Assembly (NCBI RefSeq): GCF_014205015.1 | Contig: NZ_JACHMO010000001.1 | Location: forward strand, 6,138,001 to 6,202,000 | Source: Saccharothrix ecbatanensis | GTDB lineage: Bacteria; Actinomycetota; Actinomycetes; Mycobacteriales; Pseudonocardiaceae | Reading direction: 5' to 3' | DNA: 64,000 bases | Part shown: in pieces, positions 1 through 64,000 of the stretch | Layout of the letters: the number at the start of each line of letters is the position of its first letter | Position numbering within the stretch: position 1 is the stretch's first letter | The notes under the pieces: generated by a model | Seen by the model: the letters and a program-made list of their open reading frames with translations, nothing else | The model's database searches: none | Told to the model about the DNA's origin: nothing | Translations under genes and position numbers: made by a program

Positions 1-209
1 TCGTCGTAGCGGTAACCGGCGTAGTGCGAGCCGATCGGGCTGGAGTGCGCCATGCCGAACGGCATCGACGCGCCGGGGAACGTGTTCCCGTCGTCCTTGG
101 TACCGATGAACGTGTTCACCGACTCGACGGGATCAGGACTGGCTGCCGTTGCCGTCACGGGACTCACCATAACCGCCACCACCAGGGCCGACAGGATCAC
201 ACGGAACAC
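1..209 (-). CDS. GH92 alpha-mannosidase, N-terminal part (cut by window edge)
   Basis: Only the first 69 codons lie in the window. From a GTG at 209, preceded by GGGAGAG, the product has a signal peptide (FRVILSALVVAVMVSPV then an Ala-rich cleavage zone). After it comes VNTFIGTKDDGNTFPGAS and MPFGMAHSSPIG, the conserved opening of glycoside hydrolase family 92. GH92 enzymes are calcium-dependent exo-alpha-mannosidases. The complete GH92 gene on the same strand ends 40 bp upstream, so the two are probably cotranscribed paralogues. The N-termini differ clearly, so this is not a recent duplication. Specificity cannot be judged from this fragment. Confidence 0.85.
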   Translation of the reverse strand, partial: MFRVILSALVVAVMVSPVTATAASPDPVESVNTFIGTKDDGNTFPGASMPFGMAHSSPIGSHYAGYRYD

Positions 210-249
210 GGTCTCTCCCTTCCAACCGAATGGATCAACCCTTGAGGGA

Positions 250-3200
250 TCAGGCGGAGCCGATGGAGAACACGTGGAACGTCCCGCCGGTCACCGAATC
301 GGGCAGCGTCACCGACCGGATCTGCTTGCCCGCCTGCAACGCGATCGGCGCGGTGGCGAAGACGTGCACCTTGAGCTGCTGTGGCGTGCCGCTCGAGTTG
401 TTCCGGTACGGCGTGGTGGCCACGATCCGGTTGCCGAACGACGGCGGCAGGTTCGCGCTGCCGCCCAACGCCCAGTCGGAGAACCCGACCTCGGCGTTCT
501 GCGTGCTGCCGTCGGTGTAGGTGATCGTGAGCGTGCCGGACGCCTTGCCACCTCCGGCGCTGCCCAGCAGCCCGAGCTTCGTCGCACCGGCGGGCACGCC
601 GACCGTCACCGTCTCACCGGAGGCGTTGACGTTGTCCGACTCACCGACCGGCGACGTCGGCCAGGCATAGGTGAGCCCGTCGGACGTGACCGTCCCGCCG
701 GGCGTCAACCCCACGGCCGCCAGCGCCTCACGCGAGTAGCTCCACCCACCGCCGTCGAAATTGCCCACGGCCTGATCGGCGTCCGGTGACGTGCCGACGT
801 TGTCGAACGCCGCACGCAGGCTCCCCGGCTCCGCCACCAGCACGGAGATCGTGGAGCGCTGGCCGTTGGAGAACGCCACGGGTATCCGGTGGGTCTGCTC
901 GGCCGCACCCGCCGCGACCGCGACGGTCACCGTCACACCGGCCTTCTCCCCCGCCGGCACGGTCACCTCACCGGACGTCGGGGTGAGCGTGATCCCGGCC
1001 GGCGGCTGCGCGGTCCACGACACCTTGCCGCCGTCGCCGGAGAAGTCCTGGGCGCCGATCTTCACCGTGCCGCTGCCACCGGCGGGCAGCACCAGCCGTC
1101 CCGGTTCCACGTAGGCCTGCTGACCGACCTCGCCGTCCCGGAACGACGGCGGCGCGTCGGCCGGACCCGTGCCCCAGGTCGTCGGCGTCTCGGACAGCCC
1201 GAACTCCACCGTGCCGCCGTTGGCCACGAACGACTCGGGCAGCCAGGTACGCGTCTGCGCACGGCCGTTCAGCTTGAGGTCGGACACGTATGTGCCGCTG
1301 CCGGACGACTTGATCACGATCGGCGCGCCGTTCGGCCGGGTGATCGTCACCTCGCTGAACAGCGGGCTGTTGAGCACCAACTCGGCCCGGCCGGGGATCA
1401 CCGGGTACATGCCCAGCGCCGCCCACACGTACCAGGACGACATCTGGCCGAGGTCGTCGTTGCCCATCAGCCCGTCCGGGTCCGGACCGAACAGGTCGTC
1501 CACCGCGCGCCGCGTCACGGCCTGCGTCTTCGCGGGCGCGCCGGCCCAGTTGTAGAGCCACAGCGAGTGCATGATCGGCTCGTTGCCCAGGAACGCGTGC
1601 GGCTCGTCCGGACCGGCGTTGAGCTTGGTGAAGAACGTGTCCAGCCGGTCGCGGACCTTCGCGTCGCCGCCCATCGCGGTGAACAGGCCGCGCGCGTTGT
1701 ACGGGACCATCCACGTGTACTGGGCCGCGTTGCCCTCGACCCAGTTGTCCGGGCTGCCGGGCGTGAACGGCTCCACGTACGACCCGTCCCGGTTTCGCGG
1801 CTGGGTGTAGCCGGTGGCCGGGTTGAACACGTTCTGCCAGTACTGGGCGCGCTTCATGAACGTCTGCCAGGTGGCGCCGTCACCCAGCCTGCGGGCGAGG
1901 TCGGCGATGGCGAAGTCCGCGGTCGTGTACTCCAGGGTCGTCGCGGGCGCTCCCCACACGTTCCGCGCGCCCACCGGCACGTACCCGAGGTCCATGTACT
2001 CGGTCAGGCCCGGCCGTTCCTCGTAACCCTGGGTCGGCTGCGTCGCGCCGCGCAGCATCAGCAGCAACGCCTTCCGCGCGTCGAAGTCCTTGGCCCCGAA
2101 CGCATACGCGCTGGCCACCATCACGTGGTACGGGTCGCCGACCATCACGCCGGTGTAGCCGTTGGCGACCGTCCAGCGGTCCCATGCGCCGCCCTGCTCG
2201 GCGAACGCGACCATCGAGCGGACCATGTCCGACGCCTCGGCGGGCGCGAGCAGCGACAGCAGCTGCATCTCCGAGCGGTAGACGTCCCAGCCGGAGAAGT
2301 TCGTGTAGACGGCGTGGCCCCGCTCGGCGGTGTGGAGGCGGCCGTCGAAGCCCGGATACCGGCCGTCCACGTCGGAGAAGACGTTGGGCTGCAACAAGGA
2401 GTGGTAGAGCGCGGTGTAGAACGTGGTGCGCTGGGCGTCGGTGCCGCCGGTGACCTTGATCTGGTTGAGCCGGTCGTTCCACGCCTTGCGTGCGGCGGTG
2501 TGGACGGCGTCGAACGACTTGCCCGCGTTCTCCGCCTTGAGGTTCAGCTTCGCGCCGTCGATCGAGACGAACGACAGGCCGACGCGCATGGTCACGTCCG
2601 GGTCGTCGAACGTCACCCAGCCGCCGGAGCCCGGCCCGGACACCGTGGTGTCCTCGTCCTTGGCTGAGCGCTCACCTTGCGCCTCAACGGTTTTCGGTGC
2701 GTCGCCGAGCCCTTCTCGGATGCCGGAACCGCCCCGCTCGGACGACCGGCCGGGCGTCACCGCGCCGTTCTTCCACGTGCCGACGGACGCGAACCGCTGG
2801 TCGAACTCGGCGTGGAAGTAGACCCGGTAGCGGTGGTCCGCGCCGCAGAACCGGCCGCTGGTGGCCCAGCCGCTGATGCTGTCCGTGCCGATGGTGACCT
2901 CGGCGTCGTCCGTGCCGGAGACCGAGCCGGACGTGTTGACCAGCAATGTCGACGTCGAGCCGCCGGTGTAGGCGAACCGGCCGACGCCGGTGCGTTGGGT
3001 GACGGTCAGCTCGACCTTCGTCCCGCTGTCGAGCGTCACGCCGTAGTAGCCGGGGCTCGCGCTCTCGTTGTCGTGCGAGAACGTCGAGACGTACCGGTCG
3101 GGGTCGGCCGCGGGTGACGTGGTGACCTCGCCGGCGAACGGCATGATCGGGATGTCCTGGTAGGTGGAGCAGCCCGCGCCGGACAGGTGGGTCAGGCTGA

Positions 3201-3465
3201 AGCCCTTGATCCGGTCGTCCTCGTACGCGTAGCCGCCGTGCTGCCGGGTCACCGTGTCCGGGCTCCACTGGACCATGCCGAACGGCACGTCCGCGCCGGG
3301 GAAGTTGTTGCCCGCGCCGCCGCCCGTGCCGTGGTCCGGGCCACCCGGCTGGGTGCCGACGAACGGGTTCACCCATCGCGCCAGGTCGTCCACTTGGGCC
3401 TCGACCGCCACCGGATGGACCACCGAGAGTGCCACCGCCCAGACCAACGCCAGTGCCGCCTTCAC
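250..3465 (-). CDS. Secreted GH92 alpha-mannosidase with C-terminal accessory domains
   Basis: Product of about 1071 residues. I chose GTG 3465 rather than an upstream ATG because GAGGAGG lies 6 nt before it and a clean signal peptide follows (KAALALVWAVALSVV). GH92 hallmarks appear in order: WVNPFVGTQ near the N-terminus, FSGWDVYRSE, WVEGNAAQYTWMVPYN (the Glu is the family's expected general acid) and GNDDLGQMSSWYVWAALG. After about residue 730 come a NEW3-like beta domain and a C-terminal beta-sandwich module often attached to actinobacterial GH92. It should trim alpha-linked mannose from exported or environmental glycans. A LacI gene and a mannose-6-phosphate isomerase lie divergently, and a LacI-type operator sits 16 bp upstream of the start. 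Confidence 0.93.
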   Translation of the reverse strand: MKAALALVWAVALSVVHPVAVEAQVDDLARWVNPFVGTQPGGPDHGTGGGAGNNFPGADVPFGMVQWSPDTVTRQHGGYAYEDDRIKGFSLTHLSGAGCSTYQDIPIMPFAGEVTTSPAADPDRYVSTFSHDNESASPGYYGVTLDSGTKVELTVTQRTGVGRFAYTGGSTSTLLVNTSGSVSGTDDAEVTIGTDSISGWATSGRFCGADHRYRVYFHAEFDQRFASVGTWKNGAVTPGRSSERGGSGIREGLGDAPKTVEAQGERSAKDEDTTVSGPGSGGWVTFDDPDVTMRVGLSFVSIDGAKLNLKAENAGKSFDAVHTAARKAWNDRLNQIKVTGGTDAQRTTFYTALYHSLLQPNVFSDVDGRYPGFDGRLHTAERGHAVYTNFSGWDVYRSEMQLLSLLAPAEASDMVRSMVAFAEQGGAWDRWTVANGYTGVMVGDPYHVMVASAYAFGAKDFDARKALLLMLRGATQPTQGYEERPGLTEYMDLGYVPVGARNVWGAPATTLEYTTADFAIADLARRLGDGATWQTFMKRAQYWQNVFNPATGYTQPRNRDGSYVEPFTPGSPDNWVEGNAAQYTWMVPYNARGLFTAMGGDAKVRDRLDTFFTKLNAGPDEPHAFLGNEPIMHSLWLYNWAGAPAKTQAVTRRAVDDLFGPDPDGLMGNDDLGQMSSWYVWAALGMYPVIPGRAELVLNSPLFSEVTITRPNGAPIVIKSSGSGTYVSDLKLNGRAQTRTWLPESFVANGGTVEFGLSETPTTWGTGPADAPPSFRDGEVGQQAYVEPGRLVLPAGGSGTVKIGAQDFSGDGGKVSWTAQPPAGITLTPTSGEVTVPAGEKAGVTVTVAVAAGAAEQTHRIPVAFSNGQRSTISVLVAEPGSLRAAFDNVGTSPDADQAVGNFDGGGWSYSREALAAVGLTPGGTVTSDGLTYAWPTSPVGESDNVNASGETVTVGVPAGATKLGLLGSAGGGKASGTLTITYTDGSTQNAEVGFSDWALGGSANLPPSFGNRIVATTPYRNNSSGTPQQLKVHVFATAPIALQAGKQIRSVTLPDSVTGGTFHVFSIGSA

Positions 3466-3480
3466 GAGCCGCCTCCTCGC

Positions 3481-3494
3481 TGACAACGCTGTCC
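3481..3494. promoter_or_regulatory. LacI-type operator in the GH92 5' region
   Basis: TGACAACGCTGTCC lies between the intergenic promoter region and the Shine-Dalgarno of the GH92 gene. It differs at one position from the site on the LacI start codon at 3626-3639. Placement downstream of any promoter suggests roadblock repression of the mannosidase operon by the neighbouring LacI protein. Confidence 0.65.
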
Positions 3495-3586
3495 ACGAAC
3501 TACGCGTAATCACATACTTGCGGAGAGTGCCGGGGTGCCGTCAACCTCGTGGCCCGGGGTTGTCCGGTTCGAGACAGGTCCGGTCG

Positions 3587-3615
3587 TTGACATCTGTGAA
3601 CGCGAGGTGTGTGAT
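3587..3615 (+). promoter_or_regulatory. Probable sigma-A promoter of the LacI gene
   Basis: A perfect TTGACA (3587-3592), a 17-nt spacer, then TGTGAT (3610-3615). The predicted start of transcription falls 1-3 nt before ATG 3625, so the LacI transcript would be leaderless or almost so. This fits the absence of a ribosome-binding site there. Confidence 0.5.
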
Positions 3616-3624
3616 TCGGCGACT

Positions 3625-4665
3625 ATGACAACGTTGTCCCCGAACGGCGTGGCAGGCGCGCGCAAGGTGCGGCGGGCCACGATGAACGACGTGGCGCGGA
3701 TGGCGGGCGTCAGCATCAAGACGGTCTCCCGCGTGGTCAACGACGAGGCGGGCGTGCACCCGGCCACCGCCGAGCGGGTGCTCGCGGCGATCGACCAACT
3801 GGGGTTCCGGCGCAACCTGAGCGCACGCAACCTGCGGCGCGGGTCGTCCACCGGCACTATCGGCCTCGTGCTCGAAGACGTCGGCAACCCGTTCTACTCC
3901 GGTGTCACGCGCGCCGTCGAGGAGATCGCACGGCTGCGCGGGCGGCAGGTCATCACGGGATCGTCCGATGAGGACCCGGTGCGGGAACGCGAGCTGTCGC
4001 TGGAGTTCTGCTCGCGGCGGGTGGACGGGCTGCTGGTCGTGCCGGCCGGATTGCAGCACGGGTACCTGGTGCCGGAGATGCGGGCGGGCACGCCGGTGGT
4101 GTTCCTGGACCGGCCGGCCGGTGACGTGGTGGCGGACACCGTGCTGGTGGACAACATCGGCGGCACCGTCGAGGCGGTCGCGCACCTGGCGTCGTTCGGG
4201 CACCGGCGGATCGCGTTCCTCGGTGACGCGCCGGACATCTTCACCGCCAACGAACGCCTGCGCGGCTACCGCGAGGGCTGCTTGCGTGCCGGTCTCAGCT
4301 ATCACGAGTCGCTGGTGGTCATGGGGCCGCACGACGCGGAGTCGGTGCGCGCGGCGTTGCACGGCCTCCGGAACGCCGCCGAACCCGCGACCGCGGTGGT
4401 GACGGGGAACAACCGGATCACCGTGCACGCGGTGCGCGCGCTGGCCGGGTGCCCCGCGCGTCCCGCCCTCGTGGGCTTCGACGACTTCGAACTGGCCGAC
4501 CTGCTGTCGCCGCCGGTGACCGTGATCGCGCACGACGCGAGCGCGCTCGGCAAGGCAGCGGCGGACCTGCTCTTCGCCCGGCTGGACGGCGACGCCTCCC
4601 CACCGCGCCGCGTCGTCCTGCCGGTCCGTTTGGTGGCCCGTGGATCAGGAGAGGTTCAAGTATGA
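3625..4665 (+). CDS. LacI-family repressor of the mannoside locus
   Basis: 346 residues from ATG 3625. The LacI helix-turn-helix is clear (ATMNDVARMAGVSIKTVSRV), followed by the hinge and a periplasmic-binding-protein-like effector domain (GTIGLVLEDVGNPFYSGV, then ALVGFDDFELADLLSPP). ATG 3682 is an alternative start but would leave almost nothing ahead of the helix-turn-helix. Divergent from the GH92 genes and overlapping the isomerase gene by 4 nt (ATGA). The expected role is repression of mannoside hydrolysis and mannose-6-phosphate entry; the inducer, perhaps mannose or a mannobiose, is inferred. Operator-like sites lie at 3481 and 3626. Confidence 0.9.
   Translation: MTTLSPNGVAGARKVRRATMNDVARMAGVSIKTVSRVVNDEAGVHPATAERVLAAIDQLGFRRNLSARNLRRGSSTGTIGLVLEDVGNPFYSGVTRAVEEIARLRGRQVITGSSDEDPVRERELSLEFCSRRVDGLLVVPAGLQHGYLVPEMRAGTPVVFLDRPAGDVVADTVLVDNIGGTVEAVAHLASFGHRRIAFLGDAPDIFTANERLRGYREGCLRAGLSYHESLVVMGPHDAESVRAALHGLRNAAEPATAVVTGNNRITVHAVRALAGCPARPALVGFDDFELADLLSPPVTVIAHDASALGKAAADLLFARLDGDASPPRRVVLPVRLVARGSGEVQV
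3626..3639. promoter_or_regulatory. LacI-type operator overlapping the regulator's own start codon
   Basis: TGACAACGTTGTCC contains the perfect 10-bp palindrome ACAACGTTGT and begins within the ATG of the LacI gene. The match to 3481-3494 (13 of 14) suggests autoregulation together with control of the divergent mannosidases. Confidence 0.65.
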
Positions 4666-5726
4666 GTTCCCGCGAGTCCTCCGCTCGGACACCGCGAGTC
4701 GATCGGTCCGGCACGGCGAACCCGCCGGTCGAGCCCATCGCGCTGGAGGCCAACCAGCCCCGGCAGTTCTACCGGGGCGGTGCGGCGATCGCGGCGTTCC
4801 GGCGGCGGGCCGATGCCGATCGCGGGCCGGAGGACTGGGTCGCGTCGACCACCACGCAGTTCGACAAGGACGAGTCGGGGCTGACCCGGTTGCCGGACGG
4901 TCGGTGGCTGCGGGACGCGGTGGCGGCGGACCCGGTGTCGTGGCTGGGTGACGAGCACGCGACGGAGTTCGGCGCGGACACGGCGCTGCTGGTGAAGCTG
5001 CTCGACGCCGGGCAGCGGCTGCCGGTGCACTGCCACCCGTCGAACGCCTTCGCGTCCACCCACCTGGGGTGCCGGCACGGGAAGACCGAGGCGTGGATCG
5101 TGATGGGCACGTCCGGCCCGGACCCGACGGTCTACATCGGGTTCAGGGAGGACGTGCCGGCCGCCGCCGTCGCCGAGTGGGTGTCCACTCAGGACTCGCC
5201 TTCGATGCTGCGGGCGTTGAACCCGGTCAGGGTTTCGCCCGGTGACACGGTGTTCGTGCCCGCCGGTGTGCCGCACGCGATCGGCGAGGGTGTGTTCATC
5301 GTCGAGCTCCAACAGCCGACGGACTTCTCCGTCACGTTGGAGTGGCGCGGTTTCCTGGCCGACGCGGAGGCCGGGCACCTCGGTCTTGGCTACGACAAGG
5401 CGTTGGACTGCGTGGAGCGCCGGGCCCAGTCCCCCGACCGCCTGGTGCGGCGGACGCAGGCGTCGACCGGCGAGTCGGTGAACCTGTTCGACGCGCAGGC
5501 CGACCCGTTCTTCCGCGCCGACCGGCTGCACGTGTCCGGCACGGCGGCGTTGGAGCCCTCGTTCGGTGTGTTCGTGGTGCTGGAAGGCGCGGGCACGCTC
5601 GGTCCCGTCGCGGTGCACCGGGGCAGCACGGTGGTCGTGCCGCACGCGGCGGGCGAGGTCGTGGTGACCGGCGACGTCGTCGCCATCCGGTGCCGGCCAC
5701 CATCGGTGTCGAGCCTCAAGGGCTGA
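4662..5726 (+). CDS. manA: Mannose-6-phosphate isomerase, class I-like
   Basis: 354 residues. ATG 4662 overlaps the LacI stop codon as ATGA and is preceded by AGGAGAGG, so the two genes are translationally coupled. Cupin metal-site residues of type I phosphomannose isomerases are visible: PVHCHPSNAFA (two His), GKTEAWIV (Glu) and VPAGVPHAIGEG (His). The enzyme interconverts mannose 6-phosphate and fructose 6-phosphate. Next to two alpha-mannosidases and their regulator, it would feed released mannose into glycolysis after import and phosphorylation. No mannose transporter or kinase is in view. The roughly 55-residue N-terminal extension is typical of this actinobacterial subgroup. Confidence 0.82.
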   Translation: MSSRESSARTPRVDRSGTANPPVEPIALEANQPRQFYRGGAAIAAFRRRADADRGPEDWVASTTTQFDKDESGLTRLPDGRWLRDAVAADPVSWLGDEHATEFGADTALLVKLLDAGQRLPVHCHPSNAFASTHLGCRHGKTEAWIVMGTSGPDPTVYIGFREDVPAAAVAEWVSTQDSPSMLRALNPVRVSPGDTVFVPAGVPHAIGEGVFIVELQQPTDFSVTLEWRGFLADAEAGHLGLGYDKALDCVERRAQSPDRLVRRTQASTGESVNLFDAQADPFFRADRLHVSGTAALEPSFGVFVVLEGAGTLGPVAVHRGSTVVVPHAAGEVVVTGDVVAIRCRPPSVSSLKG

Positions 5727-5738
5727 GCCGGGGCGTTG

Positions 5739-6560
5739 CTACCGGATCTCCGCCTCGGCGAACTCCCGGAAGCCGCGTGCCGGGCGGCCGGTGACGCGTT
5801 CGACGGTGTCGGTGACCCGGTCCTCCGACCCCGCCGCGATGTCGGTGTCGAGCGCGGCCAGCACGGCGGCGTAGGCGGCGGGAATGCCGTGCCCGGTCAG
5901 GCGCAACGCCAGTTCGTCCGCCGTGACGGCTCGGTGGCGCACCGGCCGGCCGAGCCTCCGCGCGACGATCGCGGCGGCGTCGGCGTAGCTCAGCGCCTCG
6001 GGGCCGGTCAGCACGTGCTCGGTGTTGTGCGGCACCTCGTCGACCAACGCGTGCCCGGCGACGGCGGCGATGTCTCCCGCGTCCACGAACGCCACCCGAC
6101 CGTTCCCCGTCGCGGTGACGATCTCGCCGTCACGCGCGTCCCGTGCGAGTGGGCTCTCCCCGGTGAAGTTCTGCATGAACCACGACGGCCGCAGGACCGC
6201 CCACTCGGGCACGGTCGTGCGGACCAGGTGGTGCACCGCGCCCAGGCCAGGCGCACCCTCCGGCATCGCCGACGAACTGAGCTGCACGACCCGCCGGACG
6301 CCCTGACGTGCGGCTTCCGCCAGGAACGGCTCGACCGACGGGACCGGATCGGGCTCTGCCAAGGGCGCGATGAGGTAGACCGCCGACACCCCGTGCAACG
6401 CGGGCGCGTGGGTCTCCCGGTCCGCCCAGTCGAACCGCACCTGGCCGGCGACGGTCGGCGTGCGGGTCGCCGACCGGACCACGACACCACGTTGGGCCAG
6501 GAACGCGGCGACCCTCGACCCGGTGGTGCCGGTCGCGCCGAGGACCAGGACCTCAGACAT
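5739..6560 (-). CDS. NmrA-type NAD(P)-binding reductase
   Basis: 273 residues from ATG 6560, which has GGGAGGTG just upstream. The start VLVLGATGTTGSRVAAFL is a Rossmann GxTGxxG fingerprint of the atypical short-chain dehydrogenase (NmrA/ergot-alkaloid AgnB-like) group. The usual Tyr-x3-Lys pair is not evident, which is common in this group. It overlaps the 3' end of the SnoaL-like gene by 8 nt, so the two form a coupled operon divergent from a TetR gene. It could reduce a quinone, enone or nucleotide-linked substrate; the substrate cannot be read from the sequence. Confidence 0.8.
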   Translation of the reverse strand: MSEVLVLGATGTTGSRVAAFLAQRGVVVRSATRTPTVAGQVRFDWADRETHAPALHGVSAVYLIAPLAEPDPVPSVEPFLAEAARQGVRRVVQLSSSAMPEGAPGLGAVHHLVRTTVPEWAVLRPSWFMQNFTGESPLARDARDGEIVTATGNGRVAFVDAGDIAAVAGHALVDEVPHNTEHVLTGPEALSYADAAAIVARRLGRPVRHRAVTADELALRLTGHGIPAAYAAVLAALDTDIAAGSEDRVTDTVERVTGRPARGFREFAEAEIR

Positions 6561-6990
6561 CCGCACCTCCCGAGAACGCGGCGTTCAGCTCTCCCGAACC
6601 ACCCATGGCCTCGGCCGCGGCCAGTGGGTTCCAGTAGTCGCGGTAGTGCCGGATCTCGCCGTCCCGGACGGTGACGACCGCGATGTAGCGCAGCCGGTAC
6701 GGCCGCCCGGTGGCGACCACGATCCCGGCGGCCTCGAACTCCACGACCACCACTTCCGGGTCGAGGGTCCGGTGCAGGACCCGGTCGGTGATCTCCCGGA
6801 CGTCGAGCAGGTCCGGGTAGCCCCGCATGTACTCGTGCACCGCCGCACGGCCCTCCACGCGCTGCGGATAACCGGGCGGCGCGAACGGGAACTCGATCAC
6901 GCCGTGCTCCGCCCACAGCCCGGCGAAGGCGGTCATGTCCTTGGCAGGCAGGAGTTCCAGGGCGTGTTCGACCAGCTCATCAGCGTTCAC
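6553..6990 (-). CDS. SnoaL/NTF2-like protein
   Basis: 145 residues. GTG 6990 is chosen because GAGGAG lies 6 nt upstream. The sequence follows the SnoaL/NTF2-like cone fold: an N-terminal helix (NADELVEHALELL), W-x-x-H-G, a mid-region with HEYMRGY, then strands ending IRHYRDYWNPLAA. Members include small isomerases, polyketide cyclases and ligand-binding proteins. It is first in the operon with the NmrA-type reductase, and both face the TetR gene across the paired operators at 7010-7063. The pair may detoxify or modify a compound that TetR senses (inference). Confidence 0.75.
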   Translation of the reverse strand: MNADELVEHALELLPAKDMTAFAGLWAEHGVIEFPFAPPGYPQRVEGRAAVHEYMRGYPDLLDVREITDRVLHRTLDPEVVVVEFEAAGIVVATGRPYRLRYIAVVTVRDGEIRHYRDYWNPLAAAEAMGGSGELNAAFSGGADV

Positions 6991-7009
6991 CAAGTGCTCC
7001 TCAACGCTA

Positions 7010-7063
7010 GGACGGAACGGCACCGTCCCGTCCTAACGTACACAGGACGGGTCGGTACCGTCC
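7010..7063. promoter_or_regulatory. Paired TetR operators between divergent genes
   Basis: Two 19-bp sites of identical form GGACGG-N7-CCGTCC: 7010-7028 (GGACGGAACGGCACCGTCC) and 7045-7063 (GGACGGGTCGGTACCGTCC). Their centres are 35 bp apart. One lies ahead of the SnoaL-like gene, the other 20 bp ahead of the TetR start and next to its probable -10 box, as expected for autoregulation plus control of the divergent operon. Confidence 0.75.
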
Positions 7064-7069
7064 ACTCGC

Positions 7070-7075
7070 TACGAT
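7070..7075 (+). promoter_or_regulatory. -10 box for a leaderless TetR transcript
   Basis: TACGAT ends exactly 7 nt before ATG 7083, so transcription should start at or next to the A of the start codon. There is no Shine-Dalgarno. Confidence 0.55.
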
Positions 7076-7082
7076 CGCCGCC

Positions 7083-7673
7083 ATGAGCCCTCGCACGCCC
7101 ACCGGCGCAGCCGTGCTGCAACCCGCCATCACCCGGGCCATCGCCGAAGCGGTCCTGGCCGAGTTGGCCGAGCACGGCTACGCCCGGCTGTCGATGGAAG
7201 CGGTCGCGAAGCGGGCCGGGGTCGGCAAGAGCGCGCTCTACCGCCGTTGGCCGTCCAAGCAGGAGATGGCGACGTCGGTGATCTCCGAGGCCACTGCGGC
7301 GCAGTCGCCGCCGACCGCGGACACCGGCTCGCTGCGGGACGACCTGCGCGCGACCGTGAACGCGCTCATGGCCTGGCTGGCGCACCCGCTGTTCTCACGC
7401 ATCCTGCCCGACCTGGTGGCCGAGATGGCGCGCAACCCGGAACTGGGCGACGTCGTCGACGCCGTCGTCTGCGGGCCACGGCGGGAGCTGGCCGCCACCA
7501 TGTTCCAACGCGCCATCGAACGCGGTGAGCTGCGCGCGGACATCGACCTGGAGATCACGCTCGACCTGTTCGCCGCGGCGATCCACTGGCGGCTCACCGT
7601 CCGCGCCGCGCAGGCGGAACCCGGCTACGTCGACAAGCTCATCGACACGATCCTCCGCGGGATCGGCGCCTGA
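7083..7673 (+). CDS. TetR-family regulator
   Basis: 196 residues. The N-terminal helix-turn-helix is typical (LSMEAVAKRAGVGKSALYRRWPSK), and the C-terminal ligand domain belongs to the TetR_C group with MATSVISEA and FSRILPDLVAEMARNPEL. It is divergent from the SnoaL-like/NmrA-type operon, and both operator copies lie between them, so it very likely represses that operon and itself. A TACGAT box 7 nt before the ATG suggests a leaderless mRNA. The ligand is unknown. Confidence 0.9.
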   Translation: MSPRTPTGAAVLQPAITRAIAEAVLAELAEHGYARLSMEAVAKRAGVGKSALYRRWPSKQEMATSVISEATAAQSPPTADTGSLRDDLRATVNALMAWLAHPLFSRILPDLVAEMARNPELGDVVDAVVCGPRRELAATMFQRAIERGELRADIDLEITLDLFAAAIHWRLTVRAAQAEPGYVDKLIDTILRGIGA

Positions 7674-7702
7674 CCGGCGGCTCCACCCGATCGACAAGGC
7701 AC

Positions 7703-8701
7703 CTAGAGGTACTTGTTCGCCAGGTCCGAGTACTCCTTCTCCAGGTCGTCCGCCAGGTAGGCGACGTACGCCCACGGCACCTCGTGCACGTGGTCGCGCA
7801 TGCCGAGCAGGTGGCGCTTCGCCCGGTGCGAGTCCTCGGCCAGGGCGAACGCCGCCGCGAACAGGTTGTGCGCCTGCAAGGCCCGCGGGTGCGGCTTGGT
7901 CGGGGTCGAGTCCCACTTGTCCGCCGCGGTGGCGATCTCGTCGCGGTGCCGGCTGAAGTACCGCATCTTCAACGTCGCGATCTTCAACGCCGACCGCGCC
8001 TGCACCGCGTCCTCGAACTGCTCCAGGAAGATCTCGAAGTGGGCCAGCGGCAGCATCGCCACCACCGGGTCGCCGGGCGGCGCGGCGTCCACGCTGCCCT
8101 GGGCGAACGCCATCATCTCCTCGGCCGACCCGCCCCACTTGGCCGCCAGGATCTGCAACCGGGTCCAGTGCGCCGGGTACAGCGACGCGCACCGCGCCAC
8201 GATCTCCCGCCAGACCTCGTCCTTCTGGTCTCGGTCCACCTGCAACCCGAGCCCGGCGGTCTGCAACTGCGCCCACGGCACCGCGTCGCGCGGCAGGAGC
8301 TTCGCGGCCTCGTGCAGCGGGGCGACGGCCTTGCGGAGGGTGCCGAAGAAGACCTTGAACCGGTCCTTGCCGACGCTGTCCGCCCGCCCCGAGCCGCGGA
8401 TCGCCCAGGCCTCCCGGATGAACGCGGTGCCGGCCAGCAGCCACAGGTCCGGGTCGGTGTTGTTCTTCGCCAGCTCCAGCAGCTCGTCGGCGTGGCCGAT
8501 GGCGTGCTCGCCCAGCACCTCGACCCGCAACGCGCGCACCTCGGGCTCGTCCCGGCACTCCGCGAGCACCGTGGTGGCCGCCCTCAGGTGCCCCGCATCC
8601 ATCTCCTCGGCCGCGATGTCCAGGATCGCGTCGTCGTAGGTGTGGTCCCGCACCACTTCACGGGCAACCGCGGCAGGCCGCTTCCTCCGGAAAATCCCCA
8701 C
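7703..8701 (-). CDS. Conserved hypothetical helical protein
   Basis: About 332 residues if translation starts at GTG 8701 (AAGG about 8 nt upstream); longer forms would read into low-quality sequence. I do not recognise a named family. The protein is soluble, Ala/Leu-rich and helical, with helix pairs spaced like TPR repeats (AAEEMDAGHLRAATTVLAECRDE, then LWLLAGTAFIREAWAIRG). No catalytic motif or signal peptide is evident. It is convergent with the TetR gene and divergent from the secreted peptidase, with no operon partner. A scaffold or uncharacterised stress-related role is possible, but nothing here shows it. Confidence 0.7.
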   Translation of the reverse strand: MGIFRRKRPAAVAREVVRDHTYDDAILDIAAEEMDAGHLRAATTVLAECRDEPEVRALRVEVLGEHAIGHADELLELAKNNTDPDLWLLAGTAFIREAWAIRGSGRADSVGKDRFKVFFGTLRKAVAPLHEAAKLLPRDAVPWAQLQTAGLGLQVDRDQKDEVWREIVARCASLYPAHWTRLQILAAKWGGSAEEMMAFAQGSVDAAPPGDPVVAMLPLAHFEIFLEQFEDAVQARSALKIATLKMRYFSRHRDEIATAADKWDSTPTKPHPRALQAHNLFAAAFALAEDSHRAKRHLLGMRDHVHEVPWAYVAYLADDLEKEYSDLANKYL

Positions 8702-8829
8702 TCCAGCGACCTTACTTTCCTCCGAGACCGAGTGGCCTAAGTCTTTCGTAGAGCCGAACAGGGCCTTTCTGCGGTTGCCCTCCAGCCTACGGGCGCGATG
8801 GAGTAGTGCCCTCGACGGAGGGGGAATCC

Positions 8830-10347
8830 ATGCGAGGAAGTCTCGTTGTAGCCGTGTCCGCCGCACTGCTCGCCGCCGCGCTGCCGACCTATGCGCAGGC
8901 CGAGCCGGAGCCGCGGCCGGAGCAATCCATCACGTGGTCGGCGTGCGCCGACATCGAAGGGCTCGAGTGCGGGACGTTCCAGGCGCCGTTCGACTGGCGC
9001 ACGCCCGCCGACGGCCGGAAGATCACCATCGCGGTGAGCCGGCTCAAGCCTCGCGGGGGCGAGGCGAAGGGTTCCGTGCTGACCAACCCGGGCGGTCCGG
9101 GCGGGCCGGGGCGGACGTTGCCGCTGCTCTTCGCGGGTCGCGCCAAGCTGGTCGACGCCATGGAGATCATCGGCATCGACCCGCGCGGCACGGGGGCGAG
9201 CACGAACACCACGTGCGGCGGGCTGGACTGGATGTCCGTCACCGATCCGCGTGACCGCGGCCGTGCCAACACCAAGCTGCTCTACGACGCCGCCGAGCTC
9301 CAGGCCACCGCCTGCCAGACCCGCTCCGGCGAGTTCGGCAAGGTGGTCAACACCGAGCAGACGGTCCGCGACCTCGACCTGCTGCGCCAACTGCTGGGCC
9401 GGGAGAAGGTCAGCTGGATCGGCTATTCGGGCGGCAGCTGGATGGGCGCCTACTACGCCACCTACTTCCCGGACCGGGTGGACAAGTTCGTGCTCGACTC
9501 GAACACCGACTTCACCAGCACGTTCCAGGACATCTTCGACAACTTCGGCTACGGCTTCGAACGCCGGTTCCGCACCGACTTCCTGCCCTGGGCGGCCAAG
9601 TACGACAGCCTCTACCACCTGGGCACGACCGGTGAGCAGGTCCGCCAGATCTACGAGACGACCCGCGCGAAGCTGGCCGCGAACCCGCTGCCGCTGGACG
9701 ACGGGACCGTGGTCGACGGCGTCCGGCTGGACCTCTTGCTGATCCGCGCGCAGTACAGCAAGCAGTCCTTCCCGCCCGCCGCGGAGGCGTTGGCGTGGAT
9801 CAGCCAGGCCACGACGTCCGACGTCAAGACCCTGGCCGCGGCTCCGGCGGCGCTGGCGCAGTACCCGGACGCGTCCAACGCCACGCTGTTCGCCATCGCG
9901 TGCAACGACACGAAGTTCCGCCACAACCGCGCGACCCTGGCCGCCGAGGCCGAGCGGCTGGGCAAGCAGTTCCCGCTGTTCGGCTACTACCAGGTGCTCG
10001 CGCCGTGCGCGTTCTGGGACCGGCCGAAGCTGGACCTGAAGACGCCGACCGGCAAGGGCGTGCCGCCGATCCTCATGGTGCAGTCGGTGCGCGACCCGGC
10101 GACGCCGCTGGAGGGCGCACAGCGCGCCCACCGCAACTTCGAGGGTTCACGGCTGCTCACCGTGACCGACGAAGGCGACCACGGCGTCTACGGCTTCGGC
10201 AACGGGTGCGTGGACGACGTCGTGGAGTCGTTCATCGTGGACGGGAAGGTGCCGACGGCCGACCTGACGTGTCCGGGCATGCCGTTGCCCGACCCGACCG
10301 CGCCCGCCGCCGCGGCCACCCGTCCGCTGGTGGGCTGGCCGTTGTAG
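8830..10347 (+). CDS. Secreted tripeptidyl aminopeptidase, S33 family alpha/beta hydrolase
   Basis: 505 residues from ATG 8830 with GGAGGGGG upstream. A Sec signal peptide opens it (MRGSLVVAVSAALLAAALP, cleavage after AQA). The alpha/beta-hydrolase core has the oxyanion region NPGGPGGPG, nucleophile elbow IGYSGGSWMG, acid in SVRDPATP and His in DEGDHGVYG. This is the pattern of the Streptomyces SlpD/SlpE/Tap tripeptidyl aminopeptidases, which remove tripeptides from the N-terminus of extracellular peptides. A C-terminal TAP-like domain with paired Cys follows. It stands alone between a hypothetical gene and the DevR-like regulator, and likely serves extracellular peptide use. Confidence 0.9.
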   Translation: MRGSLVVAVSAALLAAALPTYAQAEPEPRPEQSITWSACADIEGLECGTFQAPFDWRTPADGRKITIAVSRLKPRGGEAKGSVLTNPGGPGGPGRTLPLLFAGRAKLVDAMEIIGIDPRGTGASTNTTCGGLDWMSVTDPRDRGRANTKLLYDAAELQATACQTRSGEFGKVVNTEQTVRDLDLLRQLLGREKVSWIGYSGGSWMGAYYATYFPDRVDKFVLDSNTDFTSTFQDIFDNFGYGFERRFRTDFLPWAAKYDSLYHLGTTGEQVRQIYETTRAKLAANPLPLDDGTVVDGVRLDLLLIRAQYSKQSFPPAAEALAWISQATTSDVKTLAAAPAALAQYPDASNATLFAIACNDTKFRHNRATLAAEAERLGKQFPLFGYYQVLAPCAFWDRPKLDLKTPTGKGVPPILMVQSVRDPATPLEGAQRAHRNFEGSRLLTVTDEGDHGVYGFGNGCVDDVVESFIVDGKVPTADLTCPGMPLPDPTAPAAAATRPLVGWPL

Positions 10348-10362
10348 CGCACGAAGCACCGC

Positions 10363-11010
10363 CTAGATCGCACCGGTCTGCCGCCTGCGGGCGGCGTAGA
10401 CACCGGCCTCGGTCCGCCGGTCGAAGCCGAGCTTGTGCAGCAGCGAGGAGACGTAGTTCTTGACCGTCTTCTCGGCCAGGTACAGCCGGTTCGCGATCTG
10501 CCGGTTGGTCAGGCCCTCGGCGATCAGGTCGAGGATCCGCCGCTCCTGCGGGCTCAACGCCGCGTAGCGCGGGTCCTCGACCGGTCCGCCGCGCAGCCGT
10601 TGCAGGACGGTCGCGGTGACGCTGGAGTGCAGCAGCGAGCCGCCGGCGGCCAGCGTGCGGATCGCGGACACCAGGTCGTTCCCGGAGACCTGCTTGAGCA
10701 GGTACCCGGCCGCGCCCGCCATGATCGCCCCGAACAACGCCTCGTCGTCGGAGTACGACGTCAGCATCAGGCACGCGGGCGGCGGCTGGACCGTCGAACG
10801 GATCTCCCGGCACACGGTGACGCCGTCGCCGTCGGGCAGCCGCACGTCGATCACGGCCACGTCGGGCCGGTGGAACGCGGCGGCGGACACGGCCGTGGCG
10901 GCGCTCTCCGCCTCACCGACCACCTCGATGTCCGGCTCCACCGCCAACAGCTGTTGCAGACCACGCCGCACGATCTCGTGGTCGTCCACTAAAAGCACCG
11001 AGATGGACAT
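10363..11010 (-). CDS. NarL/DevR-type response regulator
   Basis: 215 residues. The receiver domain has the acidic pair DDH, phospho-acceptor Asp in VAVIDVRLPDGDG, Thr/Ser switch MLTSYSD and Lys in GYLLKQVSG. The LuxR-type output helix-turn-helix is LSPQERRILDLIAEGLTNRQIA. The highly conserved TVKNYVSSLLHKLG matches the DevR/DosR subgroup of actinobacteria. The gene starts 12 nt after the stop of the histidine kinase gene, with GGGGAAGAGG in the gap, so the two are cotranscribed. By family it would control a hypoxia, nitric-oxide or redox response; the target genes here are not proven. Confidence 0.92.
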   Translation of the reverse strand: MSISVLLVDDHEIVRRGLQQLLAVEPDIEVVGEAESAATAVSAAAFHRPDVAVIDVRLPDGDGVTVCREIRSTVQPPPACLMLTSYSDDEALFGAIMAGAAGYLLKQVSGNDLVSAIRTLAAGGSLLHSSVTATVLQRLRGGPVEDPRYAALSPQERRILDLIAEGLTNRQIANRLYLAEKTVKNYVSSLLHKLGFDRRTEAGVYAARRRQTGAI

Positions 11011-11022
11011 GGTCCTCTTCCC

Positions 11023-12600
11023 CTACACCGACACCAAAGGCACGCGCCACGTCACGCTGACGCCCCGGCCCCCGGTCGACTCGACCTCGCACGAACCGTC
11101 CCACCTGGCCGCCCGCGCGGCCATGTTGACCAGGCCGCCGGAGTGCCTGCCGCGGCGGTTCGGCAGGCCTTCGCCATCGTCCCGCACGACCAGTCGCAGC
11201 TCGGTCGCCGCGCGATCCACCGACACCTCCACCTCGACCTTCTTCGCCGACGCGTGCCGGGCGGTGTTGGCCAACGCCTCGCGCAACGTGGCCAGCAGGT
11301 CCGGCCGCACCTGGTCGGGCACCACCGAGTCGACCGGCCCGTCCATCGCCAGCGACGGCTCGAAGCCGAGCAGCCGGGCCGACTCCTGCACCACCTTCAG
11401 CAGCTGCGCGCGCAGGTCGGCCGCGCCTGCGGGTGGTTCCTGCAACGAGAAGATGGTGCGCCGGATCTCCCGGATGGTCTGGTCGACCTCGGTGACGAAG
11501 TCCGCCAGCCGCTGCGCCACCATCGGCTGCTCCACCAGCCCGTTCATGCTCTGCAACCCGAGGCCGAGCCCGAACAGCCGCTGCACCACGAGGTCGTGCA
11601 GGTCGCGGGCGATCCGGTCGCGGTCCTCCAGCACGGCCAGTCGGCGTCCCGCGCCGGTGGCCCGGGTGAACTCGAGGATCAGCGCGGCCTGCCGGGCGAA
11701 CGACTCCACCAGCGCCACGTCGGAGGCGTCGAACGCCCGCTGGTCACGGGCACGCGCCACGATCAGCACGCCGAGCACCCGTTCCCCGGCGGCCAGCGGC
11801 ACGAACACCACGGGCCCGATCCGGTCCTGGCCGGGCAGCCCGTCGAGCACCTTGGCCCGGCCGCTGTCGAACACCTCCCGCGCGGCGCTGCCCTCGCTCG
11901 ACACCCCGAACCCGCGTCCCTCGCCGTCGAGCACGCGGACCGACAGGTCGCCCTGCACGTCGGGCAACGCCAGCAGCGCGTTCACGCCGTCCGCGGCCAG
12001 CCGGGCGCGCACCGCGACCAGCCGCAGCGCGTCCCGGTCGGGGGTGCCGGTGAGCAGCGCGTTCGTCACCTCGTTGGACGCGCGCAGCCACACCTCGCGC
12101 TGCCGCGACTGCTCGTAGAGCCGGGCGTTCTCGATCGCGATGCCCGCCGCCGCGGCCACCGCCACCACGATCTCCTGGTCGGCGCGGCTGAAGTCCGCGC
12201 CGCCGTCCTTGTCGGTCAGGTAGAGGTTGCCGAACACCTCGCCGCGGACGTGCACCGGCACGCCGAGGAACCCGGGCGCGGCCGGGTCGAACGCCGCCGC
12301 CACCGATCCGGGCTGGTCGGAGTCGGTGTGGTGGCCGTCGCCGTAGGTGAACTCCAGCAGTTGGCGATCCGGCCCCACCACGGCCAGCGCGCCGTACCGG
12401 GCGCCGACGAGGCTGCACGAGGACTCCACGATCCGGCGCAGGACGTCCGGGAGCGACAGGTCGCTGGCCAGGGACACGACCGCGGCCAGCAGCCGGTGCA
12501 GCCGTTCCTGCGAGACGATCACCTCGGCGGTCCGGTCGGTCAGTTCGCGCACCAGGCCGTCCAACCGCACCGCGGCGTTCGCGTCCGGGGATCCAGGCAC
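11023..12600 (-). CDS. DevS/DosT-type GAF-domain sensor histidine kinase
   Basis: 525 residues from GTG 12600 (GGAGGG 9 nt upstream). An N-terminal helix is followed by two GAF domains: roughly residues 45-190 (with GVPVHVRGEVFGNLYLTDK) and 205-345 (with FVPLAAGERVLGVLIVAR). Next are the HisKA_3 dimerisation helix with phospho-His in EDRDRIARDLHDLVVQRLF and an HATPase_c domain (LREALANTARHA, DDGEGL). This layout is that of the mycobacterial redox and hypoxia sensors DevS/DosT, whose first GAF binds haem. The haem-ligating His cannot be assigned without alignment. It pairs with the DevR-like regulator 12 nt downstream. Confidence 0.9.
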   Translation of the reverse strand: MPGSPDANAAVRLDGLVRELTDRTAEVIVSQERLHRLLAAVVSLASDLSLPDVLRRIVESSCSLVGARYGALAVVGPDRQLLEFTYGDGHHTDSDQPGSVAAAFDPAAPGFLGVPVHVRGEVFGNLYLTDKDGGADFSRADQEIVVAVAAAAGIAIENARLYEQSRQREVWLRASNEVTNALLTGTPDRDALRLVAVRARLAADGVNALLALPDVQGDLSVRVLDGEGRGFGVSSEGSAAREVFDSGRAKVLDGLPGQDRIGPVVFVPLAAGERVLGVLIVARARDQRAFDASDVALVESFARQAALILEFTRATGAGRRLAVLEDRDRIARDLHDLVVQRLFGLGLGLQSMNGLVEQPMVAQRLADFVTEVDQTIREIRRTIFSLQEPPAGAADLRAQLLKVVQESARLLGFEPSLAMDGPVDSVVPDQVRPDLLATLREALANTARHASAKKVEVEVSVDRAATELRLVVRDDGEGLPNRRGRHSGGLVNMAARAARWDGSCEVESTGGRGVSVTWRVPLVSV

Positions 12601-12644
12601 CCGAGACCACCCTCCGTTTCGGAGGATTCCGAGGTTAACGCCTT

Positions 12645-13046
12645 CTACCGGGGGATGCGACGGCCGGTGAGGAGTTCGAGGTCGACCGCCAGGTAGCGGT
12701 CGTGGTCGCCGTAGGCGCGCGACGCCAGCGGCAGTTCGCGCAGCCGGGCCAGCCACGGCTCGTCGACGACCTCCGTGACGTGGCCGACGGCCATCACGGA
12801 CCAGCCGCGGGACAGGTCGGGGGCCACGTCGTCGATCTGGAACGCCACGATCGTGTCGCGGGCGACGAGGGTCGCGCTGCGGTCCGGCACGCGGAGCACG
12901 ACGCAGTCCCCGTCGAGCGCGAACACGACGGGGTGCACCACCGGCAGCGCCTTGTGGGTGTAGACCAGGCGACCGACGGCGGCCGTGTCGAGCAGCTCCA
13001 GGCATTCCTCGCGGGAGAGGACCTGAAGTCCCGCGGAGTCGTACAT
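12645..13046 (-). CDS. Pyridoxamine 5'-phosphate oxidase-like flavin/F420-binding protein
   Basis: 133 residues from ATG 13046 with AAGGGGTG upstream. The split beta-barrel PPOX fold is recognisable: LSREECLELLDTAAVGRLVYT, LPVVHPVVFALDGDCVVLR and WSVMAVGHVTEV. Proteins of this small group bind FMN or F420 and are common in DosR-type regulons of mycobacteria. The gene is first in a likely operon with the DevS- and DevR-like genes (44-nt gap). A weak DosR half-site (GGACTAA, 13071-13077) lies upstream, so feedback control by its neighbour is possible but unproven. Confidence 0.82.
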   Translation of the reverse strand: MYDSAGLQVLSREECLELLDTAAVGRLVYTHKALPVVHPVVFALDGDCVVLRVPDRSATLVARDTIVAFQIDDVAPDLSRGWSVMAVGHVTEVVDEPWLARLRELPLASRAYGDHDRYLAVDLELLTGRRIPR

Positions 13047-13157
13047 CGCACCCCTTCGCCCCCGGTCGCAGGACTAAGACGTTCGGCGTTGTGATCGTCC
13101 TTGCCTAGAGTCGGAAGTCCCGGCTTCCTCGCCTTCCACCCGGATGGGGGATTTCCA

Positions 13158-13402
13158 GTGGCGTCACCCGATGTAGGCGCGTTCCTCCGACGCCTCGGTC
13201 TGACCGAGGCCGAACCTCCGAGCGTGGCCGCGTTGACGCGGTTGCACCAGGCGTACGTGGAGCGCGTGCCGTACGAGACGGTGGAGATCCAGCTCAGCCG
13301 GATGACGTCGATCGACCCGCGTGACGCGGTGGCACGGGTGCTGTCCGGTTTCGGCGGGTCAACGGGGCGTTCGCCGAGCTGCGACCGCCTAGTACTCGGT
13401 GA
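13158..13402 (+). pseudogene. Arylamine N-acetyltransferase remnant
   Basis: From GTG 13158 (GGGGGA upstream) the reading frame encodes the start of an arylamine N-acetyltransferase: LHQAYVERVPYETVEIQLSR, then a stretch ending RVLSGFGG. The family then needs R-G-G-Y/F-C with the catalytic Cys, then VNGAFAELL. Here the Cys codon and its flanks are missing, and VNGAFAELR continues in another frame to a stop at 13400. The remaining roughly 190 residues are absent because an opposite-strand gene occupies that DNA. The gene therefore has an internal deletion of about a dozen bases and a 3' truncation, and is dead. A sequencing error could explain the frame change but not the missing 3' part. Confidence 0.75.
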
Positions 13403-13898
13403 AGTGCCGCTCGAACCCCTGGTAGAGCTGCGGTGCGTACCGCTGCAACGCCAGGTCGAGCATGGGGCCGCCGGTCTCGTCCGCCAACTGGATCCAGTAG
13501 CCGTACATGTTCTTCGGGATGGTGCGGTAGGCGGCGGCGAACCCGTTCTGATCCCTGGGCTCCAGGTGCATCCACAGCGACGGCTTGTCGCCACCGGTCC
13601 GCGACAGCCCCACCGCGCGCAACTCGTACCACGGCACCGCCCACGACGCGCCCTTCTCCACCCAACGCAGGCCTTGCGGATCCACGACCAGCCGACGCAG
13701 CCGTGCCCGCCGCCGCCAGACGCCACCGCCGATCAGGCCGCCGAGCGCGACCAGCGGCCCGACGAACATCGCCGCCAAGTGGCCGTCGGAGTACGCCAGG
13801 AACATCAGCAGCACCCCGAGCGCGGTCAACCCCAGCTGCGCCGCGAGCGCGACCCGCCGCTCGGTCCGATGGCCGAACGGAATCTCGATCTCGTTCAC
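13389..13898 (-). CDS. Two-helix membrane protein with cytoplasmic domain
   Basis: 169 residues from GTG 13898 (GGGG upstream). A short N-terminus is followed by two transmembrane segments (VALAAQLGLTALGVLLMFLA and AMFVGPLVALGGLIGGGVW). A basic turn (WRRRARLRR) leads to a C-terminal domain of strands resembling a bacterial PH-like module (LVVDPQGLRWVEKGASWAVPWYELRAV). No named family recognised. Its 3' end overlaps the acetyltransferase remnant, so its arrival or extension probably accompanied loss of that gene. It is followed closely by meaB on the same strand (start 14895). Confidence 0.72.
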   Translation of the reverse strand: MNEIEIPFGHRTERRVALAAQLGLTALGVLLMFLAYSDGHLAAMFVGPLVALGGLIGGGVWRRRARLRRLVVDPQGLRWVEKGASWAVPWYELRAVGLSRTGGDKPSLWMHLEPRDQNGFAAAYRTIPKNMYGYWIQLADETGGPMLDLALQRYAPQLYQGFERHFTEY

Positions 13899-13929
13899 GT
13901 CAACCCCACGGGCGTCTTACCCCCCGGCA

Positions 13930-14895
13930 TCATGCGCCTACCCCTTCGACCAGTCGATCAGCCGCAGCGTAGGGGTCCAACTCACCCGCCACGACCCGTT
14001 TGGCGAGGGTTTCGAGCGCGGACGCGCCGCGCAGGCCGCCGATCCGGGAGCGCAGCCCCGCCAACGCGATCGCCTCGATCTCGCCGGCCGCCCTGGTGGC
14101 ACGCCGTCGTTCCAGCTCACCGCGTTCCACCAACCAGGTGTGGTGCGAGTCGATGGCGTCCACGACGTCGTCCAGGCCTTCGGAGCGCGAGGCGACCGTC
14201 TTCACCACGGGAGGCCGCCAGAGCCCTCCCTCCCGGTCCCGGCGGCCCAGGGAGATCATGTGCTTGAGGTCGCGCGCGGTCTGGTCGGCGCCGTCGCGGT
14301 CGGCCTTGTTCACCACGAACACGTCCGCGATCTCCAGGATGCCCGCCTTCGCGGCCTGGATGCCGTCACCCATGCCGGGCGCGAGCAGCACTACCGTCGT
14401 GTCGGCCAGCGACACCACCTCGACCTCGGACTGCCCCACCCCGACCGTCTCGACCAACACGACGTCGAACCCGGCGGCGTCCAGCACTCTCAGAGCCTGT
14501 GGCGTGGCCCACGACAGGCCGCCCAGGTGACCTCTCGTGGCCATGGAGCGGATGAACACGCCGGGGTCGGTGGCGTGCTCGCCCATCCGCACCCGGTCGC
14601 CGAGCAGCGCGCCGCCGGAGAACGGCGACGACGGGTCCACAGCCAGCACGCCGACCCGTTTGCCGCGCGCGCGGTAGGACGCGACCAGCGCCGACGTGGA
14701 CGTGGACTTGCCCACGCCCGGAGCACCCGTCAAGCCGATGACCCGGGTGTTCCCGCAGAACGGCGCCAGCGCGGCAGCCACCTCGCGCAACTGCGGGCTG
14801 GCGTCCTCCACCAGCGAGATCAGCCTGGCGACCGCGCGCGGTTGTCCCTCACGCGCGCGGTCGACCAGTTCCGCTACGTCAACGGTGCGAACCAC
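13930..14895 (-). CDS. meaB: MeaB/ArgK-type G-protein chaperone for acyl-CoA mutase
   Basis: 321 residues. The G-protein motifs are clear: Walker A GLTGAPGVGKST, switch region DPSSPFSGGALLGDRVRM, ETVGVGQSEVEV (G3) and VNKADRDGAD (G4). MeaB loads adenosylcobalamin onto B12-dependent methylmalonyl- or ethylmalonyl-CoA mutases, protects them from inactivation and helps eject damaged cofactor. It follows the thiolase gene on the same strand by 4 nt, so they form an operon. The only mutase in this window is the ethylmalonyl-CoA mutase at 44-46 kb, which is the probable client, though a methylmalonyl-CoA mutase elsewhere could also be. Confidence 0.95.
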   Translation of the reverse strand: MVRTVDVAELVDRAREGQPRAVARLISLVEDASPQLREVAAALAPFCGNTRVIGLTGAPGVGKSTSTSALVASYRARGKRVGVLAVDPSSPFSGGALLGDRVRMGEHATDPGVFIRSMATRGHLGGLSWATPQALRVLDAAGFDVVLVETVGVGQSEVEVVSLADTTVVLLAPGMGDGIQAAKAGILEIADVFVVNKADRDGADQTARDLKHMISLGRRDREGGLWRPPVVKTVASRSEGLDDVVDAIDSHHTWLVERGELERRRATRAAGEIEAIALAGLRSRIGGLRGASALETLAKRVVAGELDPYAAADRLVEGVGA

Positions 14896-14899
14896 ACCG

Positions 14900-16087
14900 C
14901 TAGACCTTAGGGACGCGGACGATCAGGGCGTCGCCCTGACCACCGCCGCCGCACAGGGCGGCCGCGCCCACGCCGCCACCGCGGCGCTTCAGCTCCAGCG
15001 CGAGGTGCAGCGCGATCCGGGCGCCCGACATGCCGATCGGGTGACCGAGGGCGATCGCACCGCCGTTGACGTTGACCTTGTCCTCGGCGATGCCGAGTTC
15101 CCGCGTGGAGACGAGGCCGACCGCGGCGAACGCCTCGTTGATCTCGACCAGGTCCAGGTCGGCGGGGTCGATGCCCTCCTTGGCGCACGCGGCCTTGATC
15201 GCGTTCGCGGGCTGCTCGTGCAGGCTCGCGTCCGGACCGGCCACCACGCCGTGCGCGCCGATCTCGGCCAACCAGGTCAGGCCAAGCTCCTCGGCCTTGG
15301 CCTTGCTCATCACGACCACCGCAGCCGCGCCGTCGGAAATCTGCGACGCCGAGCCCGCCGTGATGGTGCCGTCCGAGGCGAACGCCGGGCGCAGCTTGGC
15401 CAGCGTCTCCACGGTGGTGTCGCCGCGCACGCCCTCGTCGGTCGAGACCAGCACCGGGTCGCCCTTGCGCTGCGGGATCGAGACCGGGGCGATCTCCTCG
15501 GCGAACACGCCATTCCCGGCGGCCTTGGCGGCCAGCTGGTGCGACCGGGCCGAAAACGCGTCCTGCTCCTCGCGGGTCAGGCCGTAGCGGGCGTTGAACT
15601 TCTCCGTGGAGGAGCCCATCGCGACCTGGTCGAACGCGCAGAACAGGCCGTCGTAGGCCATGTGGTCGATCATCGACACGTCGCCGTACTTGAACCCGCC
15701 GCGCGACTTCGGCAGCAGGTGCGGCGCCTGGGTCATCGACTCCTGGCCGCCCGCCACCACGATGTCGAATTCACCCGCACGGATGAGCTGGTCGGCCAGC
15801 GCGATCGCGTCGATGCCGGAGAGGCACACCTTGTTGATCGTCAGCGCGGGCACCGACATCGGGATGCCGGCGTGCACCGCGGCCTGGCGCGCGGGGATCT
15901 GGCCCGCGCCCGCGGTGAGCACCTGGCCCATGATCACGTACTGCACCTGCTCGGGCGCGACACCAGCCCGTTCGAGGGCCGCCTTGATCGCGACGCCACC
16001 GAGCTGGGCGCCGGAGAAGTCCTTCAACGATCCGAGCAGTCGCCCCATCGGGGTTCGGGCCCCGGCGACGATGACGGAACCGGACAC
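14900..16087 (-). CDS. Acetyl-CoA C-acetyltransferase (thiolase)
   Basis: 395 residues from GTG 16087, preferred over GTG 16099 because GGAGG lies 6 nt upstream. Thiolase catalytic residues are all present: Cys in [11 protein letters not shown], His in [12 protein letters not shown] and Cys in [10 protein letters not shown]. It condenses two acetyl-CoA to acetoacetyl-CoA (or the reverse) and belongs to the biosynthetic type II group. It is divergent from the epimerase gene and upstream of meaB. The shared inverted repeat at 16139-16156 and a GTGTTAACAC palindrome at 16115-16124 lie in its promoter region. It would supply the first step of the ethylmalonyl-CoA route. Confidence 0.95.
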
Positions 16088-16138
16088 AACAGCCTCCACA
16101 GCGGGTGTAAGCGAGTGTTAACACGCCACGATACCCAC

Positions 16139-16156
16139 GGTTACCGCGCGGTAGCC
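16139..16156. promoter_or_regulatory. GTTAC-N6-GTAAC-type operator between thiolase and epimerase genes
   Basis: GGTTACC-GCGC-GGTAGCC, an inverted repeat with one mismatch, lies 51 bp from the thiolase start and 55 bp from the epimerase start. It matches the sites ahead of ccr, the double dehydrogenase, the aldehyde dehydrogenase and ethylmalonyl-CoA mutase. Confidence 0.65.
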
Positions 16157-16197
16157 TGTGAGGCGTCGCACAGCAGGACCTGCACCGATTCGGTCAT

Positions 16198-16203
16198 TAC
16201 CCT
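16198..16203 (+). promoter_or_regulatory. -10 box of the epimerase gene
   Basis: TACCCT ends 8 nt before ATG 16212, which lacks a Shine-Dalgarno, so a leaderless mRNA is likely. Confidence 0.45.
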
Positions 16204-16211
16204 TTCCTGCC

Positions 16212-16649
16212 ATGGAAGAGATCCGAGCTTTTGTGACGGCCGTCGACCACGTCGGGATCGCCGTGCCCGACCTCGACCGGGCCATCGCGTTCCACCGGGA
16301 GACCTTCGGCCTGGTCGTCGCGCACGAAGAGGTCAACGAAGAGCAGGGCGTGCGCGAGGCGATGATGCGCGCGCCGGGCGACGACGGGTCGGGCGCGGGC
16401 GTCCAGCTGCTCGCGCCGCTGACGCCGGAGTCGACCATCGCCAAGTTCATCGACCGGTCCGGGCCGGGGCTCCAGCAGCTGGCCTACCGGGTGTCCGATG
16501 TGGACGCCGCGTCCGAAGCGCTGCGCGCCAAGGGGATGCGGCTGCTGTACGACGCGCCGCGACGCGGTTCGGCGGACAGCCGGGTGAACTTCGTGCACCC
16601 CAAGGACACGGGCGGCGTCCTGGTGGAACTGGTGGAGCCGGCCCACTGA
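16212..16649 (+). CDS. Methylmalonyl/ethylmalonyl-CoA epimerase
   Basis: 145 residues from ATG 16212. This is a vicinal-oxygen-chelate fold protein with a tandem beta-alpha-beta-beta-beta layout: VDHVGIAVPDLDRAIAFHR with a metal His, LQQLAYRVSDVDAASEAL, and the C-terminal VLVELVEP carrying the metal Glu. The epimerase converts the 2S and 2R forms of methylmalonyl-CoA and, in ethylmalonyl-CoA organisms, ethylmalonyl-CoA. It lies divergent from the thiolase gene with a regulon operator between them. ccr makes (2S)-ethylmalonyl-CoA and the mutase takes the R form, so this enzyme links the two. Confidence 0.93.
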   Translation: MEEIRAFVTAVDHVGIAVPDLDRAIAFHRETFGLVVAHEEVNEEQGVREAMMRAPGDDGSGAGVQLLAPLTPESTIAKFIDRSGPGLQQLAYRVSDVDAASEALRAKGMRLLYDAPRRGSADSRVNFVHPKDTGGVLVELVEPAH

Positions 16650-16662
16650 AGGGTTGCTCGAA

Positions 16663-16738
16663 CGCGGGCCTGCCCACCACCGGCCCGATCGCTGTTCGTT
16701 GAGGTTCAGTCGAGCGCGGGCCTGCCCACCACCGGCCC
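16663..16738. repeat. 24-bp direct repeat duplicating the TetR 3' end
   Basis: The same 24-bp sequence occurs at 16663-16686 and 16715-16738, 52 bp apart. It begins CGCGGGCCTGCC and ends ACCACCGGCCC. The second copy encodes the last residues of the TetR protein (PVVGRPA); the first lies beyond the stop codon. A short tandem duplication of the gene end is the simplest reading. Confidence 0.8.
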
Positions 16739-17302
16739 CTGCCGCTCGAGCGCGGCGGCCACGAACGTCAGCTCCAGGTCCATCCGGTCGTCTTCCGGCG
16801 CGTGCCGGGCGACCGCGTGCCGGTAGCTGACCGCGAGCGCGAGCAGCGCCGACGCGCTGTCCACGTCCTTCGTCGCCACCGCCGCCCCACCGGCCGCGAT
16901 GATGACGTTGCGGATCTGCCGCACCACCGACTGGTAGCGCTCGTGCAGCGCGTCACGGACCGCCGTGTGCGTGTCCGCCTCACGCCACAGCAGGTGGCTG
17001 AGCAGCGGTGATGCGTTCAACCGCGCGTCCAGCGCCGCGACCAGCCTGCGCAGGCTCTCCGCGATGTCGCCGACCACCACGACCCGGCGCGCGTCCACCG
17101 TGCCGTCCGGCAGGCGCTGCACGAGTGCCGCGAGCAGGTCGGTCTTGCGGCGGAAGTAGTAGTGCACGAGCCCTTTCGGCACCGCGGCGCGTTCGGCGAT
17201 GCGCGACGTCGGCGTGGCGTCGAACCCCGACTCGGCGAACAACTCCTCGGCCGCTCGCAGGATCCGATCACGGGCCGACGAGTCCGACGAGTCCTCTGCC
17301 AA
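16706..17302 (-). CDS. TetR-family regulator beside the ethylmalonyl-CoA genes
   Basis: 198 residues. The best start is TTG 17302, with AGGAGA about 6 nt upstream; no ATG or GTG fits. The helix-turn-helix is DATPTSRIAERAAVPKGLVHYYFRRKTDLL. The C-terminal ligand domain is helical and not assignable by eye. It is convergent with the epimerase gene and lies between epimerase and ccr, so it is a candidate for the factor reading GTTAC-N6-GTAAC sites. However, its own upstream region lacks that motif. Instead its leader carries a hairpin element shared with the ethylmalonyl-CoA mutase mRNA. Confidence 0.85.
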   Translation of the reverse strand: MAEDSSDSSARDRILRAAEELFAESGFDATPTSRIAERAAVPKGLVHYYFRRKTDLLAALVQRLPDGTVDARRVVVVGDIAESLRRLVAALDARLNASPLLSHLLWREADTHTAVRDALHERYQSVVRQIRNVIIAAGGAAVATKDVDSASALLALAVSYRHAVARHAPEDDRMDLELTFVAAALERQGPVVGRPALD

Positions 17303-17308
17303 CGCTGT

Positions 17309-17355
17309 CTCCTGTGTTGAATTGCTGTGTTGAATTGCCGCTGCTCCGCAGACGG
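17309..17355 (-). promoter_or_regulatory. Conserved 5' leader element (copy A)
   Basis: On the minus strand this reads CCGTCTGCGGAGCAGCGG followed by CAATTCAACACAG twice, then the Shine-Dalgarno of the TetR gene. The first part folds as CCG-(T)-CTGC/GCAG-CGG around a 3-nt loop. A near-identical element precedes the ethylmalonyl-CoA mutase gene (45997-46030). Function unknown. Confidence 0.55.
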
Positions 17356-17373
17356 CGGCTCGGTCGCCTGGAA

Positions 17374-17446
17374 GTCGATCGCTCGTGGCCCGGTTTTCGA
17401 CGATCGAAGGGCGTGATCGCCGAAAACCGGGCCACGAACGATCGAC
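17374..17446. repeat. Long 26-bp inverted repeat (hairpin)
   Basis: Arms 17374-17399 and 17421-17446 match at 25 of 26 positions around a 21-nt loop. The arms begin GTCGATCGCTCGTGG and include GGCCCGGTTTTCG. It lies downstream of the SPW gene and upstream of TetR. There is no T-run, so it is not a textbook terminator, but it may still end SPW transcription. Confidence 0.8.
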
Positions 17447-17487
17447 GCGACCTCGCGGGGGTTGCGATTCGCCGGGCTGACAAGTGC

Positions 17488-17592
17488 GGTTGCCGACGAA
17501 CGGGCTTGCCGGCTTGCCGGGGTTGCCGGCTTGCCGGGGTTGCCGACTCGCTGGGGCTGCCGGGCTTGCCGAGGCTGCCGGGGTTGCCGACC
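17488..17592. repeat. Degenerate GC-rich minisatellite
   Basis: About 100 bp of repeated GGTTGCCGGCTTGCCGG-like units with variants (GGGGCTGCC, GAGGCTGCC). It lies in the SPW-TetR intergenic gap. No coding sense seen. Confidence 0.7.
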
Positions 17593-17607
17593 GTTCGTTG
17601 GGTCGGA

Positions 17608-17970
17608 TTAGGCGGTTCCGGCTACTCGGCCGCTGTGGGCTGCGTTTGCCAGTGGGAGGGCCATTGCGCCTGCCGCGACGGTCAGCACGCCGCCGACCCA
17701 CGAGACCCACGCCGCGCCCATCATGTCGCTGTAGCCGATCACCCACGGCGAGATGAACAGCAGCGCGCCGAGGACCATCTGGAACCACTCGCCGTAGACC
17801 ATCCCGGGCATCGCGAGCGACGCGAGGCCGTCGATGGCGATCAGCCCACCCAGCACGATCATCGTCCACATGGCGCCCGTGGTGGTCTCCACCACCAGGG
17901 GCGAGAGCAGAACGAGAGCGCCGATGCCGACCTCGGCCCAGTCCTGCCACCTGGTCCATGCCTTTGCCAT
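17608..17970 (-). CDS. SPW-repeat membrane protein
   Basis: 120 residues from ATG 17970 with GGAGGT upstream. A short basic N-terminus (AKAWTRWQDWAEV) is followed by four transmembrane segments. They are arranged as two similar halves, each with a Ser-Pro motif (VLLSPLVVE and LFISPWVIGYSD), which is the SPW-repeat family signature. Function in the family is unknown. A 305-bp gap downstream holds the minisatellite, the long inverted repeat and the TetR leader. Confidence 0.82.
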   Translation of the reverse strand: MAKAWTRWQDWAEVGIGALVLLSPLVVETTTGAMWTMIVLGGLIAIDGLASLAMPGMVYGEWFQMVLGALLFISPWVIGYSDMMGAAWVSWVGGVLTVAAGAMALPLANAAHSGRVAGTA

Positions 17971-18111
17971 GACCACTACCTCCGTCCTTCGACTTCGGAC
18001 ACCAACGATGGTGCGCTTGGTTGGCCGCCCGGTCAAGAACCGCCGATCGGCGGGAGAGCACCGTTCGGGGGAAAAGTCAGTGCGGTGTCTCACAGGTTCA
18101 GGTTCTGAATC

Positions 18112-18129
18112 GGTTACCCGTGGGTAACC
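18112..18129. promoter_or_regulatory. Perfect GTTAC-N6-GTAAC operator upstream of ccr
   Basis: GGTTACCCGTGGGTAACC is a perfect inverted repeat (8-bp arms, 2-bp centre) 65 bp before the ccr start. It is the best member of the five-site set. Confidence 0.72.
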
Positions 18130-18194
18130 TCCGGCCACCTGCGTGGACCTGGCGCCACCACATCCCTACTCACCCCCAAATGGGAGGGAACCCC

Positions 18195-19508
18195 GTGCGG
18201 AAGATCCTCGACGCGATCCTCGCCGATGAACTGGACGCGATCGGATCGCTGGACGTACCGGAGAGTTACCGGGGCGTGACGGTGCACGCCGACGAGGTGG
18301 CGATGTTCGAGGGTCAGGCCACCAAGGACAAGGACCCCCGGAAGTCGCTGCACGTCGACGAGGTCCCGACGCCCGAACTGGGCCACGGCGAGGCGCTGGT
18401 GGCGGTGATGGCCAGCGCCATCAACTACAACACCGTGTGGACCTCGATCTTCGAGCCGCTGCCGACGTTCGCGTTCCTGAAGAAGTACGGCGGCCGGCAC
18501 GACCAGCCGTTCCACGTGGTCGGCTCCGACCTGGCCGGCGTGGTGCTGCGCACCGGTCCCGGCGTCAACTCGTGGAAGCCCGGCGACCGGGTGGTCGCGC
18601 ACTGCCTCGACGTGCAGCTGGAGCACTCCGACGGGCACAGCGACACCATGCTCGACCCGGAGCAGCGGATCTGGGGCTTCGAGACCAACTACGGCGGCCT
18701 GGCCGAGATCGCGCTGGTCAAGGCCAACCAGCTGATGCCGATGCCGAACCACCTGACGTGGGAGGAAGCGGCGTCACCCGGTCTGGTGAACTCCACGGCG
18801 TACCGGCAGCTCGTGTCGACCAACGGCGCGAACATGAAGCAGGGCGACACCGTGCTGATCTGGGGCGCGTCCGGCGGCCTCGGCTCGTACGCCACCCAGT
18901 TCGCGCTGAACGGCGGCGCGACCCCGGTGTGCGTCGTGTCGTCGCCCGAGAAGGCCGAGATCTGCCGCAAGATGGGCGCGGAGTTGATCATCGACCGCAG
19001 TGCCGAGGGCTACAAGTTCTGGAAGGACGAGCACGAGCAGGACGTGCGCGAGTGGAAGCGGCTCGGCGCGAAGATCCGCGAGCTGACCGGCGGCGACGAC
19101 CCGGACATCGTGTTCGAGCACCCGGGCCGTGAGACGTTCGGCGCGTCGGTGTACGTGGCGCGCAAGGGCGGCACGATCGTGACGTGCGCGTCCACCAGCG
19201 GGTTCATGCACCAGTACGACAACAGGTACCTGTGGATGCACCTCAAGCGGATCATCGGCTCGCATTTCGCGAACTACCGCGAGGCCTGGGAGGCCAACCG
19301 GTTGGTCGCCAAGGGGAAGATCCACCCCACACTGTCCAAGGTGTACTCGTTGGAGGACACCGGGCAGGCCGCGCACGACGTGCACCGCAACGCCCACCAG
19401 GGCAAGGTCGGTGTGCTGGCGCTGGCACCGGAAGCAGGGCTCGGCGTGCGTGACCACGATCTTCGTGCCGCGCACCTGACCGAAATCAACCGATTCCGGG
19501 GCGTGTAA
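18195..19508 (+). CDS. ccr: Crotonyl-CoA carboxylase/reductase
   Basis: 437 residues from GTG 18195, with GGGAGGGAA immediately upstream; the earlier in-frame ATG 18180 would lie inside the ribosome-binding site. This is an MDR-family enzyme that reductively carboxylates crotonyl-CoA with NADPH and CO2 to (2S)-ethylmalonyl-CoA. Residues described for CO2 positioning in the Kitasatospora enzyme are visible: Asn in SAINYNTVWTS, Phe-Glu in WGFETNYGG and His in IGSHFANYREA. The nucleotide loop is WGASGGLGSYA. It is the signature gene of the ethylmalonyl-CoA pathway. It is monocistronic here, with a palindromic operator upstream. Confidence 0.96.
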   Translation: MRKILDAILADELDAIGSLDVPESYRGVTVHADEVAMFEGQATKDKDPRKSLHVDEVPTPELGHGEALVAVMASAINYNTVWTSIFEPLPTFAFLKKYGGRHDQPFHVVGSDLAGVVLRTGPGVNSWKPGDRVVAHCLDVQLEHSDGHSDTMLDPEQRIWGFETNYGGLAEIALVKANQLMPMPNHLTWEEAASPGLVNSTAYRQLVSTNGANMKQGDTVLIWGASGGLGSYATQFALNGGATPVCVVSSPEKAEICRKMGAELIIDRSAEGYKFWKDEHEQDVREWKRLGAKIRELTGGDDPDIVFEHPGRETFGASVYVARKGGTIVTCASTSGFMHQYDNRYLWMHLKRIIGSHFANYREAWEANRLVAKGKIHPTLSKVYSLEDTGQAAHDVHRNAHQGKVGVLALAPEAGLGVRDHDLRAAHLTEINRFRGV

Positions 19509-19564
19509 AGCGAAATCACCCTTGAAGTGCGGCCGGCAGGTGCCGGCCGCACGTCAAGAGCGGG

Positions 19565-19570
19565 TAGCGT
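19565..19570 (+). promoter_or_regulatory. -10 box for a leaderless DivIVA-like transcript
   Basis: TAGCGT ends exactly 7 nt before ATG 19578; no Shine-Dalgarno is present. Confidence 0.5.
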
Positions 19571-19577
19571 GAGCGGC

Positions 19578-20852
19578 ATGGGCCTCGCCGACGACCGTGA
19601 CCTCGTCCCCCTGGGATCCGGCTTCGACATCGTCAAGCGCGGGTACGACCGCGCCCAGGTCGAGGACCACCTGGAACGCCTGGACTCCGACCTGCGCCTG
19701 CTCGCGGCCGACCGCGACGCGGCGGTGTCGCAGACCAACGACCTGACCCGGCAGCTCGAAGCGGCCCGGTCGGAGATCGCCGAGCTGCGCGGGCAGGTGG
19801 AACGGCTGTCGCTGCCGCCGACCACGCTGGAAGGGCTGAGCGAGCGCTTGCAGCGGATGCTGCGGCTCGCCCAGGACGAGGCGAACGAGATCAAGGCGCG
19901 GGCCGAGGCCGAGGGCGGGCACGTCCGGGCCAAGGCCGAGGCCGACGCGGGGGTGCTGCGCACCCGGTACGAGAAGCTGATCGCCGAGCTGGACCAGCGT
20001 CGCGCCGACATGGAGGCCGAGCACCGGGGCGTGCTGGAGAAGGCGCGCGCCGAGGCCGACCGGGTCGTGGGCGAGGCGCAGGCGGAGGCCGCGAGGTTGG
20101 ACGCGGAGTCGCTCCAGCGCCGGAACACGATCGAGGAAGACTTCGAGATCGCGATGGCGGCCCGGCGGGTCGAGTCGATGAAGGTGCTGGCCGAGCAGGA
20201 GGCGTCGTCGAAGGGCGAGGCCGAGCGGCGGCTGCGTGAGGCGGCCGAGGAAGCCGCGCGCGTGCGTGCCCAGATCGCCCAGGAGCAGGCCGCTTCGAAC
20301 GCCGAGGCGCAGCGTTTGGTGCGTGAAGCCACCGAAGAGGCCAACCGCCGTCGTCACGACTCCATCAGCGAGGCCACGGCGCGCGTCCAGGAGGCGACGG
20401 ACGAGGCGAATCGCCGGGTACGCGAGGCCACCGAGGACGCCAACCGCCGCGTCACCCAGGCCACCCAGAAGGTCGACGCCCTCAGGCAGCTCCGCAACCG
20501 CCTGTCCCAGCAACTCCACTCCGTGCGCACCGCACTACACGACGTGACGCCGCTCCTGGACCCACTGGAAGAAGAACACCCCACCCCGGCCTCCACCAGC
20601 GGCTCCGCCCCCTCCACCCCCGCTCCCGCGGCCCCCACCTCCGGCACCGCCACCCCTCCCGCCACCGGCACCGCCGCCCCCTCCACCCCTGCCAGCGGCT
20701 CCGCCACCCCCACTCCCGCGGCCCCCAGCACCGGCGGCGCCACCCCGGCCAGGCCCCAGCCCACCCAGCCCGAAGCCACCAAACCGTCCCCCGACGGCCC
20801 CACCCAAAAGATCGCCCGCCCCAACCCCAGGGCCAACGCCGGCAAGCGCTAA
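19578..20852 (+). CDS. DivIVA-domain coiled-coil protein
   Basis: 424 residues from ATG 19578. The N-terminus has the DivIVA/Wag31 membrane-binding motif (GSGFDIVKRGYDRAQVEDHL). From about residue 35 to 330 it is a nearly continuous coiled coil rich in Ala, Glu and Arg, with repeated REATEEANRR-type heptads. The last 90 residues are a low-complexity Pro/Ala/Thr/Ser tail ending in a basic patch (PNPRANAGKR). Such proteins act in polar growth, septum placement or scaffolding in actinobacteria. It is not the canonical wag31, which normally sits near ftsZ, so a paralogue or filament-like scaffold is likelier. Confidence 0.82.
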   Translation: MGLADDRDLVPLGSGFDIVKRGYDRAQVEDHLERLDSDLRLLAADRDAAVSQTNDLTRQLEAARSEIAELRGQVERLSLPPTTLEGLSERLQRMLRLAQDEANEIKARAEAEGGHVRAKAEADAGVLRTRYEKLIAELDQRRADMEAEHRGVLEKARAEADRVVGEAQAEAARLDAESLQRRNTIEEDFEIAMAARRVESMKVLAEQEASSKGEAERRLREAAEEAARVRAQIAQEQAASNAEAQRLVREATEEANRRRHDSISEATARVQEATDEANRRVREATEDANRRVTQATQKVDALRQLRNRLSQQLHSVRTALHDVTPLLDPLEEEHPTPASTSGSAPSTPAPAAPTSGTATPPATGTAAPSTPASGSATPTPAAPSTGGATPARPQPTQPEATKPSPDGPTQKIARPNPRANAGKR

Positions 20853-20859
20853 CCCGCGC

Positions 20860-20991
20860 GAGTCCTACGTTCAGAACGCGTGAGTCCTACGTTCAGGACC
20901 CCCGAATTCAACGCTCAGAACGCGCGAGTCGAACGCTCACGGCCCGCGAATTCACCACTCAGGTACCGCGAATCGCGCGCTCGGGCACGGC
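20860..20991. repeat. 22-bp tandem repeat array 1
   Basis: Six consecutive 22-bp units start at 20860, 20882, 20904, 20926, 20948 and 20970, diverging towards the right. The recurring core is GAGTCCTACGTTCAG or GAATTCAACGCTCAG. It fills the convergent gap between the DivIVA-like gene and a hydrolase gene. The same unit, inverted, recurs at 53121-53230. There are no spacers, so it is not CRISPR. Confidence 0.85.
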
Positions 20992-21014
20992 GAACCCGAC
21001 GAGGACGACCGCCG

Positions 21015-21725
21015 TCACACACCGACGCGGTGACGCCAGTCGAGCACCGCCGAGGCGAACGCGTCCGGCGCCTCCATCGGCGTCAAATGCCCGGCCCCCG
21101 CCACCTCGACGTACTCGCCCTGCCGCAGCACCGCGACCAACTCCCTGGCCAACGCGGGCGGCGTGAGGGCGTCGTGCTCCCCCACCAGCACCAACGCGGG
21201 CACGTCCACCGACGCCAGCACCTCCGTCGAGTCGGGCCGCACGGCCATCGCCCGCTGCGCCCACGCCACCTCCGCCGGGTCCTGCCCGGAGATCAACTCC
21301 CGCACCTGCTCGACCACCGCCGCGTCCGCCGCAGGCCCGAGCAACCCGCCGACCACGGTGTCCGGCACCCACCCGACGCCCTCGGCCTCGACCCGCGCGG
21401 CCATCGCCAGCCGGTTCGCCCGCGCCTCGTCCGCGTCCGCCCCGGCACGCGTGTCGGCCAGCACCAGCCCGGCCACCCGCGACGGATCCCGCCGCAGCAC
21501 TGCCATCGCCACATACCCGCCCATCGAGCACCCGCCGACCACCGCCCGCTCGATCCCACGCTCGTCCAACAACCGCAGCACGTCGTCCGCAACGACCATC
21601 AGATCGGGTGAACGACCCCCACCACGCTGCTCCGGCGTGATCGGTTTCAGCAGGTCACGCACCCCGTCCCACATGCGCGAGTCGAGCGGGAAGGCGTGCA
21701 GCAGGACTAGCGGAACAGACTCCAT
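21015..21725 (-). CDS. Alpha/beta-hydrolase
   Basis: 236 residues from ATG 21725 (GGAAG 5 nt upstream); an ATG 12 nt earlier is possible. The fold is clear: VPLVLLHAFPLDSRMW, nucleophile elbow VVGGCSMGGYVAM, acid in VGEHDALTPP and His in AGAGHLTPMEAP. It resembles carboxylesterases and lactone or enol hydrolases of the 3-oxoadipate enol-lactonase type. The substrate is unknown. It is divergent from an acetyltransferase gene with only 49 bp between the starts. Confidence 0.85.
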   Translation of the reverse strand: MESVPLVLLHAFPLDSRMWDGVRDLLKPITPEQRGGGRSPDLMVVADDVLRLLDERGIERAVVGGCSMGGYVAMAVLRRDPSRVAGLVLADTRAGADADEARANRLAMAARVEAEGVGWVPDTVVGGLLGPAADAAVVEQVRELISGQDPAEVAWAQRAMAVRPDSTEVLASVDVPALVLVGEHDALTPPALARELVAVLRQGEYVEVAGAGHLTPMEAPDAFASAVLDWRHRVGV

Positions 21726-21761
21726 ACCGGCTTCCATACCCAAATTGTCAGACCCCCTCCC

Positions 21762-21767
21762 TACCTT
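21762..21767 (+). promoter_or_regulatory. -10 box for a leaderless GNAT transcript
   Basis: TACCTT ends exactly 7 nt before ATG 21775. Confidence 0.5.
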
Positions 21768-21774
21768 CATCCCC

Positions 21775-22311
21775 ATGGCCTCCAACCCGGAACCGGACGA
21801 GATCCGAACCGACCGCCTCCTGCTGAGGCGCGTCGGCCCGGGTGACGTGCGCTCCGCGATCGCCGTGATGTCCGATCCGGAGACGAACCGCTTCAACCCG
21901 GCCGGCACGCCGTCCGCGGAGCAGGCGGCGAAGATGCTGGTGGAGTGGCAGGCCCACTGGGCACGTGACGACATCGGGTACTGGGCGGTGGAGCTGTCGG
22001 AGACCGGGGAGGTCATCGGCTTCGGCGGCCTCCGCCACCACGAGCTGGACGGGGAACCGACGCTCAACCTGTTCTACCGGTTCCGTCCCCGGCACTGGGG
22101 TCGCGGCTACGCGCCGGAGATGGCACGCGCGGCCATCGACTGGGCGAGCCGAGACCGGCCGGGCCGTCCGGTGGTGATCATCACCGATCCCGACAACACG
22201 CCCTCCCAGCGCGTCGCGGAGAAGCTGGGCTTCGCGCACGTGGGCGAACGCACGACCGATGAGGGACCGATGGTGGTCTGGCGGCGTCAGGAGGTCACGA
22301 TGGTCACTTGA
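21775..22311 (+). CDS. GNAT acetyltransferase, RimJ/RimL-like
   Basis: 178 residues. It opens IRTDRLLLRRVGPGDV and has the acetyl-CoA loop region RPRHWGRGYAPEMARAAIDWA followed by NTPSQRVAEKLGFAHVGE. This is the pattern of RimJ/RimL-type N-acetyltransferases (Acetyltransf_3) that modify protein N-termini or small amines. It overlaps the 3' end of the opposite-strand hydrolase gene by 25 nt. No Shine-Dalgarno; a leaderless promoter is likely. Confidence 0.87.
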   Translation: MASNPEPDEIRTDRLLLRRVGPGDVRSAIAVMSDPETNRFNPAGTPSAEQAAKMLVEWQAHWARDDIGYWAVELSETGEVIGFGGLRHHELDGEPTLNLFYRFRPRHWGRGYAPEMARAAIDWASRDRPGRPVVIITDPDNTPSQRVAEKLGFAHVGERTTDEGPMVVWRRQEVTMVT

Positions 22312-23045
22312 CGCCGTTCGTGGGGGCCGGACCAGGTGCGCGGCAACGGCGTGGGCACCTCGGGCACGGCCGCGGACACGATCGCGTCGAGCACCTTGTC
22401 GGAGTGCCCGACCATGAGGTGCTTGGCGCCGGGGAAGTCGATCACGTCCGCGGTCGGGATGTCCGCGCCGAACCGCCGCCTGGCCTCGGCCGGTGGCAAG
22501 TAGGTGTCGAACTCGGGCACCAGGCACACCACCGGTTTGCCCGTACGCGCCCACACGCGCAGATGATCAGGCTCGCTCCAACGCAGAGGAGGTGAGATCA
22601 GGACAGCGCCCTCGACGATCGGGTCGCACCCGTGCATCAGCGCGAGGTCGGTGCCGAACGACCAACCCACGAGCCACACCGAGGGCAACCCTCGATCGGC
22701 CGCGAACGCCAAGGCCGCGGCGACATCCAGTCGCTCGCCCACGGCGTGGTCGAACGCGCCCTCGCTGCGCCCCGCCTCACTGACCGTGCCACGCGTGTTG
22801 AACCGCAACACCGCGAGGTCGGCCAGCGCGGGCAGCCGCCACGCCGCCTTGCGGTAGAGGTGGGAATCCATCATGCCGCCGTGCGTGGGCAACGGGTGCA
22901 GCAGCACGAGCGTGGCGCGTGGAACCCGGTCCGCCGGCAACGCCAACTCGCCGACCAACGCGAGACCGTCGTCGGTCCGCAACGTCACCGCTTCCCGGCG
23001 TGCCGGGAGCACGGTGTCAGCCTTGATCCGGACTTCGTCGACCAC
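22287..23045 (-). CDS. Alpha/beta-hydrolase
   Basis: 252 residues from GTG 23045 (AGGATG upstream). The pattern is that of small serine hydrolases: RATLVLLHPLPTHGG with an oxyanion turn, nucleophile elbow VWLVGWSFGTDLAL and a C-terminal His in FPGAKHLMVGHSD. The acid is probably in VPEFDTYLPP. It resembles the dienelactone-hydrolase-like group that acts on short acyl esters. It is tail-to-tail with the GNAT gene with a short overlap. Function cannot be refined. Confidence 0.82.
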   Translation of the reverse strand: MVDEVRIKADTVLPARREAVTLRTDDGLALVGELALPADRVPRATLVLLHPLPTHGGMMDSHLYRKAAWRLPALADLAVLRFNTRGTVSEAGRSEGAFDHAVGERLDVAAALAFAADRGLPSVWLVGWSFGTDLALMHGCDPIVEGAVLISPPLRWSEPDHLRVWARTGKPVVCLVPEFDTYLPPAEARRRFGADIPTADVIDFPGAKHLMVGHSDKVLDAIVSAAVPEVPTPLPRTWSGPHERRQVTIVTS

Positions 23046-23144
23046 GGCGACATCCTGCCGGCCGCCGAATCACCGGCAGTGGGCGCGGGACGCGAGCAGT
23101 TGCGGGGTAGACGGCTGCCCGGGTGCAGCGGCGGGCACAGAGCG

Positions 23145-23438
23145 TCACCAACGACGGGCTGTGGGGCCTCTTCGGCCGCGTGACGACCAGCAGGCCTGGT
23201 GCCAGTGGCGGCGGTCTTCGACCGAGCCGTAGTCGGCGGCGGGCCAGGCGACGACGTGGGCGGTGCCGGGGCGGATCTCGTGGTCGCAGCCCGGACAGCG
23301 GTAGGTCTTGGTGGTGGCGGCGCCGGAGACGGTGCGCACCAGCCACTCGCCGTCCGGCCCGTTCTCCGCGCGCGCCCAGCCGTGGCCACCGATTGGTGAC
23401 GGCTCGTCGGGGCGGTGCTGGCGGTTGCGGCGGGGCAC
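23145..23438 (-). CDS. Small conserved actinobacterial protein with CxxC knuckle
   Basis: 97 residues from GTG 23438. The basic N-terminus (PRRNRQHRPDEPSP) leads to WLVRTVSGAATTKTYRCPGCDHEI, then a GTAHVVAWPAADY stretch and a His-Trp-His motif (RRHWHQACW). The Cys-x2-Cys and the later His-x2-Cys could form a zinc knuckle. I know similar actinobacterial proteins annotated only as hypothetical. TACCCT ends 8 nt before the GTG, pointing to leaderless expression. It is divergent from the membrane protein at 23491. Confidence 0.7.
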   Translation of the reverse strand: MPRRNRQHRPDEPSPIGGHGWARAENGPDGEWLVRTVSGAATTKTYRCPGCDHEIRPGTAHVVAWPAADYGSVEDRRHWHQACWSSRGRRGPTARRW

Positions 23439-23477
23439 GGGGAACGAGGGTATCCGGGCTTGCGGTGGGTGATCGCC

Positions 23478-23483
23478 TACGGT
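23478..23483 (+). promoter_or_regulatory. -10 box for a leaderless membrane-protein transcript
   Basis: TACGGT ends exactly 7 nt before GTG 23491. Confidence 0.5.
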
Positions 23484-23490
23484 CCACGGG

Positions 23491-23907
23491 GTGAGCAAGT
23501 GGCGACGGGTCATATTAACCCTGCTTCTGATCGTTGAAATGGCCGTGACGCTCCTGCCCGTGGTGCGCGGGCTGCTGATCGAACCGTCAGCGGCGGACGT
23601 TTCGCCTGGTGGTCGGGTCAGGCCGGTGATCGAGGAGCACGACGTGCCGGTCTGGCAGCCGGTCGGACTCCGGCAGGGCGTGCTGCTGGCCACGACAATG
23701 TTGATGCTGGTCACAGCAGCGTCCGCGCTGGCGCCGGTGTGGTTGCGGCCGAAGGCACGGACGTGGGTGGCGACGTTCACCGGAACCCACGTGGCCGCCG
23801 CGGGATTGGGATGGGTGCACGGCCTGCCATTGCTGACCCTGCTCGCCACGGTGTCCGCTGTTGGGGTGCCCTTGCTGGTGCTCGCGCCGCAGCGGCGGGG
23901 AGAATGA
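23491..23907 (+). CDS. Small membrane protein
   Basis: 138 residues from GTG 23491. Four hydrophobic stretches: VILTLLLIVEMAVTLLPVV, VLLATTMLMLVTAASALAPV, TGTHVAAAGLGWV, and LLTLLATVSAVGVPLLVLAP. Between the first and second is an extracytoplasmic loop of about 35 residues. No family recognised. It overlaps neither neighbour but ends 5 nt before the FmdB-type gene, so the two are cotranscribed. Confidence 0.72.
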   Translation: MSKWRRVILTLLLIVEMAVTLLPVVRGLLIEPSAADVSPGGRVRPVIEEHDVPVWQPVGLRQGVLLATTMLMLVTAASALAPVWLRPKARTWVATFTGTHVAAAGLGWVHGLPLLTLLATVSAVGVPLLVLAPQRRGE

Positions 23908-23912
23908 GGGAC

Positions 23913-24125
23913 GTGCCCACCTACGAGTTCCGTTGCAAGGCGTGCGGGTCGACGTTCGACGTGAAGCGGTCGATGAGCGAAGCCTCCGCCCCCGCGCCGT
24001 GTCCGAACGGCCACGACGACACCGTGAAGCTGCTGTCCATGGTCGGCCTCGGCGGCAAGGCCAACGCCCCCGCTGGCGGCGGTAACGGTGGCGGCGGGTG
24101 CTGCGGCGGCGGCTGCTGCGGCTGA
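23913..24125 (+). CDS. FmdB-type zinc-ribbon protein
   Basis: 70 residues. I chose GTG 23913 since the family begins M-P-T-Y-E; an ATG at 23904 would add three residues. The single zinc ribbon is CKACG followed by CPNGHDD with a short hydrophobic LLSMVGLGG. The C-terminal tail is Gly/Cys-rich (GGGCCGGGCCG), which is usual in actinobacterial members. FmdB-like proteins are small putative regulators or metal-binding proteins of unproven role. Confidence 0.87.
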   Translation: MPTYEFRCKACGSTFDVKRSMSEASAPAPCPNGHDDTVKLLSMVGLGGKANAPAGGGNGGGGCCGGGCCG

Positions 24126-24605
24126 CCCGAGCAATCCCAGGGCCTCTGCAGCCAGTCTCAGCAGCCAGTCTCGGCAGCCAGGCTCAGCGGGCCTGCCGGA
24201 ATTCTCACGCGCGCGCCCTCAAAGCCCCACACGCACGAGTCCGCGCCCTCCAGCCCCACACGCACGAGTCCGCGCCCTCCGAGCCTCACACGCTCGAGTC
24301 GGGATGCGGGCTGGGCGGCTCAACGGTTGACCCGTGCGACGTCTGGCCGGTGCAAGGGTTGGCCGGTGCGAGGGTTTGACTCGCTGGCGCGGCGGTTGGC
24401 CGGTGCCGGCTTGGGTGCCCGTGCTCGGACCGGAACAGGTAGCTCAGATGAGAGTCCGGCCGATAGGCGCCCTTGACCCGCCGTTGACCGCCGTTGACCG
24501 CCCCGGGACCACCATTGGCCCCCCTGATGGCCCCGGACCGCCCTCGACCGCTCTGGACCGCTCTGAACCGCTCTGAACCGCTCTGAACCACCCTGATGGC
24601 ACCGA
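24126..24605. repeat. Repeat-rich convergent intergenic region
   Basis: 480 bp without a credible gene. It holds CAGTCTCAGCAGC-type direct repeats (24150-24185). Next are two perfect 29-bp units at 24223-24251 and 24252-24280 (each beginning AGCCCCACACGCACGAGTCC) with a decayed third to 24309. Near the right end is a 10-bp tandem repeat CTCTGAACCG (24549-24590) within a longer GACCGC-rich stretch. No promoter or clear terminator hairpin found. Confidence 0.7.
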
Positions 24606-25214
24606 TCAGGGAGTGGGTTCCTTGGTCAACAGCACCTCGGCGACCTTCTTACCCTGGTCGCAGATGGCGCCGAACCGGGCCGACCCGTCGATCACGATGA
24701 TCCCGATGCCACCACCGGCATAGTCCATCACCAGCACACACGACGGCTGCACCGACGTGTCCGTGGTCCGGTCGAAGTACTTCACCTTCCGGTCCGCCAA
24801 GTCGAACTCGCCGTTGCTCTGCTCCAGCGTGATCGCCTTCCCCTCACGGAACCTGAGCGTCACGCCCACGTCCAGCGAGTCGACCGACGTCTGCCACTTG
24901 CACGACTGGTCGAACGACGTGTCGTACCCGGTGTCGGTGGGCTTGGCGCCCTTGTCCGGCACGTCGTAGGGCAAGTCCTTCCACCCGATCAACGCACAGA
25001 TGTCACCCACCGCCGACGGCTCACTCGACCCCGACGTCGTCGGCGACGGCTTGGTGGACGACTTGCCGGACCCCGTCGGTGTGGGCTTGGTCGAGGTGAA
25101 CGGTGGGTCCACGTCGAGCACCTGTTCCGCCACCGGAGTCCCGTTGACCGTGTACGCGCAAGCGCTCGTCAGACCGAACGCCACCACCAGGAGCGAGATC
25201 ACCACACGCCGCAT
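24606..25214 (-). CDS. DUF3558-family lipoprotein
   Basis: 202 residues from ATG 25214. The lipoprotein signal is RRVVISLLVVAFGLTSAC with lipobox LTSAC. A Ser/Thr/Pro-rich linker (residues 40-70) precedes the DUF3558 domain: GDICALIGWKDLPYDV, one Cys in QSCKWQTS, another in QPSCVLVMDY and a last in GAICDQG. The family is confined to actinobacteria, is cell-surface anchored and has no assigned function. A second, two-domain member is at 32427-33422. Confidence 0.88.
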   Translation of the reverse strand: MRRVVISLLVVAFGLTSACAYTVNGTPVAEQVLDVDPPFTSTKPTPTGSGKSSTKPSPTTSGSSEPSAVGDICALIGWKDLPYDVPDKGAKPTDTGYDTSFDQSCKWQTSVDSLDVGVTLRFREGKAITLEQSNGEFDLADRKVKYFDRTTDTSVQPSCVLVMDYAGGGIGIIVIDGSARFGAICDQGKKVAEVLLTKEPTP

Positions 25215-25272
25215 GGTGCCCACGATGCCAAACGCCGATTCCCACCACTCCATCAGGCCGCGTAACCGACCG

Positions 25273-27051
25273 TCAGACCGAGTAATCGCGGAACCCCTTG
25301 CCGGTCTTGCGACCCAGCCTCCCGGCCTTCACCAGGTGCTCCAACAACGGCGCGGGGGCGAAGCCGGCTTCACGGAACTCCAGGTAGAGCGTCCGCTCGA
25401 TGGCCAGCGACACGTCCAGCCCCACCACGTCCAGCAGCTCGAACGGCCCCATTGGCAACGAGCAGCCGACCTTCATCGCGTTGTCGATGTCGTCGGCCAC
25501 CGCGTAGTGCGCCTCCAACATCTTCACCGCGTCGTTCAGGTACGGGAACAGCAGCGCGTTCACGATGAACCCGGCCCGGTCACCGCAGTGCACCGGCACC
25601 TTGCCCAGATCCAGGCACACCCGCCGGGCGGTGGCCACCACGTCGGCCGACGTCGAGATCGTCTCGACCACCTCGACCAGCTTCATCACCTGGGCCGGGT
25701 TGAAGAAGTGCAGGCCGACCACGTCACCGGGTCGCGCGGTGGCGGCGGCGCACTCGATCACCGGCAGCGACGACGTCGTGGTCGCCAGCACCGCGCCCGG
25801 CTTGCACACCTCGTCCAACGCCTCGAACACGGCCTTCTTGACCGACAGCTCCTCGGCCACCGCCTCGACCACTAGATCGCAATCGGCCAGGTCCGAGAAC
25901 TCGACAACGGGCGTGATGCGGGCCAGCGCCGCGTCCCGATCATCCGCCGACAGCTTGCCGCGCGACACGGCCTTCTCCAACGACTTGCCCACCTTGGCCA
26001 CGGCGGCGGAAGCCTTCTCCGACGACCGAGCCCGCAGCACCACGTCGTACCCGCGCTTGGCGAACACCTCGACGATGCCGGTGGCCATGGTCCCGGTGCC
26101 GATCACCCCGACCCGCTGGACCTCCCGAGTGGGCACGCCCTCCTCGGCGGCAACCGGCGTCTGCACGTCCGGCACGACGACGGGCGAGTCCGGCCCGTCG
26201 TAGGTGTAGAAACCGCGCCCGCTCTTCCGACCCAGCAGACCCGCCGTGATCATCTGCTTCAGCAACGGCGCGGGAGCGTGCAAACGATTGCGCGACTGGT
26301 GGTACATCGTGTCGAGGATTTCGTACGCGGTGTCCAACCCGATCAAGTCGAGCAGCGCCAACGGACCCATCGGGTAGCCGCAGCCGTACCGCATGGCCGC
26401 GTCGAGGTCTTCCCTTGTCGCGTAACGGGATTCGTACATCCGGACCGCGTGGTTCAGGTACCCGAACAGCAGCGCGTTGGCGATGAACCCGGCCCGGTCG
26501 CCGATCACGACCGGCGTCTTGCCCAGCCCCTCCACGAACGCCACCACGTCGGTCACCACGTCGGGCTCGGTGACGACCGTCCGGATCACCTCGACCAGCT
26601 TCAACACCGGCGTGGGGTTGAAGAAGTGCATCCCGACGACCTTGCCCGGCCGTCCCGTGTGGACACCGATCTCGGTGATCGACAGCGACGACGTGTTGGA
26701 CGCGAACACCGTGTCCGGGCCGCAGATCCGGTCCAGCTCGGCGAACACCTCGGCCTTGAGCTCGATCCGCTCCGGCACCGCCTCGATCACGAGGTCCGCA
26801 CCCGCCAACGCGTCCAGCGACGTGGCATACGAGATGCGGGCCAGCGTGGCGTCCCGATCAGCCGAAGAGAGCTTCCCGCCCGCCACGGCGCGGTCCGTCG
26901 AGTGGGTCAGATGACCACGACCTCGGTCCAGAGCGGTCTCGTCCACGTCCACCGCCACGACAGTGACGCCGGTCCGGGCGAGCACCTCGGCGATACCGGC
27001 GCCCATGGTGCCGAGACCGACGATTCCGACCGTGTTGAACTGGCGCGTCAC
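25273..27051 (-). CDS. Fused double 3-hydroxybutyryl-CoA dehydrogenase
   Basis: 592 residues from GTG 27051 with GGGAGGT upstream. Two complete dehydrogenase copies in one chain: residues 1-285 (VGIVGLGTMGAGIAEVL, catalytic His and Glu in GMHFFNPTPVLKLVEVI) and about 312-592 (VGVIGTGTMATGIVEVF, GLHFFNPAQVMKLVEVV). Each keeps a Rossmann domain, the catalytic pair and the C-terminal dimerisation domain ending GRKSGRGFYTYD or GRKTGKGFRDYS. A single unit of this family is about 285 residues. It converts acetoacetyl-CoA to 3-hydroxybutyryl-CoA, the second step of the ethylmalonyl-CoA route. A regulon operator lies 24 bp upstream of the start. Confidence 0.94.
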   Translation of the reverse strand: MTRQFNTVGIVGLGTMGAGIAEVLARTGVTVVAVDVDETALDRGRGHLTHSTDRAVAGGKLSSADRDATLARISYATSLDALAGADLVIEAVPERIELKAEVFAELDRICGPDTVFASNTSSLSITEIGVHTGRPGKVVGMHFFNPTPVLKLVEVIRTVVTEPDVVTDVVAFVEGLGKTPVVIGDRAGFIANALLFGYLNHAVRMYESRYATREDLDAAMRYGCGYPMGPLALLDLIGLDTAYEILDTMYHQSRNRLHAPAPLLKQMITAGLLGRKSGRGFYTYDGPDSPVVVPDVQTPVAAEEGVPTREVQRVGVIGTGTMATGIVEVFAKRGYDVVLRARSSEKASAAVAKVGKSLEKAVSRGKLSADDRDAALARITPVVEFSDLADCDLVVEAVAEELSVKKAVFEALDEVCKPGAVLATTTSSLPVIECAAATARPGDVVGLHFFNPAQVMKLVEVVETISTSADVVATARRVCLDLGKVPVHCGDRAGFIVNALLFPYLNDAVKMLEAHYAVADDIDNAMKVGCSLPMGPFELLDVVGLDVSLAIERTLYLEFREAGFAPAPLLEHLVKAGRLGRKTGKGFRDYSV

Positions 27052-27075
27052 TGTTTACCTCCCACTCACCGGAGT

Positions 27076-27093
27076 GGCTACCGGACGGTAACT
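27076..27093. promoter_or_regulatory. GTTAC-N6-GTAAC-type operator upstream of the double dehydrogenase
   Basis: GGCTACC-GGAC-GGTAACT, 24 bp before the start codon and just upstream of the ribosome-binding site. One half is exact, the other has one change in the core. Confidence 0.62.
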
Positions 27094-27186
27094 TGACGCG
27101 ACTATCCCACGGTCGTCACGCGTCGTTCGCGTGAGCTTCACCATCGGTATCGTGCAAGTAATCGGTCCAGGGCACGTCTCAACAGC

Positions 27187-27846
27187 TCATTCGTCGAACC
27201 GGCGCGCGGCCAGCTCCTCCACCCGCCGCACGGCCTCCGCCGCGTCGGCGCCACTCGCCGCGACCTCGATCCGCGCACCACCGGGCGCGCCCAACCCCAT
27301 CAACGCCAGCACGCTCTTGGCGTCCGCCTCCTCCTCCCCGAACCGCACCACCACCGCGGCGTCCAACGAGGCCAACGCCCGCGCCACCAACGCCGCCGGC
27401 CGAGCGTGCAGCCCGACGGAGTTCGTCAACGAGACCTCCGCCCGCACCACATCCCCACCCACCTCGACCGAGTCCTGCCCACCACCACCGGCCGAAACAG
27501 CAGCCGCCGCCACCTCCGGCAGGCCGGCGCCACCCTGCGCGCGAACGGCAGCAGCCACCGCGCCCTCGACCAACGGCGCGTCCACGACCATGACCGACCC
27601 GGCAGCCTCCTCAGCAGCCATGTCGGCGACCATCTTCGCGCTGCCAAGATCGAACAGAACCACCACACCGGCACCCGAATCGGCTTGGGAAATGGCCTCC
27701 CCGACAGCCTCGTAGGAAGTGCCCAACCCGCCCATCCCATCCCCGCCGGACGGCACGATCTTCACCGAAGGCGCCATCTGACCGGCCAACTCGGCCACCC
27801 CGAAAGCCAGCTGCCGACTGTGCGACACCACCACCAGCCCGATCAC
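27187..27846 (-). CDS. dhaM: DhaM-type phosphotransfer subunit of dihydroxyacetone kinase
   Basis: 219 residues from GTG 27846, overlapping the dhaL stop codon as GTGA. An EIIA-Man-like domain (residues 1-125) has the phospho-His in GLVVVSHSRQLAFGV. It is followed by an HPr-like domain with phospho-His in NSVGLHARPAALVA. The third, EI-like domain of E. coli DhaM is absent, so phosphate must come from EI and HPr of the cell's PTS. DhaM rephosphorylates ADP bound to DhaL. It is last in the dhaK-dhaL-dhaM operon. Confidence 0.92.
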   Translation of the reverse strand: MIGLVVVSHSRQLAFGVAELAGQMAPSVKIVPSGGDGMGGLGTSYEAVGEAISQADSGAGVVVLFDLGSAKMVADMAAEEAAGSVMVVDAPLVEGAVAAAVRAQGGAGLPEVAAAAVSAGGGGQDSVEVGGDVVRAEVSLTNSVGLHARPAALVARALASLDAAVVVRFGEEEADAKSVLALMGLGAPGGARIEVAASGADAAEAVRRVEELAARRFDE

Positions 27847-28472
27847 CGCGCACGCCCCGCGAACGTCCGAAGCAGCAACGACGTCGAGCGCGCCCCCGGA
27901 TCAAGATGACCGGCACTCCGCTCGCCCAGGTACGACGCACGCCCCTTCCGCGCCACCAACGGCACGGTCGAATCGGCCCCCAACTCCGCCGCATCAGCCG
28001 CCGCCGACAACACCTCGGCCACCCCACCACCACTTGCCGCGACAGACTCGGCAGCAGCCACCGCAGGCGTGAGGGCGTCCACCATCGTCTTGTCCCCCAC
28101 CTCGGCCTTACCGCGCGCCACGACGCCCTCCAGCGCGGCCCGCAACGCCTTGGCCACCACCGTGCCGTCCATCGAAGCGACGTCACCGACCGACGTGGCC
28201 GCACGCAGGAACGCCGTCCCGTACAACGGCCCGGCCGCGCCACCCACCGTGGAGATCAAAGTCGTCGCCACCAACCTCAACACCCCACCCGGCGACGCGG
28301 GCGCATGACCGTCCAGTTTGGACACCAACGCGGTGAACCCGCGAGCCATGTTCTCGCCGTGGTCGCCGTCGCCGATCTCCCGGTCCAACCGCAGCAGCTC
28401 GTCCCGGTGCTCCACCACCACCGCCGCCACCGCACGCATCGCCTCGGCGACGGATTCCGCCGTGCACTCCAT
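27843..28472 (-). CDS. dhaL: Dihydroxyacetone kinase ADP-binding subunit
   Basis: 209 residues from ATG 28472. The nucleotide and Mg site of the DhaL fold is plain: RLDREIGDGDHGENMARGF, then STVGGAAGPLYGTAFLRA and VGDKTMVDALTPA. DhaL carries tightly bound ADP/ATP as a coenzyme and passes phosphate to dihydroxyacetone held by DhaK. Start and stop codons of dhaK and dhaL overlap (TGATG), which shows translational coupling. The operon order K-L-M matches the PTS-dependent enzyme. Confidence 0.93.
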   Translation of the reverse strand: MECTAESVAEAMRAVAAVVVEHRDELLRLDREIGDGDHGENMARGFTALVSKLDGHAPASPGGVLRLVATTLISTVGGAAGPLYGTAFLRAATSVGDVASMDGTVVAKALRAALEGVVARGKAEVGDKTMVDALTPAVAAAESVAASGGGVAEVLSAAADAAELGADSTVPLVARKGRASYLGERSAGHLDPGARSTSLLLRTFAGRAR

Positions 28473-29473
28473 CAGACACCCCACCGCAGCGCCGGCGTGT
28501 GCACGGGCGCGTCCCACAGCTCGACCATCTCGTCGTCCAACTTCAGCAACGTCAGGCTCATGCCCTGCATCTCCATGCTCGTGATGAACGGGCCGACCAA
28601 CCGCCGCTCCACCGTGATCCCCCGCTCGGCAAGGAGCCGCTCCGCGATCCCGTGCGCCAGGTACAGCTCGATCAGCGGCGTCCCACCCATGCCATTCGTG
28701 AACAGCAGGACGCGATCCCCGTCCCCGAACGGCAGGTCTTCCAGAATCGGGTCCAACAAAGCAGGCACCAACTCCTCGGCGGTCCCCACCTTCACCCGCT
28801 GACGACCGGGCTCACCGTGGATGCCGATCCCCAACTCCATCTCGTCATCCGCCAACGTGAACGAAGGCTCCCCCGCGTGCGGCACGGTGCAGGCCGTCAA
28901 CGCCAACCCCATCGACCGGACCTGCGCGACAACCCGCCGCGCCAACGCCTCACAGCCATCAAGGTCGACCCCGCGCTCGGCCGCCGCCCCGACGATCTTC
29001 TCCAGCAGAACAGTCCCACCCACACCGCGCCGACCAGCCGTGAACAGCGAGTCCTTGACCGCGACGTCGTCATCGATCACAACGGTCCGCACGTCCACGC
29101 CATCAGCCGCCGCCAGCTCGGCGGCAGTCTCGAAGTTCAGCACGTCACCGGTGTAGTTCTTCACGACCAGCAACGCCCCCGCACCACCATCGGTACGAGT
29201 CACAGCCGCCGCGACCTGGTCAGGAGTAGGCGAGGTGAAAACAGCACCAGGACAGGCCGCGTCGAGCATCCCCCGCCCGACGAACCCGCCGTGCAACGGC
29301 TCATGCCCCGACCCACCACCGGAGATCAGAGCGACCTTGCGGGACACCGGAGCATCCGCCCGAACCACCACCGCCGGGTCGTAATGGATCTCCAAAAGGT
29401 CCGCGTGCGCAAGCGCCATCCCGCGCAACGCGTCCACCACCACTGTCGCCGGATCGTTGATGATCTTCTTCAC
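28472..29473 (-). CDS. dhaK: Dihydroxyacetone kinase substrate-binding subunit
   Basis: 333 residues from GTG 29473, with GGGAGG 6 nt upstream; an ATG 27 nt earlier lacks such a site. Family motifs include [18 protein letters not shown] (substrate loop), [13 protein letters not shown] and the His that binds dihydroxyacetone covalently in [11 protein letters not shown]. It begins the dhaKLM operon. Substrate would come from glycerol oxidation or aldol cleavage, and product dihydroxyacetone phosphate enters glycolysis. No glycerol dehydrogenase is adjacent. Confidence 0.94.
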
Positions 29474-29541
29474 GGTGACCTCCCGATCGACGCTGATCAC
29501 CCCATTACTACTCCACCGGAAGCGGCCCGGAAAGCGGAAGC

Positions 29542-29560
29542 TACGGTGAGGCTGCCCTAA
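29542..29560. promoter_or_regulatory. IdeR/DtxR iron box
   Basis: TACGGTGAGGCTGCCCTAA matches the DtxR/IdeR consensus TTAGGTTAGGCTAACCTAA at 14 of 19 positions, including the AGGCT centre and the CCTAA end. It lies 44 bp before the start of the siderophore-binding lipoprotein gene, as expected for iron repression. Confidence 0.65.
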
Positions 29561-29604
29561 GAACAGCAGGTCAGTGACCTGGAGTAGCGGAGGAAACCCC
29601 TAGA

Positions 29605-30606
29605 GTGGCAATCACCAGGATCGCGGCCCTGCTCGTCACCGCACTCGCCCTCAGCGCGTGCGGCCAAGCTGAAACCGCCGACAAGCCCGCAGTGGCCCAG
29701 GGTGGCGCGGAATTCGGCCAGGCGGGACAGAAGAGCTCCGGTTTCGGAACGGACGCCCAACCAGGCCAGTTCCCCCGGACGATCAAGCACGCCATGGGCG
29801 AGACGGTCATCGAGAAGCGCCCCGAACGAGTGGTAGTCCTCGACGGCGGCGAACTCGACAACGTGGTCGCGCTCGGCATCAAGCCCGTAGGCGTCGCCTA
29901 CCCCGACGGCGCACCCACGATGCCGACCTACGTCGGTGACAAGGCGGGCACCCCGGAGAACGTCGGCGGCATCACCAGCCTGAACCTGGAAACGATCGCC
30001 AAGCTCCAGCCGGACCTGATCATCGGCTCACAACTGCGCGCCGAGCAGCAGTACCCCAAGCTGTCCGAGATCGCCCCCACCGTCTTCGCCGTCCGCCCCG
30101 GCTACACCTGGAAGGAGAACTTCCGCCTCAACGCCGCGGCACTTGACCGCGTCACCGAGGCCGAGAAGCTCATCACCGACTACGAGGCCCACGCCAAGCA
30201 GGTCGGCGAGAACATCGAGCGCAAGGCAGGCAAGCGCCCCACCGTCACCATGCTCCGCTTCATGCCGGGCAAGACCAGGCTCTACGCCAAGAAGTCGTTC
30301 ATCGGCACCATCCTGATCGACGCAGGCATCCCCCAGCCCCAGGCCAGCCAGGCAGACGACCTGGCGGTAGAGGTCAGCACCGAGCAGATCAGCCAGGCCG
30401 ACGGCGACTGGATCCTCATCGGCACCTACGGCGACCAGACCAAGACCGCCCAACAGCAAGTCCAAGGCGGCCCGCTCTGGCAGACCCTCAGCGCAGTCAA
30501 GGCCGGCCACGCCAAGCTCGTAAGCGACGAAACCTGGTTCCTAGGCCTAGGCGTCCTAGCCGCAGAAGAAGTCCTGACCGACCTGGAACAAACCCTCACG
30601 ACCTAA
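29605..30606 (+). CDS. Iron-siderophore ABC transporter substrate-binding lipoprotein
   Basis: 333 residues from GTG 29605 (GGAGG 11 nt upstream). The lipoprotein signal is AITRIAALLVTALALSAC, lipobox LSAC. The mature part is a helical-backbone class III binding protein (FepB/FhuD type): TVIEKRPERVVVLDGGELDNVVALGIKPVGVAY in the N-lobe, LETIAKLQPDLIIGSQ, then a long connecting helix and a C-lobe. It captures ferric siderophore at the cell surface. No permease or ATPase gene is adjacent, so it must use a transporter encoded elsewhere. An IdeR box lies upstream. Confidence 0.9.
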   Translation: MAITRIAALLVTALALSACGQAETADKPAVAQGGAEFGQAGQKSSGFGTDAQPGQFPRTIKHAMGETVIEKRPERVVVLDGGELDNVVALGIKPVGVAYPDGAPTMPTYVGDKAGTPENVGGITSLNLETIAKLQPDLIIGSQLRAEQQYPKLSEIAPTVFAVRPGYTWKENFRLNAAALDRVTEAEKLITDYEAHAKQVGENIERKAGKRPTVTMLRFMPGKTRLYAKKSFIGTILIDAGIPQPQASQADDLAVEVSTEQISQADGDWILIGTYGDQTKTAQQQVQGGPLWQTLSAVKAGHAKLVSDETWFLGLGVLAAEEVLTDLEQTLTT

Positions 30607-30664
30607 CAACACAAAACCAGGCCGCAGAACTTTGACACCCACCCAAACCACCAGGAACCCACAA

Positions 30665-30798
30665 GGCTCGATTTGACATGGGTTCGGGTGCCATAGGCTG
30701 GACGAAGCCGGGCAGGCTTGGCGGACGCTCTTCCCGCCATGCCTGCCCGGCTTTGGCCTGCCTGGGGTGCCCGTAAGGGCCCCATGTCAAATCGAGCC
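30665..30798. repeat. Nested inverted repeats between convergent genes
   Basis: Outer arms of 18 bp (30665-30682 and 30781-30798; GGCTCGATTTGACATGGG) are perfect. Inner arms of 20 bp (30705-30724 and 30734-30753; AAGCCGGGCAGGCTTGGCGG) match at 19 of 20 around a 9-nt loop. The structure fills the gap between the siderophore-binding gene and the aldehyde dehydrogenase gene. It could be a bidirectional terminator or a small palindromic element. Confidence 0.85.
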
Positions 30799-30842
30799 GA
30801 ACCCACCCACCCACGCACACACACCCAACCAAACCCAACCCA

Positions 30843-32348
30843 CTACCGCCCGTACAACACCCGAACCAACCGCACAACCCGCCGAATAGTCCGAGACCCC
30901 CGCTCATAGGTCATCGGATCCAGCACCGCCCCAAACCGCTTCCGAGTAACCGAATGGGCATACGTGAACTCCCGCAACCCATCCTCCCCATGAATCCGCC
31001 CGAACCCGGAATCACCGACCCCACCAAACGGCAGCCCAGGCACCGACGCATAAGCCAGCACGGAATTCACCGAAACCATCCCGCACCGCAACTTACCCGC
31101 CAGCTCCTCCCCCCGATTCCGGGAGAAAACCGAAGCGCCCAACCCGTAGGCCAACGAGTTGGCCTGCCGAACCGCCTCATCCGCGTCGGCAACCCGGTTG
31201 ATCACCAACGTAGGCCCGAACGTCTCCTCCACCGCCGCCTTGGCGTCAGCCGGCACGTCCACCAGCACCACCGGCTCCACATACGGCGCCCGGATCGACT
31301 CCAGCCCACCCACGACCGCCCGCGCCCCACGCTCCAACGCGTCCGCGACGTGCGACTGGATGATCCCCACCTGCGCCGGCATGGTGATCGGCCCGAAATC
31401 GGCATTCGACTGGCCACCGGGCCGCAGTTTCGACGCCTTCTCCGTCACCAACCGGACAAACTCTTCGTAAACGGCCTCAGCCACGTAAACCCGCTCAACC
31501 CCGGCGCAAGTCTGCCCGGCGTTGAAGATCCCACCCCACACCGCACCATCGGCCGCCGCCATCACATCAGCGTCCTCGGCCACGATCATCGGGTCCTTGC
31601 CGCCGCACTCCAGCAACACCGGCGTCAAAGACTCGGCACAAGCCGCCATGACCTTCTTGCCAGTCTGCGTGGACCCGGTAAACGCCAGCTTGTCCACTCC
31701 GGACTTGCACAACGCAGCGCCCACGTCACCAAATCCGGTCACCACCTGGAACACCGGAAACTCCGGCACGACCTCGCCGAACGTCGACGCCAGGAAAACG
31801 CCCACCCCCGGCGTGAACTCGGAAGGCTTGAACACCACCGTGTTCCCCGCCGCCAACGCGTAAGCGATCGAACCCATGGGCGTGAACGCCGGGTAGTTCC
31901 ACGGCCCGATCACCCCGACCACACCCAACGGCCGGTACTCCAGCGACGCCGCGTGGTTGTACATCAGCATTCCGGACGAGATCTTGCGCTTGCCCAGCAC
32001 CTTCCCCGCGTGCTTGGCCGCCCAATGCAAGTGGTCGATCACCAACGCCAACTCGGTACGCGCGTCGTCCGCGGACTTCCCGGTCTCCGCGCTGATCAAC
32101 GTCTGGAGTTCCTCCAGCCGTTTGACCAGCAGCTTCCTCCAGGCGTCCAGCCGAGCACGCCGCCCGTCGAACCCGAGCTCCGCCCAGAACTCGGACGCGT
32201 CACGCGCCATCCGCACGGCCTCGCGCACGTCGTCCTCCGACGCCACGGAGTGGTGGCCGACGACTTCGCCGGTGCGGGGGTCGAGCGAGGCGAACCGCCG
32301 GCCCTCGTCCTCGCCCCGCGCCGGAGTGGTGGGAGCGGTCTGCGTCAT
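30843..32348 (-). CDS. Aldehyde dehydrogenase (succinic-semialdehyde-like)
   Basis: 501 residues from ATG 32348 with GGAGGG 4 nt upstream. Family hallmarks: GVVGVIGPWNYPAFTPM, FTGSTQTGKKVMAAC, Glu in LLECGGKDPM, nucleophilic Cys in FNAGQTCAGVERVYV and FGGVGDSGFGR. The closest named type is the succinic-semialdehyde dehydrogenase group of actinobacteria. The C-terminus is basic and hydrophobic (RRVVRLVRVLYGR), perhaps for membrane contact. Its promoter carries the same inverted repeat as the ethylmalonyl-CoA genes, so its physiological substrate may be an aldehyde linked to that metabolism. Confidence 0.92.
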   Translation of the reverse strand: MTQTAPTTPARGEDEGRRFASLDPRTGEVVGHHSVASEDDVREAVRMARDASEFWAELGFDGRRARLDAWRKLLVKRLEELQTLISAETGKSADDARTELALVIDHLHWAAKHAGKVLGKRKISSGMLMYNHAASLEYRPLGVVGVIGPWNYPAFTPMGSIAYALAAGNTVVFKPSEFTPGVGVFLASTFGEVVPEFPVFQVVTGFGDVGAALCKSGVDKLAFTGSTQTGKKVMAACAESLTPVLLECGGKDPMIVAEDADVMAAADGAVWGGIFNAGQTCAGVERVYVAEAVYEEFVRLVTEKASKLRPGGQSNADFGPITMPAQVGIIQSHVADALERGARAVVGGLESIRAPYVEPVVLVDVPADAKAAVEETFGPTLVINRVADADEAVRQANSLAYGLGASVFSRNRGEELAGKLRCGMVSVNSVLAYASVPGLPFGGVGDSGFGRIHGEDGLREFTYAHSVTRKRFGAVLDPMTYERGSRTIRRVVRLVRVLYGR

Positions 32349-32379
32349 CGGGCCCTCCAAGCAATACACAAAACGCGGG

Positions 32380-32397
32380 CGTTACTCGACAGTAACG
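32380..32397. promoter_or_regulatory. GTTAC-N6-GTAAC operator upstream of aldehyde dehydrogenase
   Basis: CGTTACT-CGAC-AGTAACG is a perfect 7-bp inverted repeat with a 4-bp centre, 31 bp before the ATG. Confidence 0.65.
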
Positions 32398-32426
32398 GGT
32401 AGGTCCGGACGGTGTCAGCCCCCGTT

Positions 32427-33422
32427 TCAGGCTTTCGGGATCTTGCCCACCAGCCCCTTGGCGAACGCCACAGCCGTGGCGCACCGGTCGAACTGCGACT
32501 CCTTCGGCCCGGCGGACTTCACCTCGACCACCTCGCCCTTGTTCTCGTCCCCGACGAGTTGCACCCACTTGACCTCGCACGACGGGAACGCCGTCACGCT
32601 GTCCACCTGGTAGCCGGTCACCCCGCCACCCAGGTCGACCTCGGTCTGCTTGTCGTCGAAGTCGCGGTCACGCGGGACGAACGTGGCACGGAAGTCCAGC
32701 GTCAGCTCACGGTCGTCACCCACCCACGAGCAGTTGTGCAGCCCATACGGGTACACCCGACGGTCGGCGCCCACCGCCGTGTCGATCGCCGCCTGGTCCG
32801 GCAGCGCACACGGGTCCAGCGTGATCAGCGAGCCCTTGACCGGCTCCCTGGTGGGCGGGTCCTCCCTGATCCGCTTGACCACCGACTCCGCGACCACCCG
32901 CCCGGGCGTGCACGCGTCGCCGTCCTCGTAGCCGATCTGCACGGTGATGCCCAGGCCCGGCTTGTCCTGGGTGATCACCGAGACGAAGCAGGCGCTGTTC
33001 TCCAGCGTTTGCTCGTGGCTGCGCAGGCCGGCGATCTGCTTGTCCGCGTTCTTCAGCTCGGAGGTCATGGTCTGACCGGTTTCGACGGTGACCGCGAGGT
33101 CCTTGCCCGCCTTGTCCTTCATGAAGTTCGAGCACCTGGCGTACCCGCTGCGCGACTGGTCGCCGGGCGTGCCGAACTGCTTCAGCACTTCCTCGTCCAG
33201 CAGCTCGCACGGGTCGATCAGCCGCATCTTGTCCGACGCGAACGCCGGTTCGACCGGTTCCCCGTCCGGCGCCGGCGTGGTGCGCGTCGTCCCGGTCGGA
33301 TCGGACACCTTCTCCGCGTTCGCCGGGATCGTGGTGCGCGGGAACTTCTGCTTGGCCAGATCCGCCCCGGCGCAGCCGGCAAGGAGGAGGATCGCGCTCA
33401 GGACGGCGACGAGACGGTGCAC
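32427..33422 (-). CDS. Lipoprotein with two DUF3558-like halves
   Basis: 331 residues from GTG 33422. The lipoprotein signal is HRLVAVLSAILLLAGC (lipobox LAGC). After a Pro/Thr linker come two similar domains. The first is residues 65-190 (LIDPCELLDEEVLKQFG, then YARCSNFM and NSACFVSV). The second is about 205-331 (TLDPCALPDQAAIDTAVG, then HNCSWVG and FPSCEVKW). Both follow the D-P-C start and Cys spacing of DUF3558, so this looks like an internal duplication. Function unknown. TACCGT 7 nt before the GTG indicates leaderless expression; an ATG 30 nt upstream is the alternative. Confidence 0.85.
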   Translation of the reverse strand: MHRLVAVLSAILLLAGCAGADLAKQKFPRTTIPANAEKVSDPTGTTRTTPAPDGEPVEPAFASDKMRLIDPCELLDEEVLKQFGTPGDQSRSGYARCSNFMKDKAGKDLAVTVETGQTMTSELKNADKQIAGLRSHEQTLENSACFVSVITQDKPGLGITVQIGYEDGDACTPGRVVAESVVKRIREDPPTREPVKGSLITLDPCALPDQAAIDTAVGADRRVYPYGLHNCSWVGDDRELTLDFRATFVPRDRDFDDKQTEVDLGGGVTGYQVDSVTAFPSCEVKWVQLVGDENKGEVVEVKSAGPKESQFDRCATAVAFAKGLVGKIPKA

Positions 33423-33429
33423 GACGTGC

Positions 33430-33435
33430 ACGGTA
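33430..33435 (-). promoter_or_regulatory. -10 box for a leaderless lipoprotein transcript
   Basis: On the minus strand TACCGT ends exactly 7 nt before GTG 33422. This decides the start over the upstream ATG. Confidence 0.5.
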
Positions 33436-33560
33436 GCGACCGACTGCGCCATTCGGGGCGGGAACCCTGTGTTCGCCCTCACGGCAGTGCTCGGGAACGA
33501 TCCAGAAGATCGACGCGCTGCACCTGGTGACCCCGATGAAACCGACGAGAGGAGCACCGA

Positions 33561-33644
33561 ATGCGCACCCGCATCCGACGCACCATCCAGTGGCTCGACA
33601 CCTGGACCGTCGAGGCGTTCAACCCGATCTACCCCCGGCGCTGA
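33561..33644 (+). CDS. 27-residue small protein
   Basis: ATG 33561 is preceded by GAGAGGAGC at good spacing and followed by 26 more codons ending at TGA 33642. The peptide starts MRTRIRRTIQWLDTW and ends FNPIYPRR. It is basic at both ends with a Trp-rich amphipathic middle, and codon third positions are GC-rich. It lies alone in the gap between two divergently placed genes. No family recognised; it could be a membrane-associated small protein or a chance ORF. Confidence 0.42.
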   Translation: MRTRIRRTIQWLDTWTVEAFNPIYPRR

Positions 33645-33684
33645 ACCCTCCAGCCGACACCGGCTGAACCCTGACGAAAGCAGA

Positions 33685-33975
33685 TCAGTCCGTCCCAGGA
33701 CTGACCGGCCCAGTATCAACCGTGCCCGGCCCACCAGGGCCGGGCGCACCCGCATCAGGCACGATCACCGGCCGCAACGCGGCCCACCCGGCGAACAACG
33801 CCGACAGCACGACCATCCCCACCCCGGACCACAGGTTGATGTTGAGCCCGTCGGCCTTCGCCAGGTCGGCCTCCTCCGTGAACCCGAGCCCGACCACCAG
33901 CAACACCACGCCGAAGATGGCGAAGAGCATCGCGATCACCAGCCGCAGGTCGAACAGACCGGCCTTGTGCGCCAT
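33685..33975 (-). CDS. Small two-helix membrane protein next to symporter
   Basis: 96 residues from ATG 33975 with GGGAGG upstream. It begins AHKAGLFDLRLVIAMLFAIFG. Two transmembrane helices (LVIAMLFAIFGVVLLVVGLG and WSGVGMVVLSALFAGWAAL) are separated by an acidic loop, and the tail is Pro/Gly-rich. Genes like this often follow a sodium:solute symporter in actinobacteria and may encode an accessory subunit. Here it starts 45 bp after the symporter stop on the same strand. Confidence 0.78.
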   Translation of the reverse strand: MAHKAGLFDLRLVIAMLFAIFGVVLLVVGLGFTEEADLAKADGLNINLWSGVGMVVLSALFAGWAALRPVIVPDAGAPGPGGPGTVDTGPVSPGTD

Positions 33976-34020
33976 GACGACCTACCTCCCTCCCTCAGCC
34001 GAATCAGCAGATCAGCCGAA

Positions 34021-35706
34021 TCAGCCGAAGATGATGTTGAGCACGAACGTCAGCACCAGCACGCCGATGCCCAGCAGCAGCGGCGACCGGTACCACCCGG
34101 CGTCCTCACCGGTGGTGGAGTGCATCCGGTCCGCCTTGGGCGTCAGGCTGTAGACCAGCCCGACCAGCCGTTCCTCCGGCACCGGCCGGGTGAACGACGT
34201 CACCACCACGCTGACCACGATGTCGACCGCGAACGCCACACCCGCGCCGAGGAAGCTGGCGCCCTGGCCCGGCAGGTCCAGCACTCCCGTCTCCGCCAGC
34301 ACGAACACCGCCACCGCCGCGATCGTGCCCGCGACCAGACCGGACCACCCCGCCGCGGCCGACATCCGCTTCCAGAACATGGCCAGGATGAACGTGGCGA
34401 ACAGCGGCGCGTTGAAGAACGAGAACAGCGCCTGGATGTAGTCCATGATGTTGCCGTAGCCGGCCGCGAGGAACGCGGTGCCGATGGCGACCACCGTGCC
34501 GCCGACCGTGGCCAGCCGGCCGACCCGGAGGTAGTACTCGTCCGGGCGGTCCTTGCGGATGTAGTCCTGCCACAGGTCGTACGTGAACACGGTGTTGAAG
34601 CTGGACACGTTCGCCGCGACACCCGCCATGAACGACGCCATCAGACCGGTGATCGCGATGCCCAGCATGCCGTTCGGGAGCAGCTCGCCGATCAACGCGG
34701 GCAGCGCGTTGTTGTACGTGACGCCGGAACCCGTGTCGCCCGCCTTGAGCGCCGCCATCTCCGGCACGACCAGCGCCGCGATGATGCCCGGGATGATGAT
34801 CACGAACGGGATGAGCATCTTGGGGTACGCGCCGATGATCGGCGTGCGCCGCGCAGCCGACATGCTCTTGGCCGACAACGCGCGCTGCACCTCGGCGAAG
34901 TTCGTCGTCCAGTAGCCGAACGACAGCACGAAACCCAGGCCGAAGACGATGCCGATCACGCTCAGCACCGGGTTCTGGATGCCGGTCAGCTCCGTCGCGG
35001 GCCACGCGGACAGCTGTTCGGCGCCACCCGGACCGCCGGTGACCCGAGCCACCAGACCGTCCCAGCCGCCGACCTTGTGCAGGCCCACGATGGTCAGCGG
35101 CAGCAGCGCGGCGACGATCACGAAGAACTGGAGCACCTCGTTGTAGATCGCCGCCGACAGTCCGCCCAGCGCCGTGTACGTGAGCACGATCGCCGCCGCG
35201 ATGACCACGGACAGCGGGATCGGCCAGCCGAGCATGAGGTTCAGCAGGAACGCCAGCGCGTACAGGTTCACGCCCGCGATCAGCACCTGGGCCGCGGCGA
35301 AGCTGATCGCGTTGACCAGGTGCGCGCCCTTGCCGAAGCGGCGGCGGAGGAACTCGGGGACGCTGCGGACTTTGGAGCCGTAGTAGAACGGCATCATCAC
35401 CAGGCCGAGGAAGACCATGGCCGGGATCGCGCCGATCCAGTAGTAGTGCACGGTCGCCATGCCGTACTGAGCGCCGTTGGCGGCCATGCCGAGCAGTTCG
35501 ATCGCGCCGAGGTTGGCGGAGATGAACGCCAGGCCCGTCACCCACGCGGGCAGCGAACGGCCGGAGAGCAGGAAGTCCAGGCTCGACGAGACCGATCTGC
35601 GGGCCAGGAAGCCGATGCCGAGCACGAACACGAAGTAGATCGCCAACAGGCTGTAGTCCAACGGACCGGCGTCAAGCCTGAGATCCACCTGGGCCAGCAC
35701 GGGCAC
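34021..35706 (-). CDS. Sodium:solute symporter (SSS family)
   Basis: 561 residues from GTG 35706 (GGGGAGG upstream). About 14 transmembrane helices. SSS features include LSGRSLPAWVTGLAFISANLGAIELLGMAA in TM2, GGLSAAIYNEVLQFFVIV in TM5-6, and GLMASFMAGVAANVSSFNTVFTYDLWQDY with the Na-site Ser/Thr residues in TM8. It resembles the sugar and inositol branch (SglT-like) more than the proline or acetate carriers. The substrate is not certain. It is cotranscribed with a small membrane protein. Confidence 0.9.
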   Translation of the reverse strand: MPVLAQVDLRLDAGPLDYSLLAIYFVFVLGIGFLARRSVSSSLDFLLSGRSLPAWVTGLAFISANLGAIELLGMAANGAQYGMATVHYYWIGAIPAMVFLGLVMMPFYYGSKVRSVPEFLRRRFGKGAHLVNAISFAAAQVLIAGVNLYALAFLLNLMLGWPIPLSVVIAAAIVLTYTALGGLSAAIYNEVLQFFVIVAALLPLTIVGLHKVGGWDGLVARVTGGPGGAEQLSAWPATELTGIQNPVLSVIGIVFGLGFVLSFGYWTTNFAEVQRALSAKSMSAARRTPIIGAYPKMLIPFVIIIPGIIAALVVPEMAALKAGDTGSGVTYNNALPALIGELLPNGMLGIAITGLMASFMAGVAANVSSFNTVFTYDLWQDYIRKDRPDEYYLRVGRLATVGGTVVAIGTAFLAAGYGNIMDYIQALFSFFNAPLFATFILAMFWKRMSAAAGWSGLVAGTIAAVAVFVLAETGVLDLPGQGASFLGAGVAFAVDIVVSVVVTSFTRPVPEERLVGLVYSLTPKADRMHSTTGEDAGWYRSPLLLGIGVLVLTFVLNIIFG

Positions 35707-35896
35707 CTTCGCCCACCTCCCCGATCAACCACCGTCTCCGACACCGTCGAACACCGTCGATCACCACCGCACAGCCGCACCACCGCTTTACGGCACCACC
35801 ACACAGCCGATCAAGCCGACGGTAATGCACCTCGACCCGGCCCGCCGGTTTGAACTACCCACGGCCAAACCTCAGGTGCCCGGCAGGTGAGCGTGC
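35707..35896. other. Intergenic region without recognised feature
   Basis: 190 bp upstream of the symporter. It contains short CACCGTC-type direct repeats (35740-35765) and a CCGCCGG-rich segment. No gene, and no promoter I can support. Confidence 0.5.
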
Positions 35897-36295
35897 CTAG
35901 CGGGTGATGACGAACGTCGTCTCGGCGTAGATCGGCCCGGACGTGGCCCCGATGGTGAACTGGGTGCCCGGAGCGGAATCGCCGAACGAGTCGGGCACGC
36001 GGACCGGGACACCGGCGAACCGACCGGCCGCGTCCGCCGTGGTCTCACCGATCTGACCGCCGTGGAAGGTGAACAACACTCGCCCATGCGCCGGATAACC
36101 CTCGCCGCTGAGCCGGAAGTCCCCGCCGGCGTGGCCGGCAAGGGGCTGGGCCGTGAGACGTGCGGCCGAAGGAGCCGCGGAAGTGGAACTGAATACCGTC
36201 ACGACCGGCAGTGGAGCCGGCTCACCAGTGCAGCCGCCCAGCGCCACAGAGAACACCACAGAGAACACCAGAACCAGTGCACCGGGTCTTCGCAC
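35897..36295 (-). CDS. Lipoprotein with Ig-like domain
   Basis: 132 residues from GTG 36295 (GGGAGG 4 nt upstream). The signal is RRPGALVLVFSVVFSVALGGC with lipobox LGGC. After a short Thr/Ser/Pro linker the mature part is beta-rich (LAGHAGGDFRLSGEGYPAHGRVLFTFHGGQ, then GRFAGVPVRVPDSFG). This resembles surface beta-sandwich domains. Function unknown. It follows the Ro60-type gene on the same strand, 140 bp downstream. Confidence 0.75.
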   Translation of the reverse strand: MRRPGALVLVFSVVFSVALGGCTGEPAPLPVVTVFSSTSAAPSAARLTAQPLAGHAGGDFRLSGEGYPAHGRVLFTFHGGQIGETTADAAGRFAGVPVRVPDSFGDSAPGTQFTIGATSGPIYAETTFVITR

Positions 36296-36435
36296 CGCGC
36301 CTCCCGGGCCGGTCGACGGGAAGTCAGCGTATATCGCCGAATCCGCCAAGCCATGCTGCCAAACGGCCCTCGTCGGTCCGCACTTCCGCGGACCGACGAG
36401 AACCGACGACAACCGACGGGAACCACTGAACCGCC

Positions 36436-38043
36436 TCAGAACGGCCAGGCCGCGTTCCGACCGCTCTCCAGCAACGGGATCATCCGGAAAGCCTGGTCGG
36501 TCAGCCCGCCGAACGTGTGCCGGTCACGCCCGCCGCTCGGCGCGTGGCCGTGCCGGTACCCGGCCAGGTTCCACGTGTACAGCGGCACGTGCGCGGGCAG
36601 CGCCCGGTGGACGTCACCGTCCGAGGCCTGCTCGTCGGTCAGGATCACCACGCGGTCGTGGCCGGTGAAGTGCCGGCGCAGCGCACCGGCGGTGTCGGTC
36701 CCGCCGCCGAGGAAGTAGCCGCCGTCCTTCCACCGGTCGACCGACCGCAGCAACGACTCCCCACCCCGGACCGGGAACACCATCGTCTTCGCGCCGGGCG
36801 GATCGCCGGCGTAGTACTGCGCGGAGCTGAACGACACCACCTCGGCGTCCGCGCACCGGGAACCGAGGGCGATGCCGAACACCGCCGCCGCGTCCCAGCG
36901 CATCAGCGACCCGTCCTTGCTGAACGACGCCTGCATGGAGCTGGACGTGTCCACCAGGATCAGCGTCCGGCCGGCCAACGCGGGCACGTTGGCGAGCGAG
37001 TGCGTGATGGCCTGCTCCAACGCCCAAGCCCACCGCAACGACGGCGCCGCCCGGAACGCCGACAGGAACCGCATCGGCAGCTGCCGGGACCGCGCCACCT
37101 GCGCCGGGTCCGCCAACCGGGCCGCGACCTCCGCCGCCACCTCGTCGGAGACGCCCGCCTCGTCGAAGTTCCGCAACTGGCGCAGCAGCGCCATGTACCC
37201 CATGGACGGGACCAGCGCCTCCCACACGTCGGCGGTCATCGGGCCCTGGAGCCAGCCGGCGACCGACTCCCACGTCATGCCCGCGTTCCGGAGGGTCGAC
37301 GTGACAGTGTCGCGGTCCTGCTGGAACAGCGCGCGCCGCTGCTCCACGGGCCACGCCAGCAGCTCCGCGCGTGCACGCAGCACGTCCAGCGACGCCGGAA
37401 CCCCGTCGATGCTGCCGTGACGGCGGTCGAGGGCATGGCGGAACAGGTCACCCTGCTTGTCGGTCACCGCCGACGGGTGCACGAGGTTGAGCACGTCGCC
37501 GAACCGGAAACCGCGTGCCTCCGAATCCCACTTCGCCAACGCGCGCTCGTCGTACAGCCGCCGCACCGCGTCCGCCACGCCGCGCTTGACCGGCTTCGGC
37601 AGCGTCCGGCCGTGGTACGAGGACCAGTAGGCCAGGAACTCGCCCGGCTCGTCGGCACGCTGGAGCACCGAGTCCACCACTTGCCGGGACATGCCCTGCT
37701 CACCGGCGTCCAAGCGGGCCTTGACGAAGTGCGCCGCACCCACCAGGGACGCCGAGCGCATGTTCGCCGCACCGCGCAGCCACGCCAGGAACCGGGCCGT
37801 CCACTCGGGGTCGGCGATGGTCACGGCGCGCACGAGCTCGGCATAGCGGTCGTCCCGCTTGTCGGAGGCCTCGTAGAAGGTCTGCTCGCCGACCATGTTC
37901 GTGACGGCGAGCAAGAACAGTTCGGACTTCGGCTCGCGCACATATCCGGCGCCGCCCTCGTGGGTCAGCCCGCTCGGAACGGACTCGGACACGACGGGGC
38001 TGGACACCAGCGCGCGGACACGGGCGGAATTGAACTTGCTCAT
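36436..38043 (-). CDS. rsr: Ro60/TROVE-domain RNA-binding protein
   Basis: 535 residues from ATG 38043. The N-terminal two-thirds is the TROVE domain, a HEAT-like helical ring: LFLLAVTNMVGEQTFYEA, FLAWLRGAANMRSASLVGA and LPKPVKRGVADAVRRLYDE. The C-terminal third is a von Willebrand A domain with an intact MIDAS: ILVDTSSSMQ, GGTDTAGAL and VVILTDEQ. Bacterial Ro60 orthologues bind Y RNAs, which tether exonucleases such as PNPase for structured-RNA decay and rRNA quality control. A tRNA-like Y RNA candidate lies 38 bp upstream on the same strand. The Shine-Dalgarno is partly buried in a 7-bp hairpin at 38051-38067. Confidence 0.95.
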   Translation of the reverse strand: MSKFNSARVRALVSSPVVSESVPSGLTHEGGAGYVREPKSELFLLAVTNMVGEQTFYEASDKRDDRYAELVRAVTIADPEWTARFLAWLRGAANMRSASLVGAAHFVKARLDAGEQGMSRQVVDSVLQRADEPGEFLAYWSSYHGRTLPKPVKRGVADAVRRLYDERALAKWDSEARGFRFGDVLNLVHPSAVTDKQGDLFRHALDRRHGSIDGVPASLDVLRARAELLAWPVEQRRALFQQDRDTVTSTLRNAGMTWESVAGWLQGPMTADVWEALVPSMGYMALLRQLRNFDEAGVSDEVAAEVAARLADPAQVARSRQLPMRFLSAFRAAPSLRWAWALEQAITHSLANVPALAGRTLILVDTSSSMQASFSKDGSLMRWDAAAVFGIALGSRCADAEVVSFSSAQYYAGDPPGAKTMVFPVRGGESLLRSVDRWKDGGYFLGGGTDTAGALRRHFTGHDRVVILTDEQASDGDVHRALPAHVPLYTWNLAGYRHGHAPSGGRDRHTFGGLTDQAFRMIPLLESGRNAAWPF

Positions 38044-38050
38044 TGCTCGG

Positions 38051-38067
38051 CCTCAAGTTTCTTGAGG
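38051..38067 (-). promoter_or_regulatory. Hairpin over the Ro60 ribosome-binding site
   Basis: CCTCAAG-(3 nt)-CTTGAGG forms a 7-bp stem directly before the start codon region and includes the GAGG that would pair with 16S rRNA. It may reduce or condition translation of the Ro60 protein. Confidence 0.5.
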
Positions 38068-38081
38068 GAGCGACTACAGCC

Positions 38082-38231
38082 TCACACGTGCCCGAGATCA
38101 AAGTCGGCGAAGGTACGGTTGGTGTCCTGGGCCGCTAGACGACACCGACCACCGGCCGGCGACGGGATTCGAACCCGCGTCACCCCTTTGGAAGAGGAAG
38201 TAACCCTCGCCTGCGCACCGGGCACGTGTGA
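38082..38231 (-). ncRNA. YrlA-like Y RNA with circularly permuted tRNA module
   Basis: No ORF. On the minus strand, 5' to 3', I can draw these elements. An outer 12-bp stem pairs 38231-38220 with 38093-38082 (TCACACGTGCCC). A 9-bp stem pairs 38211-38203 with 38114-38106 (GGCGAGGGT with ACCTTCGCC). A hairpin arm follows (GTTAC/GTGAC, about 38205-38180). Next is a T arm, GCGGG-TTCGAAT-CCCGT (38178-38162). Then a closed 8-bp acceptor-like stem, CGCCGGCC with GGTCGGTG, and a GGU loop (38161-38143). Last is TC plus a D arm, GTCT-AGCGGCCC-AGGAC (38140-38124). T arm, then acceptor, then D arm is a tRNA opened at the anticodon, as in Salmonella YrlA. It lies between nucS and the Ro60 gene, its expected partner. 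Confidence 0.82.
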
Positions 38232-38254
38232 AGTTGTGGGCTCCCGAGATCAAA
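38091..38254. repeat. 12-bp direct repeats flanking the Y RNA module
   Basis: CCCGAGATCAAA occurs at 38091-38102 and 38243-38254, just inside the 3' end of the outer stem and just outside its 5' end. In the RNA both read TTTGATCTCGGG. They could be protein-binding sequence, support alternative pairing, or mark a past insertion. Confidence 0.7.
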
Positions 38255-38270
38255 CTTGTCCGGCGGGGGA

Positions 38271-38280
38271 ATTCTTATCA
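38271..38280 (-). promoter_or_regulatory. Candidate -10 region of the Y RNA
   Basis: TGATAAGAAT is the only AT-rich hexamer-like element between the nucS stop and the Y RNA. It would start a transcript near 38262. No convincing -35 is visible. Confidence 0.4.
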
Positions 38281-38355
38281 GGAAGTATCCGCAGGACATC
38301 GCACCGGGAGTGCGTGACCAAGCCTAGTCCGTGCCGGTCCAGGATCAACTTGTTT

Positions 38356-39015
38356 TCAGAACAGCCGGAATTCGTCCGACTCGATACCGCGCAGCACGTC
38401 GTAGTCCAGCACGACGCAGCGGATGCCCCGGTCCTCGGCCAACGTGCGCGCCTGCGGCTTGATCTGCTGGGCCGCGAACACGCCCTTCACCGGCGCGAGC
38501 AGCGGATCACGGTTGAGCAGCTCCAGGTACCTGGTCAGCTGTTCCACGCCGTCGATCTCGCCCCGCCGCTTGATCTCCACCGCGACCGAACCACCCGACG
38601 CGTCCCGGCACATCAGGTCGACCGGGCCGATCGGGGTCGGGAACTCGCGGCGGACGAGGGTCCAGCCCTCGCCGAGCGTGGTGACGTGCTCGGCCAGCAG
38701 CTTCTGGAGGTCGGACTCCACGCCATCCTTGACCAGGCCGGGCTCGGGGCCGAGTTCGTGCTTGGAATCGTGCATCACCTCGGTCAGCGTGATGATCAGC
38801 TTCTCGCCCGCCTTGTTCTGCACCACCCACATGTCCGGTTCCTCGATCAGCCAGCACGGCGGGCTCATCCAGTTCAGCGGCTTGTACGCGCGGTCGTCGG
38901 AGTGGATCGACACCGAGCCGTCCGCCTTGATCAGCAGCAGCCGCTGCGCCATCGGCAGATGGGCGGTGAGACGTCCGACGTAGTCGACCTTGCAGCGAGC
39001 GATGACGAGGCGCAC
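38356..39015 (-). CDS. nucS: NucS/EndoMS mismatch endonuclease
   Basis: 219 residues from GTG 39015. The N-terminal DNA-binding domain starts [20 protein letters not shown]. The C-terminal PD-(D/E)xK nuclease has Asp in [10 protein letters not shown] and Glu-x-Lys in [17 protein letters not shown]. It ends with the family's clamp-interacting hydrophobic tail (ESDEFRLF). NucS cuts both strands at mismatches and replaces MutSL mismatch repair in many actinobacteria. TAGCCT 7 nt before the GTG fixes a leaderless start. It lies upstream of the Y RNA and Ro60 gene on the same strand. Confidence 0.96.
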
Positions 39016-39022
39016 GGCGGAC

Positions 39023-39028
39023 AGGCTA
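39023..39028 (-). promoter_or_regulatory. -10 box for leaderless nucS
   Basis: On the minus strand TAGCCT ends exactly 7 nt before GTG 39015. Confidence 0.5.
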
Positions 39029-39108
39029 CGGGGTGCGGGGCCTGTTCCACCGGCAGGTACCGTCGGCCGACGTGTCACCCGGTCGTCGTTGGCACAGGGA
39101 GAGTGATC

Positions 39109-39645
39109 GTGGAAACCCTCGGATCGCGTGAGGTGTACGCGAACCAGTGGATGGTGGTCCGTGAGGACGCCATCGGGCGCGCGGACGGGACCACCGGGAT
39201 CTACGGCGTGGTGGACAAGCCGGACTTCGCACTGGTGATCCCCATGGAGGGCGAGCGCGTGCGGCTCGTCGAGCAGTTCCGCTACCCGCTGGGTCTGCGG
39301 CGTTGGGAGTTCCCGCAGGGCACCGCGCCGGAACGCGCGGACGAGGACCCGATGACGCTGGCCGAGCGCGAGTTGCGCGAGGAGACGGGGTTGCGGGCGG
39401 GCAAGCTGGTGCAGTTGGGCGTGCTGGACGTCGCGCCCGGCATGTCGAGCCAGCGTGGTCGGGTGTTCCTGGCGACCCAGCTCACGGAGGGCTTCCACGA
39501 GCGGGAGCACGAGGAGCAGGACATGCGCTCGGCGTGGTTCCCGCGGGCGGAGTTCGAGGCGATGGTCGCGCGGGGTGAGATCACCGACGCCCAGTCGATC
39601 GCCGCCTACACGCTGCTCTTGTTGCACGAGAACGCGCAGCCGTGA
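39109..39645 (+). CDS. Nudix hydrolase, ADP-sugar pyrophosphatase-like
   Basis: 178 residues from GTG 39109 (GGGAG 8 nt upstream). The Nudix box is readable as [20 protein letters not shown] followed by EETGL, two residues longer than the consensus between the first Gly and Glu. The upstream [15 protein letters not shown] and downstream [16 protein letters not shown] are typical of the ADP-ribose and ADP-glucose pyrophosphatase branch. It cleaves nucleoside diphosphates linked to another moiety. Its stop overlaps the GTG of the following GNAT gene. Confidence 0.85.
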
Positions 39646-40343
39646 GCGAGCAGGTGGCCGCGGACGAGGCCCGTGTCGTGAGCGAACGAGCCGCCGAGAA
39701 CAAGCCCGGAGCCGTGAGCGAACGCGCCGCTGAAAACGAGGCCGGTGTCGTGAGTGAACGTGCCGTCGCGAACGAGCCCGGAGCCGTGAGCGAACGCGCC
39801 GTCGCGAACGAGCCCGGGGCCGTGCGGGCCGAGATCGCGGAGCTGACGTCCGCTGGTGTGCTGGCGTGCGCGGACGGGTTGACCGACCTGCTGGCGGACG
39901 CCGTCGCGGGTGGCGCGTCGGTCGGTTTCCTCAGTCCGCTGTCCCGCGAGGACGCGCTCAAGTGGTGGCGTGCGCTGGCCGCGCCCGTCGCCAACGGCGT
40001 GCTGGCGTTGTGGGTGGCGCGGGATGGGGAGCGGGTGCTCGGCACCGTCCAGCTGCGGTTCGCCTCCATGCCGAACGGCGCGCACCGCGCGGAGGTGGCC
40101 AAGCTGCTGGTGCACCGCGACGCCCGACGTTCGGGGCTGGGTCTTGCGCTGCTGGACGTGGCCGAGCGTGAGGCGGCGAAGCGTGGCGTGACCCTGCTCG
40201 TCCTCGACACCGAGACCGGCTCAGGCGCCGAACCGCTCTACCGGCGGGCGGGCTGGACGGAGGTCGGCGTCATCCCCGACTACGCCACCGACCCGACCGG
40301 CGTGCCGCGGCCGACGACGGTGTTCTACAAGCAACTGGGATAG
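39642..40343 (+). CDS. GNAT acetyltransferase with repeated N-terminal tail
   Basis: 233 residues if started at GTG 39642, which overlaps the Nudix stop codon (GTGA). Residues 13-60 are four 12-residue repeats ([12 protein letters not shown] and variants) from a 36-bp minisatellite. The catalytic GNAT domain starts near residue 61 ([20 protein letters not shown]) and includes [23 protein letters not shown], the acetyl-CoA loop, and a C-terminal [13 protein letters not shown]. Every repeat begins GTGAGCG/TGAACG, and GTG 39822 just after the array is another in-frame start, so the real N-terminus is uncertain. The substrate is unknown. Confidence 0.82.
39678..39821. repeat. 36-bp in-frame minisatellite, four units
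   Basis: Units start at 39678, 39714, 39750 and 39786, each beginning GTGAGCGAACG or GTGAGTGAACG. The native start region at 39642 (GTGAGCGAGCAG) resembles the unit start, suggesting the array grew from the gene's own 5' end. Confidence 0.88.
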
Positions 40344-40408
40344 GCGGTCACCTTTAGCGGCGGACGCACGTCGAGTGGGTGAAGACCCGCTTCCCGCTTG
40401 GAGGTTCC

Positions 40409-40756
40409 ATGTCCACCGCTCACGTCGTCGTCACCGTCCTCACGATCGCGGCCAACGCCGGTATCGCCGTCGCCGACTTCCGCAAAGCGGACTTCGTCCT
40501 GGCGAACTCGGCCGAAGTGCACGTGCCGCCGTCGTGGCTGCCGGCGCTGGGCCTGCTGAAGGGCGCGGGCGCGGTCGGCCTGCTCCTCAGGCTGCTGGGC
40601 GTGCCCCTGGTCGGGACGGCGGCGGCGGTCGGGCTGGTGGCGTTCTTCGTCGGCGCGATCGTCGCTCACGTGCGTGCGCGCGTCTGGCACAACATCGCCT
40701 TTCCCGGCGGGTTCCTCGCGCTCGCCGTGGCGTCCCTGGCCCTCTCGGTCACCTAG
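40409..40756 (+). CDS. DoxX-like small membrane protein
   Basis: 115 residues from ATG 40409 with GGAGG upstream. Four hydrophobic helices (AHVVVTVLTIAANAGIAVADF, LGLLKGAGAVGLLLRLLGVP, AAAVGLVAFFVGAIVAHV and FPGGFLALAVASLALSV) in the DoxX/DUF4267-like layout, with the conserved PPSWLPALGLLKGAGAVG stretch. Role unknown; DoxX relatives take part in thiol and redox complexes. It ends tail-to-tail with the enoyl-CoA hydratase gene, overlapping by 4 nt. Confidence 0.8.
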   Translation: MSTAHVVVTVLTIAANAGIAVADFRKADFVLANSAEVHVPPSWLPALGLLKGAGAVGLLLRLLGVPLVGTAAAVGLVAFFVGAIVAHVRARVWHNIAFPGGFLALAVASLALSVT

Positions 40757-41526
40757 TCGGTCCACGCCGGCGGGCGCTTCTCCAGGAACGACGACATGCC
40801 CTCCTTGGCCGCCGGGGTCTGCGACGCGGCGGCCATGACCTCCACCGCGATGCCGTACGCGTCGGCTTCCGGCCGGTCCAGCTGGGCGTAGAGCGTCTGC
40901 TTGCCCAACGCCTTGCTGGCCCGGCTGCCCCTGGTGGCCCGGCGCATCAGGTCGTCCACCGCGTCGTCCAGGTCCGCGAGCGGCACGACGCGGTTCACCA
41001 GGCCCCACTGCTCGGCGGTCCGCGCGTCCACGGTGTCACCGGTCAGGGCCATCTCCATCAACCGCTTGCGCCCCACGGCCCGCGCCACCGGCACCGCGGG
41101 GGTGTGGCAGAACCAACCCGCCTTGCCGCCGGGCAGGGCGAACCCGGCCTCCTCCGCCGCCACCGCCAGGTCGCACGACGCCACCAGCTGGCAGCCGGCC
41201 GCCGTGGCCAGACCGTGCACCCTGGCGATCACCACCTGAGGCACGGACTCGATGGTCCGCATGAGGTCGGTGCACAGTGTGAGCAGGTCACGCACGCCCT
41301 CCAAGTCGCGTGCCGACACGTCGGCGAAGTCGTGCCCGGCGGAGAACACCGGCCCTTCCCCCGCGAGCACCACGCCCACCGCGTCCGTCGCGGCGACCTC
41401 GCGGAACGCGGTCAGCAGCTCCGCCAGGTGCTCGGCGGACAGCGAGTTGCGCCGGGCGGCGCGGTCCATGGTGACGCGCACGACGTCGTCCGTGCGGTCG
41501 ACGCGGATGTGCTGGTATTCGGCCAT
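40753..41526 (-). CDS. Enoyl-CoA hydratase/isomerase family protein
   Basis: 257 residues from ATG 41526. Crotonase-fold markers: VVLAGEGPVFSAGHDFADVSA (oxyanion loop), VIARVHGLATAAGCQLVASCDLAVA and GLVNRVVPLADLDD. The SAGHDF variant and overall shape fit the ECHDC3-like branch. It could hydrate crotonyl-CoA in the ethylmalonyl-CoA route, but no regulon operator was found at its promoter. TACGGT 6 nt before the ATG suggests a leaderless mRNA. Confidence 0.88.
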   Translation of the reverse strand: MAEYQHIRVDRTDDVVRVTMDRAARRNSLSAEHLAELLTAFREVAATDAVGVVLAGEGPVFSAGHDFADVSARDLEGVRDLLTLCTDLMRTIESVPQVVIARVHGLATAAGCQLVASCDLAVAAEEAGFALPGGKAGWFCHTPAVPVARAVGRKRLMEMALTGDTVDARTAEQWGLVNRVVPLADLDDAVDDLMRRATRGSRASKALGKQTLYAQLDRPEADAYGIAVEVMAAASQTPAAKEGMSSFLEKRPPAWTD

Positions 41527-41532
41527 GTTCCG

Positions 41533-41538
41533 ACCGTA
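41533..41538 (-). promoter_or_regulatory. -10 box of the enoyl-CoA hydratase gene
   Basis: On the minus strand TACGGT ends 6 nt before ATG 41526, consistent with a leaderless transcript. Confidence 0.45.
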
Positions 41539-41582
41539 ACCGGCCGTGCAACCACCTGCCCGGGGACTGCCGTCCAAGCGGT

Positions 41583-42410
41583 ATGAGACTTCGCCTGTTG
41601 GCCCTCGGGTTGCTGGTGGCGGGTTGCGCCGGAACGCCGTCAGCGGTCCACCCTGTCGCGCCCGGTGCGCCGACCGCGCCCGGAGCACCCACCGCCCCCG
41701 CTCCGGTCGACTTCCCGGTGAGCGCCGTTCCGCGTCCGATCGTGCTGATCGGCTCGCCGTGGGAGCCGCTGGAGACGGTCGGCAGCGAGGCCGAGAAGGT
41801 GGCGGTGGGCAACGGCCGGTTCACGTTCACCGGTGGGGAGCCCGCGACCCCGGGACTGATGTCGGTGGAGCTGCCCGACGGTCCGGCCACGTTGCCGCTG
41901 ATCGGCGTGCGGGCTGCGGTGGACGCGGTGAACGCGACGACCGAGGACGGGCCGCAGGGGTCGCCGCTGGAGCTGGTGAGCGCCGAGCTGGGCACGGCGG
42001 CGTTCCGGACCGACCGCGGCGAGCTGGAGTTGCCCGCGTGGCGGTTCCGCAGTTCGTTCGGGAGCGTGTGGGCGTGGCCGGCGCTCACTCCGGAGGCGTT
42101 CTGGAAGCTGGGCGAGGTCGGCTTCGCCACGCACCACGCGGCGACGTTCGACGGGGTGGAGCTGGTGGTGCAGCTGCCCGACCCGGGGCCGCCGTGTCCC
42201 GGTGAGGAGCCGTCCGTCAGCGAGGCCGTGGTGACCGAGGGTGCGGCGTTCGTGACGGTCGGTCTGCGGATTACGGGTGGCGGCACGGGCACCTGCGCGC
42301 GTGACGCGATGTACCGGAGCAAGCCTTACACGGTGAAGCTGAAGGAGCCGTTGGGCGCACGGCTGCTGGTGGACGAGAACAACGGCGTGATCCCCGTGGC
42401 GGTGCAGTAG
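41583..42410 (+). CDS. Lipoprotein of unknown function
   Basis: 275 residues from ATG 41583. The signal is RLRLLALGLLVAGC (lipobox VAGC). A Pro/Ala linker (residues 18-45) leads to a long beta-rich region without recognised domain: VLIGSPWEPLETVGSEAEKVAVG, FRSSFGSVWAWPALTPEAFWKLG and ATFDGVELVVQLP. Two Cys (GPPCPGEE and GTCARDAM) may form a disulphide. It stands alone between divergent and convergent neighbours, with no operon partner to suggest a role. Confidence 0.78.
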   Translation: MRLRLLALGLLVAGCAGTPSAVHPVAPGAPTAPGAPTAPAPVDFPVSAVPRPIVLIGSPWEPLETVGSEAEKVAVGNGRFTFTGGEPATPGLMSVELPDGPATLPLIGVRAAVDAVNATTEDGPQGSPLELVSAELGTAAFRTDRGELELPAWRFRSSFGSVWAWPALTPEAFWKLGEVGFATHHAATFDGVELVVQLPDPGPPCPGEEPSVSEAVVTEGAAFVTVGLRITGGGTGTCARDAMYRSKPYTVKLKEPLGARLLVDENNGVIPVAVQ

Positions 42411-42424
42411 TTCGGGCGCCACGG

Positions 42425-43375
42425 TCAGGAGGCGGCGGGCACGCGGAACGTTCGGCGGTAGGCGTCCGGGGTTACGCCCAGTTCGGCGCGGAGCCGGCGG
42501 CGGAGGTTGGTGGGGGTGCCCAGGCCTGAGCGCTCGGCCACCCGATGCACCGGCAGGTCCGTGGTCTCCAGCAGGCGTTGTGCCAGTCGCACGCGCTGGA
42601 CCTGGAGCCAGCGGCCGGGCGTGCTGCCGGTCTCAGCCAGGAAAGTGCGGTGGAAGGTCCGGTCGCTCATGCCGGCGTGTGCGGCCAGGTCGGCGACGCC
42701 GATCGGCGTGCCAAGGCACCCCACCGCCCAGTCCACTGTGGACGCGATACCGGCGCGGTCCGGCCTGGCGGGCAAGGGCGGGTCCACGTACTGGCGTTGA
42801 CCTCCCTCACGGCTCGGCGGCATCACCAGGCGACGCGCCAAGGCCGCGGCCACGTCAGCGCCATGTGCCCGGCGCACCAGGTGCAGGCACAGGTCCAATC
42901 CACCGACCACACCCGCCGACGTCAAGACCTCGCCACCGTCGGTGAACAGCACATCCCGGACCACCCGCGCCCGAGGTGCGGCGTCCTCCAGCGCGTCGAG
43001 CAGCCGCCAGTGCGTGGTCGCCTCCCGACCGTCGAGCAGCCCCGCCGCCGCCACCGTGAACGCCCCGGAGCACAGCGCCGCCACCGTCCCCGAGAACGAC
43101 CGGAGCGCGCGCACCACCGCAGGCGGCACCGGTGCCGAGGGATCGACCCGACCGGGCACCACCACCAGGTCGCAGTCCTTCAGACCGGCCAGCCCGTGCG
43201 TCGCCGGGATGACGCCCACAGGATCCACCGGCGTCGCCACCCGCCCCGGAGCGCAGAGCCGCAACGAGAACGCGCCGATCCCACTGTCGGTCCGGTCGAC
43301 GCCCCACACCTCGCTCACCACCGAGACGTCGAACATCCGACTGCCCGGCAGCACCAGGACACCCACCGTGCGCAT
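42425..43375 (-). CDS. GlxA-type AraC regulator with DJ-1/PfpI domain
   Basis: 316 residues from ATG 43375. The N-terminal DJ-1/PfpI-like domain (residues 1-175: VGVLVLPGSRMFDVSVVSEVW, VAALCSGAFTVAAAGLLDG with the elbow Cys, GGLDLCLHLVRRAHG) is followed by an AraC DNA-binding domain (PIGVADLAAHAGMSDRTFHRTF and PVHRVAERSGLGTPTNLRRR). This is the GlxA/FtrA layout. It is divergent from the isochorismatase-like gene with 72 bp between starts and is the likely regulator of it. TACTTT lies 6 nt before the ATG. Confidence 0.92.
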   Translation of the reverse strand: MRTVGVLVLPGSRMFDVSVVSEVWGVDRTDSGIGAFSLRLCAPGRVATPVDPVGVIPATHGLAGLKDCDLVVVPGRVDPSAPVPPAVVRALRSFSGTVAALCSGAFTVAAAGLLDGREATTHWRLLDALEDAAPRARVVRDVLFTDGGEVLTSAGVVGGLDLCLHLVRRAHGADVAAALARRLVMPPSREGGQRQYVDPPLPARPDRAGIASTVDWAVGCLGTPIGVADLAAHAGMSDRTFHRTFLAETGSTPGRWLQVQRVRLAQRLLETTDLPVHRVAERSGLGTPTNLRRRLRAELGVTPDAYRRTFRVPAAS

Positions 43376-43381
43376 GGCAGG

Positions 43382-43387
43382 AAAGTA
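43382..43387 (-). promoter_or_regulatory. -10 box of the GlxA-type regulator gene
   Basis: On the minus strand TACTTT ends 6 nt before ATG 43375; no Shine-Dalgarno is present. Confidence 0.45.
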
Positions 43388-43447
43388 CCTGAACATGCCA
43401 GACCTGCCACTCACACGCCGGGCCGCACCCGATCCAGACTTGTCACC

Positions 43448-43963
43448 ATGACCGCTTTGATCCTCATCGACGTGCAGCGCGGCTTCGACGACCCCTACTG
43501 GGGCAAGCGCGACAACCCTGATGCAGAGGCGAACATCGCCCGTCTCCTCGCCTCCTGGACCGGCCCACTGGTGTTCGTCCGGCACGACTCGACCACGCCG
43601 GACTCACCGCTGCGCCCCGGCCAGGACGGCAACCGGTTCAAGCCGGAACTCGACCGGGCCGAACCCGACCTGGTGTTCGGGAAGAACGTCAACTCCGCGT
43701 TCCACGGCGAGGTCGACCTGCACGAGTGGCTGAAAGCCCGGCACATCACCGACATCGTGCTTGCCGGCGTCCAGACGAACATGTGCGTGGAGACGACCGC
43801 CCGGGTCGGCGGCAACCTCGGCTACCGGGTCAAGGTCGTCCTCGACGCCACGTTCACGTTCGGCCTGGAGGACCTGACCGCCGAACAACTCGCCCAGGCC
43901 ACCGCCACCAACCTGCGTGGCGGCGGCTTCGCCGAGATCGTGTCCACCGACGACGTCATCTAA
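43448..43963 (+). CDS. Isochorismatase-like cysteine hydrolase
   Basis: 171 residues from ATG 43448. The catalytic triad of the family is visible: Asp in LILIDVQRGFDD, Lys in LVFGKNVNSAF and Cys in AGVQTNMCVETTARVGGNLGY. Members hydrolyse amides such as nicotinamide, N-carbamoylsarcosine or ureidoacrylate. This short form resembles the YcaC/CSHase-like group. It is divergent from the GlxA-type AraC gene, a common pairing. CAGACT 7 nt before the ATG is a weaker leaderless -10 candidate. Confidence 0.88.
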   Translation: MTALILIDVQRGFDDPYWGKRDNPDAEANIARLLASWTGPLVFVRHDSTTPDSPLRPGQDGNRFKPELDRAEPDLVFGKNVNSAFHGEVDLHEWLKARHITDIVLAGVQTNMCVETTARVGGNLGYRVKVVLDATFTFGLEDLTAEQLAQATATNLRGGGFAEIVSTDDVI

Positions 43964-43998
43964 GAGCCAGATTCCGTGCGGCCTGGATTCCGTGCGAC

Positions 43999-45990
43999 CT
44001 AGATTCCGTGCGCCGACCGCACCACGGTCACGATCTCGTCCATGATCTGGGTCAACTCGTAGTCCTTGGGCGTGAACACCCGCGCCACACCGCGCTCACG
44101 GAGCTTGTCGGCGTCGTCGGGCGGCACGATCCCCCCGACGATGACCGGCACGTCACCGGCGCCGGCCGCACGCAGGCCGTCGACCACCGCGGGCACGACC
44201 TCCAAGTGCGAGCCGGACAGGATCGACAGGCCGACCACGTGCACGTCCTCCTGCACGGCGGCGGCGACGATCTGCGCGGGCGTGAGGCGAATGCCCTGGT
44301 AGACGACCTCGAAGCCGACGTCGCGGGCCCGCACGGCGACCTGCTCGGCGCCGTTGGAGTGCCCGTCGAGCCCCGGCTTGCCGACCAGGATCCGCAGCCG
44401 CTCGCCCAACTCCTCGCCGGTCGCCCGCACGCGCTCGCGCACCCGACCGATCTCCGCCCCGGCCTCACCGGACGCCGACGCGGCGGATACACCCGTAGGA
44501 GCCCGGTACTCGCCGAACGTCTCGCGCAGCGCCGACGACCACTCACCGGTCGTCACCCCCGCACGGGCGCACGCGATGGTCGCCTCGACCAGGTTCTGAT
44601 CCGTCTTGGCCACCGCACGCAGGTCGTCCAAAGTGGACTTCACCAGAGCGTCGTCCCGTGAGGCCTTCCACTCCCGGAGGGCCTCGATCGCGTGCTGCTC
44701 CACCACCGGGTCGATCTGGAGGATCGAGTTCGCGCCCTCGGCCTGCAACGGCGAAGGCTCGGTGGTGGCGAACTTGTTCACGCCCACCACGACGGCGTCA
44801 CCCGACTCGACCCGCCGCCGACGTTCCGCCAACGACGACACCAGCGCCGACTTCATGTACCCGGACTCGACCGCCGCCACCGCGCCGCCCATCGCCTGCA
44901 CGCGGTCGATCTCGGCCCGTGCGCCCTCGACGAGCTCGTCCACCTTGGCCTTGACGACGTGCGAGCCGTCGAAGATGTCCTGGTACTCCAACAGGTCCGT
45001 CTCGTAGGCCAGCACCTGCTGCATGCGCAGCGCCCACTGCTGGTCCCACGGCCGGGGCAGGCCCAGCGCCTCGTTCCACGCGGGCAGCTGGATGGCACGG
45101 GCGCGCGCGTCGCGGGACAGCGTCACGGCCAGCATCTCCAGCACGATCCGCTGCACGTTGTTCTCCGGCTGCGCCTCGGTCAGCCCGAGCGAGTTCACCT
45201 GCACGCCGTACCGGAACCGGCGGTGCTTGGGGTCGGCGATGCCGTACCGGTCACGGGTGATCTCGTCCCACAGCTGGACGAACGCCCGCATCTTGCACAT
45301 CTCCTCGACGAACCGCACCCCGGCGTTCACGAAGAAGGACATCCGGGCGACGACCTCGCCGCGCCGGTCCTCGGGCACCTGGCCGGAGTCGAACACCGAG
45401 TCCAGCACCGCGATCGCGGTGGACAGCGAGTACGCGATCTCCTGCACCGGCGTCGCGCCCGCCTCCTGGAGGTGGTACGAGCAGATGTTGATCGGGTTCC
45501 ACTTCGGCACGTTCGACACGGTCCACGCGACCACGTCGGTGATCAGCCGCAGGCTCGGCCCGGGTGGGAACACGTACGTGCCGCGGGACAGGTACTCCTT
45601 GATGATGTCGTTCTGCGTGGTGCCCGCGAGGGTGGCACGGTCCGCGCCGTGCTCCTCGGCCACGCTCACGTACAGCGCGAGCAGCCACATGGCCGTCGCG
45701 TTGATGGTCATGGACGTGTTCGCCTCGCCCATCGGGATCTGGTCGAACAACAGCCGCATGTCGCCGATGTGGCTGACCGGCACGCCGACCTTGCCGACCT
45801 CGCCCCTGGCCAGCTCGTCGTCCGGGTCGTAGCCCGTCTGCGTGGGCAGGTCGAACGCCACGGACAGGCCCGTCTGGCCCTTGGCGAGGTTGCGGCGGTA
45901 CAGCGCGTTGGAGGCGGTGGCGCTGGAGTGACCCGCGTAGGTCCGCATCACCCACGGACGGTCGCGCTCTCGGTCGGCCGGGTACGGCAC
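43999..45990 (-). CDS. ecm: Ethylmalonyl-CoA mutase (MeaA type)
   Basis: 663 residues from GTG 45990 with AGGAGG 6 nt upstream. The mutase barrel begins WVMRTYAGHSSATASNALYRRN and has GLSVAFDLPTQTGYD, which differs from the VAFDLATHRGYD of methylmalonyl-CoA mutase and fits Ecm/MeaA. The C-terminal B12 domain has the Asp-x-His-x2-Gly motif in GKPGLDGHSNGAE, then GLSILSGSH and PVIVGG. It rearranges (2R)-ethylmalonyl-CoA to methylsuccinyl-CoA with adenosylcobalamin. It is monocistronic. Its 5' region holds a repeated leader hairpin and a degenerate regulon operator. Confidence 0.94.
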   Translation of the reverse strand: MPYPADRERDRPWVMRTYAGHSSATASNALYRRNLAKGQTGLSVAFDLPTQTGYDPDDELARGEVGKVGVPVSHIGDMRLLFDQIPMGEANTSMTINATAMWLLALYVSVAEEHGADRATLAGTTQNDIIKEYLSRGTYVFPPGPSLRLITDVVAWTVSNVPKWNPINICSYHLQEAGATPVQEIAYSLSTAIAVLDSVFDSGQVPEDRRGEVVARMSFFVNAGVRFVEEMCKMRAFVQLWDEITRDRYGIADPKHRRFRYGVQVNSLGLTEAQPENNVQRIVLEMLAVTLSRDARARAIQLPAWNEALGLPRPWDQQWALRMQQVLAYETDLLEYQDIFDGSHVVKAKVDELVEGARAEIDRVQAMGGAVAAVESGYMKSALVSSLAERRRRVESGDAVVVGVNKFATTEPSPLQAEGANSILQIDPVVEQHAIEALREWKASRDDALVKSTLDDLRAVAKTDQNLVEATIACARAGVTTGEWSSALRETFGEYRAPTGVSAASASGEAGAEIGRVRERVRATGEELGERLRILVGKPGLDGHSNGAEQVAVRARDVGFEVVYQGIRLTPAQIVAAAVQEDVHVVGLSILSGSHLEVVPAVVDGLRAAGAGDVPVIVGGIVPPDDADKLRERGVARVFTPKDYELTQIMDEIVTVVRSAHGI

Positions 45991-45996
45991 GGCAAC

Positions 45997-46030
45997 CTCC
46001 TGAGTTGAATTGCCGCTGCTTCGCAGACGG
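45997..46030 (-). promoter_or_regulatory. Conserved 5' leader element (copy B)
   Basis: On the minus strand CCGTCTGCGAAGCAGCGG folds as CCG-(T)-CTGC/GCAG-CGG with a GAA loop. It is followed by CAATTCAACTCAG and the AGGAGG ribosome-binding site. It matches the TetR leader at 17309-17355 almost base for base. Function unknown. Confidence 0.55.
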
Positions 46031-46050
46031 AGGGCTCGCGTTGGTCCGTA

Positions 46051-46068
46051 GCGTACTGACGGGTAACA
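46051..46068. promoter_or_regulatory. Degenerate GTTAC-N6-GTAAC operator upstream of ecm
   Basis: GCGTACT-GACG-GGTAACA: one half is good (GGTAAC), the other keeps only the TAC core. It is 60 bp before the start. Weakest member of the set, supported mainly by the gene's function. Confidence 0.42.
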
Positions 46069-46121
46069 CGGGGCGCGCGTGCCGTTGCTCACTGAATCGA
46101 AGCTGGAGCACCATGTAGGGC

Positions 46122-46412
46122 GTGACCACGCTCACCCCACTGCTGCTGCTCCTAGTCCTCTTCGCGTTCTTCGCGCTGGTGCTCAAGTGGGCGTTCGGCA
46201 ACGACAAGCGTGCCGTCCCCGATTACACCGGAGACGACTTCGGCCTGCTCACCGAAGTCACCGTCGTGTCCAGCCCGGCCGCGGCGGAGGTGCTGGCCAA
46301 ACGCTTGCGGGCGGCTCGGATCAAGGTGACAGTGGTCCGGCGGGACGGGCTGCACCGGCTCATGGTGTTCCCCGCCGACGCGTCCGACGCCAAACTTCTG
46401 CTCCGGGAGTAA
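46122..46412 (+). CDS. Small membrane-anchored protein
   Basis: 96 residues from GTG 46122. One N-terminal transmembrane helix (LTPLLLLLVLFAFFALVLKWAF) and a small cytoplasmic alpha/beta domain with VVSSPAAAEVLAKRLRAARIKVTVV. This resembles the DUF2007-like putative signal-transducing fold. It ends 3 nt before the sulfite-oxidase-like gene, so the two are cotranscribed. CACCAT 7 nt before the GTG is a possible leaderless -10. Role unknown. Confidence 0.75.
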   Translation: MTTLTPLLLLLVLFAFFALVLKWAFGNDKRAVPDYTGDDFGLLTEVTVVSSPAAAEVLAKRLRAARIKVTVVRRDGLHRLMVFPADASDAKLLLRE

Positions 46413-46415
46413 GAC

Positions 46416-47471
46416 ATGACGACCATCGGCCAGTCCCGGATCGCCGCCGACGACGAGGACATCTCGGTCGAGGAGTTGCGCCTCGCCGCCCGCAACCACG
46501 GCATGCCGCTGGAGGCGCTGCGCTACGACGTCACGCCCGCCGGCCTGCACTACCTGCTGATCCACTACGACATCCCGGACACCGCCGACTGGTCGCTCGA
46601 CGTGCTCGGCCGCAAGTGGACGCTCGACGAACTGCGCGCGCTGCCCGCCGTGACCGAGCAGGTGACGCTGGAGTGCGCGGGCAACGGGCGGGCCAAGCTG
46701 CACCCGCGGCCGGTGAGCCAGCCGTGGCTGGACGAGGCGGTGGGTTGCGCGGCGTGGACCGGCACGCCGCTGGCGCCACTGCTGGCCGACCTGCCGCCGG
46801 ACGCGGTGGACGTGGTGTTCACCGGGCTGGACCACGGGCTGGACCGGGGCGTGGAGCAGGACTACCAGCGGGCGCTGCCGGTGGCCGAGGCGTTGCGGCC
46901 GGACGTGCTGCTCGCCTACGAGATGAACGGTCAACCGCTGCTGCCCCAGCACGGCGCGCCGCTGCGGCTCGTGGTGCCCGGCTGGTACGGCATGACGCAC
47001 GTGAAGTGGCTGGGTTCGATCACCGCGCTGGACCGGCCGTTCGACGGGTTCCAGCAGGCCGTCGCCTACCGGATCACGCACGAGCCGGACGACGAGGGCA
47101 CGCCGGTCACGCGCATGCTGCCCAAGGCCCTGATGGCGCCGCCGGGGTTCCCCGACTTCATGACCCGGCAGCGGTTCGTGGACGCCGGGCGGGTGGTGCT
47201 GACCGGTCGAGCGTGGAGCGGTCACGCGCCGGTGGCGAAGGTCGAGGTGGAGCTGGACGGGACCTGGGTGGAGGCGGAACTCGGCCCGGCCGGCGACCGG
47301 TACGCGTGGCGGCGCTGGGAGTGCGCGTGGGACGCGACACCCGGTGAGCACGTGTTGCGCGTGCGTGCGACCGACGCCGACGGCCTCACCCAACCGCTCG
47401 ACCAGCCGTGGAACCGGCAGGGCATGGCGAACAACACGGCCCAGCGGGTGCCGGTCACCGTCCGCCCATGA
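46416..47471 (+). CDS. Sulfite-oxidase-like molybdopterin enzyme
   Basis: 351 residues from ATG 46416. The molybdenum-cofactor domain holds the ligand Cys in QVTLECAGNGRAKL, and GWYGMTHVKWLGSITALD is typical. The C-terminal part is a Mo-co oxidoreductase dimerisation domain (VLTGRAWSGHAPVAKVEVELDGTWVEA, then WNRQGMANNTAQRV). No signal peptide or haem domain, so it is a cytoplasmic SorA/YedY-like relative. The substrate is unproven; sulfite is the family default. Second gene of a two-gene operon. Confidence 0.9.
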   Translation: MTTIGQSRIAADDEDISVEELRLAARNHGMPLEALRYDVTPAGLHYLLIHYDIPDTADWSLDVLGRKWTLDELRALPAVTEQVTLECAGNGRAKLHPRPVSQPWLDEAVGCAAWTGTPLAPLLADLPPDAVDVVFTGLDHGLDRGVEQDYQRALPVAEALRPDVLLAYEMNGQPLLPQHGAPLRLVVPGWYGMTHVKWLGSITALDRPFDGFQQAVAYRITHEPDDEGTPVTRMLPKALMAPPGFPDFMTRQRFVDAGRVVLTGRAWSGHAPVAKVEVELDGTWVEAELGPAGDRYAWRRWECAWDATPGEHVLRVRATDADGLTQPLDQPWNRQGMANNTAQRVPVTVRP

Positions 47472-47495
47472 CCGTCAGGCGCTGACGCGCTCCAA

Positions 47496-47529
47496 GAAAA
47501 GCCCTCCTGACCGGCGGGTCAGGAGGGCT
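47496..47529 (-). terminator. Intrinsic terminator of the peptidoglycan-binding protein gene
   Basis: A perfect 13-bp stem (47500-47512 with 47517-47529; AGCCCTCCTGACC) and 4-nt loop. On the minus strand it is followed by TTTTCTT. The 17 bp from the stem to the stop codon at 47546 is normal spacing. Confidence 0.85.
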
Positions 47530-47545
47530 GTCCGGCACGCGTGGC

Positions 47546-48022
47546 TCAGCGCCGGTAGGCGTAGCAGTCGCGGTTGCGGTCGTCGATGAACTTCATCCGG
47601 TCGCGGGTGTTCGGGCCGTAGATGCCGTCCGCGGCGGTGCCGATGTAGCGCTGCACGGCCTTCAACGCGGCCTCGGTGCGCGCCCCGAAGCTGCCGTCGG
47701 CGTAGAGGTCGCCCACCTTCTCGCTCGAGTAGGGCGACGCCAGGTTCAGCGTCGGGTAGCACCGGCGCATCGTGAACTGGAACCGGGACACGACCGTCGC
47801 GTTCGCCGCGTAGTCGCGGCCGATCTGGCACAAGGTGCTGCCCTTGGCCGTCGGCACCGCGATCGTGTGACCCGATCGCACCATGTCCGTCAACGTGGTG
47901 CACCGGGGCGGCTCCGCGGCCGACGCCGGCGTGGAGAACGCGACGGCCGCCGCCCCCACCGCCAGGACGACCAGGCCGAGCGCCCTCCCGCGCCGGCCCC
48001 GGCCGCCGAACGATTCCCGCAT
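47546..48022 (-). CDS. Secreted peptidoglycan-binding-domain protein
   Basis: 158 residues from ATG 48022 (GGGGGAAG upstream). The Sec signal peptide has a twin-arginine-like basic start (GRGRRGRALGLVVLAVGAAAVAFSTPASA). The mature region has a Cys-paired segment (PRCTTLTDMVRSGHTIAVP to GSTLCQIG) and a C-terminal PG_binding_1-like repeat (FGARTEAALKAVQRYIGTAADGIYGPNTRDRM). There is no catalytic domain, so it probably associates with the cell wall. An intrinsic terminator follows directly. Confidence 0.82.
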   Translation of the reverse strand: MRESFGGRGRRGRALGLVVLAVGAAAVAFSTPASAAEPPRCTTLTDMVRSGHTIAVPTAKGSTLCQIGRDYAANATVVSRFQFTMRRCYPTLNLASPYSSEKVGDLYADGSFGARTEAALKAVQRYIGTAADGIYGPNTRDRMKFIDDRNRDCYAYRR

Positions 48023-48132
48023 GGATCTTCCCCCTGGAAGTCGGAACAACCTGCTCCGACTCTGGGGAAACCGCTGCTCAGGCGATGTCCGGTGAACACC
48101 CGACACCGGACGAGGGGGAATGCCGGCGCGGG

Positions 48133-49389
48133 TCAGGCGCTGACGCGTTCCACGGTCGCGCCGAGCTTGCGCAGGTTCTCCACGAAGCCCGGGTAGCCGC
48201 GCTCGATGTGGAAGATCTCGTACACCTCGGTCGCGCCGTCCGCGCACAGCCCGGCCAGCACCAGCCCCGCGCCCGCACGGATGTCCGACGCCCACACCGG
48301 CGCGCTGGACAGCCGCTCCACACCGCGCACCACCGCGTGGTGGCCGTCGGTACGGGCGTCGGCGCCCAGCCGGATCATCTCCTCGATGAACCGGAACCGC
48401 GCCTCGAACAGGTTCTCGGTGATCATCGACGTGCCCTCGGACACGCTGGACAGCGCGATCGCGAACGGCTGGAGGTCGGTGGCGAAACCGGGGTAAGGCA
48501 GCGTCACGAAGTCCACCGACCGCGGCCGGGCGCGCTGCACCACGCGGAAGCTGTCGTCGGAGACGGTCACCTCGGCGCCCGCCATCCGCAGCTTCTCCAG
48601 CACCAGGTCGAGGTGGTGCGGGTTCACGCCGTGCACGGTGATGTCACCGCGGGTCATGACCGCCGCGAACGCCCACGTCGCGCCGACGATCCGGTCGCCG
48701 ATGACGCGGTGCTCGGTCGGCCGCAACGACTCGACGCCGTGCACCGTGAGCGTGGACGTGCCGGCGCCCTCGATCTTCGCGCCCATCTCCTGGAGCATCA
48801 CGCAGATGTCCACGATCTCCGGCTCGCGGGCGGCGTTGTCGATGACCGTGGTGCCGTTCGCCAGCACCGCCGCCATCAGGATGTTCTCCGTCGCGCCCAC
48901 GCTGGGGAAGTCGAGCCAGATCTGGGCGCCGTGCAGGCCCTCGGCCTCGGCGACCACGCAGCCGTGCTCGATCTCGCTGTGCGCGCCGAGCTTGCGCAGG
49001 CCGGCCTGGTGCATGTCCAGCGGCCTGTTGCCGATCGCGTCACCGCCGGGCAGCGCGACCACCGCGCGCCGGCAGCGGCCCACCAGCGGCCCCAGGACGC
49101 AGACGGACGCGCGGAGCTTGCCCATCGCCTCCGAGTCGGCCCGGTGGTTGAGCTCCTTCGGGGTGGTGATGGTGACGACGCTGCCGTCGAGCACCACCTC
49201 GCAGCCCAGGCTGCGCAGCACGTCCGCCATCAGCGGCACGTCCAGGATCTCCGGGCAGTTGGTGATGGTGGTGGTGCCCTCGGCCAGCAGCGCCGCCGCC
49301 ATCAGCTTGAGCACGCTGTTCTTCGCGCCTACGACGTCGACGTCGCCGACGAGGCGCCCACCGCCCTGAACCCGGAAGTGCTCACTCAC
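48133..49389 (-). CDS. murA: UDP-N-acetylglucosamine 1-carboxyvinyltransferase
   Basis: 418 residues from GTG 49389 (AAGGAG about 12 nt upstream). The EPSP-synthase-like double domain starts [31 protein letters not shown]. The active-site loop reads [17 protein letters not shown]: the position of the fosfomycin-targeted Cys is Asp, as in mycobacteria, so intrinsic fosfomycin resistance is expected. It adds enolpyruvate from PEP to UDP-GlcNAc, the first committed step of peptidoglycan synthesis. It is divergent from the adenosyltransferase gene, as in other actinobacteria. Confidence 0.97.
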
Positions 49390-49471
49390 GTAAGGAACTC
49401 CTTGCTCGATGTGCGGGCAATCCTACGGACGGTCTGAATCGTGCCCGTCCGTGGTGGCCCACTGCGGTGTC

Positions 49472-49477
49472 TACAGT
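49472..49477 (+). promoter_or_regulatory. -10 box for a leaderless adenosyltransferase transcript
   Basis: TACAGT ends exactly 7 nt before ATG 49485. Confidence 0.55.
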
Positions 49478-49484
49478 GCTTGGC

Positions 49485-50057
49485 ATGGCCGTGCACCTGA
49501 CGAAGATCTACACCCGCGTCGGCGACGACGGGAGCACCGGACTCGGCGACTTCTCCCGCGTGCCCAAGACCTCGCCGCGGATCGCGGCGTACGCCGACGT
49601 GGACGAGACCAACGCCGCGCTCGGCGTCGCCCTGGCGCTCGGCGCGTTGGAGCAGGACGTCGCCGAGGTGGTGCGGCAGGTCCAGAACGACCTGTTCGAC
49701 GTCGGGGCCGACCTGTGCACGCCGATCGTCCCGGACCCGAAGTACCCGCCGCTGCGGGTCACCCAGGCCTACGTGGACCGGTTGGAGTCGTGGTGCGACT
49801 CCTTCAACTCCCGGTTGGACAAGCTGGAGTCTTTCATCCTCAACGGCGGCACGCCCGGCGCGGCCCTGCTGCACCAGGCGCGGACCATCGCACGGCGGGC
49901 CGAGCGCGGCACGTGGGCGTTGATCGAGGTCGAGGCGGAGCAGACGAACGCGCTGACCGCGAAGTACCTGAACCGGCTGTCCGACCTGCTGTTCATCCTG
50001 GCCAGGGTGGCGAACCCGGACGGCGACGTGCTCTGGCAGCCCGGCGCCAACGCCTGA
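49485..50057 (+). CDS. Cob(I)alamin adenosyltransferase, PduO type
   Basis: 190 residues from ATG 49485. The ATP loop TKIYTRVGDDGSTGLGDFSRVPK and the cobalamin-side motif TNALTAKYLNRLSDLLFILAR place it in the PduO/MMAB family. It converts cob(I)alamin and ATP to adenosylcobalamin, the cofactor of the ethylmalonyl-CoA mutase in this window, and works with MeaB. It starts with a leaderless promoter and is divergent from murA with 95 bp between starts. Confidence 0.95.
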   Translation: MAVHLTKIYTRVGDDGSTGLGDFSRVPKTSPRIAAYADVDETNAALGVALALGALEQDVAEVVRQVQNDLFDVGADLCTPIVPDPKYPPLRVTQAYVDRLESWCDSFNSRLDKLESFILNGGTPGAALLHQARTIARRAERGTWALIEVEAEQTNALTAKYLNRLSDLLFILARVANPDGDVLWQPGANA

Positions 50058-50063
50058 GCGCGG

Positions 50064-50426
50064 TCAGCTCGCCGCGTAGACCACCTTCTCGGCGCCGATG
50101 CGCCGGATCCGCTCGGTGCCCCACTCGCCCAACGCGGACAGCGCGTCGTTGAGGGACAGCCCGTGCTCGGTCAGCGTGTACTCCACCCTGGGCGGCACCT
50201 CCGGGAACACCTCGCGGCGCACCAGGTCGTCCTCTTCCATCTCGCGCAGCTGCTGGACGAGCATCTTCTCGCTCACCCCCGGCAGGCCGCGGCGGAGCTG
50301 GGCGAACCGCCGCACGCCGTGCTCGTGCAGCTCCCAGAGGATCAGCGACTTCCACTTCCCGGACACGACGTCCATCGCGGCGTCGATCCCGCAGAAGTAG
50401 GGGCCGCGTCGAGCCTTCGTCGCCAT
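50064..50426 (-). CDS. HxlR-type winged-helix regulator
   Basis: 120 residues from ATG 50426 with GGAGGG upstream. The family pattern is complete: FCGIDAAMDVVSGKWKSLILWEL with the redox-active Cys near the N-terminus, LRRGLPGVSEKMLVQQLREMEEDDLV as recognition region and VEYTLTEHGLSLNDAL as the wing. It is divergent from an NAD(P)-dependent dehydrogenase gene and likely controls it. A palindromic site lies between them (50461-50483). The single Cys suggests sensing of reactive electrophiles or aldehydes. Confidence 0.9.
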   Translation of the reverse strand: MATKARRGPYFCGIDAAMDVVSGKWKSLILWELHEHGVRRFAQLRRGLPGVSEKMLVQQLREMEEDDLVRREVFPEVPPRVEYTLTEHGLSLNDALSALGEWGTERIRRIGAEKVVYAAS

Positions 50427-50460
50427 ATGCCCTCCTCAGACCATGCTTACCAAAAGGTGG

Positions 50461-50483
50461 GTACTGCACTAATTAGTCCGTAC
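50461..50483. promoter_or_regulatory. HxlR-type operator
   Basis: A perfect 10-bp palindrome ACTAATTAGT (50468-50477) is flanked by GTAC on both sides (50461-50464 and 50480-50483). It lies in the gap between the HxlR gene and the divergent dehydrogenase gene, and is unusually AT-rich for this genome. Confidence 0.6.
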
Positions 50484-50518
50484 TGGTGAAGACTACCGGT
50501 ACCGGCGAGGATTCAGGC

Positions 50519-51385
50519 ATGACAAAAACCTCTGTGAGCGTTCTCGGACTGGGCGAGATGGGCTCCACGCTGGCGGCGGCGCTGGTCGAGGCGGGCCACC
50601 CGACCACGGTCTGGAACCGGTCGCCCGGCAAGGCCGACGCCCTCGTCGACATGGGCGCCATCGCCCCCGCGACGGCACGTGACGCGGTGAGCGCGAGCGA
50701 CGTCGTGGTGGCGTGCCTCTTCGACGCGGCCTCGGTCCACGGAGTCCTCGACCCGATCGCCGACCTGCTCAGCGGCCGGACGCTGGTCAACGTCACCACG
50801 ACCACTCCCGAGCAGGCCAGGGAGATCGCAGGCTGGGCGGCCGACCACGGCGTGGTGTACCTGGACGGCGGCATCATGGCCGTGCCGTCGATGATCGGGC
50901 AGCCCGGCTCGTCCGTCCTCTACAGCGGTTCGGCCACCGCGTTCGAGCAGTTCCGTCCGCTGCTGGACCTGTGGGGCGACAGCACGTACTTCGGTGAGGA
51001 CCCAGGCCTGGCGTCGCTGTACGACTTCGCGCTGCTCTCGGGCATGTACGTCATGTTCGCCGGGTTCCTGCACGGCGCGGCGATGGTCGCGGGCGCGGGC
51101 GTCTCCGCGACGGAGTTCGCCGGCCGGGCCGCGCCGTGGCTGTCCGCGATGACCGGGGGTTTCGCCGGGTACGCCGCGGTGGTCGACGGCGGTGACTACA
51201 CCGTCGCCGGGCAGCAGAGCCTGGAGTTCTCCGACCTCGGCGACATGGTCGAGGCGAGTGCCGCGCAGGGGATCAGCACCGAGGTGATCGGCATGGTGCA
51301 GAACCTCATCCGGCGGCAGATCGACGCCGGTCACGGCAAGGAGGGCTTGGCCCGCATCTACGAGAGCATCAAGCAGCCCGGCTGA
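50519..51385 (+). CDS. NAD(P)-dependent dehydrogenase, imine-reductase-like
   Basis: 288 residues from ATG 50519. The Rossmann start is VSVLGLGEMGSTLAAALVEAGHPTTVWNRSPGKADAL, as in the beta-hydroxyacid dehydrogenase group. The long interdomain helix and C-terminal helical domain (LLSGMYVMFAGFLHGAAMVAGAG) place it with the imine-reductase-like members that form intertwined dimers. The catalytic Lys of beta-hydroxyacid dehydrogenases is replaced (LYDFALLSG), supporting this choice. It probably reduces an imine or carbonyl under HxlR control. Confidence 0.85.
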   Translation: MTKTSVSVLGLGEMGSTLAAALVEAGHPTTVWNRSPGKADALVDMGAIAPATARDAVSASDVVVACLFDAASVHGVLDPIADLLSGRTLVNVTTTTPEQAREIAGWAADHGVVYLDGGIMAVPSMIGQPGSSVLYSGSATAFEQFRPLLDLWGDSTYFGEDPGLASLYDFALLSGMYVMFAGFLHGAAMVAGAGVSATEFAGRAAPWLSAMTGGFAGYAAVVDGGDYTVAGQQSLEFSDLGDMVEASAAQGISTEVIGMVQNLIRRQIDAGHGKEGLARIYESIKQPG

Positions 51386-51406
51386 GCGCTGCCGGGAACA
51401 CCGCGA

Positions 51407-51838
51407 TCAGGAGGCCCAGGGAATGGAGCGGCCCGGAGGCGCTGATTCCAACCAGGACAGGAATCCTGTCAGCGCGTCCGGGCCCATCGCGATCTCGACT
51501 TCGCCCCTGTTGCCACGACAGCGGAGCACTACCGCGCCCGTGGGCATCGCGTACGTCTCCGGCGGGGTGGGCTCGCGGCGGTCGTCGATCTCGAATCCCT
51601 CGCGGGAGATGACCATGTCCGGGCCGGAGCTGAGGCTCAGCACGCGGAACCAGGTGAACTCGTCACCGCGGTAGTGCCCGACGCCCAGGTGCCAGCCCCG
51701 GCCGGACCCTTCGAGTCTCGATCTCAGCGCGACGTGCACACCGCCCGCGCGCAACAACCGCACGCGGCGCCACGCGAGGTACGCGAGGACCACCACCGCG
51801 CCGAACAGGACCACCCCGACCAGTTCGGCGATCCCCAC
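51407..51838 (-). CDS. DUF2550 membrane protein
   Basis: 143 residues from GTG 51838. One N-terminal transmembrane helix (IAELVGVVLFGAVVVLAYLAW) and a basic stop (RRVRLLRAG). A cytoplasmic PH-like domain of about 100 residues follows (FTWFRVLSLSSGPDMVISREGFEID). In mycobacteria a DUF2550 gene likewise follows atpC. Here it starts 21 nt after atpC stops on the same strand. Function unknown. Confidence 0.88.
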   Translation of the reverse strand: MGIAELVGVVLFGAVVVLAYLAWRRVRLLRAGGVHVALRSRLEGSGRGWHLGVGHYRGDEFTWFRVLSLSSGPDMVISREGFEIDDRREPTPPETYAMPTGAVVLRCRGNRGEVEIAMGPDALTGFLSWLESAPPGRSIPWAS

Positions 51839-51859
51839 GGCGTTGTCCGCTCGTCCGCG

Positions 51860-52225
51860 TCAGGCCGTGTGACCCGCGGCGCGGAGCCGCGCGATGGCCC
51901 TGGCCCGCTGCACGTCGTCCATGTTCTGGACGTTCGCGCGGGCCCGTTCTACGTCGATCTCGTGGGAGAGTTCCGCGTCCTCGGCCAGGATGCTCACACC
52001 CCCACCGGTGACGGAGAGGAAACCGCCGTGCACGGCCGCCGTCACCAGCTCGTTGTCCGTGGTGCGGATCCGGACCACGCCGCCCTCGACCAACTGCCCG
52101 AGCACGGGCTCGTGGCCGGGCAGGATGCCGATCTCGCCTTCGAGCGTCTGCGCGACCACCGAGGTGGCCGTGCCGGACCACAGACGGCGTTCCACGGCGA
52201 CCAACTGGACGGACATCTCGGCCAC
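51860..52225 (-). CDS. atpC: ATP synthase epsilon subunit
   Basis: 121 residues from GTG 52225 (GGGAG 7 nt upstream), favoured over ATG 52231. The beta-sandwich is typical ([42 protein letters not shown]), followed by a short helical C-terminus. It belongs to the central stalk of F1 and regulates ATP hydrolysis. Usually directly downstream of atpD, here it is separated by 1080 bp holding an opposite-strand IclR gene and a repeat array. It must therefore be transcribed from its own promoter, which I could not identify. Confidence 0.94.
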
Positions 52226-52365
52226 GCGCATCTCCCTCGTCGACTGGAGTCAGGTGCAGTCTAAACGGTGACCGGAACTGCTCGCCGCACCAGCCACCCC
52301 CTGGGGCTCTCGCCGTGCCGTGTCGGGCGGCCGGCGGAGGTTCCGGTGGGTGCGAGACTGGGCCC

Positions 52366-53112
52366 GTGTCCACGCCGAAGTCGCTGCTGGAGCGGGTGTT
52401 CTCGCTGCTGTCGGTGTTCACCGCGGACCGGCCGGCGGTGACGTTGTCCGAGCTGAGCCGCCACTCCGGGCTGCCGTTGAGCACCACGCACCGGCTGGTG
52501 GCGTCGCTGGTGGAGCTGCGCGCGCTGGACCGTGCCGCGGACGGCCGGTACTCCGTGGGGCTGAGGCTGCTGGAGCTGGGCGTGCTGGCGCCGGGGAGCC
52601 TGGACCTGCGGGAGCGGGCGTTGCCGTTCCTGGAGGACCTGTACGAGGTGACGCGGCACAACGTGCAGCTGGCCGTGCGGGACGGCACGGAGGTCGTGTA
52701 CGTCGAGCGGATCTCGGCGCGGGACGCGGTGAACGTGGTCACGCGGGTGGGCAGCCGGATGCCGTTGCACTGCACGGGTGTCGGGCTCGTGATGCTGGCC
52801 GCCGCGCCGGTGGCGGTGCAGGAGGCGGTGCTCGCGGAGCCGTTGAGGCGGTACACGCCGAAGACGATCGTGTCGCCGGGTGAGCTGCGCGAGGTGCTGG
52901 CGCGGGTGCGGCGGGACGACTACGCCATCAGCGACCGCCAGATCGAGATGATCACGTACTCGGTGGCCGCTCCGGTTCGCGGCCTGGACGGGGACGTGGT
53001 GGCCGCTGTGTCGGTCGTGGTGCCCACCGGGACGGGTACGGAGGCCATCGTGCCCGCCGTGCGCACGTGCGGGTTCGCCATCTCCCGCGCCCTTGGCTGG
53101 GCTTCGTCCTGA
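52366..53112 (+). CDS. IclR-family regulator inserted in the atp operon
   Basis: 248 residues from GTG 52366. The winged helix is VTLSELSRHSGLPLSTTHRLVASLVELRALD. The effector domain has VVYVERISARDAVNVVTRVG and the HCTGVGLVMLA motif of the IclR ligand pocket, ending FAISRALGW. It is transcribed against the atp genes from between atpD and atpC. No metabolic partner is adjacent, so its targets are unknown. GAGACT 6 nt before the GTG is a weak leaderless -10 candidate. Position and orientation suggest later insertion into an ancestral atp operon. Confidence 0.92.
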   Translation: MSTPKSLLERVFSLLSVFTADRPAVTLSELSRHSGLPLSTTHRLVASLVELRALDRAADGRYSVGLRLLELGVLAPGSLDLRERALPFLEDLYEVTRHNVQLAVRDGTEVVYVERISARDAVNVVTRVGSRMPLHCTGVGLVMLAAAPVAVQEAVLAEPLRRYTPKTIVSPGELREVLARVRRDDYAISDRQIEMITYSVAAPVRGLDGDVVAAVSVVVPTGTGTEAIVPAVRTCGFAISRALGWASS

Positions 53113-53120
53113 CCGCGCGT

Positions 53121-53248
53121 CTCGCGGGACCTGAGCGTTGAATTCAGGCGTTCCGAACGTAGGACTCACGGGACCTGAGCGTTGAACTCGGGGGGCCTGG
53201 AGGTTCGACACGCGGGGCCTGAGCGTTCGACTCGCGGGTTGAGGGAGG
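53121..53248. repeat. 22-bp tandem repeat array 2
   Basis: Units of 22 bp start at 53121, 53143, 53165, 53187 and 53209, with a partial sixth. The core CGGGACCTGAGCGTTGAA is the reverse complement of the core of array 1 at 20860-20991. It fills the convergent gap between the IclR gene and atpD. Confidence 0.85.
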
Positions 53249-53255
53249 AAGCGGC

Positions 53256-53288
53256 AGGGCCGCCCCCGCGCTTGGCGGGGACGGCCCT
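53256..53288 (-). terminator. Terminator-like hairpin after atpD
   Basis: Outer stem AGGGCCG/CGGCCCT and inner stem CCCCGC/GCGGGG with one mismatch, 17 bp after the atpD stop. No T-run follows, so it may act by structure or with Rho. It would separate atpD transcription from atpC. Confidence 0.6.
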
Positions 53289-53305
53289 GGAGTGCCCGGT
53301 GGGGC

Positions 53306-55670
<2,365 letters not shown>

Positions 55671-55677
55671 GCCTACG

Positions 55678-57324
55678 TCACTTCTCGGTCGGAGCGGGCC
55701 GGTTGACCTTCACCGACTCCTGTCCGACCTTGTCGGCGTCCATCGCTTCGGCCGGTGCCTCGTTGACCACCGTGGCGCCGTTCGAGGCGGTGAACTGCTG
55801 CTTGAACGCGTTGACAGCGTCCACGATGCCCCTCTCCGTGTCGTCCGACAACTTCTTGGACTCGCGGATGTCGGAGAAGATCACGTCGTGGCTGCGACGC
55901 ACGTGGTCCAGGAACTCCGACTCGAAGCGGCGGACGTCGCCCACCGGGATGTCGTCGTAGTGGCCGTTCGTGCCGAGGTAGATCGAGACGACCTGCTCCT
56001 CGACCGGGACCGGGGAGTACTGGCCCTGCTTGAGCAGCTCGACCAGGCGTGCGCCGCGCTCCAGCTGGGCGCGGGAGGCCGCGTCGAGGTCCGAGGCGAA
56101 GGCGGAGAACGCCTCCAGCTCGCGGAACTGCGACAGGTCCAGCCGCAGCGAGCCGGCGACCGTCTTCATCGCCTTGATCTGCGCGGCGCCACCGACGCGG
56201 GAGACCGAGATACCCACGTTGACGGCCGGCCGCACACCGGCGTTGAACAGGTCCGACTCCAGGAAGCACTGGCCGTCGGTGATCGAGATGACGTTGGTCG
56301 GGATGTACGCCGACACGTCGTTCGCCTTGGTCTCGATGATCGGCAGGCCGGTCATCGAGCCGCCGCCCATCTCGTCCGACAGCTTCGCGCAGCGCTCCAG
56401 CAGGCGCGAGTGCAAGTAGAAGACGTCGCCCGGGTAGGCCTCACGGCCCGGCGGGCGGCGCAGCAGCAGCGAGATGGCGCGGTACGCCTCGGCCTGCTTG
56501 GTCAGGTCGTCGAAGATGATCAGGACGTGCTTGCCCTGGTACATCCAGTGCTGGCCGATGGCCGAGCCGGTGTACGGCGCGAGCCACTTGAAGCCGGCCG
56601 AGTCGGACGCGGGGGCGGCGACGATGGTGGTGTACTCCAGCGCGCCCGCCTCCTCCAGTGCGGTCTTGACGCCCGCGATGGTGGAGCCCTTCTGACCGAT
56701 GGCGACGTACACGCAGCGGACCTGCTGCTGCGGGTCGCCCGAGTCCCAGGCCTTCTTCTGGTTGATGATCGTGTCGATGCAGACCGCGGTCTTGCCGGTC
56801 TTGCGGTCGCCGATGATCAGCTGACGCTGGCCGCGACCGATCGGGGTCATCGAGTCGATGGCCTTGATGCCGGTCTGCATCGGCTCGCTCACCGGCTGCC
56901 GCTGCAACACGGAGGCGGCCTGGAGCTCGAGGGCGCGGTTGTCGTCGGCCACGATGTCACCGAGGCCGTCGATCGGCTGGCCGAGCGGGTTCACCACGCG
57001 GCCCAGGAAGCCGTCGCCGACCGGCACGGAGAGCACCTGGCCGGTCCGCTTGACCTCCTGGCCCTCTTCGATCTTGTCGAAGTCACCCAGGATGACCGCG
57101 CCGATCGTGCGGACCTCCAGGCTCAGGGCCACGCCGAGCACGCCGCCGGGGAACTCCAGCAGCTCGTTGGTCATGGTGCCGGGCAGACCCTCGACGATGG
57201 CGATGCCGTCGTAGGTCTCCGCGACGACGCCGACCTCTTCCCGGCTCACTTCCGGGGAGTAGGCCGAGACGTACTTCTCGATCGCACTGCGGATCTCGTC
57301 CGACGAGATCGTCAGCTCCGCCAT
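55678..57324 (-). CDS. atpA: ATP synthase alpha subunit
   Basis: 548 residues from ATG 57324 (AGGAA 6 nt upstream). It starts [21 protein letters not shown]. The P-loop is [16 protein letters not shown] and the non-catalytic nucleotide site is complete. A C-terminal extension of about 40 residues (after [16 protein letters not shown]) is Ala/Glu-rich; similar extensions in mycobacterial alpha subunits suppress ATP hydrolysis. Lies between atpH and atpG. Confidence 0.98.
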
Positions 57325-57382
57325 GTCGTTCCTGCTCTCACTTCGTTCTGGGAAGGGGCTTGTGGGCCGCGGTTCCGGTCGG

Positions 57383-58219
57383 TCAGCCGGCCAGGTCGCG
57401 GCGCAGTGACGCCAGCCGACCGGCCACGCTTCCGTCGATGACTTCGTCACCGATCTTGATCAGCAGACCGCCGCGCAGCGTGGGGTCGACCTCCACGTGC
57501 AGCGCGATCGGCCTGGAGTAGATCCTGGTCAGCGTGGCTTCGAGCCGGTCACGCTGGGCCGCGTCCAGCTCGACGGAGGAACGGACGTACGCGACTGAAC
57601 GTTCCCGGCGCTTGGCCGCGAGCGACGCGAGGTCGCTCAGGCCGTTGACGACTCCCTGACCGCGCGGCTCACGGACGAGCTGGTCCACCAGGGTCTTGGT
57701 GGTCCGGTCGACCTTGCCCGCGACGAGGCTGTCCACCAGCGCGACCTTGCCGGCGGACTCGGCCGCCGGGTCGGACAGCGCCAGTTCGAGGGCGTGGTTG
57801 CCGGCGATGATGCGGCCGAGCCGGAACAGCTCGTCCTCGACCGAGTCGAGCTTGCCGTCCCGCTCCGCCCGCACCAGCAGCGTGGTGCGTGCCAGCGACT
57901 CGACGCCGTCGACCAGCTCACGAGGGCTGGACCAGCGGGCGGTGACGACCGTGGTCAGCACCTGGAGGGCCGAGTCGGAGACCTTGCCGCCGAGCAGCCC
58001 GTGCAGCAGCTGGTCGCGGGACGCGGCCTCGGAGGAGTTGTCGGCCAGTGCCCGGCGCAGCGCGGGCTGCGCCGACAGCAGGCTCACGACGGCGAACAGC
58101 TCCTCGCCCAGCTTCGCCAGCGACTCGCTGGCGGTCGGGCCCGTCGTGCCGTCCACGACCTCCAGCAGCCGGAGTTCGGCGGCGGCGAGGGCGTCACGGC
58201 TTGCGGCGTGCAGCGTCAT
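57383..58219 (-). CDS. atpH: ATP synthase delta subunit
   Basis: 278 residues from ATG 58219 (GAGGGAA upstream). It starts [21 protein letters not shown] and ends with the conserved [28 protein letters not shown]. It is longer than the 180 residues of E. coli delta because of an N-terminal extension usual in actinobacteria. It is not fused to a b-type domain as in mycobacteria. It links the peripheral stalk to F1. Confidence 0.95.
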
Positions 58220-58229
58220 CGGCGTTCCC

Positions 58230-58775
58230 TCACTTGGCGGCCGGAGCCGACGTGCCGTCGAGCTCGGAGAGGAACCGGTCGACGGTGCCCCGGCGGCGCA
58301 CCTCGTCCTCCAGCGACTCGCCGACGACCCGGTCCGCCAGGTCGATGGCCAGCCTGCCCAGCTCGCCGCGCAGCTCCGCGACGATCTGCGCGCGCTGCGT
58401 CTCCAGCTGGGTCTGCCCCTGCGCGACGATCCGCGCGGACTCTTCCTGGGCCTTCGTCCGCAGCTCGGTGATGATCTGCTCACCCTCGATGCGGGCGTCA
58501 TCCCGGATGCGCGCCGCCTCGGCGCGCGCCTCGGCGAGCTGAGCCTTGTACTGCTCCAGCATCTTGTGCGCTTCGGCCTGAGCCTGCTCCGCCTTCTCGA
58601 TGCTGCCTTCGATCTTGGCGGCACGCTCGGCGTACAGGGTCTCGAACTTCGGCGTGACGAACTTCTTGATGATGAAGAAGAGCAGCAGGAAGGCGATCAG
58701 TCCGATGATGATCTCGGCCGTGTGCGGCAGGACCGGGCTCGGCACCTCTTCCGCCGCCACGATGAGTGTATTCAT
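58230..58775 (-). CDS. atpF: ATP synthase b subunit
   Basis: 181 residues from ATG 58775 (GGAGACAG upstream). One membrane helix (TAEIIIGLIAFLLLFFIIKKF) is followed by a long charged amphipathic helix (ERAAKIEGSIEKAEQAQAEAHKML onwards) that forms the peripheral stalk dimer. 10 nt precede atpH. Confidence 0.96.
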   Translation of the reverse strand: MNTLIVAAEEVPSPVLPHTAEIIIGLIAFLLLFFIIKKFVTPKFETLYAERAAKIEGSIEKAEQAQAEAHKMLEQYKAQLAEARAEAARIRDDARIEGEQIITELRTKAQEESARIVAQGQTQLETQRAQIVAELRGELGRLAIDLADRVVGESLEDEVRRRGTVDRFLSELDGTSAPAAK

Positions 58776-58807
58776 CACAACTGTCTCCTTATGCGATGAA
58801 TGAACAC

Positions 58808-59062
58808 TCAGCCAGTGGCGAGGAAGAAGACGACGAAGCCGAGCAGGGCGAGGACCTCGACGATGGCGAAGGTGGTCCAGGCCAGACCCAGCAGCACGCC
58901 GCGGGCCTCAGGCTGGCGGGCAGTGCCGTTGATGACCGCGGAGAAGATCATGCCCACACCCAGCGCGGGGCCGATCGCGGCGAGGCCGTAGCCAATGGCG
59001 GCCAGGCCCGCGTCGGTCATACCCGGGTTGGCGGCTTCCTGCGCAAGAACGATAGCGCTCAC
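58808..59062 (-). CDS. atpE: ATP synthase c subunit
   Basis: 84 residues from GTG 59062. Two helices form a hairpin: LAAIGYGLAAIGPALGVGMIF with the Gly-rich packing motif, the RQPE polar loop, then AWTTFAIVEVLALLGFVVFFL. The last has the ion-binding Glu in IVEVLALLG. It forms the rotor ring. The N-terminus is a short extracytoplasmic stretch. Mycobacterial diarylquinolines bind around the equivalent Glu. Confidence 0.96.
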   Translation of the reverse strand: MSAIVLAQEAANPGMTDAGLAAIGYGLAAIGPALGVGMIFSAVINGTARQPEARGVLLGLAWTTFAIVEVLALLGFVVFFLATG

Positions 59063-59126
59063 TTGTGCCGTTCCCTTTCCAATTCGGTCCACGACGCTCG
59101 TCGCGGATCGGAGGCTTGCTTTTTTA

Positions 59127-59906
59127 TCAGTGCTCTTCCGCCAGCGCCGCGCCGATGTAGCCGGCGGACAGCAGAGCAAAAATGTAGGCCTGCAACACCA
59201 TGATCAGCGCTTCCAGGAACGTCAGCGCGATGGCGAAGAGGAAGGAGATCGGCGCGACCGCGATTGCCACGCCGCCCGAGAACAGGAGGGCTTCACCGGC
59301 CAGGATGAACACCATCAGCAGAAGGTGACCCGCGAACATCGCCGCGAAAACACGGAGGGCGAGCGTGAGCGGGTTCAGCACGAACTTCTGGAGGAACTCG
59401 ATCGGGATCAGCAGCGGGAGCACGAACCACGGCGCGCTGGGCGGCATGGTCTGGTGCTTCAGGTAGCCGAGGAAGCCGTGCCGCCGGATGCCCACGAAGT
59501 GGTAGACCGGGTAGACCACCAGGAGCGAGACGGCAAGCGGGAACCCGATGTGCGCCATCGTCGGGAACTGCACGAACGGCACGATCCCGAACAGGTTGTT
59601 CACCAGGATGAAGCTGAAGATTGTGATGATGAGCGGGACGAACGGCTTGAAGTCCTTGCTGCCGATCTGCTCACGCGCGATGCCGTTGCGCCCGACGTCG
59701 TAGAACGACTCCGCCAAGAACTGGAACTTGCCCGGCACCAGCTTCATGTTGCGGCTGGCGGCCAGGAAGAAGGCGGAGATGATGAAGATCGACAGCACCA
59801 CTAGGACCATCGGTTTGGTGACTTCGCCGAAGATCGGCGGGAGGAAGAAGTCCTTCACACCGGGTGCGACGAACTCATCACCCGCAGCCAGCACCATCGT
59901 GGTCAC
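59127..59906 (-). CDS. atpB: ATP synthase a subunit
   Basis: 259 residues from GTG 59906 (GGAAGGAA upstream); ATG 59897 is an in-frame alternative. The essential Arg is in FVLNPLTLALRVFAAMFAGHLLL, and the C-terminal helix FLEALIMVLQAYIFALLSAGYIGAA is typical. It builds the proton half-channels next to the c-ring. Confidence 0.97.
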   Translation of the reverse strand: MTTMVLAAGDEFVAPGVKDFFLPPIFGEVTKPMVLVVLSIFIISAFFLAASRNMKLVPGKFQFLAESFYDVGRNGIAREQIGSKDFKPFVPLIITIFSFILVNNLFGIVPFVQFPTMAHIGFPLAVSLLVVYPVYHFVGIRRHGFLGYLKHQTMPPSAPWFVLPLLIPIEFLQKFVLNPLTLALRVFAAMFAGHLLLMVFILAGEALLFSGGVAIAVAPISFLFAIALTFLEALIMVLQAYIFALLSAGYIGAALAEEH

Positions 59907-60056
59907 TGTGTTCCTTCCGGTTCTCCCGGCCGGCGTTCACTCCGCCGGGGGAATCGTCACGATCTGGACAGAACGTACCTTACGGACCGCAAGCGGCTAT
60001 GAGAGGCACCCCACTACCGGGTGTCCCGTCCTGCGCGAACCGTACCAGCCGGTAGA

Positions 60057-60515
60057 TCAGGTGTTGCCAGGGGTGGGGATGACGATCTGACTGCGACTGC
60101 GCTTCGAGGCGCGCACCTCCATGAAGGTGGTCACCACGATGGTCGCGACAGTGGTCAGCGCCAGTGCGTTGACGTGCAGCGCCGGGAACGCGCGCAGCAG
60201 GAACAGCACGCCGACGAGCAGGATCAGCTTGCCGAAGAAACCGCCCAGGGCGGCGACCATGACGAACTGCACGGGCAGCGCCGCGGTCTTGCGCATGAGG
60301 ACCAGCGTGCCGACCGAGGACAGGCACGCGATCACACCGCCGATCAGCGCCGAGACCAAGCCGGTGACACCGGCGACGACGGTCCACACCGCCAGGCACA
60401 AGGCCACCGTGGCGAGCGCCGCCCACATCGCGCCGCGAAACATCTCGACGGCGAGCCGTTCGACGACGGCCTCGTGGCTCCACTCCTTGGCGTCCTGGGA
60501 GCTGTCCTGGCTCAT
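60057..60515 (-). CDS. atpI: ATP synthase protein I-like membrane protein
   Basis: 152 residues from ATG 60515 with GGGAGGGT upstream. Four transmembrane helices (WAALATVALCLAVWTVVAG, VSALIGGVIACLSSVGTLVL, VQFVMVAALGGFFGKLILLVGVLF, and NALALTTVATIVVTTFM). This is the layout and position of AtpI, thought to help c-ring assembly or Mg transport. 150 bp upstream of atpB; this gap probably holds the main atp promoter. Confidence 0.85.
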   Translation of the reverse strand: MSQDSSQDAKEWSHEAVVERLAVEMFRGAMWAALATVALCLAVWTVVAGVTGLVSALIGGVIACLSSVGTLVLMRKTAALPVQFVMVAALGGFFGKLILLVGVLFLLRAFPALHVNALALTTVATIVVTTFMEVRASKRSRSQIVIPTPGNT

Positions 60516-60580
60516 GTCACCCTCCCCACTCTTCACGACCGAGTGTAAAGAAGCCTTGCCGGTGGACAGCCCATCGGGGG

Positions 60581-61741
60581 TCAGGTGCGGCGGACTTCAC
60601 GAAGTCTGGGTATCGCGGAGACCAACAGTGCGAGAAGAAGTCCGATGCCGAGGCACCACACCACGACCACGACGTCGAACAGGGTCAACGCCACCGCGCC
60701 GAACGCCAGCACGCCGGCCCACAAGTAGATCAACAGCACCGCGCGGCGCTGGGAGTGGCCGATCTCCAGCAGCCGGTGGTGCAGGTGCATCTTGTCCGCG
60801 GAGAACGGGCTCTCACCGCGCCGCGTTCGCCGGACCACGGCCATCAGCAGGTCGAGCATCGGCACGAACAGCACGGCGGCCACCACGACCAGCGGCGACA
60901 GCAAGCCGAGGACGTCGGTCGCGCGCACCGACTCGTAGTTGATCTTGCCGGAGGCGGAGACGGTGGACGCGGCGAGCATCAGGCCGATCAGCATCGACCC
61001 GGAGTCGCCCATGAAGATGCGGGCCGGGTTGAAGTTGTGCGGCAGGAAGCCCAGGCACGCCCCGGCCAGCGTGGCGGCGATCAGCGCGGGCGGGTACGCG
61101 CCAACGTCACCGCCGTTGTTGGACAGCAGGCCGATGGAGAACACGCAGGTGGCGGTGGCGGCGATGAGGCCGATGCCCGCGGCGAGGCCGTCCAGTCCGT
61201 CCACGAAGTTCATCGCGTTGATCATGGTCACGGCCAGCAGCACGCTCAGGATCGCGCCCTGGTTCTGGTCGAGCACCAGCAGCGAGCCGGTGCCCGCGCC
61301 GTCGTCACCCCACGGCACCCAGAAGTACAGCCACTGCAAGCCGAACAGCACCAGGATGCCCGCCGCGGTGACCTGGCCGGCGAGTTTCGTCAGGGAGTCC
61401 AGCTCGAACCGGTCGTCCAGCACGCCCACCAGGACGATCACGCCACCGCCCACGATCACCGCGTACGGGTCGTAGGAGAAGTCGAACGCCGAGCGCAGCA
61501 CCGGGAGCTGGTGCGCGAGCAACATGCCGCCCAGCACGCCGCCGTACATGGCGAGCCCGCCCATCCGGGGCATCGGCTTGACGTGCACGTCGCGTTGACG
61601 CGGGTACGCGACCGCGCCGATGCGGAACGCCAGCTTGCGCACCAGACCGACGAGCAGGAACGTCACGACCGCGGCGGTCAGCGCGACGAGCAGGTACTCC
61701 CGGACGGGGAGGACGTTGGACACGGCAGGCAACTGGCCCAC
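60581..61741 (-). CDS. wecA: WecA-type polyprenyl-phosphate GlcNAc-1-phosphate transferase
   Basis: 386 residues from GTG 61741. An 11-helix PNPT-family enzyme: PMPRMGGLAMYGGVLGG, NAMNFVDGLDGLAAG with the catalytic Asp pair, NFNPARIFMGDSGSMLIG and the cytoplasmic DKMHLHHRLLEIGHS. It transfers a sugar-1-phosphate from UDP to decaprenyl phosphate, and in mycobacteria the equivalent gene begins arabinogalactan linker synthesis. Its location between Sua5 and atpI matches mycobacteria. Confidence 0.94.
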   Translation of the reverse strand: MGQLPAVSNVLPVREYLLVALTAAVVTFLLVGLVRKLAFRIGAVAYPRQRDVHVKPMPRMGGLAMYGGVLGGMLLAHQLPVLRSAFDFSYDPYAVIVGGGVIVLVGVLDDRFELDSLTKLAGQVTAAGILVLFGLQWLYFWVPWGDDGAGTGSLLVLDQNQGAILSVLLAVTMINAMNFVDGLDGLAAGIGLIAATATCVFSIGLLSNNGGDVGAYPPALIAATLAGACLGFLPHNFNPARIFMGDSGSMLIGLMLAASTVSASGKINYESVRATDVLGLLSPLVVVAAVLFVPMLDLLMAVVRRTRRGESPFSADKMHLHHRLLEIGHSQRRAVLLIYLWAGVLAFGAVALTLFDVVVVVWCLGIGLLLALLVSAIPRLREVRRT

Positions 61742-61865
61742 GGAGGCTAGCCCCTCGGAGATGGGGTGTCGGGTGGGTCTTGCTGGACGGGATCGCGCTG
61801 TAGTGGATCCCGTCGGGGTGGTTCGGGCGACGGGACCACCACGCTACTCCGATCGGCAAGATCCA

Positions 61866-62516
61866 CTAGCGCGCGACCTCGACTTCGACGCCCAACGCCT
61901 TGGACACCTCGGCGAGCGGCACCGCGCCCTCGCGCAGCACCACCGGGTCGGGGCCGGTCAGGTCGACGATGGTGGAGGCGATGTTCTCCGCCGCCGAGCC
62001 GCCGTCCAGGTAGACGCCGACCTCCTCGCCCAGTTGGTCCCACGCTTCCTGCGCGGTGCCCGCGGGCGGGAAACCGGACTTGTTGGCGCTGGACACGGCC
62101 ATCGGGCCGACGTCGCGGAGCAGTTCGAGGGCGACCGGGTGCAGCGGCATCCGGAGCATCACCGTGCCGCGGGTGTGACCGAGGTCCCACGCCAGCGACG
62201 GCGCGTGCGGCAGGACGAGGGACAGCCCGCCGGGCCAGAACGCCTCGATCAGCGCGCGGGCCTGCCTGGGGACGCTGAGGACCAGACCGTCGATGGTGGT
62301 CCACGAGCCGACCAGCACCGGTACCGGCATGTCCGGACCGCGACCCTTGGCTTCCAGCAGGCCGCGGACGGCGGACGCGTCGAACGCGTCGCAGCCGATG
62401 CCGTAGACCGTGTCGGTGGGGAGGACCACGAGGCGCCCGGAGCGCACCGCGCTCGCGGCGGCGGAGAGGCCTGCCGCCCGGTCAGCCTGGACGCTGCAAT
62501 CGTAGACCGTGCTCAC
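61866..62516 (-). CDS. L-threonylcarbamoyladenylate synthase (Sua5/YrdC)
   Basis: 216 residues from GTG 62516. The YrdC-like fold has GRLVVLPTDTVYGIGCDAF, KGRGPDMPVPVLVG, WPGGLSLVLP and AVSSANKSGFPP. It makes threonylcarbamoyl-AMP for the t6A37 modification of ANN-decoding tRNAs. There is no C-terminal Sua5 domain, so it is the short form. TTGGAT 7 nt before the GTG is a weak leaderless -10. The order Sua5-wecA-atpI-atpB is as in mycobacteria. Confidence 0.93.
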   Translation of the reverse strand: MSTVYDCSVQADRAAGLSAAASAVRSGRLVVLPTDTVYGIGCDAFDASAVRGLLEAKGRGPDMPVPVLVGSWTTIDGLVLSVPRQARALIEAFWPGGLSLVLPHAPSLAWDLGHTRGTVMLRMPLHPVALELLRDVGPMAVSSANKSGFPPAGTAQEAWDQLGEEVGVYLDGGSAAENIASTIVDLTGPDPVVLREGAVPLAEVSKALGVEVEVAR

Positions 62517-62571
62517 CTTGCTGATCCAAGCACAGCGCGGTGGGGCGCAGCGGCGGAGGGCGCGGTGTAGG

Positions 62572-63225
62572 TCACGAACCGGGGCGGCGGAAGGCGGTTC
62601 CCGCGGCTGACCGCTCGTCCACGGCCCATTGCCGCTTGCGGTGCGCCATCACGAAGCCGAACACCAGTCCCCCGCCGACCAGCACGCCACCGGCGGTGAC
62701 GGCCGCGCTGCCCACCACGCTGCCGACGAACGGCAGGACGAGGACCGCGAGGCCCACGATCGCGGCCGTCCACACGTCCGGTTCGACCCAGCGCCACCGT
62801 TGCGCGCGGTCCAGTCGGTGGTGCAGGTCGGTGGCGAACGCGATCAGCTGCGGGTCCGGGCTCAGTGCGAGTATCTCGGTGGCGAGGGCGCGGCATTCGG
62901 CTGCTTGACGGCGGTTCGTCACGGCGAGGGCGCCGTCCGGCGTGATGTCGCGGATCTCGGTGGTGCGGGCGGCGAGTGCGATGGCGAGGTGGGTGCGCAG
63001 GAGGTCGTCGGCTCGCGGGCTGCCGCCGTGGTCGAGTTCGCCGCGCACCACTCCGGCGGCGATGTGCGCTCCGTGGCCGTCGGAGAGGGCCGCGCTGATC
63101 GCGGCGAGTGAGCGGGTGAGGCGGCCGCGGTCGAGTTCGGCGAAACCGGCGAGCTCCACCGGTGCGATGCGGGTGGCGAGCCACTCGCGGTGGTCGGCCC
63201 ACTCGTTCGGCCCATTGACACGCAT
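62572..63225 (-). CDS. Uncharacterised protein with C-terminal membrane hairpin
   Basis: 217 residues from ATG 63225. The soluble N-terminal region is helical and rich in Ala/Arg (HREWLATRIAPVELAGFAELDRGRLTRSLAAIS). Two membrane helices lie near the C-terminus (VWTAAIVGLAVLVLPFVGSVV and AVTAGGVLVGGGLVFGFVMA), followed by a basic tail. No domain recognised. Divergent from the gene at 63300 and 55 bp upstream of the Sua5 gene on the same strand. Confidence 0.7.
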   Translation of the reverse strand: MRVNGPNEWADHREWLATRIAPVELAGFAELDRGRLTRSLAAISAALSDGHGAHIAAGVVRGELDHGGSPRADDLLRTHLAIALAARTTEIRDITPDGALAVTNRRQAAECRALATEILALSPDPQLIAFATDLHHRLDRAQRWRWVEPDVWTAAIVGLAVLVLPFVGSVVGSAAVTAGGVLVGGGLVFGFVMAHRKRQWAVDERSAAGTAFRRPGS

Positions 63226-63299
63226 TGCCGACTCTCCGATTTACTCATCGGGCTGGAAATCGCCTCCAGGTTATCCCGTCACCCGGGGGAAAGGACGAG

Positions 63300-63974
63300 A
63301 TGGCGAATCCGCGGAAACCCGGCCGAAGGCAGGTCGCGGCCCTTCCCCTGGCGTTGTCGATCACCGCGGTCTACCTGGTGGTCGGCGGCGCGGCGGGCAC
63401 GCTGGCGCTGCAGGCGAAGTCCTCCGCACCCGTGCCGATCCCGTCCACCTCGTCGTCCCCGCTCCCTCGGATCACCACCACCACGCCCCCGGCCCCACCT
63501 GCCGCCGTGCCCACGTCCAGCACGCCCCCGGCGCTACCGGCGGGATTTCGCCTGGTAGAGGCTCCAGGAGGGCTGACGACCGCAGTGCCCGAGGGCTGGA
63601 CGATCAACACCGGCACCGTGGCCACGACCCTCGTGGCGACCGATCCGACGAACCCCCGCCGTGAGATCCGCCTGGGCGGCGCGCCCGTCACCGACCCGTC
63701 GACGACCCTGCTCGCCCGCATCACGGCGGCGGCCGTCGAACGCGAACAGGAGCCCGGCCACACCAGGCTGGCGCTGGCGGAGACCCGGATCCGCGAATTC
63801 CCCGCCGTGCGATGGGATTTCGAGGAGATCGTGGACGGCGTCGCCGAACGGGTGGCCGTCGCGTACTGGGAAACGGGCGGAATCGAGTACGTGGTCTACG
63901 CCGCCCGACCGGCCGAAGAGTGGCCGAAAACCCAATCCGACCTGAAAGTGCTCACCGACAACGCCCGCCCCTGA
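63300..63974 (+). CDS. Membrane-anchored extracytoplasmic protein
   Basis: 224 residues from ATG 63300 (AAGGACGAG upstream). A basic N-terminus (ANPRKPGRRQVAA) precedes one signal-anchor helix (LPLALSITAVYLVVGGAAGTL). A Pro/Thr/Ser linker (residues 45-85) leads to a mixed alpha/beta domain (RLVEAPGGLTTAVPEGWTI, VRWDFEEIVDGVAERVAVAYW). The domain resembles the fold of DUF-type surface proteins fused to serine/threonine kinase loci in actinobacteria. Function unknown. Confidence 0.75.
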   Translation: MANPRKPGRRQVAALPLALSITAVYLVVGGAAGTLALQAKSSAPVPIPSTSSSPLPRITTTTPPAPPAAVPTSSTPPALPAGFRLVEAPGGLTTAVPEGWTINTGTVATTLVATDPTNPRREIRLGGAPVTDPSTTLLARITAAAVEREQEPGHTRLALAETRIREFPAVRWDFEEIVDGVAERVAVAYWETGGIEYVVYAARPAEEWPKTQSDLKVLTDNARP

Positions 63975-64000
63975 TCGGGTCTCACGTACGGCGGGCGGTG

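Follow-up and report, generated by a model that had tools for sequence, protein, structure and literature searches.

On the minus strand of the window, by which we mean the whole stretch of 64,000 nucleotides of Saccharothrix ecbatanensis DNA that was analysed, positions 38231-38082 are, judged by their sequence, a Y RNA of the YrlA class which lies upstream of a Ro60 gene and contains a circularly permuted tRNA-like domain. Conserved pairing of this long RNA and of a short second Y RNA, a core pair between positions 15 and 48, the signature of an anticodon arm and a linkage to Ro60 were observed. The explanation that would account best for these observations, to which we assign a probability of roughly three in four, is a pair of Y RNAs bound by Ro60, of which the long one carries a four-armed effector module with the shape of a tRNA elbow.

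Table 1. Coordinates of the features at the Ro60 locus of the window and of four annotated phage tRNAs. The transcript ends of the long Y RNA are taken from its terminal stem.
Feature	Position	Strand	Basis
Ro60/TROVE protein, 535 aa	36436..38043	-	PF05731, E 2.5e-16 over 62 residues
Short hairpin CCUCAAG...CUUGAGG, after the Y RNAs and before the start codon of Ro60	38051..38068	-	sequence
Putative long Y RNA of the YrlA class, including the tRNA-like domain	38082..38231	-	sequence and covariation; 110.6 bits with model R1 in its own genome (R1 was trained on that genome)
Terminal stem, 3' strand CGGGCACGUGUGA	38082..38094	-	sequence
Second stem, 3' strand ACCUUCGCC	38106..38114	-	covariation
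U8-C9 and D arm GUCU-AGCGGCCCA-GGAC, tRNA-Glu type	38124..38142	-	2 of 4 pairs changed on both sides, 100% paired
Acceptor-like stem CGCCGGCC / GGUCGGUG with GGU loop	38143..38161	-	6 of 7 modelled pairs changed on both sides, 98.6% paired
T arm GCGGGUUCGAAUCCCGU, GCGGG-UUCGAAU-CCCGU	38162..38178	-	3 of 5 pairs changed on both sides, 100% paired
Variable loop UGAC of 4 nt, the length found in host tRNA-Glu; its C (38179) corresponds to position 48, Levitt partner of G15	38179..38182	-	sequence
Anticodon-arm-like hairpin UUCCU-CUUCCAA-AGGGG, 'anticodon' UCC at 38192-38190	38183..38199	-	three of five pairs and the 7-nt loop in the minimum-energy fold; helix 75% paired in the cells of the family alignment
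Second stem, 5' strand GGCGAGGGU, partner 38114-38106	38203..38211	-	6 of 9 pairs changed on both sides, 91.6% paired
Terminal stem, 5' strand UCACACGUGCCCG, partner 38094-38082	38219..38231	-	sequence
Putative short second Y RNA (YrlB-like)	38239..38313	-	alignment of 24 relatives; compensatory change in 5 of 14 predicted pairs
Promoter-like TTGATC-N16-TAGGCT preceding the short Y RNA	38321..38348	-	weak; by eye, most genus members have something similar
nucS (endonuclease NucS), upstream neighbour	38356..39060	-	PF01939 and PF21003
Phage 'tRNA-Arg(tct)' overlapping a Y RNA match, directly upstream of a Ro-like gene	L161:2204-2275		
Phage 'tRNA-Ser(gct)' overlapping a weak Y RNA match (43.2 bits), directly upstream of a Ro-like gene	L159:2274-2347		
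Phage 'tRNA-Thr' overlapping a Y RNA match, directly upstream of a Ro-like gene	L237:2295-2362		
Phage 'tRNA-Ser' overlapping a Y RNA match, directly upstream of a Ro-like gene	L238:2266-2340		

The gene order on the minus strand is nucS, short Y RNA, long Y RNA and Ro60, and the Ro60 of the window matched the solved TROVE relatives 9l5y and 9kop at E 1.6e-25. Between the Y RNAs and the start codon of Ro60 lies a short hairpin which, judged by eye, exhibits base changes on both sides in relatives and for which a role in translation control is possible. The host genome is one contig of 9.69 Mb with rtcB at 3.02 Mb and Ro60 at 6.17 Mb, so that no rtcB is adjacent (the distance is about 3.15 Mb) and the locus lacks the rtcB neighbour of an RNA repair operon. 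The first-pass annotation of this DNA was right both in naming nucS as the upstream neighbour and in stating that no rtcB lies nearby. As rtcB was present in 25 of 25 genomes of the genus, with or without Ro60, its co-occurrence is uninformative. In three members of the genus the RtcB match is split in two, with about 0.75-0.9 kb between the parts and a single long open reading frame covering both (G013:C1:7627458-7629494, G017:C35:53292-55328, G020:C1:4103087-4104940), which looks like an intein.

The short Y RNA has terminal and second stems like those of the long one, the motif GGNUACUUC and the 3' end GAUCUCGGG, and it contains no tRNA domain. The 12-base direct repeat TTTGATCTCGGG, which had been taken for a distinctive feature, indeed occurs twice, but the two copies are the 3' ends of the two Y RNAs. 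The interval 38082..38280, originally proposed for one RNA, contains the whole long Y RNA but also reaches into the separate second one. A scan of the window for consensus promoters and terminators found nothing.

Reading of the gene strand, together with the covariation in 33 relatives, bore out the proposed permuted order of T arm, acceptor and D arm. The acceptor-like stem CGCCGGCC-GGU-GGUCGGUG comprises the proposed 8 bp, two of them G-U, and is followed by U-C and the D arm; as it is closed by GGU, there is no free 3' end and no CCA. Below the tRNA-like part two stems exist as had been described, with details that differ from the perfect 9 and 12 bp stated: the terminal stem UCACACGUGCCCG/CGGGCACGUGUGA comprises 13 bp, and the second stem GGCGAGGGU/ACCUUCGCC, from which it is separated by an internal loop, has 9 bp with one G-U. 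By sequence alone, the T loop UUCGAAU and the D-loop bases are present as well.

For alignment A1, on which the evidence for this fold rests, the DNA upstream of Ro60 was read at 38 loci, and the 33 long RNAs whose T loop and D arm could be recognised were kept; the five loci outside A1 are L068-L071, with reduced RNAs of one genus lacking a D arm, and L056, where the RNA is located farther away. In A1 the 35 named pairs were formed in 93.4% of cells, and 19 of them exhibited changes on both sides. The covariation score was 0.338, compared to 0.110 ± 0.008 for shuffles, none of which reached it in 500 attempts, and to at most 0.069 for slid partners. Of the proposed stems, the T arm, the acceptor, the D arm and the second stem are thus supported by covariation among relatives. 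The C-C-G/C-G-G part of the terminal stem is invariant in 33 of 33 RNAs and is for this reason neutral as covariation evidence. Unguided RNAalifold recovered T arm, acceptor, D arm and both foot stems from the relatives; the anticodon arm was not recovered by it. The folding energy of the minus strand of 38082-38280 is -85 kcal/mol (z -2.64), with 3 of 200 shuffles being equally or more stable. The single-sequence minimum-energy fold of the window contains the two foot stems, the CUUCCAA hairpin (3 pairs) and a shifted T stem. As the acceptor stem and the D arm are both missing from it, the support for these two elements comes from comparison. An extra arm GUUAC/GUGAC (GTTAC/GTGAC in the DNA), which the first-pass annotation had also regarded as distinctive, was rejected: in the family alignment it is paired in 56.1%, which is not above shuffles, and exhibits zero double changes, so it is not conserved, and its place is occupied by the hairpin UUCCU-CUUCCAA-AGGGG.

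The Levitt pair of tRNA joins base 15 of the D loop to base 48, which precedes the T arm. In A1 this pair was formed in 32 of 33 RNAs (21 G-C, 11 A-U) and broken in one. It was also analysed in a larger set of 125 distinct RNAs, composed of the 33 of A1, 46 distinct-locus hits of at least 57 bits (out of 133 hits) and 46 single hits from 46 loci (88 hits). Repeats L153-L156 as well as L141 and L149, which represent the same sites as named loci, were left out of the second part. The third part drew on 70 of 71 named loci; four of its loci were widened by hand, and loci with a best hit below 47.9 bits, L197 (repeat of L145), L198 (near-repeat of L229), L180 and L200 were dropped, the last two of them unjustifiedly. 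Nearly all of the 125 RNAs are actinobacterial; four are from phages, and the named locus L223 is not actinobacterial. In the 120 callable RNAs of this set (five were not callable) the pair was G-C in 72 and A-U in 43, 115 in total, and broken in five. Placed on a tree built from 79 Ro60 proteins, base 15 changed at least 20 times. Among 13 independent comparisons on supported branches base 48 differed in the same way as base 15 in 11-12, in the opposite way in none, and did not differ in 1-2 (p 0.0005-0.001), in a test for which 75 rows were coded and four left uncoded, L047 and L214, both with a broken pair, being among these four. Six further phage regions outside model R1 provided 18 hits, in which the D arms were located by pattern, and 15-48 agreed in 13 of the 14 callable ones. 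Going by this pair, the core of the long Y RNA is tRNA-like.

An anticodon arm is the fourth element of the tRNA-like part. In the RNA of the window a CUNNNR heptamer stands at tRNA distance from position 48 and is closed by a stem of 5 pairs. The same heptamer was found in 84 of 125 RNAs at a distance of 10 (66 RNAs) or 9 (18 RNAs) before position 48, which corresponds to a 5-bp stem plus a variable loop of 5 or 4 nt; motif and spacing decided which RNAs were picked, and pairing was not used. Their closing pair 31-39 was formed in 74 of 84, 73 of them being Watson-Crick pairs of four types, whereas the shuffle maximum was 61. Since pairs 30-40 and 29-41 are nearly invariant and the two outer pairs are formed in about half of the RNAs, the covariation of the anticodon arm rests mainly on one pair. 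Within the loop, positions 32 and 33 are fixed by the selection and position 38 is A in 70 of 74. Position 37 was restricted to purines by the selection; of the 18 RNAs with G36, 13 have a G there, and of the 66 others 63 have an A. Seen from the other side, 13 of 16 RNAs with G37 have G36 and 39 of 41 with U36 have A37, which matches the habit of tRNAs. The 'anticodon' triplet occurs in 27 kinds among the 84 motif RNAs, and on the Ro60 tree (56 rows) at least 42 changes of the loop heptamer were counted.

The arm is not universal: 41 of 125 RNAs have no CUNNNR motif at the spacing of a tRNA, and in one family there are genomes with paralogs lacking such an arm. Other offsets of the motif that stand above the rest are 16 (27 of 125), a peak that probably derives from a conserved CUUCCA, and 7 (16 of 125). 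Hairpins of at least three pairs with a loop of 7 nt were counted in 91 of the 125 RNAs, as compared to 77 each for 4 and 10 nt; as the latter two are common too, loop length by itself is a weak indicator and the motif-and-spacing test was used instead. The loop heptamer matched a tRNA loop of the own genome in 43 of 74 cases, compared to 34.5 ± 2.0 when 34-36 and 37-38 were re-paired; for the 35 distinct heptamers the numbers were 14 and 11.2 (p 0.065). In M. wolinskyi, M. houstonense and M. canariasense the RNA has the hairpin with a 7-nt loop, here of three pairs. The Rfam YrlA model aligned the hairpin of the Gordonia polyisoprenivorans RNA (45.2 bits) as a 12-base insertion, and in L004 only 6 bases were inserted, half of the hairpin being absorbed into mismatched stem positions. 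According to the first-pass annotation the RNA is a tRNA opened at the anticodon loop. Such an opening would leave nothing between the foot and the variable loop, and the hairpin found there in 84 of 125 RNAs, with loop CUNNNR at anticodon-arm spacing, places the break between D stem and anticodon stem (26/27) instead.

The RNA of the window and that of its nearest relative, L003, have the D stem GUCU or GUCC and a 4-nt variable loop, whereas 31 of the 33 RNAs of A1 have GCUC; within the genus, 8 of 10 members carry the D stem GCUC/GAGC. Glu-like D stems (GACC, GUCU, GUCC, GACU) were found in 12 of the 84 motif RNAs, all of them at spacing 9, where the other RNAs comprise five with GCUC or GUUC and one in which the D stem was not called. 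At spacing 10, GCUC was present in 64 of 65 called D stems. The D arm of the window RNA is identical to that of host tRNA-Glu in 18 of 19 positions and its T arm to that of host tRNA-Glu(UUC) in 17 of 17; in L003 the loop, too, is identical, namely to that of tRNA-Glu(CUC). The T arm is, however, not diagnostic, as L008 and L009 share it with the window RNA and have other D arms. A Y RNA of a Xanthomonas phage contains a similar Glu-type D arm in the same design with the triplet CUC, and tRNA-Glu-like Y RNAs look like a recurrent subtype. The D arm of the window RNA may derive either from a tRNA gene or from another Y RNA of the Glu type. Capture of a whole tRNA found no general support as the origin of the module: for 8 of the 10 genus members the nearest tRNA differs between D arm, loop and T arm, or the loop is unmatched, the tRNAs of the window's genome having been used for all members. 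L004, for example, has a D arm nearest to Thr, a loop nearest to Ile and a T arm nearest to Asp; only L003 gives Glu for all three parts, and the window RNA gives Glu for two.

The RNA and Ro60 occur together. A protein search found Ro60 in 12 of 25 genomes of the genus, in 10 of them in full length. All 10 genomes with a full-length Ro60 contain the RNA at 110 bits or more, and none of the 15 others has a match at E <= 1e-8, with model R1 having been trained on these 10. At the level of the family Ro60 was matched in 42 of 200 genomes; 31 genomes contain an RNA hit of at least 60 bits and all of these are among the 42, of which 11 are without such a hit. Five of these 11 have a reduced RNA at 41-47 bits beside Ro60, and R1, being trained on tRNA-like RNAs, is biased toward hits of that kind. 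Matches of R1 under about 50 bits were present in nearly all genomes and were handled as background; they are probably tandem tRNA genes. Three RNAs, each with its own foot, are present in 7 of the 38 loci read upstream. Among the tandem arrangements are those of L059-L064, from one related genus with three Y RNAs upstream of Ro60; the first RNA of L059 has, by eye, T, acceptor and D-like arms and no anticodon arm. In L068-L071, from another genus, the reduced Y RNA has a T arm, a hairpin replacing the acceptor and no D arm. About 1.5 kb separate the Y RNA from Ro60 in G176:C1:3620723-3623820 (with L056 upstream), so that the RNA may act in trans there.

Phages carry related RNAs, and Y RNAs in phages are, as far as the accessible sections of the literature report, already described. 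Of 85 phage records with a Ro-like match 11 were examined. The four-armed design also occurs in phages of Xanthomonas, Caulobacter and Brevundimonas, and 6 of 27 phage hits, from phages of these three hosts and of Gordonia, have five-pair anticodon arms. In 4 of the 11 regions the anticodon or amino acid of an annotated 'tRNA' agrees with the Y RNA reading (three strong hits, with that of Alone3 being weak at 43.2 bits). The annotated tRNAs at L161, L159, L237 and L238 are probably Y RNAs, and caution seems advisable for 'tRNA' genes beside Ro-like genes in phages. Brevundimonas phage Kikimora has, downstream of its Ro-like gene, a match to the permuted tmRNA family RF04321 (L238:5841-6186, 57.7 bits, cut-off 47). 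In Streptomyces phage Kela an RNA ligase gene directly precedes the Ro-like gene (L163:1657-2409). The foot of a Gordonia Y RNA (L209:2247-2379) matches the nematode family RF01656 below its cut-off (27.5 vs 38 bits, E 5e-4), hinting at a Ro60-binding motif in common with animal Y/sbRNAs.

From the observations we infer transcription, binding to Ro60, a partner and a role of the loop along the following lines. Short and long Y RNA would most likely be co-transcribed with Ro60 and then trimmed. The two-stem foot and the flanking motifs of both RNAs most likely bind to the outside of the Ro60 ring, as YrlA and Rsr suggest. The effector module of the long RNA is expected to fold as a tRNA elbow composed of anticodon-arm hairpin, variable loop, T arm, closed acceptor stem and D arm, in which the chain would be cut between D stem and anticodon stem and continue into the Ro60 foot. 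As its acceptor is closed, the long RNA should be neither charged nor used in translation. Most likely it holds Ro60 to a protein that recognises tRNA elbows, PNPase being the known partner in Deinococcus. The anticodon arm may add a second tRNA contact that depends on the shape of the loop and not on the three anticodon bases; the conserved frame with its free triplet suggests either a partner sensing the loop shape or changing partners.

A different use of the same arm would be that of a decoy, with Ro60 as the holder of a bait for anticodon nucleases or other anticodon-loop enzymes and with a triplet that tracks the attackers. The variety of triplets and the many changes of the heptamer next to an almost constant A38 would fit, as would the location of 3 of the first five examined actinophage regions in large tRNA clusters and the RNA ligase adjoining the Ro-like gene of Kela; moreover, Hughes et al. 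(2020) put forward that YrlA might competitively inhibit an anticodon nuclease (available parts of PMC7790460). Yet neutral drift of an unused triplet accounts for the variability equally well, there is no link to rtcB in the genus, and, according to the same parts of PMC7790460, fragments of Salmonella YrlA were not detected, arguing that it is not cut there. We regard this use as unlikely. Slightly less credible still is an ordinary three-armed YrlA whose hairpin ahead of the T arm arose by chance or serves as a structural spacer, without anticodon meaning. The Rfam consensus and the paralogs without the arm, its omission by RNAalifold and the frequent 4-nt and 10-nt hairpins are in line with such a spacer, but a spacer would explain neither the spacing peak at 10 and 9 nor the covariation of the closing pair and the 36/37 habit; in addition, five-pair arms recur in phages, proteobacterial ones included, and the tRNA finders of phage annotators read an anticodon from these RNAs.

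Their position directly upstream of Ro60 on the same strand and the hairpin before the start codon might indicate that the RNAs serve mainly as an untranslated 5' leader regulating Ro60, for example through autoregulation by Ro60 binding. This appears quite improbable given the loci with three RNAs, each on its own foot, the distance between RNA and Ro60 in G176, and the conserved terminal stems, which suggest a closed stable RNA. A degenerate or real tRNA gene in normal order can practically be dismissed. The Rfam tRNA model does reach 28.1 bits on 38154-38214 (cut-off 29), but a D arm is missing from the normal-order reading, the actual one being placed 3' of the acceptor, and the permuted pairing covaries. 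A normal-order cloverleaf with a free acceptor end was not found, as ARAGORN reported no tRNA in the window and the acceptor is closed by GGU.

Beyond the proposed Ro60-bound pair with its elbow module, a wider idea can be formulated, which we consider doubtful. A widespread class of four-armed Y RNAs, in actinobacteria and in phages of several bacterial phyla, would mimic whole tRNAs with a U-turn loop and a hypervariable anticodon; one subtype would keep tRNA-Glu features (D arm, 4-nt variable loop and, in 9 of 12, the triplet CUC or UCC) in at least two actinobacterial families as well as in a Xanthomonas phage; and Ro60 would display exchangeable decoys adapted to enzymes that act on the anticodon loop, anticodon nucleases for instance. 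In any case, a constant frame with a changing triplet offers a concrete handle on the question why bacteria attach tRNA mimics to Ro60, and a form of Y RNA with an anticodon-like arm renders the nuclease-inhibitor idea testable.

Among the closest known systems is Salmonella YrlA, from the operon rsr-yrlBA-rtcBA (crystal structure 6CU1). As far as the accessible descriptions go, it shares with the RNA of the window the foot stem for Ro60/Rsr, the permuted module of D, T and acceptor parts and a YrlB partner, and the order of short and long RNA parallels the B-A order in the operon name yrlBA. Unlike Salmonella YrlA, the window RNA has an extra hairpin at the place of the anticodon arm and a tRNA-Glu-type D arm, and both RNAs are located upstream of Ro60 with no rtcB beside them. 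The Rfam family RF02553 (YrlA) has the same order of T arm, acceptor and D arm, but its consensus is without an anticodon arm. At curated cut-offs Rfam yielded no match in the window, and the suggested Rfam check failed to identify the RNA (14 bits with RF02553 vs a cut-off of 69). Eight of 10 genus loci align to this model at E 5e-8 to 1e-3, all below threshold with a best score of 49.2 bits, and no match was obtained in L002 and L003. The permutation of YrlA relative to tRNA has already been published, according to the consulted sections of PMC8394870, PMC11472068 and PMC7790460. No description of an anticodon arm in Y RNAs was found in the literature searched, which did not extend to the primary papers; permuted tRNA mimicry is known, and the four-armed form appears to be new within that same literature. 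The view that actinobacterial Y RNAs are little described did not hold, as the Yrl RNA of Mycobacterium smegmatis, a Y RNA bound by a Ro60 orthologue (Chen et al., 2014), is cited in the available text of PMC4726728; it resembles the RNA of the window in being actinobacterial and, as proposed here too, in having a Ro60 orthologue as partner. The accessible parts of PMC8394870 and PMC7790460 further describe the tRNA-like part of YrlA as a substrate of DusA and TruB, and a bacterial Y RNA of Deinococcus as the tether of Rsr to PNPase. This Rsr-Y RNA-PNPase complex (RYPER), as outlined there, serves as our working model for the role of a bacterial Y RNA, and by analogy the long RNA of the window may likewise contact PNPase.
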